From the NCBI GenBank assembly GCA_004376055.2, contig CP049016.1:3162001-3226000 (forward strand): a DNA stretch of 64,000 nucleotides. Reading direction: 5' to 3'. Numbering within the stretch: the stretch's first letter is position 1; every line of letters starts with the position of its first letter. The position numbers were made by a program, and so were the translations under genes. The notes under the pieces are model-generated. The model searched no databases. It was not told where the DNA came from and saw nothing but the letters and a program-made list of their open reading frames with translations. Positions 1-64,000 of the stretch are shown here, piece by piece. This DNA is from Nitrospirales bacterium LBB_01 (GTDB lineage Bacteria > Nitrospirota > Thermodesulfovibrionia > Thermodesulfovibrionales > Magnetobacteriaceae).

Positions 1-791
1 CAGAGGTTGGAATCAAAATGCCTGATATAAAAAAAACCATGCTTGAGGCCCGTCTGCAGAAAAGACTAAAAGCGCTTGGGTTTGACACTTTTAACCAGTA
101 CATAGAGTATGTGTTTAGCCCTAAGGGGCGCGATGCTGAAATTATAAATTTTATAGACGTTGTCACAACAAATAAGACCGATTTTTTCAGAGAGCCCAAC
201 CACTTTGAATACCTGACCTCAACCGCCCTGCCGACTCTCATCAGAACCCATGGTGCAGGCGTAAGGCGAAAACTTATGGTCTGGAGCGCTGGGTGCTCTA
301 CCGGAGAAGAGCCCTACACGCTCACTATGGTTCTTGATAACTATGGGCTTAAGCAATACAACGGGGTGTTCAGTTTTACGTTGATAGCGACGGATATTTC
401 CTCACGAGTGCTTGAAAAAGCCCAAAGCGGCGTGTATGAAGAGGAAAAAGTAGCTCCCATACCTATGGAGATGAAAAAGCGGTATCTGTTACGAAGCAAA
501 GACAGGAGCAAAAAAATTGTGAAAATAGTGCCTGAGCTAAGGTCTATGATAAAGTTTCGCCGTCTTAATTTCATGGAAGGGGATTTTGGATTCAGAGAAG
601 AGATGGATATAATTTTTTGCAGAAATGTGGTTATATATTTTGATAAACAGACGCAGGAAAAACTTCTGAACAAATTCAGCCGCTATCTGATTCCCGGAGG
701 ATATTTGTTTATGGGGCATTCGGAAACTATTGCCGGATTAAAAGTGCCGTTTGTGCAGGTAGCGCCTACCGTTTACAGGGTTGCTCATTGA
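1..791 (+). CDS. cheR: CheR, chemotaxis protein methyltransferase (5' end cut by window)
   Basis: SAM-dependent methyltransferase that methylates glutamates on chemoreceptors. The frame is open from the first base: the codons before the first ATG (position 18) read EVGIK and join the family motif in which a GI segment precedes KKTMLEARL, so the true start lies outside the window. The N-terminal helical domain is followed by the SAM-binding motif WSAGCSTGEEPYTL and the late motif FCRNVVIYFD. The stop codon overlaps the TTG start of cheD, so the two are translationally coupled; with cheB they form an adaptation operon in which CheR and CheB act in opposite directions. Confidence 0.95.
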   Translation, partial: EVGIKMPDIKKTMLEARLQKRLKALGFDTFNQYIEYVFSPKGRDAEIINFIDVVTTNKTDFFREPNHFEYLTSTALPTLIRTHGAGVRRKLMVWSAGCSTGEEPYTLTMVLDNYGLKQYNGVFSFTLIATDISSRVLEKAQSGVYEEEKVAPIPMEMKKRYLLRSKDRSKKIVKIVPELRSMIKFRRLNFMEGDFGFREEMDIIFCRNVVIYFDKQTQEKLLNKFSRYLIPGGYLFMGHSETIAGLKVPFVQVAPTVYRVAH

Positions 792-1330
792 AGATATCTG
801 AAATACGCCTGCCAATCGTTTTCTTAAAGCCCGGAGAGCTACACATGGGAACAAACCACGTAGCAGTGCACACGGTGCTGGGCTCCTGTGTCTCCGTAAC
901 GATGTATAATCCGCATAAGGGACTTGCCGCTATGTGTCACGGGTTGCTTCCTAACTGCGGCTGTGAGTGTGGGAGTTGCCCGGAAAAAATGAAATACGTG
1001 GAGTGTTCCATAGTGCATATGATAAATTGGTTTTACAAAGCAGGAGTTGATAAGTCTCAGATAGAAACTAAAGTGTTTGGCGGCGGTGATGTGCTTGATA
1101 AAGGGCATTGCGTTAACGCTCTCCCTCCTGAAAGGCAAAGACTGAGTGTTGGTAGCCAAAACATAAAAGCTGCATTAAAAGTGCTTGATGAGGCCGGTTT
1201 TAAGATAAGCGCTAAAGATGTCGGGGGCAATTTAGGCAGAAAGATGTTTTTCTTTACAGATAACGGCGAGGTCTTACTACGGAAAATTAAAAAGACCTGT
1301 ACTTCAAGCCAAAAGCAGATGGCTTATTAA
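788..1330 (+). CDS. cheD: CheD, chemoreceptor glutamine deamidase
   Basis: Deamidates glutamines on chemoreceptors to glutamate, making methylation sites for CheR. The TTG start overlaps the cheR TGA by two bases, so translation is coupled. The catalytic Cys lies in VLGSCVSV and the His in AMCHGLLP, both intact. A Cys-rich insertion (CGCECGSC, about residues 58-65) directly after the His motif is not a standard catalytic part; it could bind metal or be a lineage insertion. The length of 180 residues is usual for CheD. The family assignment is firm; the role of the Cys cluster is unknown. Confidence 0.93.
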
Positions 1331-1346
1331 GCATAATGGAGCGTAT

Positions 1347-2429
1347 GTGGGCTTAGGCTTCGTATCAAAGAAAATAAAAGTGTTGATTGTCGATGATTCG
1401 GCAGTGGTAAGACAGACACTTTTGACAATACTGTCTTCAGATCCAATGATTGAGGTTATAGGCACGGCATCGGATCCGTATGCTGCGGTAAATAAGATAC
1501 ATGAGTCCCCGCCTGATGTAATCACACTTGACGTAGAAATGCCGCGGATGGATGGGATAACGTTCCTTAAAAAAATAATGACTCAGAATCCGATACCTGT
1601 CGTTATGTGTTCAACCCTTACAGACAGAGGCTCAGAGACAGCGCTTAAGGCTCTTGAGTATGGGGCAGTGGATATAATAAGTAAGCCGCGTGTGGGCACT
1701 AAGCAGTTTTTAGAGGATTCGCGCGTACAGATATGTGACACAATAAAGGCAGCGGCGTCATCGCGCTTAAGAAAGATATCTCCCATAGATCAAAAGGTAG
1801 CGCCAAAACTTACGGCTGACGCCGTAATTTCAAAAGCGCCCTCACAGGCTATGATTCAAACTACGGAAAAAGTGGTCATCGTGGGGGCCTCAACTGGAGG
1901 CACAGAGGCGTTAAAGGTATTTTTAGAGGATTTCCCTATGGATTGCCCCGGCATAGTTATAGTACAGCACATGCCTGAGCATTTTACGGCGGCTTTTGCA
2001 AGACGTTTGGACAGTATATGCACAATAAACGTCAAAGAGGCATCGGATAATGACTCCGTGATAAGAGGCAGGGCATTGATTGCTCCCGGCAACAAGCACA
2101 CTATGATAAAGCGAAGCGGTGCGCGGTACTACGTTGAAGTTAAAGACGGCCCGCTTGTCAGCAGACACAGACCATCTGTGGATGTATTATTCCGGTCAGC
2201 CTCGCGTTATGCCGGTAAAAACGCAGTTGGAGTTATAATGACCGGTATGGGGGATGACGGAGCGCGCGGAATGATGGAGATGAAAGAGTCAGGGGCTTTC
2301 AATATTGCTCAGGATGAGGCCTCCTGCATAGTGTTTGGAATGCCGAATGAGGCTATTAAGCATGGCGGTGTTGATAAGGTTCTCCCTCTGGACAGGATTG
2401 CAAGAGAGGTTATAAGAATATGCGGTTAG
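1347..2429 (+). CDS. cheB: CheB, protein-glutamate methylesterase/glutaminase
   Basis: Response-regulator methylesterase that removes methyl groups from chemoreceptors and so resets their signalling. The GTG start lies 16 bases after cheD. The N-terminal receiver domain (residues about 9-125) has its phosphoacceptor Asp in [10 protein letters not shown] (about D62). The C-terminal esterase domain (about 175-360) carries the triad: Ser in GASTGG (about S182), His in VQHMPE, and Asp in MTGMGDDGA. With cheR and cheD it completes the adaptation module; no cheA, cheW or cheY is seen nearby, so they are probably upstream of the window. Confidence 0.95.
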
Positions 2430-2621
2430 AGCGCATCATCACACTTTGTTTTCATTAGCGCTGACACGATTTATTTCTTACTGTTCGTTGATTATCAAAC
2501 CGTTATAGTTGCCTATCGTCACGATACTAAAGCCGCTATTATTAGCAATGCTAAGGTTCCGACAATTTTAAAAATTATAATTATTCCTTTTGCAGCAATA
2601 TCAAAAAAAGAAGTTCCATCT

Positions 2622-2649
2622 TGACTTCTGTATATGTCAGGAATATACT
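2622..2649 (+). promoter_or_regulatory. Sigma70-type promoter of the BrnT/BrnA-like pair
   Basis: TTGACT at 2622-2627 and TATACT at 2644-2649 are separated by 16 bp. The expected transcription start, about seven bases after the -10, falls at the ATG at 2657 and no ribosome binding site precedes it, so the toxin mRNA may be leaderless. The upstream gap 2430-2621 holds no convincing gene; it has only a short hydrophobic minus-strand frame without a start codon. Confidence 0.6.
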
Positions 2650-2656
2650 AAATTAG

Positions 2657-2962
2657 ATGGATATTTTTAATCTTCTTAATGAATGCAGAGGGTTTGAGTG
2701 GGATGCGCACAATGCTGAGAAGAATCGGCAAAAACACCGTGTTATACCTCCTGAATGTGAACAGGTATTTCTTAATCGCCCACTGGTGGTTGCAGATGAT
2801 GAAAAACATTCCGAAAAGGAAAAACGGCTCTATGCCCTCGGACACACGGATACTGACAGAATGCTCTTTATTGTATTTACAATCCGTTTGGATAAAATCC
2901 GAGTTATCTCGGCAAGGGACATGAGTGATAAAGAAAGGAGGGTGTATCAATCACATGAATAA
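2657..2962 (+). CDS. BrnT-like toxin (putative ribonuclease)
   Basis: Small 101-residue protein resembling BrnT toxins, which are RelE-fold ribonucleases of type II toxin-antitoxin pairs. It shows the FEWDAHNAEKNRQKH segment, a central acidic stretch ending KHSEKEKRLYALG, and the C-terminal core IRVISARDMSDKERRVY, all usual for the family. The first 12 residues before FEWD are longer than in the shortest members but are known in this subfamily. Its stop overlaps the antitoxin start at 2955, matching the toxin-first order of BrnTA operons. No ribosome binding site is visible; the promoter -10 sits only eight bases upstream. Confidence 0.8.
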   Translation: MDIFNLLNECRGFEWDAHNAEKNRQKHRVIPPECEQVFLNRPLVVADDEKHSEKEKRLYALGHTDTDRMLFIVFTIRLDKIRVISARDMSDKERRVYQSHE

Positions 2963-3224
2963 GAACATCCCAGATTTTGCAACAGAAGACGAGGAAAGGG
3001 CATTCTGGAACACCCATGATTCCAGCGATTTTGTTGATTGGAAAAAGGCAAAACAGATTGTACTATCTGAGCTAAAGCCCACGCTTAGAACCATATCGCT
3101 CAGGCTTCCGGAATCTATGATTGCTGAGTTGAAACTTCTTGCCCATAAAAAAGATGTGCCCTACCAGGCGCTCCTTAAGATGTTTCTGTCGGAAAAGATA
3201 GCCGAGGAACTCAAGGTTCACTAA
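2955..3224 (+). CDS. BrnA-like antitoxin (CopG/ribbon-helix-helix)
   Basis: An 89-residue antitoxin partner. I chose the ATG at 2955 over the GTG at 2925 because AAAGGAGGG lies 12 bases before it and family similarity starts there. The C-terminal half (TISLRLPESMIAELKLLAHK, then YQALLKMFLSEKI) is the ribbon-helix-helix DNA-binding unit that binds the toxin and represses the operon in characterised BrnTA pairs. The ORF overlaps the toxin gene by eight bases and its TAA is followed immediately by the hisD ATG, so hisD may be partly co-transcribed with the pair. Confidence 0.78.
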   Translation: MNKNIPDFATEDEERAFWNTHDSSDFVDWKKAKQIVLSELKPTLRTISLRLPESMIAELKLLAHKKDVPYQALLKMFLSEKIAEELKVH

Positions 3225-4541
3225 ATGAGAGAAATCTATACAAAAAATGAGTTTAAAGCATTCAGAGAAATTCTCAGAAGAAGGGCTTTGGGGACTAACT
3301 CTGACCTTGCGGGAGAGGGGAATCCCCTTCAGGGGACAGTCAGCGAGATTATAAAAAACATACGTGATAGAGGCGATAGTGCATTAAGACAATATACGCA
3401 GCAATTTGACAAGGTAGAGCTTAATGAGCTAAGGATACCGGAAAGCGTAATAGAGCAAAGCGCACAAACCGTTGAACCAAAAATTGTAAAAGCCCTGAAA
3501 CTTTCCATGGAACGGATACGTCGTTTTCACAAAAGGCAGCTTGAAAAGAGCTGGAGATACTCGTATAAAGGAGCGGAACTGGGGCAGTTAATCAGACCTC
3601 TTGAGCGTGTGGGAGTTTACGTGCCGGGAGGCAAGGCATCGTATCCCTCAACGGTGCTGATGAACGTCATACCAGCTCAGACGGCAGGAGTGAAAGAGAT
3701 TGCCCTATGTGTGCCAACCCCTCAAGGGGAGCTAAACCCCTACGTTATGAGAGCTATTTGGGAACTGGGAATAACTGAGGTTTATCCGGTAGGGGGAGCA
3801 CAAGCGGTTGCGGCTATGGCTTATGGCACAGAAAGCATAAAAAAGGTCGATAAAATCACAGGCCCCGGAAACATGTACGTAGCTGAGGCTAAAAAGCAGG
3901 TTTTCGGTGTGGTTGATATAGATATGATAGCAGGCCCCTCAGAGATTCTCATAGTCTCCGATGACTCTGGAGACCCTGAGTTTATAGCGGCTGATTTACT
4001 CAGTCAGGCAGAGCACGATGAGATGGCATCATCTGTGCTGATAACAACTTCAAAAACAATGCTTGCCTCTGTTAAAAAAATGTTGAAAAGTAAACTTGAA
4101 ATGCTGCAAAGAGAAAATATAGCGCAGATATCACTTAACAATTTTGGAGCAATGGTTTATGCTGAAAGCATTGAACAGGCTTTTGAGTACTCTAATGAGA
4201 TAGCGCCGGAACACTTGGAGATAATGGTGGAAAATCCTGACGAGTGTGTCAGTTTGGTGAAAAATGCGGGAGCCGTATTTATTGGAAACTATTCAACAGA
4301 ACCGCTTGGCGATTACTGTGCTGGACCAAATCATACGCTTCCCACAAACGGCACATCTCGGTTTTTCTCACCACTTGGCGTTTATGATTTTATAAAACGA
4401 ACGAGTTATATAAATTTTTCAGAGGCAGGCTTTTTAAACATTGCAGATGCCGTCTTCGATTTGGCCTCATGCGAGGGACTTCACGGTCATGCCGACTCAG
4501 TGATGGTTAGATTAAAACGCCTTAAGGGAAAGCAGCAATAG
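3225..4541 (+). CDS. hisD: Histidinol dehydrogenase
   Basis: Catalyses the last two steps of histidine synthesis, oxidising histidinol to histidine with NAD and zinc. The 438 residues match the family length. Signature segments are present: [18 protein letters not shown], the core [16 protein letters not shown], the zinc Gln/His pair in SQAEHDE, the catalytic EHLE segment and the C-terminal [20 protein letters not shown]. No other his gene is nearby, so it is a stand-alone copy placed directly behind a toxin-antitoxin pair. It converges with the HD-GYP gene, with one base between the two stop codons. Confidence 0.96.
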
Positions 4542-4542
4542 A

Positions 4543-5532
4543 TTATTTACTAAAAATCAAAACAAATTTTGAAAATATCTCCTCCTGAAAATGGTGCAGC
4601 ATTTGTTCTTTCATAAGTTTCAGGGCTTCAAATGGGCTCATAGCCTGCTTATAAGAGCGCTCGGCGGTGATAGCGTCAAACACATCCGAGATACAGCCGA
4701 TTCTGCCATAAGGGTGGATTTCGTCCTTTTTCAACCTGAGAGGATATCCGGTTCCGTCCTCTCTTTCATGATGCTGCATTACGATAATTTTACACTCCTC
4801 GCTTAATTGATCAGCCTCTTTAAGTATCTTGTACCCTTGATAAGGATGAGTTCGCATCTTAAACATCTCGTCATCGGTAAGACGGCCGGGTTTGTTGATT
4901 ATCTCAGGGGGTACTTTGGTTTTACCGATGTCATGAAGAAAAAACCCTGCGCCAAGTTCGTGCATATCATGAGCGTCTGAGTTTTTAAAAATTTCCTTAG
5001 ATACCATTATTGACAGTATTCCAACATTTACCGAGTGCGTATAGGTGTAGTAGTCGTGCGAGGTAATATTAAGCAGGTAACCTGAGGTCTCAGGTTCCCT
5101 AAGAATCAAATCAACCAAATCAGAGACAACATCTTTTGATGTCTTAATGTTTTCAGCCGTTGGGCTTTCAAGCAGTTTTCCCATCATCCGAAGGGATGCG
5201 TCGTAAACTCGTTTTGCTTTTTCCTCTTTAGGCATTTTTGTGTCTCTTATGGCTTCTTTAAGATCATCCGGCATTAGTTTATCTGGCTGCCACGTATCTG
5301 GCGGTGTCAGATTTTTATCGGAATGGCTGATGTTTTCCACATTTTCTATCTTTAAGATGCCCTTATCGGTATCTATGACAACATCTTTGATTTTGTTTTT
5401 GATTATCTGCTCAATCTGGCTTTCGTGTGTTATTACAAATTCATTTTTAATAAACGGATGTTTAAACCATGACTCAGAAATTTTGATATACATTCCGATT
5501 TTAAGCTCTTTTGCTTTGATTGTTTTAAGCAT
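4543..5532 (-). CDS. HD-GYP domain protein, probable c-di-GMP phosphodiesterase
   Basis: Residues about 1-60 form the DUF3391-type N-terminal domain (start MLKTIKAKELKIGMYI). Residues about 130-310 form an HD-GYP domain with the metal motif HDIGK and the diagnostic HHEREDGTGYP, so it is probably active in hydrolysing cyclic di-GMP. There is no receiver or membrane segment, so it is cytosolic. The ATG follows GGAGG in its upstream region. It stands alone on the minus strand between hisD and the hyf-like operon and most likely links c-di-GMP level to motility or surface polysaccharide. Confidence 0.88.
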   Translation of the reverse strand: MLKTIKAKELKIGMYIKISESWFKHPFIKNEFVITHESQIEQIIKNKIKDVVIDTDKGILKIENVENISHSDKNLTPPDTWQPDKLMPDDLKEAIRDTKMPKEEKAKRVYDASLRMMGKLLESPTAENIKTSKDVVSDLVDLILREPETSGYLLNITSHDYYTYTHSVNVGILSIMVSKEIFKNSDAHDMHELGAGFFLHDIGKTKVPPEIINKPGRLTDDEMFKMRTHPYQGYKILKEADQLSEECKIIVMQHHEREDGTGYPLRLKKDEIHPYGRIGCISDVFDAITAERSYKQAMSPFEALKLMKEQMLHHFQEEIFSKFVLIFSK

Positions 5533-5657
5533 CTCTTATTCCTCCAACCACTTTACCTGTACAAAGGCTTCTATGTCTCTAACTCATATTGCTAACACTA
5601 TTGTAACACGTTGAGTCGTCTTGATTCTGTATTATATTTCATTAAAACTAATTGCTA

Positions 5658-6395
5658 CTATCTGCCTAAAAACCTCATCAGTGCATTAATAACAACCAGT
5701 GGATGCGGCGGACAGCCTGCAATATATAAATTGGGGTTGATTTTGTTTAGAAATGTCCTGTCTATAGCTTGTGAACCGGCAAATATCCCGCCGCTTAGGG
5801 CACACGTGCCTACAAGGATTAAAACTTTTGGCTCAGGGATTGTGCGATAGGTCTCTTCAAGTGCATGTGTCATATTCCTTGTAATCGGCCCCGTTACAAC
5901 GAGAGCATCAGCGTGAAGCGGCGACGTTACAAATTCTATCCCAAACCGCCCTATGTCAAAGTTAACGCTTGAAAGCGCATTTAACTCAAGCTCACAGCCG
6001 TTACATCCGCCCGCCGATACTGAGCGTAGCTTAAACGATTTATTAAATAACTTTACAATATGTTTATCTGGTACTATAACAGGCTCTCTGTGCCCAGAGC
6101 TTATCACAAGGTCTTTTAAATCGGTTGAGGCTAAATCAGTCTGATTTGTAAAACGTATGATACCTTCTGGGCAAACCCTTGAACACTCAGGACATAGTAT
6201 GCACTTTGATAAATCTATCGTTATAGGATTATACGTTATTGCCGACACAGGACACACATCCATACACCTGTAGCAGGCATTAGCGCACTTACCATCCGAT
6301 ATCTTTGGCAGCCCTCTGAAATTATCCGGCGGCAGCGCCATATCCTTAATGCTCCGAAAACCCTGATTTAATTTCGTCTTTATCGCACTAAACAT
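5658..6395 (-). CDS. Ferredoxin-NuoB fusion, Hyf-like small subunit (HyfI/HycF type)
   Basis: The N-terminal part carries two 4Fe-4S clusters (CANACYRCMDVCP and CILCPECSRVCP, residues about 37-80). The C-terminal part is a NuoB/HycG-type small subunit with the proximal-cluster Cys motif GGCNGCELE (about residue 128), a later VGTCALSGG and the final AGCPPHP. In E. coli Hyf/Hyc the ferredoxin (HycF) and small subunit are separate proteins, so this is a fusion of the two electron-transfer modules. It is the last gene of the minus-strand hyf-like operon, 22 bases after the large subunit, and would pass electrons to or from it. Confidence 0.85.
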   Translation of the reverse strand: MFSAIKTKLNQGFRSIKDMALPPDNFRGLPKISDGKCANACYRCMDVCPVSAITYNPITIDLSKCILCPECSRVCPEGIIRFTNQTDLASTDLKDLVISSGHREPVIVPDKHIVKLFNKSFKLRSVSAGGCNGCELELNALSSVNFDIGRFGIEFVTSPLHADALVVTGPITRNMTHALEETYRTIPEPKVLILVGTCALSGGIFAGSQAIDRTFLNKINPNLYIAGCPPHPLVVINALMRFLGR

Positions 6396-6417
6396 TAATT
6401 ATCTGCTCCGTCCATTT

Positions 6418-7908
6418 CTATAAATCATGCCCGCTGAATGATAAGTCAAAACTCCTGTTACACAATGGAAAATCAGAAATTCCATTTCCTCTCATGGCAA
6501 GTGTGAGAGCTATCCAGTTATGAAATGAGGGGTCTGTTACGCGGTAGTGCAGAAGCTCGCTGTTGCGCCCTGTCATTGCCGCATGTGTCAGTCCTCCGCG
6601 CCATCCCTCCACTATAGTAACCACAAAGGAATCTGCCTTCATAAGCCGTGTCTCCTCTTTTATGCTGCCTGTCATAATGCCCATGTTTAGCCATCTGCGC
6701 AGAAGTTCAATGGATTGTGCTGTCTCAAGCACCCTAATGCGTGCCCTTGCCGCCACATCCCCTCCCTTTAGCAGCACAGGCTCTATGCTGTCTTTTACAT
6801 AGACCCCATATGGTTGATCAGCACGGGCGTCAATCGGAAGCCCTGAGGATTTCGCCGCTATTCCCACAAGGCCCGCCCGCCATGCAGCCTCTGTGCTCAC
6901 TGCCCCCATGTACTCAAGCTGAGACTGCACGCCGGGGTCATTGAAAAAGTATTCGTTTATGATTTCAAAATCTCTGTCAATAGCATCAAATATGCTTAAT
7001 ATCTGCTCACGGCTACGCAGCTCCAAATCGCTTAACACGCCGCCGGGACGAATTAAACCCCGCCCAAAACGGCAGCCGGAAATCAAGAGCATCGTATCCA
7101 TCACGGTGTTTCTTAGCCGCCCATAAGTTGAAGCTCCCGGCAAAAACCCAATATCAAGCGATATGCCGCTTAACCCCGATAAGTGCATTGCAATACGTTC
7201 AAATTCAAGCGCTATTGCGCGTATTATTTCTGCTCTGCCTGACACCCTCACTCCCGACATTGCCTCCATAGCAAGCGCATGTGCCCACACGTGCCCTATC
7301 ACAGTGTCTCCTGTTATTGACTCTGCAAGCGCTGATTTATTCATTGGGTTTCCGGCTGCAAAGAGCGACTCTACCCCTCTGTGCTGATACCCTGCCTGTA
7401 TCTCTAAATTAAACACATCCTCGCCGTGACACAAAAACCTGAAATGCCCGGACTCTGTAACTCCGCCATGAACCGGCCCAAGGGCTGTCTCATGAACCTC
7501 TCCGCCAGATGAACCATAAAACGGGTAATCGGCAATTGCGCTGCGTGTGCCATAGCCATACCTTACTGGTTTCAGCCACGGATGCCCCACAGGAACCACT
7601 CCGTACTCTTCATAGAGGTTTCGTTCAAACAACTGCATGGCAGGCACTGAGTTAGATATGGAATCGTACCTGCCGCCACGCTCTGTCTGCGCTGTAGCTA
7701 TCGTCAGATGATTTTGTATGTCATCGGATAGGACAGATATGACAGAAATGTTACCGTTTGGAGCCTCATAACCAAAAAACTGAATTATCCTTAAGCCCTG
7801 CTGAATTTGAACAACAATTCCCTCCATCATGTCGCTTAGATGCAACACTGGGATTTGCCGCCGCGGGATTGCCACAGTGTTATTTATGGTCAGCCACTTG
7901 CTTGTCAC
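6418..7908 (-). CDS. NuoCD/HyfG-like large subunit lacking Ni-Fe cysteines
   Basis: A 496-residue fusion of a NuoC-like N-terminal domain and a NuoD/HycE-like C-terminal domain (PVHGGVTESGHFRF, then QAGYQHRGVESLFA). In Ni-Fe hydrogenases two CxxC pairs bind nickel: CGIC near the start of the large domain and DPCxxC at the end. Here the first site reads ITGDTVIGH (about residues 196-204), with both Cys replaced, and the last residues NRSFDLSFSGHDL hold no CxxC. The protein therefore cannot bind a Ni-Fe centre and the complex is not a classic hydrogenase. It may work like complex I, oxidising a soluble donor and pumping ions. Confidence 0.88.
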   Translation of the reverse strand: MTSKWLTINNTVAIPRRQIPVLHLSDMMEGIVVQIQQGLRIIQFFGYEAPNGNISVISVLSDDIQNHLTIATAQTERGGRYDSISNSVPAMQLFERNLYEEYGVVPVGHPWLKPVRYGYGTRSAIADYPFYGSSGGEVHETALGPVHGGVTESGHFRFLCHGEDVFNLEIQAGYQHRGVESLFAAGNPMNKSALAESITGDTVIGHVWAHALAMEAMSGVRVSGRAEIIRAIALEFERIAMHLSGLSGISLDIGFLPGASTYGRLRNTVMDTMLLISGCRFGRGLIRPGGVLSDLELRSREQILSIFDAIDRDFEIINEYFFNDPGVQSQLEYMGAVSTEAAWRAGLVGIAAKSSGLPIDARADQPYGVYVKDSIEPVLLKGGDVAARARIRVLETAQSIELLRRWLNMGIMTGSIKEETRLMKADSFVVTIVEGWRGGLTHAAMTGRNSELLHYRVTDPSFHNWIALTLAMRGNGISDFPLCNRSFDLSFSGHDL

Positions 7909-7914
7909 AATGAT

Positions 7915-9387
7915 TTAATTGCCTCCTAATATGTACGCAGCGCCGTGTAACAACCAGTTTAACTCAAAAGGAATACTTATTCCGAGTATTATTATAATCA
8001 AAAGGAATACCCATTGCGGTAAAAGCGATAGTATTGGTTCTCTAACTGCCTCTTCAGTTTCATCACAGGCTGAGGGTATATCTGACGATAGCACCATCTT
8101 AAATACAGATTTAATTATGCCATACGCCGCCGTTGCCGATAGCAAAGTAAAAATGGCAAGCACTACCCATCGGCTGTCTGTCACCATTTGTTTTATAATC
8201 ATAAGTTCGCTTACGAAAATCCCTGAGGGTGGAATCCCTGTTATAAGCAAAGCTGCGGCAGCCAGTGTGACAGAGCTCTGAGGGATTTTCCTTATTCCCA
8301 GACAGATGCCGCTGGTTTTAATTGTGCCGTAAGTGTAAAGAAAATTCCCGCTGGTTAAAAACAGTGTGTGTTTTAGCAGGGAGTGACAAAGTGTGTGAAG
8401 CATGGCAGCATATATCGCAAAGCCGCCAAGACCCAACGCAGTTGCAAGCACCCCCATATGCGCTACAGTGGAATAGGCAAGCTTTCTTCTGAAATTATCA
8501 ACACGAGGGATAAAGACGGCCCCTGTGAGCATTGAGACAAGCCCAAGAGTAAGCAGCAATCCTCGTATAAATGAAATCATCGGAGTTGATGAGAAAATTT
8601 GATAGTATCTTAAAATAGCCAGAAATGCAGCGGCTTGCAATGTGCCTGAAAACATAGCAGAGGCAGGTGAGGGAGCCTTAGAGTGGGCATCGGGGAGCCA
8701 TGTGTGCATGGGAGACAGCCCCATCAGAGTGCCGTAGCCAACAAGAGCAAACGTAAAAGCCATTCCGCCCCAGAGAGGCGATATTATTGATGCATAATTT
8801 GAAAGGGTATCAATGCTAAGATTATGCCCTGTCACCTGCTCTGAGGCCTCAATCATAGAAAGCACTCCGATAAAGGAAAGCACAATGCCGACCGAACAGA
8901 TAAAGAGATGTTTCCACGCCGCCTCAAGAGATTCCTTATCCCTGTGATGCCAGATAAGTGTAGCAGCAGCAAGCGGCACAGCCCCTACAAAGACCCACAT
9001 AAGTGCCAGGTTTCGGCTTAATACAGCCCCTGTCACAACGGAAAGTAAAAACATCATGGCAGGCGCATACCAGTGGTCATAGAGCTGCGCCTCATCCATT
9101 TCCTTTAAGTAGAGGTTGCTATAAACTGCAGAGCCAAGAAATGAAATGTTTACAATGAACAGAAAGACAAAGCCCAACGTATCAGTGCCAAGTAGTTCGC
9201 CGTTTCTATAGACGCCGTTATATGGCAGTGTCGTTGATACTGCAAGATTAATCAATGAAACCACAATGAGAGCGCATCTATCCGCCTTTGACGACCTTAA
9301 CACGGCTGAGAGCATGGCGGCTGCCATAGGCAAAGTGATAATTGCAATTTCTTTAACCACGTGATAGTTCACTTGTATTTTCTTCAA
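7915..9387 (-). CDS. HyfF-like proton-pumping membrane subunit
   Basis: A 490-residue multi-spanning antiporter-type subunit of the Mrp/NuoLMN family. The core motifs MGLSPMHTWLPDAHSKAPSP and the later LAYSTVAHMGVL and HTLCHSLLKHTLFL carry the Lys and His residues of the ion channel. The highly hydrophobic C-terminus is typical. The start is uncertain: the given start is a TTG without a clear ribosome binding site, and an in-frame GTG five codons downstream is an alternative. The upstream 178 bases and a toxin-antitoxin pair separate it from hyfE, so the operon is interrupted here. Confidence 0.85.
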   Translation of the reverse strand: MKKIQVNYHVVKEIAIITLPMAAAMLSAVLRSSKADRCALIVVSLINLAVSTTLPYNGVYRNGELLGTDTLGFVFLFIVNISFLGSAVYSNLYLKEMDEAQLYDHWYAPAMMFLLSVVTGAVLSRNLALMWVFVGAVPLAAATLIWHHRDKESLEAAWKHLFICSVGIVLSFIGVLSMIEASEQVTGHNLSIDTLSNYASIISPLWGGMAFTFALVGYGTLMGLSPMHTWLPDAHSKAPSPASAMFSGTLQAAAFLAILRYYQIFSSTPMISFIRGLLLTLGLVSMLTGAVFIPRVDNFRRKLAYSTVAHMGVLATALGLGGFAIYAAMLHTLCHSLLKHTLFLTSGNFLYTYGTIKTSGICLGIRKIPQSSVTLAAAALLITGIPPSGIFVSELMIIKQMVTDSRWVVLAIFTLLSATAAYGIIKSVFKMVLSSDIPSACDETEEAVREPILSLLPQWVFLLIIIILGISIPFELNWLLHGAAYILGGN

Positions 9388-9565
9388 CTGTCGCTAACAT
9401 CTCTTAAACATTAACATTTCTAACGATTTAAGTTCCAGCTAAGGCCGCGCTGAGTATTCTATCAAAGCAAAGATATAATGGTGTGTATGCAATTTGTTTT
9501 AATAAGTAGATTTTGGGTTTTATATCCGGCGACATCCCTACCCAAACAAGTGTCCGTTAATTAAA

Positions 9566-9976
9566 CTACCGGCTAAAATCCATAAATCCGGCTCGTTTAA
9601 AATCCTCGTCAAAAGAAAAAAATAATTGCATCTCCATTTTTTGCATTACCAAAAAGCTGGTGCAATCGGTAAAAGAATAAATTTTGTCACTGTGTCTTTT
9701 AAAATATTCCCACGCTTTTCTCTGCAATTCCTCGTTAAGCCACACAATTTCAATTATATTGCTGCTAAAAATAAACTCTCCCATTTTTACGGCTGTTTCG
9801 TGGTTGGTTCTGGTTACACACAAAGTAAGCGCCTCATCAAAAATAAAATTGGTTAAAAGCAGTTTTAACTTTTTTCTCTTGATAATTTCCATTTTAGAAC
9901 GAGCCTCTAAGTGCATCTCATCCGCTTTATCAAAAAAAGCTACTAATGCGCTGGTATCAACAAAAACTGTAGTCAT
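9566..9976 (-). CDS. PIN-domain toxin (VapC-like)
   Basis: A 136-residue PIN ribonuclease. Acidic metal-binding residues are visible at the N-terminus (FVDTSALVAFFD), in the middle (FIFDEALT) and near the C-terminus (SFTDCTSF and SFDEDFKRAGF). VapC toxins cleave tRNA or rRNA when freed from their antitoxin. The antitoxin gene lies directly upstream, so the pair is in the usual antitoxin-first order. It sits inside the hyf-like operon on the same strand, between hyfE and hyfF, and the preceding 178-base gap 9388-9565 holds no gene. Confidence 0.88.
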   Translation of the reverse strand: MTTVFVDTSALVAFFDKADEMHLEARSKMEIIKRKKLKLLLTNFIFDEALTLCVTRTNHETAVKMGEFIFSSNIIEIVWLNEELQRKAWEYFKRHSDKIYSFTDCTSFLVMQKMEMQLFFSFDEDFKRAGFMDFSR

Positions 9977-9986
9977 GTGATTTTAA

Positions 9987-10241
9987 TTATTTATCTGGTT
10001 GACCATAAAGATATTTATCGTGGTTTTTTGCCAAATCACCTAATCCGCTGTCCATAATTCCAGCTAATTTAAAGAAAGTATCGTTTTCCCAAACATCGTC
10101 ATCGTTTAAATCGACAGCTTCCTTTTCAGGGTTCATGATTTCATTGATGGTGACAAGAACTTCTCTACCTTCTGGAAAATCTATTTTTTCTAAAAGCTCA
10201 ATTCCTCCATGTGAAACTCTGGCCCTTACTGTTGCGGTCAT
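9987..10241 (-). CDS. DUF104/AbrB-like antitoxin of the PIN toxin
   Basis: I place the start at the ATG at 10241, because AAAGGAGGTGG lies just upstream of it, while the ATG at 10283 has no ribosome binding site. The resulting 84-residue protein begins MTATVRARVSHGGIELLE and continues with FPEGREVLVTIN, the small beta-barrel fold of DUF104 antitoxins often paired with PIN toxins. The C-terminal part (WENDTFFKLAGIMDSGLGDLAKNHDKYLYG) resembles the toxin-neutralising tail of such antitoxins. Only ten bases separate it from the toxin start. Confidence 0.8.
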   Translation of the reverse strand: MTATVRARVSHGGIELLEKIDFPEGREVLVTINEIMNPEKEAVDLNDDDVWENDTFFKLAGIMDSGLGDLAKNHDKYLYGQPDK

Positions 10242-10360
10242 CTCTGCCACCTCCTTTATTGAGTTGCCGGTCGTATTGTTCATAAAAAGTAACTCTTTGA
10301 ACGTATTTTACTCTAAACCATAATAAATTTCTACTTTTTTATTTGGGATTAGTTTTAACA

Positions 10361-10999
10361 CTAATCCGACAGCCTCGTTAGTTTACTTACGTCTGAGTCT
10401 TCAAAGGCTGATTTCATGTTATTTACGAAAATTCCCATAAGAAACACCACTATCATGACGTCAAACAACACTCCGGCCTCTACAACTATAGGGACACCTG
10501 GGGCCAAAGACAACGACATCATAAAAGCTCCGTTTTCAAGCACCAGAAATCCCATCACATGACTTATAATCTTCTTTCGCGTTGTTATTATAAGCATTCC
10601 TATTATTACGGCAGAGAGTGAGACGCTGAAATTAAGCACATTGATATTGCTCCCGGCCTGTTTCAGTATTGATGATAAAACAAATGACAACGACATTATG
10701 ATTGTAGAAAGCACCAACATCATAAAGCTGCCAAGAGATGGGTCGGTCTCCCGTTTTATTCCCATTGTTTTAATTATATGACGAATAAACAGAGGCAGTA
10801 TAGCTGCCTTTACTACAATAGTTTCAAAAGCAATAAACAGAGCGTGAGTTAGTTTTAGAGTTTCCGTCTGTGCTATGGACGCCAAAAAAAGCATAATGCC
10901 CTGAACCGATAGTATTATGACAAAAGCTGAAATACGGCTTGTTGTCGCTATGTATAAAATCGTAACTCCAAAGAGTATAACTGCTATTTGGTTAATCAT
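10361..10999 (-). CDS. HyfE-like (NuoK-like) membrane subunit
   Basis: A 212-residue hydrophobic protein with about seven predicted membrane spans. It fits HyfE, the NuoK-related subunit of hydrogenase-4. Identification rests on size, hydrophobicity and position, which is between HyfC and HyfF as in E. coli; sequence motifs in this family are weak. The start codon overlaps the hyfC stop as ATGA, so the two are coupled. The toxin-antitoxin pair follows it directly on the same strand. Confidence 0.78.
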   Translation of the reverse strand: MINQIAVILFGVTILYIATTSRISAFVIILSVQGIMLFLASIAQTETLKLTHALFIAFETIVVKAAILPLFIRHIIKTMGIKRETDPSLGSFMMLVLSTIIMSLSFVLSSILKQAGSNINVLNFSVSLSAVIIGMLIITTRKKIISHVMGFLVLENGAFMMSLSLAPGVPIVVEAGVLFDVMIVVFLMGIFVNNMKSAFEDSDVSKLTRLSD

Positions 11000-11967
11000 A
11001 CTTTAAGCACCAACACAGCAAGCACAATCAGAGCAATTCCAGTTGCACCAAACAAAAACTGAGGCACGTAAGAAAGCCTAAGACGAGCAAACAGTGACTC
11101 TATCAGCCCAATAGTGAGGGCTATCCCTGACATCAGAAATATGTATAAAAACAGAGACGTAACCGGAGAGACCCATGCAGGAACAATAATACTCGTTATA
11201 AGGGTGCTTAACAGCGATATTTTAAGAATAGATGTAAGGTTCATAAAGGCTAAGTCAGGGCCGCTGACGTTAAAAGTTAAAGCGCCGTTAATCATTGAGG
11301 GCTCATTAAGAGTTGAGGGGTCACAAACTGGAAGACGGCCTGCCTCAGTCAGTATCAGCATCATAAGTACAATGTTACCACAAACGGCAGGTACAAGCAG
11401 CTCTGAGTGTGACCATGCCTGTGCTAAATTGAAAAAAGTGCCGGAAATGGCGGTCGTTACACTATTATCAGGCATGAGAATTACTGAATAAATCTCGGTA
11501 AAGGAGCTTTTACCTGTAAGTTGTGCAAGTGTGGCGATAATTATAAAAAATGCAGGTTCAATTAATGCAGAGAACGTAATTTCCCTGCTTGCTCCCATAC
11601 CTCCGAAACTACCTCCGGTATCAAGCGATGTGATGACTGTAAAGAATTTTGCAGAGGCCAGCGCACAGGCAAAAAATATGAAATCTCCCTTAAAACTCAT
11701 AACTGCAGCGCCGCCGCTAACTGGAACAACCAAGGCGGCAGCCAACACTGAGGCAAGTGCAAGTGATGGTCCAAATGTGGAGACAAACGAGGCGTTATCA
11801 CTAACAACCTGTGATTTTTTAAAAAGTCGGATAGTTTCATAAATCGGCTGAAACAAGGGCGCCCCAGACCTGCCAGCCCACAGAGCTTTCACCTTTACAA
11901 TTACTCCAGACATAAACACCGCCAGAGTAAGCATCAGTGAATATCTAAATAGTGCCTCTGTTACCAA
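10996..11967 (-). CDS. HyfC-like (NuoH-like) membrane subunit
   Basis: A NuoH/HyfC-type subunit that links the electron-transfer arm to the membrane arm. I chose the TTG start at 11967 rather than the first ATG at 12057 because GGAGG lies five bases upstream of it, the ORF then overlaps the hyfB stop by seven bases, and the length becomes 323 residues, as in E. coli HyfC. The more upstream ATG would add 30 residues unrelated to the family. The sequence contains VKVKALWAGRSGAPLFQPIYETIRLFKK, typical of HyfC, and TEAGRLPVCDPSTLNEPSMI. Confidence 0.85.
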   Translation of the reverse strand: MVTEALFRYSLMLTLAVFMSGVIVKVKALWAGRSGAPLFQPIYETIRLFKKSQVVSDNASFVSTFGPSLALASVLAAALVVPVSGGAAVMSFKGDFIFFACALASAKFFTVITSLDTGGSFGGMGASREITFSALIEPAFFIIIATLAQLTGKSSFTEIYSVILMPDNSVTTAISGTFFNLAQAWSHSELLVPAVCGNIVLMMLILTEAGRLPVCDPSTLNEPSMINGALTFNVSGPDLAFMNLTSILKISLLSTLITSIIVPAWVSPVTSLFLYIFLMSGIALTIGLIESLFARLRLSYVPQFLFGATGIALIVLAVLVLKV

Positions 11968-14006
11968 AAAAGCCTCCAAACAGAAATGACAAGAAAAAGA
12001 ACCAGTGTTATCAGCATATAGAACAGGTAGTGTCCAATGTGTCCGGTCTGAATCCATGCAAATAAGTCGTAAAAACGATTAAGGACTTTAAGTATATTTG
12101 TAACTATGTATTGATCAATAAAATCATGATGTTTTGTTTGATAATGAAATCTCTCATGGGGGAAAAAATAGTCTTTTCTTGAAAATTTAGAGGCTCCCGG
12201 TATCTGTATTATAGTGCACATGCCGGCATCAGTATCCTCAACAGGAGTCTTATCTATCTCCTCGATTTTCAGCGAGTAAACAGAGTCCTCCTTTGTCACA
12301 AGCGGCAGTATCAGATTAATAAGCGGGGCGGTGAGTGACGATGCAGTGTATTGCATCCGGCTGCTTACATTTTCATAACCGCAGTTCCATGTGGGGGCAG
12401 TGAGAGTTGTACGTTTTCTGAGTAAAAAGTGTTTAAATCCCAGTATAGCTATTACAAACATCAGAAAAATTAACGATACTTTTGAAATGGAAAATGTTGG
12501 CATTATGGCGTTATTTAGCTCAAAATCAGAAACTCCTGAAATCAGCAATACAGGTGTTTTTATGATGGCTGTTACAGACATTGGAAAAATTCCGGCAATA
12601 AGACAAACAACTGAAAGGATTGCCATCGGTATAATCATAGAAATAGGGCTTTCCTTAGCCTGAAACTGAGAGCGCTGGACTCCGGTAAATGTGATGCTAA
12701 AAGCCCTGACATACGCTATCAGTGACAATGCCCCAACAGAGGCAAGAGCAGCCGCAGCAATGACCCGTGAGGTTATAAGAGCGCCGGAGGATGTGGCGTC
12801 AGTAGTTATAAGGCTGAGATAGATAAAAAACTCGCTGATAAAACCGTTAAATGGTGGAAGTGCACAGATAGACAAAGAAGCGGCAAGAAAACAAAGTGCC
12901 GTAACAGGCATATTTTTTATGACGCCGCCTAACTCTGTTAATTTACTTGTGCCTGTGCTTAACTGAAGAGAGCCGCAGGCAAAAAAAGCGGTACTCATAA
13001 ATACTGCACTGTTAAAAATATGAAATAGCACGCCGGTAAACCCAAGCATAGTAAGCAAGGGTTTTCCGTAAGATTTCCCAAGCAGCCCAACGGATATGCC
13101 AACTCCGATAATACCGATGTTTGCAACAGTTGAGTATGAAAGTATTTGTTTTAAGTCCTTTTGAGTTAGTGCGTTAGTAACAGCGTAGAGAGCAGTTATG
13201 ACGGAGATGAAAAGAAATGTGTATGCGATAAATGGAGGCAAGGAATCCGTAAGCGCACTAATTCGCAGGATGCCATAAATTGGGATTTGTATAACGACAG
13301 CGGATATAACAGCAGAAATTGCAGGCGGCGCCTGAGAGAGGGCTGTTGTGTTAGCAGTATGAAATGGAACAAACCCAGCCTTAAAGATAAATCCAAGCAA
13401 AAATAGACAGAGAAGCGGAGTTTGAATTTTTGACGTTGATGCTAGTAAGTCCTTATAAGCGCTAAAGTCCATACTTCTAGTAGCGGCTATTAGAATGATA
13501 ACTGGTATAATCAGAAAAACCGTACCAACGTGCATAGCGATAAGGTAGTAAACGGCAGATTTTTGTACCTTTTGACTGCGATATTCATGAAAGATTAAAA
13601 ACATCGTAAGCAGACTTACAAGTTCAAGACTAATTAAAAAACCGATTGAGTTTTTCACAGTAAGCACAATCATAACTGAGGCAAAGAGAAAATTAAAGAA
13701 TGCAAAGTGAAATTTACTGGGCATATAGCCGTTTAAGTATATTGATGTAATAAAAAAGATGATAGAGGCGGTAATTAGAAAAAAAGCGGATAATGAGTCA
13801 ATATCAAAATTAACAATACCCATTGGCATCTGCAAATAGAGAGTGTAGGAGGGGACATTGTTATAAAAAATAGGCGGAATGGAGATACATACATTACAAA
13901 CGAGCGCTGCGGCAACAGTCAAAGATGAGACAAACCCGGCAGCCTTGCTATACATTGCAGCAATCAACCCGCCGATTATCAAAACAGCAAGGGATACAAT
14001 GTACAT
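11961..14006 (-). CDS. HyfB-like proton-pumping membrane subunit
   Basis: A 681-residue antiporter-type membrane subunit, close to the 672 residues of E. coli HyfB. It has a FKAGFVPFHTANTTALSQAP motif and LKQILSYSTVANIGIIG, the Lys-bearing segments of the channel, plus many membrane spans. The tail after about residue 590 (WIQTGHIGHYLFYMLITLVLFLV) ends with a final span, as in HyfB. It is the first gene of the operon; a strong promoter lies about 60 bases upstream. It is followed by HyfC with overlapping stop and start. Confidence 0.87.
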   Translation of the reverse strand: MYIVSLAVLIIGGLIAAMYSKAAGFVSSLTVAAALVCNVCISIPPIFYNNVPSYTLYLQMPMGIVNFDIDSLSAFFLITASIIFFITSIYLNGYMPSKFHFAFFNFLFASVMIVLTVKNSIGFLISLELVSLLTMFLIFHEYRSQKVQKSAVYYLIAMHVGTVFLIIPVIILIAATRSMDFSAYKDLLASTSKIQTPLLCLFLLGFIFKAGFVPFHTANTTALSQAPPAISAVISAVVIQIPIYGILRISALTDSLPPFIAYTFLFISVITALYAVTNALTQKDLKQILSYSTVANIGIIGVGISVGLLGKSYGKPLLTMLGFTGVLFHIFNSAVFMSTAFFACGSLQLSTGTSKLTELGGVIKNMPVTALCFLAASLSICALPPFNGFISEFFIYLSLITTDATSSGALITSRVIAAAALASVGALSLIAYVRAFSITFTGVQRSQFQAKESPISMIIPMAILSVVCLIAGIFPMSVTAIIKTPVLLISGVSDFELNNAIMPTFSISKVSLIFLMFVIAILGFKHFLLRKRTTLTAPTWNCGYENVSSRMQYTASSLTAPLINLILPLVTKEDSVYSLKIEEIDKTPVEDTDAGMCTIIQIPGASKFSRKDYFFPHERFHYQTKHHDFIDQYIVTNILKVLNRFYDLFAWIQTGHIGHYLFYMLITLVLFLVISVWRLFW

Positions 14007-14063
14007 TATTTTTGTTTTCTCAGCCTGCCAGCAATCTGCTGCACTCTTGCAATCTCATATCGT

Positions 14064-14092
14064 ATGATACAGCAGACGGCACAACATGTCAA
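14064..14092 (-). promoter_or_regulatory. Sigma70-type promoter of the hyf-like operon
   Basis: On the minus strand TTGACA (14092-14087) and TATCAT (14069-14064) are separated by exactly 17 bp. The expected transcript starts near 14057 and has an untranslated leader of about 50 bases before hyfB. It lies between the end of the TPR glycosyltransferase and hyfB, so the operon is independently expressed. Confidence 0.65.
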
Positions 14093-14111
14093 TGACAAAA
14101 AAGCGTATAGG

Positions 14112-15842
14112 CTATTGCCCTTTCTCTGACATCAAAACCGAGAGCTTCAGGTTTTCCTGTACTTCTTTCACAAGCGGGTTTAAAGAGAGAGCTTTTTGAA
14201 AATAAACTGCCGCTTCTTTTGGTTTACCGGTGTTTAGTAAAATAAGCCCCAGTCCGTTATATGCCTCATAACTGTCTGAGTTTAATCTTAAAGCCTCTTT
14301 AAATGCAGCATGTCCGTTTTCAAATTGAAAACTTTTAAGGTAAGCATACCCGAGGTTTATAAAAGCGCTGTAAGAGCCAGGGGTTATACTTAGGGCTTTC
14401 TTGTATGCCTCGGCAGCCTCCTGATAAAGCCCTGCAGAAGCATAAGCAAACCCAAGTTTTAAATACACATCAGTATAGAGGGGGTTTAGCTCTGAGGCAT
14501 GTTTTATGTTAGCAACAGCCTGTAAGTAGTCGCCTTTGTTTAAATATGCCAAACCGAGATTCAAACAGACTTTCTCATTATTTTTAATAAGCGCGTTAGT
14601 GTGCGTAAAAAGTGTTACACTGTCTTGCCAATATGATACCTGTTTTTTGGTCTGCTGTATTAAAAATACTAAAAACAACGACACTATAACGGCTGCAAAT
14701 GCTTTTGCACTTCTGTGTCTAATTGCAAGGGAGCCGCCAAATATCAATGCAATAAAGAGTCCCGTGTATGGGATGTATGAATACCTGTCCGACATGTTTT
14801 GACTGCCCACTGAAACCAACCCGATAACCGGCAAGAGTGTTACGACAAACCATATCCATCCAACAATAACAAGAGGATATCTCTTTAAAAGCAACACAGA
14901 AGCTATTGTAATGGTCATAAAAAATAACAAAGTAAGAGCAATAGTTAAAATCGGCAGGGGGTGGGGATTTGGATAAATAACTGCAAGACCAAGTGGGACA
15001 AACATTTTATAGAAATACTGAAAATAGTTAAGAACAGCATTTTCAACTCTTATCACAAGCGGAAGCTCAGTAAGGCTGACCATAGCTCCGCCGCTTTTTT
15101 GAGAAATAACAGCCATAGCAGACATTGCTATGCTTATGGTAAAAAGTGGTATCTTTTCATACAGAGCATTCTTTAAGACACTGCTCTTTAATCTGATGCC
15201 ATGTATGGTAAGTCTCCTCAGCGGCCAAAAATCCATAAGCAGTAAAACAACTGGTAATGTGACAGCCGACGGTTTTGACATAAGCGCAAGCATAAATGAG
15301 GCAGTCACAGCTAAATACCATAAAACAAAACGGTTTTTATTGTAGAAAAAGTAGAAAACCAAAGTAAGCATCCAAAAAAACCCTGATAAAACACCCTTTC
15401 GTTCGGCTATCCACGAAACGCTTTCAACATTCATAGGATGCAGCGCAAAAAGTAATGAAACGGCAGCACTCTCAACCCATAATCCGGTACTGCGAAAAAG
15501 AAACAAAAACAGCAGTGAGGATGATATGACATGGAGAACTAAATTTTCAAGGTGAAAGCCGCCTGGACTCACACCCAGAAAATGAATATGCACAAAAAAG
15601 GAAAGCCTTGTCAGAGGTATCCAGTTTGCATCATCAAAAGATGTGAAAGCCCATTTGAGACTTTCTGCGTTAAGACCACTTTTGACAAAAATGTTGCTTG
15701 TTACAAAAAGGGGATCATCATAAACTACAAAGTCAAAATTCCACACTCCCCAATAACAATAAAGTGTCAGAATGGAAACAGTTAAAACTGAAATGACGCC
15801 TATTTTGATGGAGAAACTTTTGATTTCTGTTTTTTTAATCAT
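14112..15842 (-). CDS. Membrane glycosyltransferase with C-terminal TPR repeats (TMTC/GT-C type)
   Basis: Residues about 15-400 hold ten or more predicted membrane spans of a GT-C type transferase (acidic loop FVVYDDPLF near residue 36; LFALHPMNVESVSWIAERKG at about 135). Residues about 425-570 form four tetratricopeptide repeats with the pattern of A, G and Y at conserved positions, for example NLGLAYLNKGDYLQA and FINLGYAYLKSFQFE. This layout is that of TMTC-like O-mannosyltransferases and many bacterial homologues of unknown substrate. The likely role is glycosylation of periplasmic proteins or lipids; the donor is unknown. It is a single gene, with no obvious partner. Confidence 0.8.
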   Translation of the reverse strand: MIKKTEIKSFSIKIGVISVLTVSILTLYCYWGVWNFDFVVYDDPLFVTSNIFVKSGLNAESLKWAFTSFDDANWIPLTRLSFFVHIHFLGVSPGGFHLENLVLHVISSSLLFLFLFRSTGLWVESAAVSLLFALHPMNVESVSWIAERKGVLSGFFWMLTLVFYFFYNKNRFVLWYLAVTASFMLALMSKPSAVTLPVVLLLMDFWPLRRLTIHGIRLKSSVLKNALYEKIPLFTISIAMSAMAVISQKSGGAMVSLTELPLVIRVENAVLNYFQYFYKMFVPLGLAVIYPNPHPLPILTIALTLLFFMTITIASVLLLKRYPLVIVGWIWFVVTLLPVIGLVSVGSQNMSDRYSYIPYTGLFIALIFGGSLAIRHRSAKAFAAVIVSLFLVFLIQQTKKQVSYWQDSVTLFTHTNALIKNNEKVCLNLGLAYLNKGDYLQAVANIKHASELNPLYTDVYLKLGFAYASAGLYQEAAEAYKKALSITPGSYSAFINLGYAYLKSFQFENGHAAFKEALRLNSDSYEAYNGLGLILLNTGKPKEAAVYFQKALSLNPLVKEVQENLKLSVLMSEKGQ

Positions 15843-16019
15843 AAACTTTACATCACACTTCTGAGACCATATAATAGTTGAAATAAAATTAAAAAATCCA
15901 TTATTTTTTGAAGCTCAATTTATGTATAATAACAGGCTTAGGTTTTGTTGTGTTATAACCTTAGTGTGTAATAGTTGTGTGCAAATACGAGTTAGAGAAG
16001 GATTTTTGTAAAATAAGCG

Positions 16020-16946
16020 GTGCAAGACAAGTATTCGATAGGGGTTGACCTTGGCGGTACAAATCTGAGAGTGGCCATGGTCTCAAAAAAAGGGGAGATA
16101 GTTCAAAGAATAAAAATCTCCTCTACCGGTAACGTTTTGAAAAATTTGACAGATTCAATCAAAGCAATCAACACTGAGCAGGAGGTCTCTGGTATCGGAC
16201 TTGCCGTGGCAGGCGTGATAGACCACGGGCTTATAACGTCCTCCCCAAATCTTCCCTCACTTGAAGGGGTCAAATTAGTGGAGGAGATAGAGCGTGAGAC
16301 AGGGCTAAGGGCAGTGTTGGGTAACGATGCCAGTATGGCTGCCCTTGGCGAAAGTATATCAGGCGCTGGTCAGAACCTTGAGTCATTTGTTCTTTTAACC
16401 CTTGGAACAGGTATAGGCGGCGGAGTTATCTATAAACATTCTTTGCTTGATATAGCCTCAGAGGTCGGGCACATCACAGTAGAGTCTCATGGACGCCGAT
16501 GTTTTTGCGGTGCTGTCGGTTGTCTTGAAGCGTATGCCTCATCTCGTGCCATGATGGCTTTTCTATCGGAGGGAATTTCAGAGGGCAAAGAGACCGCCAT
16601 GAAAGACAATTTTGAGCAAATCAAACCCAAAGACATATACACGTACGCTAAGGCCGGTGACGCCTTTGCTATAGAGATACTAAAAAAGGCTGGTTATTAT
16701 CTTGGCATAGGCATTGGGACTTTTATAAATCTGTTCAGCCCTGATGCAGTTATACTTTCCGGCGGGCTTACTGGAGCGTGGGATATATACGTGGCTGCTG
16801 CAATTGAAACTGCCTCATCAAGGTCCTTTCCAGAGCTTTACAGTAGGAGTAAAATAATTGCGTCTGCTTTAGGCGGGGACGCTGGTCTCATTGGCGCAGC
16901 AGCTCTTCCCCATATGTGTTACACTACATATTGCAGGGATGATTAG
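16020..16946 (+). CDS. ROK-family sugar kinase (glucokinase type)
   Basis: A 308-residue ROK protein. The ATP-binding phosphate motif GVDLGGTNLRVA is at the N-terminus, the ROK signature GTGIGGGVI and the zinc-binding CFCGAVGCLE are central (about residues 135-175), and the EVGHITVE segment gives the catalytic-site His. The absence of an N-terminal winged helix means it is a kinase and not a repressor. Glucose or N-acetylglucosamine is the likely substrate, not decided by sequence. The start is a GTG; a good -10 TATAAT at 15925-15930 lies upstream, without a clear -35. Confidence 0.88.
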   Translation: MQDKYSIGVDLGGTNLRVAMVSKKGEIVQRIKISSTGNVLKNLTDSIKAINTEQEVSGIGLAVAGVIDHGLITSSPNLPSLEGVKLVEEIERETGLRAVLGNDASMAALGESISGAGQNLESFVLLTLGTGIGGGVIYKHSLLDIASEVGHITVESHGRRCFCGAVGCLEAYASSRAMMAFLSEGISEGKETAMKDNFEQIKPKDIYTYAKAGDAFAIEILKKAGYYLGIGIGTFINLFSPDAVILSGGLTGAWDIYVAAAIETASSRSFPELYSRSKIIASALGGDAGLIGAAALPHMCYTTYCRDD

Positions 16947-17032
16947 AAAAAAGCATATTTTGAATACTTTCCTGTATAATACAATAAGCTTTTACTTGCG
17001 GCATACTTAAAGAAGATAAGAACGATAAACGC

Positions 17033-18823
17033 ATGGCACAGAAAAATATAAGAAACTTCTCCATAATAGCCCACATTGACCACGGTAAGTCAACACTTGC
17101 AGACAGGTTTTTGGAGCTGACAGGTGCCCTGGCTAAAAAGGACATTACAAAGCAGGTGCTGGACACTATGGATCTTGAAAAAGAACGGGGTATTACCATC
17201 AAAGCTCATGCAGTAAGGCTTGCTTATGAAAGCATAGATGGTGTTACGTATGTGCTTAACCTTATAGATACCCCCGGGCATGTGGATTTTTCATACGAGG
17301 TGTCAAGAAGTCTTGCCTCATGCGAGGGCGCAGTGCTTGTGGTGGACGCTACCCAAGGGGTTGAGGCACAAACCCTTGCCAACACCTACCTTGCACTTGA
17401 GCATAATCTTGAAATAATTCCTGTCATCAATAAGATAGACCTTCCTCAGGCAGAACCAGAGCGTATAATCCAGCAGATAGAAGACATTATCGGCCTTGAC
17501 TGCTCTGAGGCTATAAAGGCATCGGCTAAAAGCGGCATAGGGGTTGATAAAATTCTTGAAGCTATTGTCCATAAAATCCCTCCCCCTCAGGGCGATGCCA
17601 CAGCCCCTCTTCGGGCATTGATTTTTGACTCATGGTTTGACAACTACAAGGGCGTGGTAGTTATGGTCAGAGTGTTTGACGGCTCAATTAGACCAGGCAT
17701 GGTAATCACTATGATGTCAACAGGCAAAACATTTGAAATAACCGATGTTGGGGTGTTTACGCCAAGACTTCAGTTGATGCCGGAGCTAAAGTGCGGCGAG
17801 GTTGGCTTTATCTCGGCTGCTATCAGAAACGTAGAAGACACTAAAATCGGCGACACTATAACCAATGCTCTTAACCCTGCAAAAAACCCTCTTGACGGCT
17901 ACAAAGAAGTAAAACCTATGGTTTTTTGCGGCATTTACCCCACTGAAACCAACGACTATGAGGCTCTGCGCGATGCTCTGTTTAAGCTAAGGTTAAATGA
18001 CGCATCGTTTTCCTTCGACCCTGAGACTTCTACGGCGCTTGGGTTTGGCTTTAGGTGCGGTTTCCTTGGACTTCTGCATATGGACATCATAAAGGAGCGC
18101 CTGGAAAGGGAATTTAACCTTTCTCTGATAAACACAGCCCCTACCGTTGTCTATAGAATTACCATAAAGGACTCGGTCGTGTTTGTGGATAATCCAACCC
18201 TGCTTCCTGCCAACTATGATAAACTGGAGGAGCCTTACATCCTTGCCACTATATTTGTCCCTGAGCGGTTTGTCGGTAACGTGCTGGATTTGTGCCGCGA
18301 TAAACGAGGGGTGCAAAAAGAGTTTGTATTTTATGGCAAAGACCGCGTAAAGGTTGTCTATGAGCTTCCAATGAATGAAATCCTCTGGGACTTTTATGAT
18401 AAACTAAAATCAATCTCCAAGGGGTACGCCTCGATGGATTACGAATTTATTGGTTTTAAGGAATCTGAGCTGGTAAAACTTGATATTTTAATAAACGGGA
18501 CAGCGCTTGATGCGCTCTCAACGATAATCCACAAAGAAAAGTCGTACTACAAGGGGAGACAAATCGTGGAAAATTTGAGGGCGGTGATTCCCAGACAGAT
18601 GTACGAGGTAGCAATACAGGCGGCGATAGGCGGAAAAATAATCGCCCGCGAGTCGGTTAAGGCTTTGAGAAAGGACGTCACTGCCAAGTGCTACGGCGGT
18701 GATATTACAAGAAAGAGAAAACTTCTTGAAAAACAAAAGGAGGGCAAAAAGAGGATGAAACAGTTCGGCAAGGTGGAAGTACCTCAGGAGGCGTTCCTTG
18801 CCGTTATGAGGGTAGGCAAGTGA
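17033..18823 (+). CDS. lepA: Elongation factor 4 (LepA), ribosome back-translocase GTPase
   Basis: A 596-residue translational GTPase, typical for LepA. It has the P-loop [13 protein letters not shown], the switch-2 [12 protein letters not shown] and the [11 protein letters not shown] guanine motif, with the C-terminal LepA-specific domain ending [20 protein letters not shown]. LepA acts on stalled or mistranslocated ribosomes. Its TGA overlaps the lepB GTG, an arrangement common in bacteria (lepA-lepB). TATAAT at 16975-16980 may be its -10. Confidence 0.97.
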
Positions 18824-19428
18824 AAAAAGAAAAAAGTATATATAGAGAATATATTGAGGCCCTTGTAACAGCCCTTGTCCTTGCCCTTATTATAAGGACA
18901 TTTGTCGTGCAGGCATTTAAAATTCCCTCAGGCTCCATGATTCCCACACTCCAGATAGGCGACCATATTCTGGTGAATAAGTTTATATACGGGGTACAGA
19001 TACCGTTTACCGACAAAAAGATATTTGTATTCAACCATCCACAGAGGGGCGATATTGTCGTGTTTAAGTTTCCACAGGATCCGTCACGAGATTTCATAAA
19101 ACGCGTGATTGCAAAAGGTGGTGACACTGTGGAGATTGTAAACCGTGAGGTATATGTAAACAAGAAAAAACTCGATGAGCCTTACATTCAGCACACAGAT
19201 AGCATAGACACTAAGGATATGTTACCGCGAGACGTTATGTCTCCAGTAACAGTACCGATAAACAAGATATTTGTGATGGGCGACAACCGCGACCATAGCT
19301 ACGACAGCCGCTTCTGGGGATTTGTTGACCTGAGTGCGGTAAGAGGAGAAGCTTTGTTTGTTTACTGGTCATGGGATAAAGATAAAACTTCTGTCAGATT
19401 TCGCAGAATAGGGAGGACAATTAAATGA
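18820..19428 (+). CDS. lepB: Signal peptidase I
   Basis: Membrane-anchored serine protease that removes signal peptides of exported proteins. A single N-terminal membrane span (about residues 13-30) is followed by the catalytic Ser in IPSGSMIP (about S39), the catalytic Lys in [11 protein letters not shown], and the family box [15 protein letters not shown]. At 202 residues it is the compact type. The GTG start overlaps the lepA stop, and the next ORF overlaps it as ATGA, so three genes are coupled. Confidence 0.96.
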
Positions 19429-19772
19429 ATATTTTTAAAAATAAATCTGGGTCTATAATGCCGATAATCAGTATAATCGTTGTAATCGTTGCTCTATATG
19501 CCGGGTTTACCTTTGTAATGCCTCAGTATAAGTACTACACGTTTAACTCAGATTGTAGAGAAGTTGCCCGTCTCGGGCTTGATGTGCCAAAAACCACAGC
19601 ATTGGTTATGGAAAAGGTCGAGGAGATGAAAATCCCTCTTAAGAAAGAAGATCTAAAAGTAATTGTCAATGAAAAGAAAGTTGTAACGATAAAAACACAG
19701 TGGAAAGAGACTGTTAACTTTTGGGGTATCTATGAACATACTTTTAATTTCAAAGTGGATTTGACTCAGTAG
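19425..19772 (+). CDS. Small membrane-anchored protein of the DUF4845 type
   Basis: A 115-residue protein with one N-terminal membrane segment (about residues 12-32) and a short extracytoplasmic domain rich in Lys and Glu, ending TIKTQWKETVNFWGIYEHTFNFKVDL. Size, layout and position directly after lepB match DUF4845-like proteins, which are often encoded with signal peptidase; their function is unknown. Overlap with the lepB stop suggests co-translation. A small role in envelope biogenesis is only an inference. Confidence 0.6.
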   Translation: MNIFKNKSGSIMPIISIIVVIVALYAGFTFVMPQYKYYTFNSDCREVARLGLDVPKTTALVMEKVEEMKIPLKKEDLKVIVNEKKVVTIKTQWKETVNFWGIYEHTFNFKVDLTQ

Positions 19773-19778
19773 GAACCT

Positions 19779-20453
19779 GTGTTTACCGGTTTAACTGCGT
19801 CAATGGGATATGTTGTATCCTTGAAAAGGAAAGGCACTATAGTTGAACTTTCAATCTCAGACAGTACAGTGCTGCCCGGAGCAAAAACAGGAGACAGTAT
19901 TTCAATAAGCGGAGTGTGTCTGACTGTGGTTGCAAATAACTCTGGGACTGCCTCTTTTCATGTTTCAGAGGAGTCCCTTAAGACTACAACACTCGGCACA
20001 CTGACCACAGGCGGCAGGGTTAACCTTGAGCCTGCTATGGCTGCAGCCGATAGATTCGGTGGACATTTTGTCACAGGACATGTTGATACCGTAGGCACTA
20101 TATCGGCTAAAAAACAAACAGGACACGGCGGACTTGATTCTGTTAAAATAGACATTGCGATACCGGCTGGTTTCATTAAATATGTGGTCAAACGCGGCTC
20201 GGTAACTGTTGACGGCATTAGTCTTACTGTGGTTGATGTAGAGGAAACCGGTTTTTCGGTAGTAGTGATACCGCACACACTGAGTGTAACAACGCTGGGA
20301 ACAAAAAAGCCCGGCGACAGTGTAAATATAGAGACCGATATTTTAGGAAAATACGTGGAGAGATTTATTACAGGATATTTAGAAAATAGAGTGCAAGGGG
20401 GAGCAAAAGATATGGCACTCCTAACTAAACTAAAAGAGAAAGGTTATATGTAA
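19779..20453 (+). CDS. ribE: Riboflavin synthase alpha subunit
   Basis: Converts two lumazine molecules to riboflavin. The GTG start gives the usual beginning MFTGL. Two lumazine-binding repeats are visible: residues about 1-97 ([23 protein letters not shown]) and 98-200 ([25 protein letters not shown]). Its 224 residues are normal for the family. It begins a riboflavin block with ribBA and ribH. No FMN riboswitch is seen before it, because its upstream neighbour is only six bases away. Confidence 0.95.
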
Positions 20454-20454
20454 G

Positions 20455-21672
20455 ATGATAGAACAGAAGCGCATAATGGAAAGTATTGAGGCTGCAATAG
20501 CGGACATAAAAGCCGGTAAGATGATAATTCTCATAGACGATGAGGACAGGGAAAACGAAGGTGATTTGTGCATGGCAGCAGATTTGGTAACCCCAGAGGC
20601 TGTAAATTTTATGGCTAAGTACGGACGAGGGCTAATATGCTTGAGTCTAACACCGGAGCGTGTAAATTACCTAAACCTTCACATGATGTCTGCCGAGAAC
20701 ACATCGTCATTTGGTACGGCATTTACAGTGTCAATAGAGGCCAGAAAGGGCGTAACTACGGGCATATCGGCTAAGGACAGGGCTAAGACAATTCTAACAG
20801 CCATAGATCCAAAGTCAAAGCCCGAGGATTTGGCACGGCCTGGGCATGTGTTTCCTCTTAGGGCGCGTCCCGGAGGGGTTTTGCAGAGGGCAGGGCAAAC
20901 TGAAGGCTCTGTAGATTTGGCAAGGCTTGCTGGACTTACACCAGCAGGCGTAATCTGTGAAATTATGAACGATGACGGCTCAATGTCAAGGGTGCCGGAA
21001 CTTAAAATATTTGCTGAGACGCACAATCTTAAAATAGTTACCATTGAGGATTTAATAAAGTACCGGCTGCGAAACGACCGGCTGATTCACAGGGTTGCTG
21101 AGGTAAAGCTGCCTACCGATTACGGTGACTTCAACGCTATCGCTTATGAAAGCATGGTTGATAAGAGCGTTCACATGGCTTTAGTTAAGGGAGATTTGCA
21201 CTCAACTGAACCCATGTTAGTGCGGGTTCATTCGGAGTGTTTGACGGGGGATGTGTTTGGCTCAAAGCGGTGCGATTGCGGAGATCAACTTCATCGCTCG
21301 ATGGAGCAGATAAACGCAAAGGGGCGCGGCGTGATACTCTACATGAGACAGGAGGGGCGCGGCATAGGGCTTGCCAATAAGATAAAAGCCTATGCGCTTC
21401 AGGACGGTGGAATGGACACGGTAGAGGCGAACATTGAGCTTGGGTTTAAGGCAGACCTCAGGGACTACGGAATAGGAGCACAGATTCTTGTGGATTTGGG
21501 GCTGACCGATATAGTTCTCATAACCAACAATCCGCGTAAAATTGTAGGGCTTGAAGGATATGGTTTAAAAGTTGTCGATAGATGCCCCATAGAGGTTACA
21601 CCACACGAAAAGAACATCGTCTATCTTAAGACAAAGAAAAAGAAACTCGGACATATGCTTGATGAGGTATAA
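20455..21672 (+). CDS. ribBA: Bifunctional DHBP synthase / GTP cyclohydrolase II (RibBA)
   Basis: Two first-step enzymes of riboflavin synthesis in one chain of 405 residues. The N-terminal half (about 1-205) makes 3,4-dihydroxy-2-butanone 4-phosphate and shows [12 protein letters not shown] plus [23 protein letters not shown]. The C-terminal half (about 206-405) is GTP cyclohydrolase II with the zinc Cys set in [19 protein letters not shown] and the RQEGRGIGL loop. It follows ribE directly and precedes ribH after a gap that carries a palindromic repeat. Confidence 0.97.
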
Positions 21673-21706
21673 TATAAATTAGCATTCTACGTTATAATAG
21701 TAAAGA

Positions 21707-21793
21707 TGAGATTACCACGTCGCTGACGCTCCTCGTAATGACGGAAACCCTTTACCGTCATTGCGAACCCCCGCAGGGGGTGTAGCAATCTCA
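21707..21793. repeat. Dispersed palindromic repeat (REP/MITE-like)
   Basis: An 87-base imperfect inverted repeat in the ribBA-ribH gap. The outer arms TGAGATTACCAC and GTAGCAATCTCA pair with one G-T mismatch, and inner parts (CGTAATGACGG and CCGTCATTGCG) also pair. A second internal stem is CCCCCGCAGGGGG. This type of GAGATT...AATCTC hairpin is widespread in deltaproteobacteria and Nitrospirota genomes. It has no coding capacity and could fold in the mRNA between the two rib genes. Confidence 0.75.
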
Positions 21794-21881
21794 TATTTTT
21801 GCTTATGACATTTCGTTTTATCTTTGAATGCAGCTTGGTGTTAGGCTGCAAATACAGCTTGTTTTAAGAGGAGACAAAACA

Positions 21882-22343
21882 GTGAAAGTGATAGAGGGTG
21901 ATTTAAATGCCGCAGGATTAAAGGTCTGTATGATAGTAAGCAGATTTAATGATTTTATAACAAGCCATCTGCTTGATGGAGCGGTGGACGCATTTATAAG
22001 ACACGGCGGTGAGGACGAAAACATCACTGTCATAAAAGTGCCAGGGTCTTTTGAAATCCCGATGGCAGCGTTAAAAGCGGCTAAAAGCGGCAAATTTGAC
22101 GCCGTTGTAACTCTTGCCGCTATAATACGCGGAGCCACTCCGCACTTTGAGTACGTATCGGCAGAGGCGTCAAAGGGAATCGCTATGGCCTCAATGGAAA
22201 GCGGAGTGCCGGTCAGTTATGGGGTTATAACATCGGATTCCATAGAGCAGGCTATAGAGAGGGCTGGTTCAAAAAGCGGCAATAAGGGCTGGGATGCCGC
22301 CGTTACAGCTATTGAGATGGCTAATGTGATAAAGCGCCTATGA
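21882..22343 (+). CDS. ribH: 6,7-dimethyl-8-ribityllumazine synthase
   Basis: Forms the lumazine precursor of riboflavin from the RibBA products. I chose the GTG at 21882 because AAGAGGAG lies nine bases upstream and the protein then begins [10 protein letters not shown], as in family members; a longer frame from 21828 would add 18 unrelated residues. Core motifs are [46 protein letters not shown] and [11 protein letters not shown]. The 153-residue length is standard. The stop overlaps the nusB start. Confidence 0.95.
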
Positions 22344-22825
22344 CACGCAGACAAGCGCGGGAATATGTGCTTCAGTCACTTTTTCAGCATGAGTTTACCG
22401 GGGCGGCGCCAGATAGAGCCGAGTTGCTTAACTTTATGAAAGACAACCCGCCCGGCAAAGAGATTCTGGAATTCATTGACGATTTGATAAATGGCACGAT
22501 AGAGCACATGGAAGAGCTTGATACAGTCATTCAAAGAGCGTGTAAACATTGGGAATTAAACCGTCTTGCCGCTATTGACAGAAATATTATGAGGTTTGCT
22601 ACGTACGAAATCATATTCAGAGGCGACATCCCACACGCTGTGACAATAAACGAGGCGGTGGATATAGCAAAGCGGTTTTCCACTGAGGACTCATTTTCGT
22701 TTATTAACGGGGTACTGGATAAAATCGCTCATCAGAGTGGTGTTGATAAAGCGCCGGATAAGAGGGCTGTCAAAAAATCCTCAGGAATGGTTAATAAAAG
22801 GGCTGTCAAGGAACACAGCGCTTAA
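22340..22825 (+). CDS. nusB: Transcription antitermination factor NusB
   Basis: RNA-binding factor of the rRNA antitermination complex with NusE. It begins [17 protein letters not shown] and contains [16 protein letters not shown] and [27 protein letters not shown], the family core (about residues 1-135). The last 25 residues are a Lys-rich tail with two KRAVK units (about residues 142 and 154), an extension not needed for the fold. The ATGA overlap with ribH is the common ribH-nusB pairing. Confidence 0.95.
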
Positions 22826-22849
22826 TTCGGAAAGAGGGACTGAGAGAAT

Positions 22850-23578
22850 ATGCCATACGCAGTCATATCGGATATACACTCTAATCTGACGGCTCTTGAA
22901 GCTGTCCTTAAAGACATTGAGAGCAGAGCGATAGAGAGTGTGTATTTCACAGGAGATGCGGTTGGCTATGGCCCATCGCCAAATCAGTGTGTGGAGCTGC
23001 TTAAAAAATCCTGTAAAATTCTGATAGCCGGTAACCACGACTGGGCGGCTATTAATTATACGAGTGCTGATTATTTTAACGATATGGCACTCCATGCTAT
23101 CACGTGGACCACTGACACTTTAACCTCTGAAAATATTACGGAAATTGAGAATTTTAAATTATTGAAATCATCTGCGGAGCGGAACGCCCTCTTTGTTCAT
23201 GCCACACCGAAAGACCCTGAGAACTGGGACTACCTGATGTCCAAAAATGACGCTCTCATTAATTTTGAGCATTTTGAGCAGCAACTCTGCTTTATAGGTC
23301 ATAGTCATATGCCGATAATGGTGAGTGTTGATACCGTAACCGGAAAGGTAATCACAGACAAAGAGCGGATGGAGCTAAAAATGGACAGCCGCTACATTAT
23401 CAACGTGGGCAGCGTTGGGCAGCCCCGTGACAATGACCCTAGAGCCGCATACGCCATAGTGAATGACGACACCGTAGAGATAGTGCGTGTAGAATACGAT
23501 ATAAGAAAAACACAGGCCGAGATGGAATCGGTGGGACTTCCGTTTAAACTTATTGATAGGCTTGAATATGGATATTAG
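22850..23578 (+). CDS. Metallophosphoesterase (calcineurin-like fold)
   Basis: A 242-residue phosphoesterase. The metal-binding motifs are in order: SDIHSNLTALEAVL, FTGDAVGYGPSPNQC, AGNHDWAA, VHATPKD and GHSHMP. It resembles YfcE/MJ0936-type enzymes and bacterial diadenosine tetraphosphatases; the substrate cannot be fixed from sequence. It stands 24 bases after nusB and is followed by a gap with a dispersed repeat. Confidence 0.85.
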   Translation: MPYAVISDIHSNLTALEAVLKDIESRAIESVYFTGDAVGYGPSPNQCVELLKKSCKILIAGNHDWAAINYTSADYFNDMALHAITWTTDTLTSENITEIENFKLLKSSAERNALFVHATPKDPENWDYLMSKNDALINFEHFEQQLCFIGHSHMPIMVSVDTVTGKVITDKERMELKMDSRYIINVGSVGQPRDNDPRAAYAIVNDDTVEIVRVEYDIRKTQAEMESVGLPFKLIDRLEYGY

Positions 23579-23640
23579 GATAAAATGCTTATTGGGGTAA
23601 CTACTGTAAATTTTTTTCAGTCTGCAAATCATACAGTTAA

Positions 23641-23741
23641 AAGGACTGGATTCCCGCTCGTAGGCGGGAATGACAAAGGGGGCCATTTCTTTTTTTTGTC
23701 ATTCCTTTTTTTCTTGTCATTCCTGCGAAGGCAGGAATCCA
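23641..23741. repeat. Dispersed repeat, copy A (ATTCCCGC hairpins)
   Basis: A compound palindrome. The left arm 23641-23677 has GGATTCCCGCTCG followed by GCGGGAATGAC; the right arm 23713-23740 has GTCATTCCTGCGAAGG and CAGGAATCC. Each arm alone folds as a hairpin and the arms are also inverted relative to one another. A second copy with the same order of parts is at 59161-59280. It carries no ORF and lies in the gap between the phosphoesterase and purB. Confidence 0.8.
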
Positions 23742-23805
23742 TTTTTTTGTTTGCGGAGCTAACTGCATAGGCAAATAAGATAATTTATTTATAAAAGGAG
23801 CAAAC

Positions 23806-25098
23806 GTGATACAACGATATACAAAGCAGGAGATGGGCAACCTGTGGGAGCTTGAGGCAAAGTACGAAAAGTGGCTGCAGGTGGAGATTGCCGTGTGTGA
23901 GGCGTGGGCAGAGGTAGGAGAGATACCGGTGGATGCTCTCAAAATCATAAAAGAAAAAGCCGGGTTTGACTCAAAACGGATAGATGAGATAGAGCTTCAG
24001 GTAAAGCACGATGTGATAGCGTTTTTGACGTCAGTTGCCGAGTTTGTGGGGCCAGGGTCACGCTACATTCATAAGGGTCTGACATCGTCTGACATTCTGG
24101 ATACTGCTAATGCGCTTTTAATGATTGATGCAGCCAATATAATCATAAATGATATAAAGGCGCTGTCAAGTGTTCTAAAGGAGCAGGCATTGCGCCATAA
24201 GGAAACAGTTTGCATGGGCAGAAGTCACGGGATTCATGCCGAGCCGATGGTGTTTGGACTCAAATTTGCCCTTTGGTATGAGGAGATGAAAAGGAACCTG
24301 CAAAGGATGGAACAAGCTAAGGAAACTATCTCTGTTGGGAAACTATCAGGAGCAGTCGGGACATTTTCCTCAATTCCTCCGCATATAGAGGAAATGGTTT
24401 TAAGTAAACTTGGCCTTACGCCGGAACCAGTTGCCACACAGATAGTTCAAAGAGACAGGTACGCAGAGTATATGTCAACTCTTGCAATAGTGGCAGCCAC
24501 GGTAGAAAAAATAGCTGTAGAGATCCGGCATCTTCAAAGAACAGAGGTTGGAGAGGCTGAGGAACCATTCAGTAAGGGACAAAAGGGCTCCTCTGCAATG
24601 CCTCACAAAAGAAATCCGATAGGGAGCGAAAACCTCTCTGGGCTTGCGCGCATTGTAAGAGCAAATGCGATAGCGGCTTTGGAGAATGTAGCACTTTGGC
24701 ACGAAAGAGACATAAGCCACTCATCGGTTGAGCGCGTGATAATACCAGATAGCACAATTTTAGTTAACTACATGTTAAACAGATTAAAGGGTATAATATC
24801 AGGGCTTAACGTATATCCAGAGGTTATGAAGAAAAACTTAGAAAAGAGCTATGGACTGTTTAATTCCCAAAAGGTGCTTTTGGCTCTTACCGAATGTGGC
24901 CTAACACGTGAGAAATCCTACGACCTTGTACAGAGAAACGCTATGAGAAGCTGGTCAGAGAGGATTGATTTTAAAGAGCTGCTTAGTCATGACTCCGAGA
25001 TAACCGCAGTGATTTCTATGGATAAACTCGATAAACTGTTTGAATTAAATGAATATTTTCAGCACATAGACCATATATATAAAAGGGTTTTTGGTTAG
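23806..25098 (+). CDS. purB: Adenylosuccinate lyase
   Basis: Catalyses two steps of purine synthesis, splitting SAICAR and adenylosuccinate. The signature GSSAMPHKRNPIGSENL is present (about residue 260), with HDVIAFLTSVAEF and TSSDILDTANALL earlier giving catalytic residues. The length of 430 is normal. It starts at GTG after an AAAAGGAG ribosome binding site. It converges with the minus-strand KimA-like gene; a short GTACG-TCA-CGTAC stem lies between the two stops but lacks a T tract. Confidence 0.97.
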   Translation: MIQRYTKQEMGNLWELEAKYEKWLQVEIAVCEAWAEVGEIPVDALKIIKEKAGFDSKRIDEIELQVKHDVIAFLTSVAEFVGPGSRYIHKGLTSSDILDTANALLMIDAANIIINDIKALSSVLKEQALRHKETVCMGRSHGIHAEPMVFGLKFALWYEEMKRNLQRMEQAKETISVGKLSGAVGTFSSIPPHIEEMVLSKLGLTPEPVATQIVQRDRYAEYMSTLAIVAATVEKIAVEIRHLQRTEVGEAEEPFSKGQKGSSAMPHKRNPIGSENLSGLARIVRANAIAALENVALWHERDISHSSVERVIIPDSTILVNYMLNRLKGIISGLNVYPEVMKKNLEKSYGLFNSQKVLLALTECGLTREKSYDLVQRNAMRSWSERIDFKELLSHDSEITAVISMDKLDKLFELNEYFQHIDHIYKRVFG

Positions 25099-25138
25099 TA
25101 AAGAAAAGAGTACGTCACGTACAAGCAGATCCTATTTA

Positions 25139-26947
25139 TCATTTTAAATGGAGTGGCACGCTTGTAGAGACAACTCCCTCCTTAAACAGTATTATGCCCT
25201 TTATAAATATGGCTGTCTGGTTATGAAGGAGGTGATGCCACCACTTTTGCGGAACGAACTCTGGAAGAACTACGGTGATGATACCTTTTTTATAACTGTC
25301 CCTAATGTCATCTATATAGGACATCAAAGGTTCAATGATAGAGCGGTAAGGGGACTCAAGTATAACAAGCGGAATACCCATGCCATACGATTCCCATGAT
25401 TTTTTTACATTTGCAGTAACAACTGGATCAAGACACACATACACAGCTGTCACATCACCGGAGATTGCCTTTGCATATTTAATAGCATTTAATACCGCAC
25501 TCTGAATGCCAGAGATAGGGACAACCACTGAATGATGGATGTACTCCTCAGTAGGTTCAGCGTTTTTGATTGACAGCTGTTTTGAAACAGACTGGTAATG
25601 AAGATTTATTTTCTTTGTCGCATACATGATAATTGGAATAGCGATGATTACCATCCATGCCCCGTGAATAAACTTTGTTGTGGAAATCACCAGTGATACT
25701 GTAGCAGTTGTTATTGTTCCGAGAGCGTTTATGATAATGTGTTTTACCCATCCCTTGCCTTTAAATTTAAGCCAGTGAACAACCATTCCCGCCTGGGATA
25801 ATGTAAAAGACAGAAAGACTCCAACAGCATACAGAGGGATAAGAGAATGTGTATCGCCGTCAAAGGATGCCATAAGTATGGCGGAAAATATACTCAATAT
25901 GATTACACCGTTAGAAAAGACTAATTTATCACCACGGTTTGCCAATTGCCGCGGCAGATAGCCATCCTGAGCCATTATAGAAGAAAGTCTGGGGAAATCT
26001 GCAAAAGACGTATTAGCCGCAAGTATTAGAATTAGAAATGTCGTACCCTGAATAAAGTAGTAAAAAAAACCCTGCGAGAATATGGTTTTTGCCAGTTGTG
26101 ACAGTATGGTTTCATTGTCAGACGGCAGTATGCCAAAACGGTGTGTCAAAAAGGTAATGCCCGTAAATGAAAATCCAAGAATGATGGCCATCCATATTAA
26201 TGTGATACCAGCATTTTTGGACTCTGGAGCTTTAAAGGCTCTGACACCGTTAGAGATAGCCTCTATACCGGTAAGGGCAGTGCAGCCTGAGGAGAAGGCC
26301 TTCATTATGAGAAATATCATCATAATATCCGAATATACATGAGCTTGCACAGGATGGGTGGCATGTTGCAAAGATGTGATACGCATTAAACCAACGCAGA
26401 TAAGTATTACTATTCCTGCAATAAAAAAATATGTTGGCAGAGAGAATATCTTACCCGATTCCTTAACACCTCGTAAATTAACTACTGTGATGACTAAAAG
26501 TGAGATGATGCACAACATAACCCTGTATTTGTACAAAAATGGCGCTGCAGATGTTATAGCGGCAACCCCTGAACTGATACTTACGGACACCGTAAGGACG
26601 TAATCAATAAGCAGGGCAGATCCAGCCGCAAGTCCAGCATTTATCCCAAGATTATCCTTCGCTACAATATAAGCACCCCCGCCTGAAGGATACTCGTGAA
26701 TAGTTTGAAAATAAGAGGCAGCTACTATCGCTATCAAGGTGGTTATGCCAATGGCTATTGGCATGGAATAATGTAGCAGTCCAGCTCCGCCAAGCACTAA
26801 AACAATAAGTATTTCCTCAGTTGCATACGCCACCGAGGACATGGCATCGGAGGAAAACACCGCAAGACCTGTAAACTTTGATACGCGTTCGTGTTTTTCT
26901 TTTACCGATTCTATCGGTCTGCCAATAAGAAAAGTTTTAATAGACAT
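25139..26947 (-). CDS. APC-family transporter of the KimA/YdaO potassium-uptake type
   Basis: A 602-residue transporter with 12 predicted spans (about residues 30-450) and a soluble C-terminal domain of about 130 residues. Segments SSDAMSSVAYATEEILI, EYPSGGGAYIVAKDNLG and LLIDYVLTVSVSIS, plus LKAFSSGCTALTGIEAISN, closely resemble Bacillus KimA, a high-affinity K+/H+ symporter whose activity and synthesis are controlled by c-di-AMP. Potassium as substrate is therefore an inference. The leader is too short for a ydaO-type riboswitch. Confidence 0.8.
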   Translation of the reverse strand: MSIKTFLIGRPIESVKEKHERVSKFTGLAVFSSDAMSSVAYATEEILIVLVLGGAGLLHYSMPIAIGITTLIAIVAASYFQTIHEYPSGGGAYIVAKDNLGINAGLAAGSALLIDYVLTVSVSISSGVAAITSAAPFLYKYRVMLCIISLLVITVVNLRGVKESGKIFSLPTYFFIAGIVILICVGLMRITSLQHATHPVQAHVYSDIMMIFLIMKAFSSGCTALTGIEAISNGVRAFKAPESKNAGITLIWMAIILGFSFTGITFLTHRFGILPSDNETILSQLAKTIFSQGFFYYFIQGTTFLILILAANTSFADFPRLSSIMAQDGYLPRQLANRGDKLVFSNGVIILSIFSAILMASFDGDTHSLIPLYAVGVFLSFTLSQAGMVVHWLKFKGKGWVKHIIINALGTITTATVSLVISTTKFIHGAWMVIIAIPIIMYATKKINLHYQSVSKQLSIKNAEPTEEYIHHSVVVPISGIQSAVLNAIKYAKAISGDVTAVYVCLDPVVTANVKKSWESYGMGIPLVILESPYRSIIEPLMSYIDDIRDSYKKGIITVVLPEFVPQKWWHHLLHNQTAIFIKGIILFKEGVVSTSVPLHLK

Positions 26948-27022
26948 ACATCTTACCTATCAGCTCAGCGTGGTGCAAAACATTGATTAAAGATCTAAAC
27001 ACTCTCATATCTTACGACAGCG

Positions 27023-27052
27023 ATTATAAATTTATAGACTACCATTTGTCAA
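27023..27052 (-). promoter_or_regulatory. Sigma70-type promoter of the KimA-like gene
   Basis: Minus-strand TTGACA (27052-27047) and TATAAT (27028-27023) match the consensus perfectly and are 18 bp apart. The transcript would start near 27016, giving a leader of about 70 bases. It lies just after the stop codon of the upstream glycosyltransferase gene, so the transporter is transcribed on its own. Confidence 0.75.
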
Positions 27053-27079
27053 CTTGTAGAAGCCTCATTATGACAACTT

Positions 27080-28018
27080 CTACTTAAAATAAGACGGGTG
27101 ACCGCTTAGGCGTTTTCTCAGAGGTTTTGAGATTTTGTCATAGCGTATGCCTGCACTGTAGCCTATGAATCTAAAAATCGTCTGAAGTACAAAGTACATA
27201 AGCCAGAAGAATTTGTGAGTTGGGCGCTGATTATCATTAAGGAAATGTCTCACTCCGCTTACAAAGTACCGAAGCCCTTCACCATCGGGACGCACGTAGT
27301 TAAGCAGATTGTTTTCCTTCAAAGACACCCCAATATCAAAATGGCGCTTAAACTGCTTTATGAGTGAGAAATTGTGGGAGTGATAGACTATTGCAAGCGG
27401 CTCATAGACAACTTTATAGTCTGATAATATCAGCTTAGAAGACAGCATCATATCCTCGTTCATTATGACCGATTGAAAACCACCTGCCTCTGTAAAAGCG
27501 TCTCGCTTTATGGCAGAACAAACATTTGAAAAGAAAAATGTCTTAATACCAAGCAACCCAATAGAGTCTTTGCTTTTAACCATTCGGGTATCAGGGTAAT
27601 TAAATGTCCTGCTAAAATATTCAACCGGATTAGCGTCCATTCTGGGAACTTGTCTTGCAAAAGCAGCAGCAGTAAGGGGGTCATCGAGAGGTTTTAAAAG
27701 TGCCGCAAAAAGCATGTCGTTAACTGGCATGGCGTCTTGTGTCATAAACATTAAAACTCTGCCTGAGGCCATAGATTCAGCTAAATTGCGGCTGCCTCCG
27801 TGGTTAAATTCACTCACTGGGATTACGATAGTTTTACAGCCCAAAGAGTTTGCAATTTCAACCGTATTATCAGAGGATGAGGAGTCTATCACTATGACCT
27901 CAGCGCTTACCGGCGTGCCGTCTTCATACTTTTGACTAAAACAAGAGGCGGCTAACTTTCCGATTACTCCTGAAGCATTGATGGTTGGAACTATTACGCT
28001 TACATCCATATGTTTCAA
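27080..28018 (-). CDS. Family 2 glycosyltransferase (rhamnosyltransferase-like)
   Basis: A 312-residue GT2 enzyme with an N-terminal GT-A fold (residues about 1-230): VSVIVPTINASGVIGKL, EVIVIDSSSSDNTVEIA, HGGSRNLAESM, and MNEDMMLSSKLILSDYKV. The DSSSSDNT loop and HGGSRN pattern resemble rhamnosyltransferases. A C-terminal tail contains basic helices. It stands alone between the KimA-like gene and the divergent HDOD gene; the sugar and acceptor are unknown, but other polysaccharide genes start about 3 kb away. Confidence 0.85.
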   Translation of the reverse strand: MKHMDVSVIVPTINASGVIGKLAASCFSQKYEDGTPVSAEVIVIDSSSSDNTVEIANSLGCKTIVIPVSEFNHGGSRNLAESMASGRVLMFMTQDAMPVNDMLFAALLKPLDDPLTAAAFARQVPRMDANPVEYFSRTFNYPDTRMVKSKDSIGLLGIKTFFFSNVCSAIKRDAFTEAGGFQSVIMNEDMMLSSKLILSDYKVVYEPLAIVYHSHNFSLIKQFKRHFDIGVSLKENNLLNYVRPDGEGLRYFVSGVRHFLNDNQRPTHKFFWLMYFVLQTIFRFIGYSAGIRYDKISKPLRKRLSGHPSYFK

Positions 28019-28107
28019 AGTCTACCACAAATTTGACAACGGTGACAATATGAATTTTTCTGTAAAATAATGTTAAAATCAGACCAACTAACAGCTGAGA
28101 CGAAAGT

Positions 28108-29682
28108 ATGGATAAAAATATACCGATAATAGAAAAGTTAAACACTAAGATACTCTCTAACAGTGATTTCCCAGCTATGGGACGCACTGTAGCTCTTGTT
28201 AATAAACAAACATCCTCAGAGAGTGACGTCTCGGTGACAGAACTTGCCAACACTATACTGAATGATTACGCTCTTTCCAATAAGCTCCTGAAAATGGTCA
28301 ACACGGTTTTCTATATTAAGTACCAATTGGATGGTAAAATAAATACAATCTCACGCGCTGTTTATGTTTTAGGGTTTAATCAAGTAAGAAATGCTGCGCT
28401 GTCGCTGATGTTATTTGAACATATAAGTAACAAAGCCACAGCATATGATTTGCGAGAGGGAATGGTCATGTCCTTTATGACAGCGCTGATAGCCAGAGAG
28501 GTTGCCAAACAAACCGACGTGGAGGATGTTGAGGCGGCTTTTCTTTGCGCCTTTTTTCATGACCTTGGAAAACTGCTCACAATTTTCTATTTGCCTGAAG
28601 AGTTTTTGAAAATAAAAGAGATACTGGCAAAGGACCCGTCCTCTGAAGAGGCTGCAGTGCTCTCTGTGCTGGGAACCAAATTTGAAAAAATTGGAGCTCA
28701 TATTGCAAAGAGCTGGCATTTTTCAGCCGACATAATATACTGTATGGAGACGTCGTCCCAGTCCCAGCACTCTGTCCTTACTCAACTGGATAAACTTCGT
28801 TGTTTAACCGGATTTTCTAGTAAAATATGCAGCATCACCTACAGAGCTAACCAAACACCGGAGGTTTGGGCACATTCAATTACCTCGCTTCTGAAAAGTT
28901 ACAAAGGCTGCATTGACTTAAAAGAGGAGGATGTAATAACTATTCTTGAATCGTCCTTTAAGGAAACACTTGAGTATGCTAAAAACTTTAAATTTGGCAT
29001 AAATGACAGCAAGTTTCTAAAGCGGCTTTCCTTTTACCTGACACACATGGGTAGCAGCATATCTTGCCCTGAAGAGGTTATAACTAAGGAAAAGCAATAT
29101 GAAGACATAGGCGGTATTAGCCTGCTTGAAATACACCCCGGGGATGCCGATGACGTCGTTGACGACAACCCTGAGGCAATATTAATGAAAGGGGTTCAGG
29201 AAATAGCTAACACTTTACTTGAAAATTATAACTTAAATGATGTGCTTAGAATGATTCTTGAGGTACTGTTTAGAGGCTTTAAGTTTCACAGAGTAATAAT
29301 TTGTATAAGAAACTCTAAGGACTCTGTTATGGAGGGTAGATTTGGCTTTGGGCCGGATTTAGGTAAAATAGGCAAGAGTTTTAAATTCGCACTAGATAAA
29401 GACTCTGATGATGTTTTTAATTTATCGCTTACACAGGGAGTGGATATACTGATTTCAGATATTAGCGATAACAGAATCGTTTCTAAAATTCCGGCATGGT
29501 TTACAAACTTAGTGGATGCACAAACATTTGTACTAATACCGATTATCGTACTTAAAACCCCGATTGGCCTTATTTATGCCGAAAAACAGAAAGCCAATGA
29601 GATTTCTATAAGTCAGCAACTGCTAAGATTTATAAAAACACTGAGAAACCAGGCTGTCTTAGCCATTAAACAAAGAATGTAG
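28108..29682 (+). CDS. HDOD-GAF signalling protein
   Basis: A 524-residue cytosolic protein. The HDOD domain occupies about residues 10-220, with SDFPAMGRTVALVN and ANTILNDYALSNKLLKMVNT at the start and CAFFHDLGKLLTIFYLP in the middle, so a metal-type HD pair is still present. Residues about 365-520 form a GAF-like domain (LNDVLRMILEVLFRGFKFHRVIICI). HDOD proteins regulate motility, c-di-GMP or stress pathways in other bacteria; the ligand of this GAF domain is not known. It is monocistronic. Confidence 0.85.
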   Translation: MDKNIPIIEKLNTKILSNSDFPAMGRTVALVNKQTSSESDVSVTELANTILNDYALSNKLLKMVNTVFYIKYQLDGKINTISRAVYVLGFNQVRNAALSLMLFEHISNKATAYDLREGMVMSFMTALIAREVAKQTDVEDVEAAFLCAFFHDLGKLLTIFYLPEEFLKIKEILAKDPSSEEAAVLSVLGTKFEKIGAHIAKSWHFSADIIYCMETSSQSQHSVLTQLDKLRCLTGFSSKICSITYRANQTPEVWAHSITSLLKSYKGCIDLKEEDVITILESSFKETLEYAKNFKFGINDSKFLKRLSFYLTHMGSSISCPEEVITKEKQYEDIGGISLLEIHPGDADDVVDDNPEAILMKGVQEIANTLLENYNLNDVLRMILEVLFRGFKFHRVIICIRNSKDSVMEGRFGFGPDLGKIGKSFKFALDKDSDDVFNLSLTQGVDILISDISDNRIVSKIPAWFTNLVDAQTFVLIPIIVLKTPIGLIYAEKQKANEISISQQLLRFIKTLRNQAVLAIKQRM

Positions 29683-29820
29683 CGAAAAATATTCCCCTTC
29701 GCACAACGGCCAGCATTGAGCGAAAACTTCTTACCATATAACAATGACCGCAAGTAGCATTAAATTCAACAGCGGCTACTACAGAGCGTTTCACGACACA
29801 TGATTATTTTACATACTAAT

Positions 29821-29836
29821 TGTTCCACGTGGAACA
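29821..29836. promoter_or_regulatory. parS-like ParB binding site 1
   Basis: TGTTCCACGTGGAACA is a perfect 16-base palindrome and fits the ParB-binding consensus TGTTNCACGTGNAACA at every defined position. It lies in the 220-base intergenic gap 29683-29902, which has no gene. ParB spreading from such sites segregates the chromosome origin. Confidence 0.8.
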
Positions 29837-29869
29837 TCTAAAATTTTCAGTAAAGCATGTTTTCAAAAT

Positions 29870-29885
29870 TGTTCCACGTTGAACA
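29870..29885. promoter_or_regulatory. parS-like ParB binding site 2
   Basis: TGTTCCACGTTGAACA matches the site at 29821 except for one base that breaks its symmetry (T for G at position 11). The two sites lie 49 bases apart, start to start, and share the flanking ATTGTTCCACG. A single-mismatch second site beside a perfect one is common in parS clusters. Confidence 0.7.
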
Positions 29886-29902
29886 AGAATTGATTACAAG
29901 GA

Positions 29903-31207
29903 TCATCGTCGTCCGACAGAAAAATGAACAAAACCATGTTCTGTCAGCTTTTTAGGTTCATAGACATTTCTTAAATCAAAGAAGTATGGACCGGTCATCA
30001 TAGCTTTAACATTTTTTAGGTCAAGATTTCTGAACTGGTTCCACTCGGTGGTTAGCACGGTAGCGTCTGCCCCCTTGATAGTATCGTAAACGTCTACACC
30101 AAAGGTAATGTCAGGAAGTAGTTTTTTCGCATTTTCCATGCCTGCTGGATCGTAAGCACGTATTTTGGCGCCTCTTTTAAGTAGTTCTTTTATTAAATAA
30201 ATTGCTGGAGCCTCCCTCAAGTCATCCGTGTTAGGTTTAAATGCAAGACCAAGAAATGCCAGTGTTTTATTTTTAACATACCCATCCATTGTATCAATAA
30301 TTCTATGAAGCATTATGTCACGTTGTTTGTAATTAGCTTTAACTGTTGCAGAAACAACGTCAAGATTAACGCCACTATCCTCAGCAATACTGATAAGTGC
30401 ACGGGTGTCTTTTGGAAAACATGAGCCGCCAAATCCGGGGCCAGGATGCAAAAACTTCTTACCAATCCTGCCATCCAGGCCCATCGCTCTCGCCACGTCA
30501 TGAACATTAGCATTGACCTTATCGCAAAGATTTGCAATTTCGTTTATAAAAGATATTTTTGTTGCCAAAAAAGCATTTGCAGCATATTTTATCAACTCGG
30601 CTGTCTCTATGTTTGTTATGACAAAAGGTGTTTCAATTAAATAAAGAGGGCCATATAGTTCTTTCATGACAGCTACCGCTCTATCTGATTCGGCTCCTAT
30701 CACTATTCTGTCCGGTCGCATAAAGTCCTCAATCGCAGCTCCTTCACGCAAAAACTCAGGGTTTGAAACCACGTCGTAGTCAATATTATTATTTATTACA
30801 GTTGCTATCAATTCCTTAACTCTTTTGCCGGTGCCTACAGGTACTGTACTTTTTGTGACAATAACCTTATAGTCATTTATGTATTCGGCTATGGATTTGG
30901 CGACAGTAAAGACGTGTGATAAGTCTGCTGTGCCGTCTTCATTAGGCGGTGTTCCCACAGCTATAAACACTGCCTGTGAGTTGACAACTGCTTTGGCTAT
31001 ATTAGTGCTGAAATGAAGCCGTCCTTGTTTAACATTTCTGCTTACCAGGTCTTTAAGTCCAGGCTCATAAAAAGGAATCTCTCCATTATCTAATGATTTT
31101 ATCTTATCGGCGTCCTTATCCACACACGTTACTGTTACACCAAACTCTGAAAAACACGCCCCGGTCACTAACCCTACATAACCGACTCCGATCATTCCTA
31201 TATGCAA
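29903..31207 (-). CDS. ugd: UDP-glucose 6-dehydrogenase
   Basis: Oxidises UDP-glucose to UDP-glucuronate, a precursor of acidic surface polysaccharides. The N-terminal NAD site GMIGVGYVGLVTGACFSE, the middle FLREGAAIEDFMRPDRIVIG and the catalytic Cys in GPGFGGSCFPKDTRAL (about residue 260) are all present; 434 residues is normal. It is the last gene of the polysaccharide operon on the minus strand. The two parS-like sites lie just beyond its stop codon. Confidence 0.95.
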   Translation of the reverse strand: MHIGMIGVGYVGLVTGACFSEFGVTVTCVDKDADKIKSLDNGEIPFYEPGLKDLVSRNVKQGRLHFSTNIAKAVVNSQAVFIAVGTPPNEDGTADLSHVFTVAKSIAEYINDYKVIVTKSTVPVGTGKRVKELIATVINNNIDYDVVSNPEFLREGAAIEDFMRPDRIVIGAESDRAVAVMKELYGPLYLIETPFVITNIETAELIKYAANAFLATKISFINEIANLCDKVNANVHDVARAMGLDGRIGKKFLHPGPGFGGSCFPKDTRALISIAEDSGVNLDVVSATVKANYKQRDIMLHRIIDTMDGYVKNKTLAFLGLAFKPNTDDLREAPAIYLIKELLKRGAKIRAYDPAGMENAKKLLPDITFGVDVYDTIKGADATVLTTEWNQFRNLDLKNVKAMMTGPYFFDLRNVYEPKKLTEHGFVHFSVGRR

Positions 31208-31245
31208 TTTTCCTGTACCCCCCTAATCAGTATATTTTTTGAAGT

Positions 31246-33315
31246 TCAAAACGTATCAGGTCGCTTGTCTTTAATTTGCTTAAAATCATAGCACTTAAAT
31301 ATAGAATATGTTCTGAGAGTTTGTCCACGTTCTGTTGCGTTAAAAATACTCTGTTCACATCTGTCAAAAGACTGCGCTACAACAGGATTAACAGCATTGC
31401 CAGTGTCTGTAACGAAAAGAGCGTTAATTCTCACATTGGGATTAAGCACTCTTAATCTTTCTGCTGCATCGTTAATTCCAGGCCACATATCATACTCACT
31501 CATTCTGCGTCCTAAAGCAACACAATAAACAACAGGATGTCCGCTAACATAAAAGGCGAGTTCAGCTGTCATCTGATATTTATCAGAAAAAATAAGCACC
31601 TCGTCACTTGAGCTTTTAAGCTCAGTACGAGCCTTATCAACAACCTCGCCCAGCACTTTCCAGCCGCGTAATCGTGAGGCCGTGTCTAAGTCAACGGGGA
31701 GTCGCAGCACTTGAGGGTAATGACTGACGGCTGTCACTATCAAAGCTACAATCAGGGCTGATTTAACAAATCTCCGAGTATGTTTAAATGTCATCATCCA
31801 TGGCAGCCCCTCTGTTTTGTATAAATAATACCGGCTGAATGCAATAATGCCTGTAACATAAGCTGTCATTGGCCAGTTTGCTTGTACTTTACCTTGTAAG
31901 CTCTTCAAAAGAAAAAATATTAAAACAGGGGCTGAAAACCAAAAAAGAAATCCGTTCTCAGTATTCCGGCTATTCTTATAAAGTTTAATAACTGCTATAC
32001 ACATGAGCACCAAAATTACTGGTGTTACGACACCCAATTGAGAGCCAATAAACTCAAGAAGCCTCAGCGGTGATAATGTAAAGCCATCAGCGAGGTGAGC
32101 GTGTCCAGCCGTGTGCCTAAGTGTTACCCAGTTATGCTGGTAATTCCATATAATTACGGGACTAAAAAAAGCGAGACTGATGATTAATGAAATATAGGGT
32201 TTTATAGTTTTTAAAATTTTATTTCTGCCGGTAAAGATAAAGAACAGAAAAGTACAGATGTAAAAAAAAGCCATAAGATACTTTGCCGAAATTCCAAGCC
32301 CAACACAAACGCCAAGTAAAATCCATCCTCGCTGTTCTTTTACAGCCGCTTTGTATAAAAGATACATGGAAACTATCCAAAAAAACACAAATGGCGGATC
32401 TATTGTAAAAACCACTCCGTAAGTTGCAAACAGGGGTATTAGCTGAAAAATTAGGGCTGATGAGATGGCAACAAAATCATTCTTTTCAATTAGCTTTTTT
32501 CCACTGTCATTAACACCGTCTGTCCTGTAGATAAGTCTTACTAGTTTGAAAATAAAAACACTGCTTAGAGCAGTAAAGATTACTGCTGGCAGCCGGAGAG
32601 CTAAAACATTTACGCCAAACAGATGAGTAAACACATACATCACATACATGACAAACGGGCCCTTTGAGTAATAACTTAGCTCTGGGCGTCTGGAGCAGTC
32701 CCAGTACAGAGCCTCATCAGCACTTAAATCAAGCGGTCCGTCTAAAATATAATACACTCTGAATACGCTTATGACTAATAGCGAATAATACAGAATTGTC
32801 TCAAATGGTACTTTCTTGTATGACTTTTGCGCTGTCCTATATAACACAATAACGACAGAGGCTATGAAAAGCGCCGAGAAAAAGCCGCTGATTACATCCA
32901 GAGGGTAGTGAACTCCGACATAAACTCTTGAAAAAGAAATCAAAGCAGCCATAAATATTGGGTAGATTAACCAGCGTTTACTGATGCGCCCTGCAATAAA
33001 ATAAACCAGTGATATGGCAAAGGAAAATGAATTTGAAGCGTGCCCAGATGGAAAAGAATACGATTGGGTACATCCAACAAGCAGGTTTACGTCCTGTAGG
33101 GCATTGCACGGTCTTATTCGCTCCACAAACAGCTTGAGTGTGTTGGACAGCCAGTCAGTTAGTGCAAAGGTCAAGAGTGGGATTATCAGTATTTCAAGAA
33201 ATGCCTGTGTGTCAAAAGGCAGCCTCTCTTTTGAATCACGTCTGATTTTAATTACTAAAACGATGATTACATACACGATGAAAAATAAATACCCCTTTGA
33301 GGTAATAAAGGGCAT
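31246..33315 (-). CDS. Fusion of PAP2 phosphatase and GT-C glycosyltransferase
   Basis: Two membrane enzymes in one chain. Residues about 1-160 form a PAP2-type lipid phosphatase with motifs KLFVERIRP, SFPSGHAS and SRVYVGVHYPLDV. From about residue 180 a GT39/PMT_2-like transferase follows: DLSADEALYWDCSRRPELSYYSKGP has the acidic loop, and about eight spans come after. Reading upstream of the first ATG continues in frame as IGLLDRRIFYALNTGIKNS, a normal PAP2 start, behind AAGGAGGG (33410-33417), but no ATG, GTG or TTG is in frame, so the real start codon may be ATT at 33387. It probably recycles lipid carriers and transfers a sugar. Confidence 0.8.
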   Translation of the reverse strand: MPFITSKGYLFFIVYVIIVLVIKIRRDSKERLPFDTQAFLEILIIPLLTFALTDWLSNTLKLFVERIRPCNALQDVNLLVGCTQSYSFPSGHASNSFSFAISLVYFIAGRISKRWLIYPIFMAALISFSRVYVGVHYPLDVISGFFSALFIASVVIVLYRTAQKSYKKVPFETILYYSLLVISVFRVYYILDGPLDLSADEALYWDCSRRPELSYYSKGPFVMYVMYVFTHLFGVNVLALRLPAVIFTALSSVFIFKLVRLIYRTDGVNDSGKKLIEKNDFVAISSALIFQLIPLFATYGVVFTIDPPFVFFWIVSMYLLYKAAVKEQRGWILLGVCVGLGISAKYLMAFFYICTFLFFIFTGRNKILKTIKPYISLIISLAFFSPVIIWNYQHNWVTLRHTAGHAHLADGFTLSPLRLLEFIGSQLGVVTPVILVLMCIAVIKLYKNSRNTENGFLFWFSAPVLIFFLLKSLQGKVQANWPMTAYVTGIIAFSRYYLYKTEGLPWMMTFKHTRRFVKSALIVALIVTAVSHYPQVLRLPVDLDTASRLRGWKVLGEVVDKARTELKSSSDEVLIFSDKYQMTAELAFYVSGHPVVYCVALGRRMSEYDMWPGINDAAERLRVLNPNVRINALFVTDTGNAVNPVVAQSFDRCEQSIFNATERGQTLRTYSIFKCYDFKQIKDKRPDTF

Positions 33316-33429
33316 AACGGAGTCAAGAAGACTGTTTTTAATGCCGGTGTTTAGCGCATAAAAAATCCTTCTGTCAAGTAATCCAATGTCTGATATACTA
33401 AGAACAAAACCCTCCTTGCAGCTAAGCGG

Positions 33430-36400
33430 CTATATCCATTTCATAGTATAAATATTGGTAAAGTAGTCTTTTCTGTTGATATATCCAGCACGTTTAAGCT
33501 CTATGATTATTTCCCGGAAATAAAGCGAGGCAATTATTATAAAAGGCCGTTGTGATATGTCTGTCAGGTTTATTACTTTGTCGTCAGGGCAATAAACGGT
33601 AAGTCCTTCTGACAGATATCCCCACTTATTTTTATCGTTGTCAACAAAACCAGTCGGCATTATGTTATAGCGTGATAAGATAGACGTCGTCATTTTCCCT
33701 GCTTCCCCTGCGCCCCAGATATAAACAGGCCTCTCTATATTTTTCAACTTTGCTGTCATTTCGTTAATATACATTTCCTGATATTTTTTATGAGCGCGTT
33801 CGCTTTCTGTCTGAGGAGTTTTACCCTCCACAGACAAGGCATCAGGCGCAAGCCAATATAACCCCGTATATTCCGGAACACTCATAAGTTCATAGCGGCT
33901 GCCTAGTCGCAGGAAAAACTCCTGATCACCGTTAGCAACAAAAGTTTCATCAAAAAACCCTGTACCATCGTGCACAGAGGCTCTCCACATTGGATGCGGT
34001 CCAACCATACTAAACTGTAGAAGTTGCTCATACGAATACTCCGGCCAACTAAACTCACTGTGCAAAGAGTGAGATTCAAAACTGTCAGTCGGGTTTTTTG
34101 TCCTATATGTATTTCCATAGACAAGAGCAACGTCAGGAAATTGTTCAAGATAGCCGGAAAGTAACTCGTAGGCGTCACATCTCAATCTATCATTTGTGCT
34201 CATTGGGGTAATGTACTTGCCTCGCGCAAGTTTCACCATAATATTCCATGCGCTATACACCCCTATGCGGCTTCCTGTTCTTATATAAGTTATATTAGAG
34301 TGAATCTTCTGAAACTCCTCCACAACCTTCCTTTCATTTTCCGGCGAGTTCGCATCCAAAACAATTATCTCAAGGTCGTTATAAATAGTCTGGCTGCAAA
34401 GGTCTGTTAAACACTGCCGAATAAATCTCTCTGACTTATAGGCCGACACTATAACTGTGACAAGATACTCATAAGGCGATTTATTAAATTTGATTAATTT
34501 TATATCTTGTGGTTTCTCATGACTATAGGTTATTTTGAATTGATTCAAATGAAAATGATCCTCAGGGAGTTTCCATAGAGGCACTTTTTTATCAAAACCC
34601 CAGACGGATGGCGACTCAAATATTATCTCTGGCTTATTGTTATGAGCTGTTACCTCATCCAATTGCAATCCCGTTGCAACTCCCCAAGAAGGGAGCAGCT
34701 TTTGAGCTTTTGGGGTGATTTCTGCCAGCACCTTTTTTATTGTAGAGTTAATCGTCTCAGGAGTTATCCCTGATATGCAGTGAATAGTACCGTATCTGCA
34801 ATTCAAGTCGCTGCCGTAATTTATACCATATCTGCTGTCCCAGTTGCAGCCATAGCAGTTAAGCGGCAAAGTGACGGCATGAGTTGTGTGATGATATGGC
34901 AAAAAACGACCTGGATGCCCTCCGCCAAGCACCACAACGTTTGGAACGTTAAAAGTACATGCCATATGGGCTGCCATTGAATCAACACCAACTAAGAGGG
35001 CTGAGTTTTTTATCACAGCAGCCGTTTGTCTGAGTGTAGTCTTATTGATGAGATTAAACACCCGGCCTTTACAGCGCTCCTCTATTTTCTCAGCCATCGG
35101 CAGAGCGTCAGAACCGCCTAAAACACAAATATCATAGTCCTCAAGTCCGTCTAATGCTTCATGAAGTCTTTCATAAACTTTATACTTAAACTGCGCCCCA
35201 GGAGCAACCACTATCGTTTTTTCCGTCAGTAAATTATATAAATTAAACATCTCCTCACAAAAACTTTCGTCATGCTCAGTCAGCCACAACTGAGGGGTAA
35301 GCGGAGGCGTATTTATTGATAGTGCCGTAAGAAATTGTTCGTTACGTCTGAGTTCATTAAGCTTTTTTTCATAAATTTCTATAATTTTAGAGTGTGCAAG
35401 ATTATTTTTCTCTCTGATACTTACCGAGAGGTGATTTCCGTTATCGCCAAAAAATGCGACCTTCTCTTTAGCAGCACTCTCTATTGTAAAAAAGTCTGAA
35501 AGCGGCTCCCTTGAGTACTGTGAATTAAGCGCCACCTCAAGGTTTAGGTCTCGTAAGGACTTAATCACTATGTTTCTGTAAAGTTCGTCATAACCCGCCT
35601 TATGTTTATTTATGTCAATAATGTTATCAACATATGGGCAAGTCTCATAGAGTTCTCTTACATGGCTTTGGCATAAAACAGTTATCCTATAGCCCTCATA
35701 TTTCTTCCTGATTTCTGACAGCATTCCAATAGAGAGCAGTGCATCCCCGATTGAATCTATTCGCACCCACAAAAGACCAGGCGGTATTTGCTTAAATCTG
35801 TTTTTATTAAGAACTCTTATTTTCGCAAATGAGTATGAATTAAGGTTACTTATAAAAGCGGTATTTAAAAAGCTCCTCTGTTTTAGGTTTTTAACCACTT
35901 CTTTTTGCGCTAATTTTATCTTATCGTAATGAGTTTGTCCTTTTAAAAGTGCGTTAATAAATTTAACCTTTGAAATACTTTCTGGTCTGCCGGCGTGTAA
36001 ACCGTTAAACTCATTAACTAGTTCAATCAGTTTATCGCCTCGCAAAACAGAAATAGGCACAGTGTCGGCAAGAATGCTAAATATCGTAAAATGGTATCTC
36101 CATGAAATTGTAAAACGGCACAGAGACAGCATAGAAATCATCTGTATAGGGGTGTAGTAGGTATTGGGAACAAAAGTGGCGGGGTTTTTCATCAAAGCAA
36201 TTACAGAAAGAGCAGCTTCCTTATCAAAATACTTTCCTTCTCTGGTCTCATTACAAAAAAAAGCTGTCTGATACCCATGCTTTTCAATTAACTCATCAAG
36301 ACTTTCAGCCAGTTGTTCTTTAATAAACAGCTCATCTATCCACTTTTCATTGACAACATTGACACCGATAATGGGTTTTGACATATCAATGCCTAAAGAG

Positions 36401-38997
36401 GAAAGATAATCATTTGCCCACACAGGGTCAAACTCATTCATAGGAGTATGCCAGGCAAGGTCGGCAGCAGTTATGATTTTATCAGAATTTATACCAAGCC
36501 CTATTAAAACTCGTCTGCTTCTTTCACTTCTGACTGTCCATGAAGTTATGCCAGAAAACCCCTTATAAAAGAGTCCCTTTGCCGTGTCGCTATAAATCAT
36601 ATCAACGCCGGTTCCGATAGCATATACAGTTATCCCGTGTGTAAAGCAGAAATCGTATTTATCACCCAGCACTCTTAACGGCCAATCGGAACAAAGCATC
36701 TCTGTTACAATTGTTGCACCGATTACAAACACACAATCGGCACTAAGACATAGCGCCTGACACGTCTCAGTGTCCGTATAGTCAACAAACTCAAAACGCT
36801 CTTGAAATACTTTAAGAGCGGGTTCATTTTTATCCCACACCTCTACAGTTGTTCCATCAGGCAAATTGTAAAGCGATAAGAAGCCAAGCATCATAGCCTC
36901 ATCGCCTATATTACCGGCTCCAAGACCTGAAAAGGAAACGTGAATTCTTATAGATTTTCCACCTGTGCGTACTTTATCATTGTCATCAGCGTCGAAGTTG
37001 TCAAAATTAACTAATGTGTCAAGTGTGATAATCTCTGGGGGCGGCAAAAGAGCATCTCGTGTTTTTTCATAAAGTTCTCTTTCTCTTTTTAGAATCAGCT
37101 CAGCCTCTTCATTATATAAGTCTATCCCCTGGCCGCACGTCTTTTGACCAGTGCGCGCCCTAAATCCACTAATAATGGCATCAACGCTGTAAAGACTCGT
37201 ATGCCGGAAAAACCTTGCCCATAGTTCAAGGTCTCCAGCGTACTTAAGAGAGCTGTCAATGCAGCCGCCTGCATTTTCCCATAGCTCAGACCTCCAGAAA
37301 GTTGACTCTTGTTGAATATGAGGAGGGCCGATTTTTCCCTCCAAATAAAATCCTCTGCACCACTTAGGGATGGGGTCAAGTACGCTGGCTAACTTACCGT
37401 TTTCTGTCCACACGGTAGGTCTGCCCATTATCCATTGCACATCTTTATTAACTGTGAACACCTTAGCAACAGTCCATAGTGCTCCGGGGTGAAGTTTATC
37501 GTCAGAGTTAATCCATCCCATTATCTCACCGTCGGCAAGTTTAAAGCCCTCGTTGATTGCCTCGTACTGTCCACCGTCGGGAGCACTTTGACAGTGGCTT
37601 AAGTATTTTTCATACCGGTGTATTATTTCAAGAGAGCCGTCAGTGCTGCCACCATCCATTACTATGTATTGCAAATTGGGATAGCCCGAAGAAATCACAG
37701 AAACAATACACTCCTCAAGAAAAGCCGCCTGATTAAACGATGGGGTCACTATTGTTATCCTGGGCAGGCGATGTTTAAAAGCATTACTTGGCTTTAACAT
37801 GTTGGGATTTTCATAAGCGTTGTCAGATAAGTTTACAATTTCAACATCAGAAACAAATCTATCTATAGCGGCAAACTCTGGAACATCAGGATTTAATGAG
37901 CTGTTTTGAAGGTAAACTTTTGGTTTTTGTGAGACGCCATTAATGGATTCTCTTACAGCATAGATAACACTTTTTGGCTCAATATCGTTAATGCAGTAAT
38001 AGGCGCTGTCCTGGCTGCATCTCCAGTTGCAGCCGTAGCAGTTAAGCGGCAAAGAGACGGTTGAAGTCAGGTTGGAATATGGAAAAAATCTGCCAAAATG
38101 GCCTCCACCTATTATTACCACATTTGGCGTGCCTACGGCACAGGCGATGTGTGCTGATGCCGATTCTGAACATATAGCAAGTCTTGCTTTGCGAATAAGG
38201 GCGGCAGTTTGTCGTATAGTCGTTTTTGAGATTAGGTTAAAACATGTGCCTGAGAAGTTTTCAGAAAGTCTCTTTCCAATTGCAAGCATATCAGCGCCGC
38301 CAGCTATTATAAGTGGGAAATCTTTAAGTCCCTCCATTACTTCAAGGAACCACGGATAAACCCTATACGTACTCTGAGCTGAGGGTAAAATCACAATGGG
38401 TTCCTGGTGTTTTAATCCAAAACTCTCAAATACCTCCTCTGTGACCATTTTTTCGTCATCGGTGGCTGTGTATAGATAGGGTTTAAGAGAGTTGACAGTT
38501 ATCCCTAATGATGAGAGAAAATCCACATAACGTTTAAGTTCAATCTTATGAGATTCCTCCAAAGTGATAAGGTTAGTGTAGAGGGCGTTATTTGCATCCC
38601 TTTCAGCTTTCGTTATATTGCAAGTGTTACCGTTAAACCCTGCGGTGTATGTAGCGCCGCTTTGAATTGTGAAAGTGTCTGAGATACTTTCTCTGGAGTA
38701 TTGACTGTTGAAGGCAAAAAGCGGTTTAAGCTCACGTATGGCAGAAATAATACAGTCAACATATGGCTTATAATTGATACGATTTTTATCAAAGGTAATA
38801 ATATGATTTACATAAGGGCAGGTTTCATACAGCTCACGTATGTGATTTTGACAAAGCACAGCTATTTTTACTTGCGGGTACGCTTTCTTTATCTCATCAA
38901 GCATGGGATGCGACAACAGAGCATCACCGATTGAGTCAGTTCTGACCCACAGGATGTATTCGTCGTGCGCATTTTCTAATGCCTGAACTAAATTCAA
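33430..38997 (-). CDS. Giant multi-domain glycosyltransferase (GT9-GT2-pyruvyl transferase-GT9-GT2)
   Basis: A 1855-residue cytosolic chain. Order: a heptosyltransferase-like GT9 domain (about 10-365; ILWVRTDSIGDALLS), a GT2 domain (about 412-650; ITIVTPSFNQAAFLEE, MDGGSTDGS), a polysaccharide pyruvyl transferase domain (about 679-1040; GLGAGNIGDEAMMLG), a second GT9 domain (about 1070-1412; LLWVRIDSIGDALLS), a second GT2 domain (about 1514-1716) and a C-terminal nucleotide-binding-like domain (about 1759-1855; IWGAGEAGKMTT). The two GT9 copies share long segments (for example SIGDALLS and RELYETCPYV), showing internal duplication. It lies between wzt and the PAP2 fusion and probably builds the repeating unit of an O-polysaccharide. 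Confidence 0.87.
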   Translation of the reverse strand: MNLVQALENAHDEYILWVRTDSIGDALLSHPMLDEIKKAYPQVKIAVLCQNHIRELYETCPYVNHIITFDKNRINYKPYVDCIISAIRELKPLFAFNSQYSRESISDTFTIQSGATYTAGFNGNTCNITKAERDANNALYTNLITLEESHKIELKRYVDFLSSLGITVNSLKPYLYTATDDEKMVTEEVFESFGLKHQEPIVILPSAQSTYRVYPWFLEVMEGLKDFPLIIAGGADMLAIGKRLSENFSGTCFNLISKTTIRQTAALIRKARLAICSESASAHIACAVGTPNVVIIGGGHFGRFFPYSNLTSTVSLPLNCYGCNWRCSQDSAYYCINDIEPKSVIYAVRESINGVSQKPKVYLQNSSLNPDVPEFAAIDRFVSDVEIVNLSDNAYENPNMLKPSNAFKHRLPRITIVTPSFNQAAFLEECIVSVISSGYPNLQYIVMDGGSTDGSLEIIHRYEKYLSHCQSAPDGGQYEAINEGFKLADGEIMGWINSDDKLHPGALWTVAKVFTVNKDVQWIMGRPTVWTENGKLASVLDPIPKWCRGFYLEGKIGPPHIQQESTFWRSELWENAGGCIDSSLKYAGDLELWARFFRHTSLYSVDAIISGFRARTGQKTCGQGIDLYNEEAELILKRERELYEKTRDALLPPPEIITLDTLVNFDNFDADDNDKVRTGGKSIRIHVSFSGLGAGNIGDEAMMLGFLSLYNLPDGTTVEVWDKNEPALKVFQERFEFVDYTDTETCQALCLSADCVFVIGATIVTEMLCSDWPLRVLGDKYDFCFTHGITVYAIGTGVDMIYSDTAKGLFYKGFSGITSWTVRSERSRRVLIGLGINSDKIITAADLAWHTPMNEFDPVWANDYLSSLGIDMSKPIIGVNVVNEKWIDELFIKEQLAESLDELIEKHGYQTAFFCNETREGKYFDKEAALSVIALMKNPATFVPNTYYTPIQMISMLSLCRFTISWRYHFTIFSILADTVPISVLRGDKLIELVNEFNGLHAGRPESISKVKFINALLKGQTHYDKIKLAQKEVVKNLKQRSFLNTAFISNLNSYSFAKIRVLNKNRFKQIPPGLLWVRIDSIGDALLSIGMLSEIRKKYEGYRITVLCQSHVRELYETCPYVDNIIDINKHKAGYDELYRNIVIKSLRDLNLEVALNSQYSREPLSDFFTIESAAKEKVAFFGDNGNHLSVSIREKNNLAHSKIIEIYEKKLNELRRNEQFLTALSINTPPLTPQLWLTEHDESFCEEMFNLYNLLTEKTIVVAPGAQFKYKVYERLHEALDGLEDYDICVLGGSDALPMAEKIEERCKGRVFNLINKTTLRQTAAVIKNSALLVGVDSMAAHMACTFNVPNVVVLGGGHPGRFLPYHHTTHAVTLPLNCYGCNWDSRYGINYGSDLNCRYGTIHCISGITPETINSTIKKVLAEITPKAQKLLPSWGVATGLQLDEVTAHNNKPEIIFESPSVWGFDKKVPLWKLPEDHFHLNQFKITYSHEKPQDIKLIKFNKSPYEYLVTVIVSAYKSERFIRQCLTDLCSQTIYNDLEIIVLDANSPENERKVVEEFQKIHSNITYIRTGSRIGVYSAWNIMVKLARGKYITPMSTNDRLRCDAYELLSGYLEQFPDVALVYGNTYRTKNPTDSFESHSLHSEFSWPEYSYEQLLQFSMVGPHPMWRASVHDGTGFFDETFVANGDQEFFLRLGSRYELMSVPEYTGLYWLAPDALSVEGKTPQTESERAHKKYQEMYINEMTAKLKNIERPVYIWGAGEAGKMTTSILSRYNIMPTGFVDNDKNKWGYLSEGLTVYCPDDKVINLTDISQRPFIIIASLYFREIIIELKRAGYINRKDYFTNIYTMKWI

Positions 38998-39007
38998 AAT
39001 TCTCTCC

Positions 39008-41017
39008 CTATGGCGTGAAAAGAACTATACACAAACCAAAGTCCTCCTCTGACGCCTTAATAAATTCAAACCTGGGGTCTGTTTTCATGTAAAGATAACT
39101 GCTGTAATGTTTAACGTGAAAACAATTGTTTAACGCTATTACACAAGGCGCAAGGATACGTTTAACCAGGTACTCAAACTCCACAAACCCAATATGCGCC
39201 GCACTGTCAAGGAGCACAAAGTCAGGCATATAAGAAAATTCAGAAAGACACTTTCCCAGCAAATCATCCACAAGTTCTGGGAAATCGGTTTCCTTAAAAT
39301 ATCGCTCCGACCTTTGAGTCTCATCATAATCAACAAATATACCTGAGTAGTGCAGGTTTTTAACAAATTTATCTTCTATTTGCTCTTTTGAAAGGAGCGC
39401 AGCTTTTGGCACTGAGAGTCCATTTAAGAGTTTAACTCTGTCTATAAGGCTGCATTCAGTAAGATGTAACAAGGCTGAATTGTAATATTCAGGATTTACC
39501 TCAATAGAGTAAAACACGGCTTCATCCAGTCCACAGTCTTTAATAGCCGATGCAATAATCGCAGTTGAACCTCGTCCCAGATACGTGCCAGTTTCAATTA
39601 TTTTCTTAGGACGATACCTACTAATCACATCCGTTATGGCAGCTGCAAAGTCTGGATTTGTTATTGACGTTGCAGCATCACCGGTGGTGTTATCTGTCAA
39701 TTGGACATTTGCAGGGTTAGAGGGTTTTGAAAACCACACCTTTATTGGAATCCTTGTAAGACCGTGAAAGGGGAGCATCTCAACGGGGTCATGAGTTACT
39801 GTGATAGGCCCAAGGGAATCCACTCTGTCGTGGCTAAAAGCCACGTCAATAGAGTTGTGAGTCAGCTCTGAAATCCCAGCCCCAAAGGTGTATTCACCCG
39901 GTTTTATAGTAAACTGTAATTCAATGCAAACAACACAGGTAGTGCCGCGGTCCATATCTGGCAGACGCATCCCGAGCTGTCTTGGTCCTCCGCCAAAGAT
40001 GAAATTTCCCATCCTGTCAAACAATGTAACTGCCACATTTATATCAGTGACCGGTTCTTTGATTTTAATTAGAAAGTTAAACATAAGCGAGCTCATCATA
40101 TCAACGACAAGTGTATCAATTCCGTCACCGTTTGTAACTCTAAGGGCAATTATCTCAGCACCCCCTCCGACGCCATGCCGCGGAGCACACTCAGGGATAA
40201 CGCTGTGAGCAATAATTTCCTCCTCAGTCATAAGCCCCGGTGATGATTGAGAGACAGGTTTGACAGAGTGTTTTTTAGCAGAGCGTTTTTGGTCATGAGT
40301 TCCGGTATAACGGCTAACTGCCTCAACAGCTTGCCCGATGTATTCAACCTCTCCGTTTTTCAGAAGCACCGCCCTGTCACAGAGCTTTCTTATAGCCTCA
40401 AGGTCATGCGATACAAAAAGACAAGTTGTGCCTGCCGCTATTATTTCCCTTATCGTGTTAAAGCATTTCTGCTGAAAAAAGATGTCGCCTACTCCAAGTG
40501 CCTCATCCACAACCAGTATATCCGGTTTAACATTAACGGCACATGCAAACGCCACGCGTATAAACATTCCGCTTGAGTATATCTTCATGGGCTGGTCTAT
40601 AAATTCGCCAATATCTGCGTATCGTTCGATGCCCTCCATCCGCTCATCCATTTCAGCTTTGTTATACCCCATAAGAGCACCGTTCATATAGACATTGGCG
40701 CGCCCTGAAAACTCCGGGTTAAATCCGGCGCCAAGTTCTAGGAGAGCAGAGATTCGCCCATTAGCCAACACCTGACCCTCGGTTGGTCTTATTATGCTGC
40801 AAATTATCTGAAGGAGTGTGCTTTTACCTGAGCCGTTTCTGCCTAAAATCCCTAACGCTTCGCCCTTTCCTACCTCAAAACATACGTTTTTTAAAGACCA
40901 AAACTCATGATGATATTTTTTCCCAAAAGGATGAAACATCTCTTTGAGTCTGTCTCGCGGCGAGGCAAATATCCTGTATTTTTTGCTTATATTTATAACT
41001 GAGATTGCTTTATCCAT
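39008..41017 (-). CDS. wzt: Wzt-like ABC ATPase with C-terminal methyltransferase-like domain
   Basis: Energises export of O-polysaccharide. Residues about 1-240 are the ATPase (Walker A GRNGSGKST, signature YSSGMFIRVAFA, Walker B ILVVDEALGVGD). Residues about 290-420 are the Wzt C-terminal jelly-roll that recognises the glycan end. From about residue 465 a third part reads IIETGTYLGRGSTAIIASAI, then YSIEVNPEYY, DFVLLDSAAHIGFVEF: a class I methyltransferase-like fold. In Wzt-dependent pathways methylation of the chain end controls length, so linking both in one chain fits, but the activity is not proven. It lies 11 bases before the giant transferase. Confidence 0.85.
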   Translation of the reverse strand: MDKAISVINISKKYRIFASPRDRLKEMFHPFGKKYHHEFWSLKNVCFEVGKGEALGILGRNGSGKSTLLQIICSIIRPTEGQVLANGRISALLELGAGFNPEFSGRANVYMNGALMGYNKAEMDERMEGIERYADIGEFIDQPMKIYSSGMFIRVAFACAVNVKPDILVVDEALGVGDIFFQQKCFNTIREIIAAGTTCLFVSHDLEAIRKLCDRAVLLKNGEVEYIGQAVEAVSRYTGTHDQKRSAKKHSVKPVSQSSPGLMTEEEIIAHSVIPECAPRHGVGGGAEIIALRVTNGDGIDTLVVDMMSSLMFNFLIKIKEPVTDINVAVTLFDRMGNFIFGGGPRQLGMRLPDMDRGTTCVVCIELQFTIKPGEYTFGAGISELTHNSIDVAFSHDRVDSLGPITVTHDPVEMLPFHGLTRIPIKVWFSKPSNPANVQLTDNTTGDAATSITNPDFAAAITDVISRYRPKKIIETGTYLGRGSTAIIASAIKDCGLDEAVFYSIEVNPEYYNSALLHLTECSLIDRVKLLNGLSVPKAALLSKEQIEDKFVKNLHYSGIFVDYDETQRSERYFKETDFPELVDDLLGKCLSEFSYMPDFVLLDSAAHIGFVEFEYLVKRILAPCVIALNNCFHVKHYSSYLYMKTDPRFEFIKASEEDFGLCIVLFTP

Positions 41018-41029
41018 GATTAGTCGTTC

Positions 41030-41857
41030 CTACAGCAATTCGGCAAAATCAAGTTTCAGGCGTTTAAACACAAGAGCGCCAAGTATAGTTACAAAAACAC
41101 TTGTCACCGCAACGACAAGCAATCCTTTCCATTGTGGATGATCCAGACCGAGCAGCGCCAGACGATAACCATCAACTACATAGTACATAGGGTTTAATTT
41201 GAAAAAAAACTGGAGCTTTGCAGGGGCCATAGACGGCTCATACACAATAGGGGTATAAAAAAACCAAAGATTGATTAGCACGGTGATAACCTGTCCGATG
41301 TCTCTGATGTAAACATTGATGCTTGATATAAGCCAACTGATTCCCAACGAGGCAAGACTCAGAAAAAAGAGATAAACCGGAAAATAAAAAATCAGCATGG
41401 TAATACTTTTTTGATAAATCAGGACGGCTATTATAACAATGACACCCATTATGAGGTGGTTAACAAGATTGGAAAGCAGTATGCTAAAGGGCAGCAGTTC
41501 GGAGGGAAAGAGGCTTTTAGTTATCAGGTTTTTGTTATCGTTAAGGACGCCGATAGAGCGGATTAGGTTTTCAGAAAAAAACAACCAAGGGGACAAGCCG
41601 CACAGAAGCCACAAGACAAAGTTTTGCGAACCGGCAGCCGGCCCTAACCTAACCTTCATGACATAAGAAAACACAAAAGTGTATGTAATGACTGTTACGA
41701 TAGGTTGAATGACAGCCCAGAAAAAACCTATGAAGGAGCCCGTGTAGCGGCTTTTAATATCTCTCACAACAAGACACCACAGCATATACCTGTTGTTTAT
41801 TACATCCGCTACGAAACGCTTTGCAGGCTGTATCAAAATTTCACGTTTAGCTGACAT
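41030..41857 (-). CDS. wzm: Wzm-like ABC-2 polysaccharide permease
   Basis: The membrane half of the export transporter, 275 residues with six predicted spans. The N-terminal RDIKSRYTGSFIGFFWAVIQPIVTVITYTFVFSYVM and the later FFYTPIVYEP and KLNPMYYVVDGYRLALLG segments are typical of Wzm/KpsM-like ABC-2 permeases. It is the first gene of the operon and only 12 bases upstream of wzt, so the pair is co-translated. No strong ribosome binding site is seen. Confidence 0.9.
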   Translation of the reverse strand: MSAKREILIQPAKRFVADVINNRYMLWCLVVRDIKSRYTGSFIGFFWAVIQPIVTVITYTFVFSYVMKVRLGPAAGSQNFVLWLLCGLSPWLFFSENLIRSIGVLNDNKNLITKSLFPSELLPFSILLSNLVNHLIMGVIVIIAVLIYQKSITMLIFYFPVYLFFLSLASLGISWLISSINVYIRDIGQVITVLINLWFFYTPIVYEPSMAPAKLQFFFKLNPMYYVVDGYRLALLGLDHPQWKGLLVVAVTSVFVTILGALVFKRLKLDFAELL

Positions 41858-42083
41858 ATCGGGGATTCTTTAAGCCGTCAAAATCCCTTATATATTTTGC
41901 AAGAAGATTCCATTGAAACAGTAGTATATCAAAATGGAGATAAAAAAGAAAAACTCTCTAAGGAATAATTTGCAAACAGTTACGCATAAATGTTACCATC
42001 TCCCATCGGCAGGTATATATTATCGGTGTTTATGCTTGTAAAGGCGTTACGGGTACATATAACATAACTATGGAGGTTAGAAT

Positions 42084-44099
42084 ATGTTTAAAAATCTAAA
42101 AATTGGTACAAGGCTGTATTTGCTTGTGGGGTTTATGTCACTAATACTCATAGCTCTCAGTGTGTTGGGGATAAATTCTTCAAAAAGTATAAATGCTAAT
42201 TTTGACAGCCTGTACGCTGACAGAATGGTGCCGCTTCAACAGTTAACGACAATTAATGACAAGATGCGTGAGAATGTGCAGCAGTTGTTACTTGCCTCGT
42301 TTCATGACCCAAACATAGAGGTAAGCAAGACTCATAACGCTGACCACCCCATAACAAAGCACACCGATAAGATAGATGCCAATATCGAGGATATTGGTAA
42401 GCTATGGAAAGAGTATATGGCTACAACCTTAACTTCTGAGGAAAGCGAACTGGCTAAGAAGTTTCTGGAAACCAGAACTAAATTTGTAAACGATGGGTTA
42501 AAGCCAGGTGCGGCGTACCTAAAGGATGGAAAATTTAATGACGCTAACCTTTTTGTCGTAAAAACAGTTTTGCCTCTCTATGCTCAGGCAAAGGCAAGTT
42601 TTGATGATTTGGTAAAACTGCAAGAACGTGTGGCAAAAGAACTAGAGGCTGAAAATGAGAAAATTTATTCACGTGCCCGCACAGTGTCAATAGCCGCCGT
42701 CATACTGGGTCTGCTATTGTCACTTTTAGTTGCATGGTGGATAATTCGCAGTGTTGTAAAACCAATAAGCAAGGCCGTGCATGTCGCTGACAGCTTAGCT
42801 GACGGAGACCTTACATTAACCATAGATGTTACCGGTAAGGATGAAACAGGTCTATTGCTGTCTGCAATGGATACGATGGTGGAAAAGCTAAAGGGAGTTA
42901 TCGGAGAGGTAAACTCAGCAGCAGGGAATGTATCCTCCGGCAGTATGGAGTTAAGCGGGACATCCAACTCTGTTTCTCAGGGAGCCACTGAACAGGCGGC
43001 AACAGTTGAGGAGGTTTCCTCGTCAATGGAGCAGATGGCCTCCAATATTAAACAAAATGCCGACAATGCTCATCAGACAGAGCGGATGTCAGGTAAGGCG
43101 TCTCAGGATGCCCTTGAAAGTGGACGTGCCGTAGATGAGGCTGTTATTGCAATGAGAGAGATTGCAAGTAAAATCTCAATAATTGAGGAAATCGCACGGC
43201 AGACCAATCTGCTAGCTCTTAATGCTGCAATTGAAGCGGCACGAGCCGGTGAGCATGGAAAGGGTTTTGCTGTGGTAGCCTCTGAAGTGAGAAAACTTGC
43301 GGAAAGAAGTCAAAAAGCAGCCGGTGAGATAAGCACCCTGTCAACGACTACGGTTCAGGTATCAGAAAAAGCCGGCGCTATGCTTAAGCAGTTGGTGCCA
43401 GACATCCAAAGAACCGCAGAGCTGGTTCAGGAGATAAGCGCCGCCAGTAATGAACAAAACATAGGAGCTGAACAAATAAACAAGGCAATATCACAGCTGG
43501 ATCAGGTAATACAGCAAAATGCCGCTGCTGCAGAGGAAATGGCTTCTACATCTGAGGAATTAACCTCGCAAGCGGATCAGTTACAAAGCGCAATAGCATT
43601 CTTTAAAACTGGACATACTGCCTCCACCAAAAAAACGGTAAAGAAATATACACCGCCGCCCCAGATTGCTTTTGAAAAGAAACCCATGACAAAAACACCA
43701 GCGAGATCAATACAATTAACTCATCATGTCGCACCCAAACACACCATAAACGCTTCTTTTGACTTTTCTAACGCAAGAAGTAAACACCTTGCTTGGAAAA
43801 GCAGACTCCGTGACTTCCTTGACGGTAAAGAGAGCCTAACCGAATCACAGGCTGTCTCACACAAGGACTGCGACCTTGGCAAGTGGCTGTACTCTAAGGG
43901 ACTTTCCTCTTTTGGTAATATCCCTGAGATGATGACACTTGAAAAAATACACGAAGAACTTCATTCTATTGTCAAAGACATCGTACGGCTAAAGCACTCC
44001 GGTAACACATCCGCTGCTGAGGAACAATATAACCACATTGGCCCAATGAGTCAGGAGATAATTGGGTTATTAACGGCCATTGAGAAGAAAGTTTCATGA
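42084..44099 (+). CDS. Methyl-accepting chemotaxis protein with C-terminal zinc-binding (CZB) domain
   Basis: A 671-residue receptor. TM1 (about 10-30), a four-helix-bundle periplasmic sensor (about 33-195), TM2 (about 199-220), HAMP (about 221-275), a long signalling coiled coil with the hairpin [22 protein letters not shown], and a C-terminal CZB domain (about 565-670) with the His and Cys zinc ligands in [25 protein letters not shown] and [12 protein letters not shown] domains sense zinc or hypochlorous acid in other species. It follows GGAGG and is divergent from the wzm operon; the gap 41858-42083 has no gene or clear promoter. Confidence 0.92.
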
Positions 44100-44108
44100 T
44101 ATGAGTCA

Positions 44109-44136
44109 GTAGGGGCGAATAATTATTCGCCCCTAC
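44109..44136. repeat. Perfect 28-base palindrome
   Basis: A perfect inverted repeat built from GTAGGGGCGAATAA and its exact complement TTATTCGCCCCTAC, in the gap between the chemoreceptor and aroD. It could form a stable hairpin but is not followed by a T tract, so it is not a classic terminator. Its composition is like known dispersed GGGGCG-containing repeats of bacterial genomes. I did not see a second copy in the window. Confidence 0.8.
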
Positions 44137-44179
44137 ATTGCTCGTCACACAAAAAACCCAAAAACAGACATATAATTAT

Positions 44180-44875
44180 ATGAAAGACGTAAAAATAGGT
44201 AACCTTACGCCTGGTAAGAGGCCGCTCATTGTTGTGCCTCTTACGGATGCCGATGTTAAGAGCATATCTGACGTAAGGCCCGCCTCTATGATAGAGCTTA
44301 GAATAGATATGTTTTCTGAACTCTCTAAAGACCACATTATAACCATACTTACAGAAACTAAAACTAAATTTAATGTTCCAATCATTGCCACCTGCCGTGC
44401 GTTTGAGGAGGGCGGAGCTGTTAAAATCAAGGACAGCAGTCGTATTGAGATATACTCTGCGGCTGCCCAATATGCCGACGCTATTGACGTGGAGTTAAAC
44501 ACCGGTATTTTTCATGATGTTTTAGATATAGCTAACCATAGAAAAATTCCGCTTATAGCCTCTTTTCATGATTTTACAAAAACACCTCCGTTGCACGTGC
44601 TTGAGTCCCTGCTTGAAAAGTCAAAAAACGCAGGTGCCGATATAATGAAAATTGCCCTTATGGCTAACACAACCGACGATATCAGACTGCTTACGAACTT
44701 TACTATTGAGTACTGCGACTCCGGGATAGTGTGCATTGCTATGGGAGCAATTGGAATGGCCTCACGTGTGTTTTTCCCGCTGATAGGCAGTCTTTTTACG
44801 TTTGCCTCATTAGAAACAACAACCGCACCAGGACAAATAAGCCTTCATGAAATGGCAAAGTTTTACGATTTTTGA
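44180..44875 (+). CDS. aroD: 3-dehydroquinate dehydratase, type I
   Basis: Third enzyme of the shikimate pathway; dehydrates 3-dehydroquinate through a Schiff base. I chose the ATG at 44180 because family similarity begins near KIGNLTPGKRPLIVVPLTD and the TTG at 44138 would lie in the palindrome. The motif PASMIELRIDMFSE, the catalytic His region in LIASFHDFTKTPP and the catalytic Lys in GADIMKIALMAN are present. The 231-residue length matches the class. It stands alone. Confidence 0.93.
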   Translation: MKDVKIGNLTPGKRPLIVVPLTDADVKSISDVRPASMIELRIDMFSELSKDHIITILTETKTKFNVPIIATCRAFEEGGAVKIKDSSRIEIYSAAAQYADAIDVELNTGIFHDVLDIANHRKIPLIASFHDFTKTPPLHVLESLLEKSKNAGADIMKIALMANTTDDIRLLTNFTIEYCDSGIVCIAMGAIGMASRVFFPLIGSLFTFASLETTTAPGQISLHEMAKFYDF

Positions 44876-44917
44876 TAACCTATATTTAGAAACAGAGGAA
44901 ACAGAAAAGATTTTTTT

Positions 44918-44964
44918 CCGCAGATGACGCAGATAAACGCAGATGAAAAAATAAAAATCTGCGG
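44918..44964. repeat. CGCAGAT repeat hairpin
   Basis: Three direct copies of CGCAGAT (44919, 44928, 44938) lie inside a stem formed by CCGCAGAT (44918-44925) and ATCTGCGG (44957-44964). This short repeat type is common between genes of many environmental bacteria. It lies in the aroD to hybrid-kinase gap and carries no ORF. Confidence 0.6.
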
Positions 44965-45071
44965 ATTACTCCTTACTTATGTTCCTTAAACTAGTATAAG
45001 ACTGAAAATTTCAGAAACTTATGCTACAATAAAGTTGCCTTTAAAATGGTTTATATACCATGGAGCGGTAA

Positions 45072-47678
45072 GTGACACATGATACACAACATATAACTGG
45101 GTACTCGGCAGGTTTACTGAGAATAGTCTTATTATGGGCTTTAATACTCTCAGCCCTCTATATTAGCAGCTTGTTTGGCTATCTGGTGTTTCATACATTT
45201 GCGGAGCTTTTTAGCATCGTCATAGCGTTTACTATTTTTACTCTTTCCTACAATACCCGCCGGTATATGAAAAACAATTATCTGTTTTTTATTGGGATAA
45301 CATACCTTTTCCTTGCTATTGTTGACACTTTGCATACGCTTACGTATAAGGGCATGAATGTAATACATACTCAGGGCGTGGGTTCGGCAACGGAACTATG
45401 GGTAGCTGCACGATACGTTGAGAGCATTTCTTTTTTAGCTGCTCCGTTTTTTTTATTTAAAGAAAAAATTAATAAAATTTTGATATTTACAATTTATAGC
45501 GCTGTAACTCTATTAATTTTTGTTTCAATTTTTATATGGCATACCTTTCCAGCTTGTTATGTGGATGGGTTTGGGCTTACACCGTTTAAGAAAACCAGTG
45601 AATATATCATTTGCCTTATATTAGTGGCTTCAATGTGGCTGTTGTTGAAAAACAAGAGATTTTTTGATAAAGACATCCTGAGACTGTTAACGGCCTCAAT
45701 TGCATTTACAATACTAACAGAGCTTTGCTTTACCCTTTATGTCGGGTTATACGATTTTATGAATATGCTGGGACATTTCTCAAAAGTCATATCCTATTAT
45801 TTTATCTATAAGGCTATAATCGTAACGGGAATAAACAGGCCTTTTGACCTTATGTTCAGGGACTTAAGTGTCAGTAAGGAGGAGGCTCTTAAGGCAAATA
45901 AAGCAAAGAGTGACTTTATGGCAAACATGAGTCATGAAATCAGAACCCCCATGAACACCATAATAGGGATGACAGAGCTTGCTATGGAAATGTCAGCTCT
46001 GGAAAAACAAAAGGAGTATCTTTCAATAGTAAAGGGCGCTGCCAACTCGCTGCTTTCTATAATTAACGAAATACTTGACATTATGAAAATAGAATCCGGC
46101 AGACTGGAGCTTGAACGTATAGATTTCTCTGTTAAAAGTGTTTTAGAGGCTGCGTGTGATATGTTTATAGTGATTGCCAAAAAGAAGGGGCTTTCTCTTA
46201 ATTACAGCATTTCCTCAGACGTACCGGATGAATTAAATGGCGACCCGACACGGCTCAGACAAATACTTATCAACTTGACAGGTAATGCCATAAAATACAC
46301 GACAGAGGGCGGGGTTGACGTTACTCTGAGTATTTCAGATGACCAGAGTGATGACGAGTATATGAATCTTCTCTTTTCAGTAAAAGACACAGGAATTGGG
46401 ATTGCAGCCGACAGAAAAGACGCTATATTTGAGAGATTTACTCAAGCCGACAGTTCTACAACCAGAAACTATGGCGGCTCAGGTCTTGGGCTTACCATAA
46501 GCAGAGAGCTTGTACACCTGATGAACGGACGAATCTGGATGGAGAGTGAACTGGGAGTTGGGAGCGCTTTTTTCTTTACCGTCAAACTGAAAAAATCCAA
46601 GACGGCACTGCATACCGCTGACAGCAAACAACACACCTTACCTCTGTCAAAACGCAGATTTAAAACATTGATAGCGGATGATATAGAGGAAAACATTATT
46701 TTATTGCAAATACGCCTTCAACAATATGGACACACAGTTATTGTGGCTCGTAACGGACTTGAAGCAGTGGAGTGCTTTAAGCGTGAGACGCCAGACCTAA
46801 TTCTTATGGATATTCAGATGCCTGTAATGGACGGCTTAGAGGCAACACGTCAAATCCGGCAGCTACAATCATCTGAGGACAGGCGCATTACGATTATCGC
46901 CCTGACTGCCGGTGTTATGGCTGAGGAAAAGGCTGCATACATTGCAAAAGGCATGGATGCGGTGGTTGATAAACCCATTGACATAGAGAAACTGCTGTCA
47001 ACAATAGAAGCTTCCGTGCCGGAGGGTGTTGGAGAGGTTTATACCGTGCCTGTAAGGGACACAGAAACAGACATGCAATTACCGGCACTTGACGGCATAG
47101 ATATGAATAAGGGCATAAGTGTCTGGAAAGACATTAAAACATATAAGAAAGCGCTAATCGGATTTTCCGACAAATACAGTAATGCAGCAGAAAAAATTAT
47201 ATTGTTAATTGAAAATGATGAGATTGATGCTGCCTATGCCATTGTTCACTCCTTAACTGGATTAACAGGAATACTGTCGCTTACGGATGTATATCCATTA
47301 GTCAGGGAACTGTCACAGCTGCTAAAGGAGCGTAATCTAAGTAAGGCTATGGGACACACCATCCGGCTCAAAGAACTGCTTGTAAAAGTTACAGAGTCTA
47401 TCAACAGTATAGGTGAGGTGGATGTGGTGGAGGATGTAGAGAAATCGGTTGAATTGGATATTCCGGTAGTAAAAGAGATTATTCTCAGATTACTAAAATC
47501 CTTTGAGGCATACAACCCTGATGTGGTAGAACCTGCGCTGCTGCAACTTCAGGGAGCAGTAAGCAGACGACAGATAAAGTGGGTTAAAAGATACGTGGAG
47601 GAGCTTGACTTTGTTAAGGCAAAAGAGGAGACGATAAAGCTGGCTAAAGAATTAAGAATAAGCCTTGATACCATGTAG
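45072..47678 (+). CDS. MASE3-type hybrid histidine kinase with receiver and Hpt domain
   Basis: An 868-residue sensor kinase. The first 250 residues carry about seven spans in the MASE3 pattern (FGYLVFHTFAELFSIVIAF, then GVGSATELWVAARYVES). HisKA follows with the phosphorylated His in MSHEIRTPMNTIIGM (about H288), then a catalytic domain with the N and G boxes (ILINLTGNAIKYT, FERFTQADSSTTRNYGGSGLGL), a receiver (LILMDIQMPVMDGLEAT) and an Hpt domain (about 680-760; AAYAIVHSLTGLTGIL). This is a full phosphorelay in one chain. The GTG start follows an extended -10 TGCTACAAT. No cognate regulator is seen beside it. Confidence 0.9.
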   Translation: MTHDTQHITGYSAGLLRIVLLWALILSALYISSLFGYLVFHTFAELFSIVIAFTIFTLSYNTRRYMKNNYLFFIGITYLFLAIVDTLHTLTYKGMNVIHTQGVGSATELWVAARYVESISFLAAPFFLFKEKINKILIFTIYSAVTLLIFVSIFIWHTFPACYVDGFGLTPFKKTSEYIICLILVASMWLLLKNKRFFDKDILRLLTASIAFTILTELCFTLYVGLYDFMNMLGHFSKVISYYFIYKAIIVTGINRPFDLMFRDLSVSKEEALKANKAKSDFMANMSHEIRTPMNTIIGMTELAMEMSALEKQKEYLSIVKGAANSLLSIINEILDIMKIESGRLELERIDFSVKSVLEAACDMFIVIAKKKGLSLNYSISSDVPDELNGDPTRLRQILINLTGNAIKYTTEGGVDVTLSISDDQSDDEYMNLLFSVKDTGIGIAADRKDAIFERFTQADSSTTRNYGGSGLGLTISRELVHLMNGRIWMESELGVGSAFFFTVKLKKSKTALHTADSKQHTLPLSKRRFKTLIADDIEENIILLQIRLQQYGHTVIVARNGLEAVECFKRETPDLILMDIQMPVMDGLEATRQIRQLQSSEDRRITIIALTAGVMAEEKAAYIAKGMDAVVDKPIDIEKLLSTIEASVPEGVGEVYTVPVRDTETDMQLPALDGIDMNKGISVWKDIKTYKKALIGFSDKYSNAAEKIILLIENDEIDAAYAIVHSLTGLTGILSLTDVYPLVRELSQLLKERNLSKAMGHTIRLKELLVKVTESINSIGEVDVVEDVEKSVELDIPVVKEIILRLLKSFEAYNPDVVEPALLQLQGAVSRRQIKWVKRYVEELDFVKAKEETIKLAKELRISLDTM

Positions 47679-47886
47679 TATCCAAAGGAGTATTTTCCAA
47701 TAGAGTGTTCAAAAAACTGTGTCATGAAAACTGAAGTCTTATCTATACGACAAAATGTCTTGACACTGCACGCTCTTTGTGCTCACAATAATGGTACAAT
47801 AACGCTGAGGTATCATGATAATGTTGGAATATTCTTTGATAATTGAGGCTGAGCAGGAGCCGGAGATGTCTGTTGCTTAAAAAATA

Positions 47887-48669
47887 ATGGGGAAAAAATT
47901 AGGGCAGCATTTTCTCTATGATGATGGGATTCTCTCAGACATCGTTTCCGCATCAGGCATAACCCATGAGGACGTGGTTGTTGAAATTGGACCGGGCACA
48001 GGCTCCCTGACTAAAAAATTACTCGGTACAGCTGGTAGAGTCATAGCGATTGAGCTTGACCGTCGCCTCTATGACCGTCTTTGCGAGCAGTTCCCTTCTC
48101 GGTCTGATTTTAACTTAGTTCACGCTGATGCTATGAAGTTTGACTTCTCAAGCATTACGCGTTTTAAAGCCACAGGAAATATTCCTTACTACATAACAAC
48201 ACCGCTGATTTTCAGACTTATTGAGGAAAGACCCCGGCTGCGTTCAATAGCATTTACTATGCAAAAGGAGGTAGCTGAGCGGATTGCGTCCCCTCCGGGA
48301 AACAAATCCTATGGCGCTCTCTCTGTAGTGATTCAGTACATTGCCTCACCCAGTGTCAAATTTATCATATCAAAGAATGCCTTCAGACCGCCCCCTGCGG
48401 TTGACTCAGCCTTTATAGTGATAGATATGCTAAAGACACCTGCCGCTGTGGTTGCTAATGAAAAAATATTTTATAAAACAGTAAAAACCGCTTTTTCTCA
48501 AAGACGAAAAACCATTTTAAACAGCCTTAAAACACTGTTTCCATCAGTAAGAGACGTCCTTTCTGAATTAAAAATAAATGAAATGGCAAGAGCCGAAACT
48601 CTCTCCGTACATGAGTTTGCAGCTATAGCTAACAGTTTTTACAACAATTTGAAACTATCTGACAGTTGA
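47887..48669 (+). CDS. rsmA: 16S rRNA dimethyladenosine transferase
   Basis: KsgA family; dimethylates two adjacent adenosines near the 3' end of 16S rRNA. The N-terminal GQHFLYDDGILSDIV, the SAM motif VEIGPGTGSLTKKLL and the catalytic NIPYYITTPLIF motif are present. The length of 260 is standard. A TTGACA at 47760-47765 with CACAAT 18 bp later may be the promoter, but it is a weak call. The 200-base gap before it has no other gene. Confidence 0.95.
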   Translation: MGKKLGQHFLYDDGILSDIVSASGITHEDVVVEIGPGTGSLTKKLLGTAGRVIAIELDRRLYDRLCEQFPSRSDFNLVHADAMKFDFSSITRFKATGNIPYYITTPLIFRLIEERPRLRSIAFTMQKEVAERIASPPGNKSYGALSVVIQYIASPSVKFIISKNAFRPPPAVDSAFIVIDMLKTPAAVVANEKIFYKTVKTAFSQRRKTILNSLKTLFPSVRDVLSELKINEMARAETLSVHEFAAIANSFYNNLKLSDS

Positions 48670-48763
48670 AACACTGCTCAATAAGCATAAAAAAATAAAT
48701 AATCTTAAGTGCATAAAACAGCTTGATTTTTTCAATCAGATATGCTATTGTTTTAGTAGGACA

Positions 48764-49432
48764 ATGTTGGTATTTGATAGAATACGGCGGGACGGCATAA
48801 GGGCTGGAACTGTTACACTTGCGTTTAGATACTGGGATACATTTAAGTTTCTGAAGGGTAAGATATACCGAGCACAAAATGTCGGTTATCTTAGAGTGCT
48901 GGATGTTAACTTTAAGGAAATCGCCGATATTACAGAGGAAGAGGTGCGGTGCGCTGGTTACGAGACGTTTGAAGACTTTCGTTTCCACTTTATGAAGGCC
49001 CTTGATATGGACATTGAGTGCAGCTATGAGACGGAAAGGGCTGTGCGCATTGAATTTGAGTACCTTGGTGAGAATATTGAAGACTACCAAAGGGCGATGG
49101 GTAATATCAAAGAATCGGATATATTCAATATAAAAGAACAACTGCTGATGCTGGAGCAGAAAAGTTATAAACCATGGATTGCAAAGACGCTGCAACTGCT
49201 CAAACAGCAAGGACATGTGCGTTTTAAAGACCTTGAAAAACCGGTTGACATTCCGTCTGATATGATAAAAATGTTTATGATTAAGTTAAAGCAGCTACAA
49301 TTAATATCCAGCAGCGAGGCTCAGGGCTATTCCATCACACCGCTTGGAACTAAGGTGCTTAAGCACCTAAATAGCAGATACAACGATATACACGAGTTAA
49401 CTGAAGTCGTAAAAAGTGATGACAGCTTTTAA
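48764..49432 (+). CDS. ASCH-like domain fused to a winged helix, function unknown
   Basis: A 222-residue protein that I do not recognise by name. Residues about 1-100 (GTVTLAFRYWDTFKFLKGKIYRAQNVGYLRVLDVNFKEIADITEEE) have the layout of an ASCH/PUA-like RNA-binding domain, with a conserved-looking FRYW and a polar DV pair. Residues about 125-205 look like a winged helix (IAKTLQLLKQQGHVRFKDLEK; MIKLKQLQLISSSEAQGYSITPLGTKVL). This suggests nucleic-acid binding with a regulatory role. Upstream TTGATT and TATTGT are 16 bp apart. It stands between ksgA and a heptosyltransferase. Confidence 0.6.
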   Translation: MLVFDRIRRDGIRAGTVTLAFRYWDTFKFLKGKIYRAQNVGYLRVLDVNFKEIADITEEEVRCAGYETFEDFRFHFMKALDMDIECSYETERAVRIEFEYLGENIEDYQRAMGNIKESDIFNIKEQLLMLEQKSYKPWIAKTLQLLKQQGHVRFKDLEKPVDIPSDMIKMFMIKLKQLQLISSSEAQGYSITPLGTKVLKHLNSRYNDIHELTEVVKSDDSF

Positions 49433-49489
49433 TTAGTTTTGCAATGTCTTTACCTTACACTCTCCTAATGCGTAGTTTCTCAACATGCC

Positions 49490-50557
49490 GTGAATAAGAT
49501 AACTGTTCTAAAAGCTATAGATTCTGTGTTAGGCAGAGGGCTTGCCGTTGTGCTGCCAGCATTACACAAAAAGCCTCTGAAATCTGCCTACTCTCCTCTC
49601 TCAGCGCTCATTATAAGACCCGGAGGCATTGGGGATGCCGTCTTATTGATTCCTGCAATTGAGGAGCTAAAAAAGGAATATCCCTATCTTAAGATAGATA
49701 TTCTTTGCGAAAAACGAAACGCCGGTATTTTCACTATCTATACCGGTATGAACAAAGTCTATCTCTACGACAAACCTGCTGATATCATCAGTTGTTTTAA
49801 AAACACTTATGATATAATTATAGATACCGAACAGTGGCACAGATTGCCGGCACTCTTGACTTATTTTATGAATGCCGGTTTGAAAGTTGGATTTAACACT
49901 AATGAAAGAGGAAAATTTTTTACACACAAAGCCTCCTACAGTCATGATAGTTACGAGGCTGAGAGTTTTCTCTCGCTTATTAGCAAAATTACAGGTAAAA
50001 GTTATACATTTCCAGCCGATGTGCCGTTTCTTGACTCTCCTGTGTACCCTGAGAGCCACTTGTATGAGAAATATGTGTGCATATTTCCAGGCGCTACCGT
50101 TAAACAACGGCGCTGGGGCGGTCATAATTATGCCGAGACTGCAAAAGCAGTTATCAATATGGGCTTTAATGTAGTAATTCTTGGAGGGAAATCCGACACA
50201 GAGGATGCCGATATAATTATGCAGCACTGCCCTAAGGCAATTAACTACTGCGCTAAAACAACGCTTACAGAGACCGCCATGTTGTTAAAAGGCTCCGTGG
50301 GGTTAATCACTGCAGACTCTGGACTTTTGCACCTTGCCGTTGCCCTCGGTGTTCCTACAGTATCGCTGTTTGGCTCAGGAATTGAGAAGAAATGGGGACC
50401 AAAGGGTAAAATTCACGCTATTTTAAACAGACATCTCCCCTGCAGCCCATGCACAAGGTTTGGCTACACCCCAGCGTGTAAATTAAACCAAAAGTGCATC
50501 ATAGAAATAACCGTCAATGAAGTGTTAGACCAGTTGGTTTTCAAAAAAGTGATATGA
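49490..50557 (+). CDS. Family 9 glycosyltransferase (heptosyltransferase-like)
   Basis: A 355-residue ADP-heptose type transferase. LIIRPGGIGDAVLLIPAIEEL forms the N-terminal donor loop, VCIFPGATVKQRRWGG and LITADSGLLHLAVALGVPTVSLFG the C-terminal nucleotide-binding half. The final ACKLNQKCIIEITV with two Cys is usual for the family. The start is GTG. It probably adds a heptose or related sugar to lipopolysaccharide core. It is separate from the main polysaccharide operon. Confidence 0.88.
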   Translation: MNKITVLKAIDSVLGRGLAVVLPALHKKPLKSAYSPLSALIIRPGGIGDAVLLIPAIEELKKEYPYLKIDILCEKRNAGIFTIYTGMNKVYLYDKPADIISCFKNTYDIIIDTEQWHRLPALLTYFMNAGLKVGFNTNERGKFFTHKASYSHDSYEAESFLSLISKITGKSYTFPADVPFLDSPVYPESHLYEKYVCIFPGATVKQRRWGGHNYAETAKAVINMGFNVVILGGKSDTEDADIIMQHCPKAINYCAKTTLTETAMLLKGSVGLITADSGLLHLAVALGVPTVSLFGSGIEKKWGPKGKIHAILNRHLPCSPCTRFGYTPACKLNQKCIIEITVNEVLDQLVFKKVI

Positions 50558-50563
50558 AAAGAA

Positions 50564-50597
50564 ATAGGGGGGGAGGAGAAAAATCCTCCCCCCCTAT
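50564..50597. terminator. Bidirectional terminator hairpin
   Basis: A perfect 14-bp stem (ATAGGGGGGGAGGA paired with TCCTCCCCCCCTAT) with a six-base loop. It lies exactly between the convergent heptosyltransferase and cytochrome genes. No long T tract follows, but its strength and position make it a probable shared terminator. Confidence 0.65.
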
Positions 50598-50601
50598 GTG
50601 T

Positions 50602-52401
50602 CTATTGTTTTAATTTAGCGTCTATCTTGTTTTTGTGTTCACTGTCGTTGTCTTTAGCCCACTTGTAGCTTTTCTCAAAATCTATCCAGAAGGAGGCTTT
50701 AGAGCCGGCATGACAGCCTGTGCACTCTCCTACCCGTCGTATCTTTTTGATTTCTTGTTCATTAAATGGTCTTTGACCCGGCTGACTAAATGAAAGTAAT
50801 TGATTACCCTTGTCATCTACGTACTTATCGGGGTCAACCATGAGAGCCTTTCCAGACTTAAACGTCTCAGGTGTTAAGCCGCCCTGACCAAGTGCCCACT
50901 TGTCGTTATGACACTCATCACAGCCTCGCATTGCGCTTCGCTGTGTAGTGTGTGCATTAGCAACCGAGACACGGTTAAAAGCCGTAAAGCCATCGGGCGT
51001 TTTACCGTTGCTTTCTTGATTAACACTATATTCTTTGACAGTTTTTCCATCTTTGTCAATTTCAGTTATATGCACGGCACAGCCAAGTTGATTTGGAGCA
51101 ACTTTTCCCGATGAATGAATAGAAAGCGGTGGCTTTTTCCACTTTGCTGCAAAATCATCTGCTACAATACTCCAGGCTCCAGGGCTTTCCTTTCCGGTTA
51201 TCGTATCTTTTCCTGTCTTTGTCCTGTCAACTTTAAAGTGACAGGCATAGCAGTTGACATTCTTAGTGCTGTGGCACGCTGCACACTCCATTCCTTTAAT
51301 GTGCTCTGTGATAAGCATCGCTGTAGGAAGTTTCTCCTTTGCCTTAAGTGAATCAAGAGCAGGCACGATGTGCTCTTTTCCGGTAACACGTGAGGTCAGG
51401 ATGAGCTTATCGCCGTCTTGCTTAATGTTGGAAAGCTTCATACCCTCAGAGTCAGTCATCGTGGGCTTGGAGTTAGGCTCACCATGACAGCTGCTGCATT
51501 TTATCTTTACGGCCTGAGATTTTCTAACATAAATATTGCCGTCGCCATGAATCTCCTTTGTGCTGTGGCAATCAATACAGTGCATCCCTCGCTGGTAATG
51601 GATGTCTGCCTCATGTCCTGCCAGTTCTCCCGTGTAGCTTACGCCTATTCTGTTACCACCCTTATGACACCGTGCGCACTGATCGGCAGGGATTTTTGTT
51701 GTGATTTTATGAACAGCTGAGCGCCACTCTTTTCCCTTCATTGCGGGATCGCCCCCAGCATACTTCCCATCAGCACTGGTAAGCATGTGGCAAGCTGCAC
51801 AACCTGAACCTCGGTAGCCTTTGGCTGCCTTTGCGCCATCTGTCCTGAGGTGACACTTTATGCAGAACTTTCTCAACATCTCAACAGCAATATGCGATGA
51901 TGAATCAGGAATCGGCTGGAGACTCTCTACAGCCCCCTTTTCCTTTTCAACAACACCGCCGGCAAGTATAGGATGATCGCTCATTGCAAAATGTGAGTCT
52001 TTATCCTTAGTGTAACCACGGGCGTATAATGTGTCAGCTATTTCTCCTTGTGAGTTTGCCATCAGAGACTTTTCTACCTTGCTTACTTGATCAGGGTGGC
52101 ACTGTCCGCATGTTTTGTTCACTACAGAAAGATCAGAGGGGTTTGGGTACATTGCCTTATGAGCGCTCTCTTTGTCCTTTGCTGAGGCGTTACCACTATG
52201 GCAGACAGTGCACTCATATCCTGGTTTCATTTTATGTTCTTTAATAAAATGCTGTGTCATTTTGGGATTGATATCCTCAATGCCATTGTGACAACTCAAA
52301 CACCCTTTTGATGGGGCACCTGCAGCGAATACCTTTCCGTATGATAACCCCAGGCTAAGGCATATCACTGCAATTACGAATACTACCTTTGTTTTTTCCA
52401 T
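50602..52401 (-). CDS. Periplasmic dodecahaem cytochrome c
   Basis: A 599-residue exported protein with a signal peptide (cleavage near residue 27, after FAAG) and 12 CxxCH haem motifs: CLSCH, CTVCH, CGQCH, CIKCH, CAACH, CARCH, CIDCH, CSSCH, CAACH, CYACH, CDECH and CTGCH. No membrane segment follows, so it is soluble in the periplasm. Such proteins pass electrons between menaquinone-linked enzymes and terminal acceptors, including metals; no catalytic lysine or enzyme motif lets me name the acceptor. It stands alone, with a possible -10 TATACT at 52444-52439. Confidence 0.88.
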   Translation of the reverse strand: MEKTKVVFVIAVICLSLGLSYGKVFAAGAPSKGCLSCHNGIEDINPKMTQHFIKEHKMKPGYECTVCHSGNASAKDKESAHKAMYPNPSDLSVVNKTCGQCHPDQVSKVEKSLMANSQGEIADTLYARGYTKDKDSHFAMSDHPILAGGVVEKEKGAVESLQPIPDSSSHIAVEMLRKFCIKCHLRTDGAKAAKGYRGSGCAACHMLTSADGKYAGGDPAMKGKEWRSAVHKITTKIPADQCARCHKGGNRIGVSYTGELAGHEADIHYQRGMHCIDCHSTKEIHGDGNIYVRKSQAVKIKCSSCHGEPNSKPTMTDSEGMKLSNIKQDGDKLILTSRVTGKEHIVPALDSLKAKEKLPTAMLITEHIKGMECAACHSTKNVNCYACHFKVDRTKTGKDTITGKESPGAWSIVADDFAAKWKKPPLSIHSSGKVAPNQLGCAVHITEIDKDGKTVKEYSVNQESNGKTPDGFTAFNRVSVANAHTTQRSAMRGCDECHNDKWALGQGGLTPETFKSGKALMVDPDKYVDDKGNQLLSFSQPGQRPFNEQEIKKIRRVGECTGCHAGSKASFWIDFEKSYKWAKDNDSEHKNKIDAKLKQ

Positions 52402-52476
52402 CTGTTACCCCCAATTTAATTAGAATCTTATTTGGGGTAGTATATCTGAAGTGGTGGTATTTTGTAAAAAATCTTA

Positions 52477-54258
52477 GTTAGGTTGCTACCGTGAACGGAA
52501 ATATTATATACCTCAGCGGGGTTTGGGGTCCCTTCCTCAAGGTTGTGGGTTGCTACCAGGCACGGATATGTTATACTTCCCATCTTTAGGACATCCAGCC
52601 AAAATAGTTGTGGGTTGCTACCAGGCACGGATATGTTATACTAACAGGAGGTTCTGATGTACAAGACAATAGTTGTGGGTTGCTACCAGGTACTGATATG
52701 TTATACTTCCAACAATTGAAAAAGCCCATGAAATGCGGTTGTGGGTTGCTACCAGGTACTGATATGTTATACTTATCAACCGCCGAATAGCAGCATCTAT
52801 TAGTTGTGGGTTGCTACCAGGTACTGATATGTTATACTTGAAAACGCATACTGGTCAACTCCATGAAGGTTGTGGGTTGCTACCAGGTACTGATATGTTA
52901 TACTTTAAGCCGTAACTCCTCATAATTTGTAACGTTGTGGGTTGCTACCAGGTACTGATATGTTATACTTAAAATGGATAAAATACGTCCGAGGGCAGGT
53001 TGTGGGTTGCTACCAGGTACTGATATGTTATACTAGGGACAATAGGTGAAGATAAGTATATCGGGTGTTGTGGGTTGCTACCAGGTACTGATATGTTATA
53101 CTACGAATGCTAAACACATACTTGCGTTCGTAGTTGTGGGTTGCTACCAGGTACTGATATGTTATACTTGACCCGTTTAGCGCCTACCGAGTCGGGCGGT
53201 TGTGGGTTGCTACCAGGTACTGATATGTTATACTAGAGGACGAAGGGACGGAACGTAGTACCGAGTTGTGGGTTGCTACCAGGTACTGATATGTTATACT
53301 ATTAATGTCGGCACATACGTGTCGTCGCTGTTGTGGGTTGCTACCAGGTACTGATATGTTATACTAAAATGAAATAGAGTATCTTAGTTCTAAAAGTTGT
53401 GGGTTGCTACCAGGTACTGATATGTTATACTGCTTGGGTTTCGGAGACTGCATAAGTTTTGGTTGTGGGTTGCTACCAGGTACTGATATGTTATACTAAA
53501 CACATCTTGTCGCTGCTACTGCGATAGGTTGTGGGTTGCTACCAGGTACTGATATGTTATACTAAAGCTCTACTTCCATAAAAGAGACTAAGAGTTGTGG
53601 GTTGCTACCAGGTACTGATATGTTATACTATTCCTTGATAGTAATTCTGAATATCTTTGTTGTGGGTTGCTACCAGGTACTGATATGTTATACTTTATCG
53701 TTTTGTTATGTGCATTTATCCTTTGTTGTGGGTTGCTACCAGGTACTGATATGTTATACTTTCAACCTGTAGTGCATGTATGACAGACGTGTTGTGGGTT
53801 GCTACCAGGTACTGATATGTTATACTATCACATATTACACACCAAATATTCGACGAGTTGTGGGTTGCTACCAGGTACTGATATGTTATACTAAAGTCCT
53901 TTCTGTTTGAAAATCAGATAGGTTGTGGGTTGCTACCAGGTACTGATATGTTATACTATCTGCCGCCTGCAATAAAAAAGGTTTCGTGTTGTGGGTTGCT
54001 ACCAGGTACTGATATGTTATACTATTAATGTCGGCACATACGTGTCGTCGCTAGTTGTGGGTTGCTACCAGGTACTGATATGTTATACTCCCGCTCTCTT
54101 TTTCCCCTCCTTCCGGTCGGTTGTGGGTTGCTACCAGGTACTGATATGTTATACTGGACACGTTGGTTTATTGCTTATTAGGTCGGTTGTGGGTTGCTAC
54201 CAGGTACTGATATGTTATACTGGTTGTGGGTTGCTACCAGGTACTGATATGTTATACT
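52477..54258 (+). CRISPR. Type II-C CRISPR array: 27 full repeats, 25 spacers and one decayed repeat
   Basis: The 36-base repeat starts GTTGTGGGTTGCTACC and ends GATATGTTATACT. Full copies start at 52542, 52607 and so on to 54223. The spacers are 29-32 bases, mostly 30. The first two repeats (52542, 52607) carry two changes (CCAGGCACGG), and a further decayed copy lies at 52477-52511, so the old end is left and the leader side is right, next to cas2. The same spacer is present at 53301 and 54024. The last interval (54222) is a single base. Pairing with the tracrRNA fixes the transcript direction as plus. Confidence 0.97.
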
Positions 54259-54607
54259 ACCAACTACACAAGTAGTTGAAATGAAAGGGTAAATGAGTAA
54301 AAAGTGGTGAGAAAAAGTGACTGTGGAGGTATTAGTAAGTAGGGGAAATAGAGTTTTACAGAACGTAGAAAATCTTATAATCTTTTCATCTTTTTTGCGG
54401 GCGGAGCTCGAAGTGAAACTTTTTAAGCGGCGGTACGCCGGTTGAAAAATTCTCTACCTACAAGGACAACGAAAAACATCTGACTAAACCACCCAATCTT
54501 TAACCCTAAAACCGAGGGGTTAAGGGGAAATCATTTCCCCTTATGGGAGAGGGTCTAAGGGAAAGGGCAAAGCCCTTTCCCTTACTTACTATAAAACACA
54601 CATACCA
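54259..54607. promoter_or_regulatory. CRISPR leader and cas2 downstream region
   Basis: A 349-base gap without a gene between the newest repeat and cas2. It holds AT-rich sequence directly after the array, then three successive hairpins: TAACCC/GGGTTA (54501-54522), AAGGGGAAA/TTTCCCCTT (54522-54542) and the perfect 13-bp stem TAAGGGAAAGGGC with its complement (54556-54584). The last hairpin could end the cas transcript coming from the right, although no T tract follows. Leader function is inferred from the position at the non-degenerate end. Confidence 0.6.
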
Positions 54608-54940
54608 TCAAAATAATTCAAGTTGATGCGGAGCGTTTGGGGGAGGTTTTTCTTTTCTCCCTACAAAGAATTGAATGTCTCCAAACTGCTTGTCGGTAAT
54701 ACTGATGACATTAACAAAACCCTTTTCCGGCAGCGCACCTTTGATACGCCGAGTGTGAGCCTCTGCATTTTCTCTGCTTGCGCAGTGACGATAGTACACT
54801 GAGTACTGCATCATGTTAAAGCCGTCGTCAAGAAGAAATTTTCTGAATTTTGTGTAAGCCTTTCGCTCTTTCTTCGTTTCAGTCGGTAAATCAAAAAGTA
54901 CTATTAACCACATAATCCTATATTTATTTAACTCGCACAT
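54608..54940 (-). CDS. cas2: CRISPR-associated endonuclease Cas2
   Basis: A 110-residue structural partner of Cas1 in spacer integration. The start MCELNKYRIMWLIVLFDLPT is like other type II Cas2 proteins, with the Asp of the ferredoxin-like fold in VLFDLP. It continues with TKFRKFLLDDGFNMMQYSVYYRHC and ends GRKEKPPPNAPHQLELF. It is the last cas gene, 12 bases after cas1. Confidence 0.95.
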   Translation of the reverse strand: MCELNKYRIMWLIVLFDLPTETKKERKAYTKFRKFLLDDGFNMMQYSVYYRHCASRENAEAHTRRIKGALPEKGFVNVISITDKQFGDIQFFVGRKEKPPPNAPHQLELF

Positions 54941-54952
54941 GTTTAACCGAAG

Positions 54953-55879
54953 TCACAGACCCGGGTACTCAATGTCTTTCTGTTCTTTAGCGAAGCACCT
55001 TTGCAGTGATGCAGTGGTTCTGTTAAGCGCTGTCATAAGTGGAAAAGTGCTGCCGTCTAAAACCACATCTGCCGCAAGTAAACCCAGCAGCTCTTTTTTT
55101 ATCTCTTTGGTCAGGCTCATTTTATCCAATGGCAGCTCGTCCATGTCTTGTATTTCAAGTTCTCCTATATCGGCGCCAGTGTACAACTCATACACTTTCC
55201 TGTCGATAAACACACGGTATGGTTCCATGACGTCATCCGCTAAGCAGAATGCGTTATACTTATTGCGGTGATGGATACCCAATGTGGGAAGCAGCCCGGA
55301 GCTGACCAGAGAGCGGGCTGTTGCTGCCCTGAGAATTATGTAGCCGTAGTTTAAGAGATTGTTTGGGTAAAGACCAAACCGGTCTCGCTTAAACTTTTTA
55401 CCTAACAGATTTTTCCAGTAATAACGTGCAGCATGAGCTTCAAGGTTAGCGGAATCGCCGGATTTTACATTTCTTGCCATCTCAGTAAGAGGCGCTGTTG
55501 GCACGCCTTTGCTCTCCAATAACTTTGCCTGATTAGTTATCTTCTTACAGACTATTTGCTGCCAAAGTTGTTTTTTAAGTGGAACAGTTGCCTCAATTTG
55601 CGATTTGAAACGCTCGGTCTGCACGGAATTAGTTTCAAGCGGAAGAAAAAGTCCGGCGGGGTAGTGGCTTTTCCCGATGAGGACTATTGCCGAATTGTTT
55701 TCAAGCAAAGACATAAAACACGAATGAGTGTAACTGACATTAGGGTGTTCCACAATCAAAAGACCAATGTCTTCGATGGGAATTCTACCGACTGTCTCAT
55801 CATTTTGAGTAATGACAAGCTGTTTGTGGTCAATATTGAGCCTTGACGGATTATCTATGCTGACAGTTCGTTTAATCAT
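54953..55879 (-). CDS. cas1: CRISPR-associated integrase Cas1 (type II)
   Basis: Catalyses insertion of new spacers together with Cas2. The 308 residues are typical for type II. The N-terminal beta-domain begins MIKRTVSIDNPSRLNIDHKQLVI. In the C-terminal helical half the active-site His and Asp are in LPTLGIHHRNKYNAFCLADDVMEPYRVFID. Its start overlaps the end of cas9 by eight bases, so the two are coupled. Confidence 0.96.
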   Translation of the reverse strand: MIKRTVSIDNPSRLNIDHKQLVITQNDETVGRIPIEDIGLLIVEHPNVSYTHSCFMSLLENNSAIVLIGKSHYPAGLFLPLETNSVQTERFKSQIEATVPLKKQLWQQIVCKKITNQAKLLESKGVPTAPLTEMARNVKSGDSANLEAHAARYYWKNLLGKKFKRDRFGLYPNNLLNYGYIILRAATARSLVSSGLLPTLGIHHRNKYNAFCLADDVMEPYRVFIDRKVYELYTGADIGELEIQDMDELPLDKMSLTKEIKKELLGLLAADVVLDGSTFPLMTALNRTTASLQRCFAKEQKDIEYPGL

Positions 55880-58800
55880 TGGCTTTTGTTATCCTCCCGA
55901 GTCTGTCAACTACGACTTTTATACCTTTCAGGGTATTGGGATATGGGCAAGGCGTCTTTTCGTCAAGAGTGGCCTCAAAGTGGCGTCTTATTGTTATTTG
56001 CGTGCTTGAAGAGATTTTCTGAACCCTGTAAAGTTTTTTGGAGAGTTCTTTATAATTTTGTGGATCAAGAGAGAATTCGTTTTCATCAACGTCAAGAAGA
56101 AACATTTCGTTGATAGAGAGCGAATAGAGAAATTCCTTGTTTTCACCGAGGTCTTTTCTTATAACCTTCTCCCCATGTCTGAAGCGTTTAACGGCATCAA
56201 AAAAAGTGCAAACCTCGCCGCCTTGCTTGACGTTGCCTTTATTGTCTTTATAGCGGTAAATGACGATGTGGTGGTTAGCTCCTGGTGCAACAAAGGTTTT
56301 ATTGTTAGTACGGCCGGGCAGCTCTATCATATTGCCGGATGGTATGTAGATTATCACCTTTTTAATGGGGATTTTTCTACCGTCTTTCGTGGGCAGGAAA
56401 GCCTCAATGGCAACTTTGGTATCTTCGGCTGATTTATCCCTTTGTGTCGTATATGCGTTAGCCTTTTTTTCTGCTTCTCGTCTTTCTGCCTCTTCTATAG
56501 CGTTTTTAACAATTTCTCTTATTTTTGGGTCAGCTATTTCGTCAATTTTACTTAATTTAATGTCCTCAATATTTTTCCTGACACGGAATATTGGCATTTT
56601 CTTATCGTTTTTTCTGCCTGTATAGCCGTAGAAGGTTTCCTCGTGGAGCTGTCCTCTCAGGCGCTTATTGACTCTGATTGAGACTGTAAGTTTGTTGATA
56701 GCCTCAGAAACATCGTTACGGAAATATTCCCATGGAGCCGGGAATCTATCTAAAGTTGGCTTCCTGTCATATTTACTGTATCGCGAGAGTTTTTGAATAG
56801 TTTTAACCTCGGTCAGAGCAATAACGATAGCGTCAATTGCATGTTGGCGGTGGTCGTTACGGTTTTTCTCAGAAGACTGACTTAAGACGCTGTTAAGACC
56901 CCAGAGGTGACGTAACTTAGCTGTTGCCTGTCCTTTTGAAGGTTGAACCTTATACTTGCTTAAGAGCGACACAGCCTCTCTGCTCATGTAGGCGGTATCA
57001 TTTAGCTGCCTTGAAGCGAAGTCATCGTCAATTTCTTTTAACATGAATTTTCGCTGCTTGGCTTTTGGCAGAACTTTTATCCTTTGTAAAATTTCGTCGT
57101 ACTGCGGCGAGCCGTTATAGCATTCAAAGGGCGTTCTATTGCTTTTTCGCCGGTTTTCATCCACGTGGCAAAGGGTCAGATTCATAAAGGAGTCGTCCAT
57201 GGAGCGAGAGTATGGGATTATATGCTCAATTTCAAAGGCAGATGAAAAGAGGTCAGTTATTGAAATTCTAAACCCAGTGTAAGGACAGTGCTCCTTGCAT
57301 TCCTGCCAGAGTTTGTACTTTACGATAGCCTCATTGTTGGGAGTTTTGCCTAAAGCAGTAAGAGCGTCTGCAGCTTTTTCATTAATTCTTTTGTTTTCAT
57401 AATTTTTCTTTCTGATGTCCTCCCTTTGTTTTTTTGAGGCTTTCAGTTCCCTTGTCATTTCAATGTTAATAAGCTCAGGAGCGCCGTAAGTCTTTTCTAA
57501 TCGGTTTACGAGTGCCAGTAATTCGTACAGAGTTTTTGAGACGATAGGGTTTCGTATGTTTTTAATAATCTCGATTTCGCTTCTTTCTCCACGAGAACTT
57601 TCATAACCCGCTTTAACTTTTGCATCGTGAAGATTTAACCCATCAAGTAAAAATGGCAATATTTTATTGATAGCCTTTAGCGAGAAATTAGCGTAACCTG
57701 CTTCAAGCGCAATTTTAACAACGGCTTTAACCGCCTTCTCATCCAGTCCCCACTTTTCGCTTGCATAGGTTCTAAGCCAGCTGTTATCGTGTGCAAAGTT
57801 TATGACCTGTAGGATTTTTTCCTTCTCTACGTCTGAGTATGTATCCCACGTCTTTTTAAAGATTTTCCTAAAGCTGTGGCTGGTCTTGTCTCCGATAAGG
57901 AAATCATCGTCGTTTTGTTCAATTTTAAAATCAGCCTCCTCTAATTTTAATTGCTTTCTGATGTCTTTAAATGAGCATTTTTCTTTAGATTTGAGCAGTG
58001 CGATGAGTTTATCTCTGCGGTCTTTGGTCTCAGGGCTAAACTCCTCATCAGGAGTCCTATAGAATTTTATTTCATCATGGTTTTCGTTTTTATAGTTAAG
58101 GCGGTTAACCTGTTCCAGAATGCGAAACAGTTGAAACTCAAAAGCGCTCTTTGGGCAGCGTTTTTTATTAGGTTCAAGTGTACAGTTACCGATTAAACTT
58201 GCAACGGATTTCAACGGACGTTGGAAGAATATGTCATGGTCTCTGAGGTCATCTCTCATTTCTTGTGTAAGCTCAGGGTAGTATGAGCTTTGCTTTTCCC
58301 AGAGGAGTTCAAACTCTTGCTCGTACAATTTCCGCTCTGTGTGCCGGCATCTGACCTTTTCGCCCTTTACCTGTAATGAATATAGATACTCGCCGAGGGT
58401 TCGGCAGTTATTAGCTTTTATCTCCTCAGGGAGTCTCCGAAGTTCTTCTTTAAACGCAGTGTCTTTTTTAACATCCTCGCCTTGAGACTTTCTGCTGCTC
58501 TTAAAACCTCTTCTTTTACTTAGATGGAGTAACACCCTGCCAAACTCTAATTTAGAAAGTTGAGAGTCAAGCCCATGTGTTCTGAGTTCATACGGGTTCA
58601 TAGCGTAAAACATGAGAGCGCTGTCATCGGAAAACATTTGGTACTCTTTTAATTTCACAGTAAGGTTGTCTCTTCTTTGGCATTTCCTTTCATACTGCCG
58701 TCTAAGCTGTCTCTTTAGACGTCGTGTAGCATTTTTTGATATTTCACTGCCAGAAGTAGTTCTGTCCACGCCCTCCTGAAAAATACGAACGCCTGCATCA

Positions 58801-58880
58801 ATAATTTTCTTAGAATTGTTGTCAATGCAAGCCCAGCCAATAGAATTTGTACCCAAATCAAGCCCAAGTTTGTAAGTCAT
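55872..58880 (-). CDS. cas9: Cas9 endonuclease, compact type II-C
   Basis: A 1002-residue RNA-guided nuclease, shorter than Neisseria Cas9 and close to Campylobacter Cas9. RuvC-I is GLDLGTNSIGWAC (D8), the Arg-rich bridge helix is RRLKRQLRRQYERKCQRRDN, RuvC-II has INIEMTREL (E474), HNH has FEIEHIIPYSRSMDDSFMN (H553) and RuvC-III has HRQHAIDAIVIALTE (H680, D683). All catalytic residues are intact. It is the first gene of a cas9-cas1-cas2 operon without csn2 or cas4, hence II-C. Its promoter probably lies in the tracrRNA anti-repeat region immediately upstream. Confidence 0.97.
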   Translation of the reverse strand: MTYKLGLDLGTNSIGWACIDNNSKKIIDAGVRIFQEGVDRTTSGSEISKNATRRLKRQLRRQYERKCQRRDNLTVKLKEYQMFSDDSALMFYAMNPYELRTHGLDSQLSKLEFGRVLLHLSKRRGFKSSRKSQGEDVKKDTAFKEELRRLPEEIKANNCRTLGEYLYSLQVKGEKVRCRHTERKLYEQEFELLWEKQSSYYPELTQEMRDDLRDHDIFFQRPLKSVASLIGNCTLEPNKKRCPKSAFEFQLFRILEQVNRLNYKNENHDEIKFYRTPDEEFSPETKDRRDKLIALLKSKEKCSFKDIRKQLKLEEADFKIEQNDDDFLIGDKTSHSFRKIFKKTWDTYSDVEKEKILQVINFAHDNSWLRTYASEKWGLDEKAVKAVVKIALEAGYANFSLKAINKILPFLLDGLNLHDAKVKAGYESSRGERSEIEIIKNIRNPIVSKTLYELLALVNRLEKTYGAPELINIEMTRELKASKKQREDIRKKNYENKRINEKAADALTALGKTPNNEAIVKYKLWQECKEHCPYTGFRISITDLFSSAFEIEHIIPYSRSMDDSFMNLTLCHVDENRRKSNRTPFECYNGSPQYDEILQRIKVLPKAKQRKFMLKEIDDDFASRQLNDTAYMSREAVSLLSKYKVQPSKGQATAKLRHLWGLNSVLSQSSEKNRNDHRQHAIDAIVIALTEVKTIQKLSRYSKYDRKPTLDRFPAPWEYFRNDVSEAINKLTVSIRVNKRLRGQLHEETFYGYTGRKNDKKMPIFRVRKNIEDIKLSKIDEIADPKIREIVKNAIEEAERREAEKKANAYTTQRDKSAEDTKVAIEAFLPTKDGRKIPIKKVIIYIPSGNMIELPGRTNNKTFVAPGANHHIVIYRYKDNKGNVKQGGEVCTFFDAVKRFRHGEKVIRKDLGENKEFLYSLSINEMFLLDVDENEFSLDPQNYKELSKKLYRVQKISSSTQITIRRHFEATLDEKTPCPYPNTLKGIKVVVDRLGRITKAND

Positions 58881-58904
58881 CTCATTCCCCCTAATATTTT
58901 TTAC

Positions 58905-58933
58905 TTGACATATTTATAGAAATATGTTAAAGT
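58905..58933 (+). promoter_or_regulatory. Promoter of the tracrRNA
   Basis: TTGACA (58905-58910) is followed after 17 bp by TAAAGT (58928-58933). The predicted start near 58940 coincides with the first base of the anti-repeat. The promoter lies in the short gap between cas9 and the tracrRNA, which point away from each other. Confidence 0.7.
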
Positions 58934-58939
58934 ATAGAT

Positions 58940-59046
58940 AGTATAACATATCAGTGCCTGGAGTTTCCCATAATAAAGGGTTAATCTCCCAGGACACCCC
59001 AGCTTATGTTGGGGACCCGAGCTCCTGTTCGCAGGGGCTCTTTTTA
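58940..59046 (+). ncRNA. tracrRNA of the type II-C system
   Basis: The first 22 bases (58940-58961) pair with the 3' two-thirds of the CRISPR repeat: 21 Watson-Crick pairs and one G-U. After a five-base bulge, CCCATAAT (58968-58975) pairs with the first eight repeat bases (GTTGTGGG), with two G-U pairs. Downstream come a GGG/CCC stem (58978-58990), a CCCCA/TGGGG hairpin, and a nine-bp stem with a TTCG loop followed by TTTTT (terminator). This is the normal layout of a tracrRNA tail. It lies on the strand opposite cas9, 60 bases from the cas9 start. Confidence 0.9.
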
Positions 59047-59160
59047 TTATTGGCTTTTACCGGCTGATAAAAACAACAACCCATGATTTCTCACGTAGGG
59101 CGTGCAGTAATCTAAACCTTATACCAAGTAGCTCCCAAAAAGATAATATAATGGTGGGGA

Positions 59161-59280
59161 AAAAGGACTGGATTCCCGCTCGTAGGCGGGAATGACAAAG
59201 GAGTGCGATTTTACAGGGAACCTTTAGGGGAGGTCATTCCTTTTCCTTTCTCGTCTTTCCTGCGAAGGCAGGAATCCAGT
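59161..59280. repeat. Dispersed repeat, copy B
   Basis: A second copy of the compound palindrome at 23641. The left arm (59161-59200) is identical to copy A over about 40 bases; the right arm (59251-59279) repeats the TGCGAAGGCAGGAATCC part; the middle again contains GTCATTCCTTT. The spacer between the arms differs. The remaining parts of the gap 59047-59160 and 59281-59361 show nothing else recognisable. Confidence 0.8.
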
Positions 59281-59361
59281 TTTTTATTTATATCTTTGAG
59301 CGCAACTCAGTATTAAAGGTAAAACTCATTGACAGTTGAATTATAGGAAAAACTTACTACT

Positions 59362-60111
59362 TTACGGTTTATTATTTTCAAATATTTTGTAATTTGCGAT
59401 TCTTTTCTTTTGAAAAAAGTACTGCAACGATGTTCCCATAACACCGATTCCATAGGTGACGCTTCGGGAGAAATTTATAGAGGATGCCTCTTCAAAATAC
59501 TTGGTCGGACAGCTAATCTCTCCGATTTTAAACCCAAAGTGCAGCGCCTGCACTATCATCTGATTATCAAAGATGAAATCGTCCGAATTATTTTCAAACG
59601 GTATGGTTTCAAGCACAGCTCTACTGAACGCTCTAAACCCTGTGTGGTACTCTGAAAGTTTAATGCCAAGAAAGATATTTTCAAAGAATGTCAAAAACCT
59701 GTTGGAGACATATTTGTATGAGGGCATTCCGCCCTTTAGCGCATCGCCGCCCAAAATTCTTGAGCCAAGCGCAACATCGTAATGACCGGAGATAACCATT
59801 GCGGCAAGCGCCGTCACAAGTTTTGGCGAATACTGATAGTCCGGGTGCAGCATCACGATTACATCAGCCCCGCCAACAAGTGCATTTTTATAGCACGTCT
59901 TTTGATTGCCGCCATAACCGAGATTTTTTTCGTGAACGATTACCTTAAGACCAAGTTTTCTTGCCACCTCAGGAGTGCTGTCTTTTGAGGCATCATCAAC
60001 AACTATTATCTCATCCACATACTCGTGAGGTATCTCATCATAAGTCTGCTGTAGAGTTTTCTCAGCATTATACGCCGGCATAACAACAGCTATTTTTTTT
60101 CCTAAAAGCAT
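59362..60111 (-). CDS. Family 2 glycosyltransferase (dolichol-phosphate mannosyltransferase-like)
   Basis: A 249-residue GT2 enzyme resembling polyprenol-phosphate sugar synthases. VVMPAYNAEKTLQQTYDEIP, IIVVDDASKDSTPEVAR, GYGGNQKTCYKNAL and MLHPDYQYSPKLV are typical, with ALGSRILGGDALKGGMP later. No C-terminal membrane span is seen, so it is a soluble or peripheral type. It would make a lipid-linked sugar donor for GT-C transferases such as the two in this window. It is monocistronic. Confidence 0.88.
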   Translation of the reverse strand: MLLGKKIAVVMPAYNAEKTLQQTYDEIPHEYVDEIIVVDDASKDSTPEVARKLGLKVIVHEKNLGYGGNQKTCYKNALVGGADVIVMLHPDYQYSPKLVTALAAMVISGHYDVALGSRILGGDALKGGMPSYKYVSNRFLTFFENIFLGIKLSEYHTGFRAFSRAVLETIPFENNSDDFIFDNQMIVQALHFGFKIGEISCPTKYFEEASSINFSRSVTYGIGVMGTSLQYFFQKKRIANYKIFENNKP

Positions 60112-60181
60112 ACGGTTATCCTTTTATAACATAACAATATCCGCATTTACAAGACTCCTTATAACATCCTAAACTTTTCTC

Positions 60182-60210
60182 TTGACAAAACACATTATTT
60201 ACATTACCAT
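60182..60210 (+). promoter_or_regulatory. Sigma70-type promoter of the sensory module
   Basis: TTGACA (60182-60187) and TACCAT (60205-60210) are 17 bp apart. The expected transcript starts near 60217, giving an untranslated leader of about 110 bases. This leader can form a seven-bp stem CACTATG/CATAGTG and a shorter CCGT/ACGG stem; no known riboswitch motif is visible. Confidence 0.55.
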
Positions 60211-60327
60211 ACATCATAAGTACGTGTGCCGTTAGGGTTTTCCTTTGACGGGCTACTGGCTGGAATAGGCTTGGGACACTATGAAGCGGCAATTGGTCAG
60301 AAACTGCATAGTGCGGCCTTATAAAGT

Positions 60328-61260
60328 ATGGAGAGAGATGATTTGAAACGCTTGGGATGTTTTATTGTTGTACCGCTATCGTTGATGTTGCTTTTTGCTT
60401 TTGCCAAACCTTTGAGTGCTGAGGACGTAGTGGTGATTGAGGGAGCCGCAGTGAAACCTTTTGAGGAGGCACTAAAGGGATTTGAGCATAATTGCGGATG
60501 CAATGTAAAAGGAGTGCTGGCTCTGGATATGAAAGATGCTGATCCTATGGCTTTTATAGAAAAGCTCAAGCCTGATAAGGTCGTGGCAATTGGTGAGGAG
60601 GCACTTAAGAGCGTTAAAAATATAACAAATAAGCAGGTTATTTATATGATGGTCTTAAATCCAACGCTATATACAGCCGGAAAAAGTAATTTTACAGGAA
60701 TTAGCATGATTATTCCTCCGGCCAAACAGTTAAGGGCGATAAGGAGCGTGTTTCCTAACGTTGACCGACTTGGGGTACTGTATAATCCTGAAAACTCTGA
60801 AAATATAGTCCGCACTGCCCGTAGCGTTGCCGCAAGTATGGGTTTTGAAATCATAACACATGAAGTACACTCCCCAAAAGATATACCTGGCGCTCTCAAC
60901 GCTATAAAACACAAGATAGAAGCCCTATGGCTTATACCGGATGTGACCGTAGCACCGCCTGAGATGATAGAGCTCTATGAGCTTTTTTCTGTTCACTACA
61001 ATAAGCCGCTGTTTACTTTTGCAGATAAACACTTAGAGCGCGGCGCCTCGTTGTCTGTCTCGATATCACCGGTTGATATTGGAAAACAGGCGGGTGAAAT
61101 TTTAAAAAACAGCTATGCCAATAAAAGTAATCTTCACGATGTGACTGTCGCAAAGGTATCTCTAAATCCAGTGGTGGCTACCAAGATGGTTTTGGTTATA
61201 AATGAGCCGTTTAGAAAAGAAAACACTGTTTTTATGGATATCTCACAGCTTAAACGTTAA
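60328..61260 (+). CDS. Periplasmic ABC-type substrate-binding protein (PF04392-like)
   Basis: A 310-residue exported protein with a signal peptide (LIVVPLS-like hydrophobic core near residues 8-27, cleavage near LSAED). The body resembles the PF04392 substrate-binding family (DRLGVLYNPENSENIVRTARSVAASMGFEIITHEV, then FTFADKHLERGASLSVSISPVDIGKQAGEIL), including the TrpX-type branch. No permease or ATPase follows; instead a histidine kinase gene starts 30 bases later. It therefore probably acts as a ligand sensor for the kinase. Confidence 0.8.
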   Translation: MERDDLKRLGCFIVVPLSLMLLFAFAKPLSAEDVVVIEGAAVKPFEEALKGFEHNCGCNVKGVLALDMKDADPMAFIEKLKPDKVVAIGEEALKSVKNITNKQVIYMMVLNPTLYTAGKSNFTGISMIIPPAKQLRAIRSVFPNVDRLGVLYNPENSENIVRTARSVAASMGFEIITHEVHSPKDIPGALNAIKHKIEALWLIPDVTVAPPEMIELYELFSVHYNKPLFTFADKHLERGASLSVSISPVDIGKQAGEILKNSYANKSNLHDVTVAKVSLNPVVATKMVLVINEPFRKENTVFMDISQLKR

Positions 61261-61290
61261 TCGGTTACTTCTGCTCAATTTTTTACTAAA

Positions 61291-63279
61291 ATGAATTTTC
61301 TTTTAAAAGAGGGCAGGGCTAAGAAATTCAGGGAGAGTTTCGCTGCTAAAGTCTATGCCGTTGTCACTGTTTTTATTATATTAGTATCGGTGGTTTTTGT
61401 CACCATAATAGTACGCGGACAGTACAAACAGCTAATGGAAAATAGTATAACAAAGGGGACTCTGCTTGCCAAATTGCTGGCTTATAACAGCCGGCTTGGA
61501 GTGTTTTCAGAAAGTGAAACTATCTTGACAGATGCCGTTGATGCTATAAAAAGGCAAAACGATGTGGTCTATGTATCAATTTATAATAGTGATGCTAAAC
61601 TTCTTACAAAGTACGTAAATGGTCAACTCTATAAAGACACTTCAGATGATCATAATGAAATTGATAAAATAATAGAACAACTTAAAAAAGAAAAAAGTCT
61701 CTTTTTCACCGAAGGCAAAAACGTATTATGCTTTTGGGCGCCTGTGCTATCCGATTATGCTGGGGATGACTATTTGCAGGTAGTTGCCGGTAAATCAAAA
61801 TTGCTTGGTTTTGTTGAAATCTGTCTGACTACGACAACTCTTAAAGCACAAATAATCGGTCTTTTTTTAAGAAGCATACTTATGAGTGTTTTTTTTCTCT
61901 TAATAGCCTTGTCAATTACATTTGTTATCCTTAGAAAAATTATACGACCGGTGATAGATCTAACAAGCTGCATGAGGGAGTTTGGTGAAACCGGCACCTT
62001 AACCGGAGAGCTCCCTATCACTGCCCAAGATGAAATTGGTCATTTATCAATGGCTTTTACTAAAATGATAGATGATCTTCATGCCAAAGAGAATGAAAAG
62101 CATGTAATGGAGGAACATCTGATAAACTCTCAAAAAATGGAGGCTATCGGCACTCTGGCTGGAGGTATCGCACATAATTTTAACAACGTGCTGACCGTGT
62201 TTGCATCAAAACTTGCCGTGGCTAAAAACCTCCTGCCTAAGACGCATGACGCATATGCAAGACTTATACAGGCAGAAGACACAATAGGCAAGGCAAAATA
62301 TTTGTCTAACCAGCTTTTTACTTTTGCCCGCGGCGGCTCTCCAATAAAAGAGGCAGCCTCAATAGGCTCTCTTATTGAAGAGACGGTGCCGCTTATCATG
62401 GCAGGCTCTCGGTTAAACTATGAACTGGAGATAGCAGAGGATTTGTGTTTAGCGATGATTGACAAGGACCAGATGCGGCAAGTAATCAATAATCTGCTCT
62501 CCAATTCTAAAGATGCAGTAAAAGACAGAGGATCCATTACGGTTAGAGCACGGAACGCTAAACTGACAGACCATATTGCAGTGCCTTCAAACGGGATGTA
62601 TATTAAGATTGATTTTATGGATACAGGCATTGGGATAATAGAGGACAATTTAAGCAAAATATTTACTCCATTTTTTACTACAAAACGCAATGGGCGCGGT
62701 CTTGGACTAACCATTGCACATTCCATAGTGAAAAAGCATGGCGGAGAGGTTATAATTACATCAGAGCATGGGAAGTGGACGCTCTGTGAGGTCTATGTAC
62801 CTGCCACCTGTGAGTTGGGTGCAACAGTGGCTATAGAATCAGCAAAAACCAGTGATTTCTCAATAAGTGAACCGGTTGAAGTATCCGCAGCAGAACAAAA
62901 AAGGATACTTCTGCTTGAAGATAATGATGAGATACGGACATGGGTGGGGCTTGTATTGCGTGACAGCGGCTACAGAGTGTCAATGGCAAGGGATGGTCTT
63001 GAGGCACTGTATCTGTATAATGAGGGCAAGCTACAGGGGCAGCCGTTTGATGTGGTGGTAGTGGATTTAGTGATAGAGGATGGTATGGGAGGCAAGGAGG
63101 CGATGGAGGAACTTCTGAAGGCTGATCCTGATGTTAAGGCGATAGTGGCAAGCGGTTATTCTGATGACCCTGTGATGGCTGAGTATAAAAGGTATGGCTT
63201 TAAAGCGTGTGTGTCAAAACCCTACGGTATGGATCAATTATTGGATGCGATTGAGTTTGCGTCGGATACGGGCAGATGA
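61291..63279 (+). CDS. Membrane sensor histidine kinase with C-terminal receiver domain
   Basis: A 662-residue hybrid kinase. TM1 (about 20-43) and TM2 (about 188-212) flank an extracytoplasmic sensor domain; HAMP follows (about 213-266). The HisKA region has the phosphorylated His in LAGGIAHNFNNVLTVF (about H294), followed by a catalytic domain (VINNLLSNSKDAV, FMDTGIGIIEDNLSKIFTPFFTTKRNGRGLGLTIAH). A receiver ends the chain (about 535-660; VVVVDLVIEDGMGG has the Asp). The adjacent binding protein and NtrC-type regulator suggest one signalling operon. Confidence 0.9.
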   Translation: MNFLLKEGRAKKFRESFAAKVYAVVTVFIILVSVVFVTIIVRGQYKQLMENSITKGTLLAKLLAYNSRLGVFSESETILTDAVDAIKRQNDVVYVSIYNSDAKLLTKYVNGQLYKDTSDDHNEIDKIIEQLKKEKSLFFTEGKNVLCFWAPVLSDYAGDDYLQVVAGKSKLLGFVEICLTTTTLKAQIIGLFLRSILMSVFFLLIALSITFVILRKIIRPVIDLTSCMREFGETGTLTGELPITAQDEIGHLSMAFTKMIDDLHAKENEKHVMEEHLINSQKMEAIGTLAGGIAHNFNNVLTVFASKLAVAKNLLPKTHDAYARLIQAEDTIGKAKYLSNQLFTFARGGSPIKEAASIGSLIEETVPLIMAGSRLNYELEIAEDLCLAMIDKDQMRQVINNLLSNSKDAVKDRGSITVRARNAKLTDHIAVPSNGMYIKIDFMDTGIGIIEDNLSKIFTPFFTTKRNGRGLGLTIAHSIVKKHGGEVIITSEHGKWTLCEVYVPATCELGATVAIESAKTSDFSISEPVEVSAAEQKRILLLEDNDEIRTWVGLVLRDSGYRVSMARDGLEALYLYNEGKLQGQPFDVVVVDLVIEDGMGGKEAMEELLKADPDVKAIVASGYSDDPVMAEYKRYGFKACVSKPYGMDQLLDAIEFASDTGR

Positions 63280-63286
63280 TGCAGCT

Positions 63287-64000
63287 ATGAGCACAGAGCA
63301 GATACTCATAATAGATGATGACATAACGCTTGTGGAAAGCATCGGAGATGTTATGATATCAGTCGGCTACAGGGTGTTAAGTGCGCCAAACGGCCATGAC
63401 GGGATAGAATTATTTAAGCGTGGCGGAGTATCTGCGGTTCTGTTGGATTTAGTGATGGATGGCATCGGAGGGATTGAAACACTACAGGAATTAAAAAAGA
63501 TAAATGCGGACGTACCTGTAATAATAGTAACTGGCTACGCTGACATTCAATCTGCCGTAGAGGCGACAAAACTGGGTGCGTACGATTTCGTAGTGAAGCC
63601 GCCTGATTTTGACAAGTTGATAATAACTCTGGCTCACGGGATACAGCAGTTGCAGTTAACGCAGGAGACGAGGGCGTTAAAAGGCGCAGTGGATACGTCT
63701 TTAGAGAGTCAGTTAGGCAAAAGCCGCTCTATGAGCAAACTTATAGCGGATATTCAGCAGGTAGCGGCAAGCAGCTTTTCAATAATTCTGCAGGGTGAGA
63801 CAGGCACCGGTAAATCATACATAGCGCGGATAATTCACAACCTGAGCGCAAGGGCAGGCAAACCGTTTGTGAAAGTTGACATTGGGAGCTTAGCAGAGGG
63901 CGTGGTGGAGAGTGAACTGTTTGGTCATGAGAGGGGTGCATTTACGGGAGCGGACAAAAAAACAAGGGGATTTTTTGAGGCTGCCAATGGCGGCACAATC
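63287..64000 (+). CDS. NtrC-type sigma54-dependent response regulator (3' end outside window)
   Basis: Starts at the ATG at 63287, seven bases after the kinase stop. The receiver domain (residues about 4-120) reads EQILIIDDDITLVESIG, with the phosphoacceptor Asp in VLLDLVMDGIGG and the late KPPDF Lys. The AAA+ domain begins about residue 135 (SRSMSKLIADIQQVA) and shows Walker A GETGTGKS and the sigma54 contact loop HERGAFTGADK. Translation is open to the window end, so the DNA-binding tail is not seen. It probably activates sigma54 promoters in response to the upstream kinase. Confidence 0.93.
   Translation, partial: MSTEQILIIDDDITLVESIGDVMISVGYRVLSAPNGHDGIELFKRGGVSAVLLDLVMDGIGGIETLQELKKINADVPVIIVTGYADIQSAVEATKLGAYDFVVKPPDFDKLIITLAHGIQQLQLTQETRALKGAVDTSLESQLGKSRSMSKLIADIQQVAASSFSIILQGETGTGKSYIARIIHNLSARAGKPFVKVDIGSLAEGVVESELFGHERGAFTGADKKTRGFFEAANGGTI

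Follow-up and report, generated by a model that had tools for sequence, protein, structure and literature searches.

Each 36-base repeat of the CRISPR array at 52542-54258 (+ strand) in the window, by which we mean the whole stretch of 64,000 nucleotides analyzed here, very probably carries its own promoter, judging from its bases, so that each spacer would be separately transcribable. The array belongs to a complete type II-C CRISPR-Cas9 locus (a tracrRNA, cas9, cas1 and cas2 as the only cas genes, and the array convergent with them). This locus is a new, well-formed example of the documented II-C in-repeat-promoter design, not a new kind of system. We assign a probability of about 0.86 to the reading as a whole, in which transcription would initiate from the repeats, RNase III would trim the transcripts, and spacers would be acquired with the polarity described below.

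The array has 27 repeats of 36 nt, 25 of them identical (GTTGTGGGTTGCTACCAGGTACTGATATGTTATACT), and its spacers are 29-30 nt long with a single one of 32. The parts of the array and its flanks are as follows.

52475-52510, + strand: degenerate oldest ("extra") repeat, 13 of 36 bases changed
52542-52577, + strand: repeat 1, old variant (GGCACGG), with a -35-like element at 52550-52555 and TG plus -10 element at 52569-52577
52607-52642, + strand: repeat 2, old variant, GGCACGG form
52672-54258, + strand: 25 identical repeats with spacers of 29-32 nt; TGTTATACT closes every repeat
54222, + strand: "spacer" of a single base separating the two newest repeats, from the array sequence
54259-54345, + strand: conserved leader, adjoining the array on its 3' (cas2) side; right-hand limit approximate

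Within the repeat, TTGCTA occupies bases 9-14 and TATACT bases 31-36, with 16 bp between them; TATACT ends at the last repeat base, and TG (bases 28-29) stands one base upstream of it. The earlier note had described these elements in every repeat, and both the elements and their coordinates proved exact in all 27. A sigma-70 (extended) -10 element thus lies at the 3' end of each repeat, including repeats 1 and 2, in which GGTACTG is replaced by GGCACGG (two substitutions) and both hexamers are untouched.

We scored the repeat with a two-box sigma-70 matrix trained on 159 regions upstream of long open frames of this genome, drawn from 20 sampled genome stretches and the window. These regions have a normal sigma-70 signature: TTGACA is 3.7-fold enriched, TATAAT 2.1-fold and TATACT 2.3-fold (19 vs 8.4 expected), and TTGACA-16..18-TAnnnT occurs 16 times vs 0.4 expected. 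The repeat scores 13.9 bits, which exceeds the best sites of 89% of the 159 regions and is reached by 0.05% of repeat shuffles and 0.05% of random 36-mers from the window; its reverse strand scores -0.3 bits. The old variant in repeat 1 scores the same as the consensus repeat, and the degenerate repeat at 52475-52510 scores 6.1 bits. A 7-kb scan returned 43 promoter-like sites against 13.4 ± 3.7 expected; 27 of them are the repeats, which count as one observation because they are copies of one sequence. The scan 5' of the array found no + strand promoter outside the repeats. The claim of the earlier note that each repeat has its own promoter is therefore very probable on these sequence data, given the score from the host-trained matrix, its strand specificity, the conservation among 39 II-C repeats and the position of the leader at the wrong end, the last two of which are presented below. 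A start at spacer base 6-8, also proposed in the earlier note, would leave a guide of 22-25 nt given the measured spacer lengths. Across 775 related spacers there was no start-site or discriminator bias at spacer bases 1-8; this weighs against the promoters, and spacer-position composition was dropped as evidence of start-site selection.

To place the repeat among its relatives, related loci from many phyla were collected by Cas9-guided retrieval, and 39 distinct 36-nt repeats were compared. TAnAnT ends 38 of the 39; every repeat (39/39) has A at positions 32 and 34 and T at position 36, and position 31 is T in 38/39. TTG stands at positions 9-11 in 28 repeats and at 8-10 in six, which gives a spacing of 16 or 17 bp in 34/39. 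Mid-repeat positions are close to random. The promoter score is higher on the forward than on the reverse strand in 37 of the 39 (sign test, 3e-9). Within this organism's family, the 13 bases at the 3' end of the repeat (GATATGTTATACT) are constant down to 49% Cas9 identity, and again the middle varies. The repeat fits a recognizable II-C family, GYTGTGG-TTG-n19/20-TAnAnT, so the description of it as unrelated-looking in the earlier note is unsupported; of the "convergent or conserved" design suggested there, conservation is borne out by the counts for TAnAnT (38/39) and TTG (34/39), and convergence is not. The commonest hexamer among the related repeats, TACACT (17/39), is a less than ideal -10 element and counts against the promoter reading. 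Several relatives score poorly with the matrix, which is trained on this host and need not apply to them. No significant compensation between TTG and the extended TG was found (P = 0.21).

The same conserved bases could be kept for other purposes, TAnAnT and TTG serving integration by Cas1-Cas2 and recognition by Cas9 and tracrRNA, with an incidental likeness to a promoter, one upstream promoter for the array, and RNase III cutting both crRNA ends. Cas1-Cas2 would be expected to recognize the repeat ends, in which positions 3-5 are the mirror image of 32-34, so part of the conservation of the ends may be integrase-driven. TTG falls at the bulge of the tracrRNA duplex, where a Cas9 contact could conserve it, the anti-repeat spans the whole repeat, and the II-C system of R. 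anatipestifer has been reported to be without in-repeat promoters. However, T31 and T36, which a -10 element requires at its -12 and -7 positions, face G6 and G1 as G-T and so depart from Watson-Crick mirror symmetry. We read this departure as promoter selection overriding symmetry, with integrase selection as an alternative. Furthermore, the repeat end is a good promoter by a matrix learned from the host's own genes, and the upstream promoter that this explanation calls for did not appear in the scan 5' of the array. We consider it improbable.

The tracrRNA, by its full-repeat co-fold, promoter and terminator, is oriented in accord with crRNAs made from the + strand. The genes next to the array are listed here.

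54608-54940, - strand: cas2 (PF09827, TIGR01573, Cas2_II)
54953-55879, - strand: cas1 of type II/NMENI (TIGR03639, 272 bits, cut-off 120; Cas1_II)
55872-58880, - strand: cas9, 1002 aa (TIGR01865, 702 bits, cut-off 100; HNH_4, RuvC_III)
58905-58933, + strand: tracrRNA promoter TTGACA-17-TAAAGT with TG, from the promoter scan (15.2 bits, host matrix)
58940-59048, + strand: predicted tracrRNA of about 109 nt, with anti-repeat at 58940-58974 and intrinsic terminator at 59019-59048

Cas9 has HNH and RuvC domains and Cas1 is of the type II/NMENI family (TIGR01865, PF13395, PF18541 and TIGR03639 all above cut-off). The three cas genes are intact open frames, neither csn2 nor cas4 is present among the genes of the locus or those flanking it, and the locus is flanked by a glycosyltransferase gene and a multihaem cytochrome gene. 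The tracrRNA gene is divergent from cas9, and its transcript is predicted to start near 58940, at the beginning of the anti-repeat; a search of 50000-62000 against Rfam families gave no match. The anti-repeat pairs with the full repeat length (about -50 kcal/mol by co-folding, vs -12.5 kcal/mol for the degenerate repeat), and crude anti-repeat searches suggest pairing up to the repeat 3' end in most related loci.

Two details of the tracrRNA gene are of separate interest. Its anti-repeat (58940-58961) still matches the GGCAC form, found in the two oldest repeats of the window and in relatives, and not the current GGTAC, indicating that the array repeat has changed and that the tracrRNA now pairs with it by G-U. 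The tracrRNA promoter (ATATGTTAAAGT, 58917-58934) resembles the repeat 3' end (ATATGTTATACT), and the tracrRNA gene may have arisen from two repeats, one direct and one inverted.

The leader is shared with two relatives of the same genus and one of the same family (L018, L134 and L135), in each of which it directly follows the last repeat, whereas the opposite flank is not conserved between the window and these relatives and holds mutated repeats. Because the leader lies 3' of the array with respect to crRNA transcription, it cannot supply a sense promoter. A conserved leader adjoining the newest repeat might instead suggest minus-strand transcription of the array, starting in the leader next to cas2, in the style of type II-A. 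The scan detected no minus-strand promoter within the leader, the tracrRNA gene is on the + strand and its RNA folds with + strand repeats at -84 kcal/mol vs -46 for the minus-strand alternative, and its promoter and anti-repeat have the same layout in four relatives (L018, L134, L135 and L136). We therefore rejected minus-strand transcription, which is exceedingly improbable given the tracrRNA structure and the promoter scan. The geometry is that of II-C systems: the array is convergent with the cas genes, the leader and the newest repeat are distal with respect to transcription, and the oldest repeat is mutated. The layout agrees with the one published for II-C systems, in which spacers are acquired at the last repeat and the first repeat is mutated (Feussner et al.).

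A palindrome, CAACTAC-ACAA-GTAGTTG (54261-54278, hairpin of -8.2 kcal/mol), opens the leader and is conserved in the same three relatives; it may be a signal for integration or form a hairpin in the transcript that leaves the array. A palindromic REP-like element of about 116 bp (54475-54590) sits between the leader and cas2, and the genome contains about 20 places related to it. In L018, a relative of the same genus, the whole interval from leader to cas2 is only about 140 bp.

With promoters in the repeats, RNA polymerase with the housekeeping sigma factor would bind each repeat, start about 7 bases into the following spacer and run towards the leader and cas2. The primary transcript would comprise a 22-25 nt guide and then the next repeat, which would pair over its full length with the tracrRNA; RNase III would trim within this duplex to give the crRNA 3' end, and the 5' end would need no processing. 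New spacers would enter at the opposite end, at the leader after the last repeat, and as each acquisition duplicates a repeat it would bring its own promoter. The TTG-16/17-TAnAnT layout suggests that this would be so for every new spacer, regardless of its position in the array.

The earlier note had held that RNase III is not needed, here or in the II-C arrays of Neisseria and Campylobacter. For this locus that view is unsupported, as the anti-repeat spans the whole repeat and the genome encodes RNase III: the full-repeat tracrRNA duplex is a likely RNase III substrate, and the crRNA 3' ends would probably be made by RNase III on this long duplex. The N. meningitidis II-C system resembles the locus in having a promoter inside each repeat and differs from it in Cas9 and repeat sequence; its repeats are reportedly 36 nt long, as here. 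RNase III is reported dispensable there by papers citing Zhang et al. (2013), so the claim stands as reported for Neisseria, but it fails for Campylobacter jejuni, in which RNase III makes the crRNA 3' ends and longer transcripts accumulate without it (Dugar et al. 2013, PMC3656092). C. jejuni transcripts have triphosphate starts at spacer base 5 (same study). Like the repeat of the window, that of C. jejuni ends in a -10-like element (GGTAAAAT) and is accompanied by a tracrRNA; unlike it, the window repeat has TATACT with TG, plus TTG 16 bp upstream.

In-repeat promoters were demonstrated in C. jejuni and N. meningitidis, and recent papers present them as general, the usual state of II-C arrays. 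Clostridium (Ruminiclostridium) cellulolyticum H10 likewise has an array opposite to its cas genes and repeats whose last nine bases resemble an extended -10 element, and its 23-26 nt guides, seen in E. coli, are close to the 22-25 nt predicted for the window; its array was expressed experimentally (PMC7038990), whereas the present locus is known from sequence alone. The Flavobacterium columnare array is also transcribed towards a leader at the repeat 3' end, but the published -10-like sequence is missing from its repeats, for which a Bacteroidota-type TTG has been proposed (PMC8092290). Five flavobacterial II-C loci compared here (L033, L035, L040, L043 and L060) differ from the window in the orientation of cas1-cas2, the array lying between cas9 and an inverted cas2-cas1, and their repeats end in GATATT, not TAnAnT, in keeping with the distinct consensus of Bacteroidota promoters.

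The locus probably adds to the documented cases of in-repeat promoters a lineage for which the literature found gives no transcript data, and is a clean example in that promoter, tracrRNA and leader geometry are all concordant. A modest extra is that TTG at the -35 distance is kept across the branch, where the literature found describes only the TTG proposed for Flavobacterium; this conservation is inseparable here from a Cas9 or tracrRNA constraint. The usual description of II-C repeats is of an extended -10 alone. That the repeats of this Cas9 branch would, across phyla, carry a full two-part promoter beyond it (TTG, 16-17 bp, TAnAnT) is a tentative proposal to which we give slightly less than an even chance; if true, a 36-base repeat is selected simultaneously as promoter, tracrRNA partner and integration site.

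The promoters might also have functioned formerly in a locus that is now a silent relic. Searches for protospacers and a PAM in phages and plasmids gave nothing convincing (best E 2-6), the one spacer tried against viral contigs (the duplicated spacer) had no exact match, and a single base separates the two newest repeats. All of this would suit a relic, but the cas genes are intact, the array has 25 identical repeats, and the sequence of one target occurs in two spacers that differ in length and neighbors, so that we regard present silence as very unlikely. A search of viral contigs for a related cas1 found none.

Some features of the spacers are worth recording. The two newest repeats (54186-54258), with only one G between them, appear to record an acquisition next to the leader that failed or collapsed. 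The first spacer base is A or T in 22 of 25 array spacers (core A+T 58%, P = 0.002), a bias absent from related arrays. An identical spacer sequence is found at 53301-53329 (29 nt) and 54024-54053 (30 nt), and the different lengths and neighbors suggest two independent acquisitions of one target. The relative L018 also has two identical spacers, which are adjacent.
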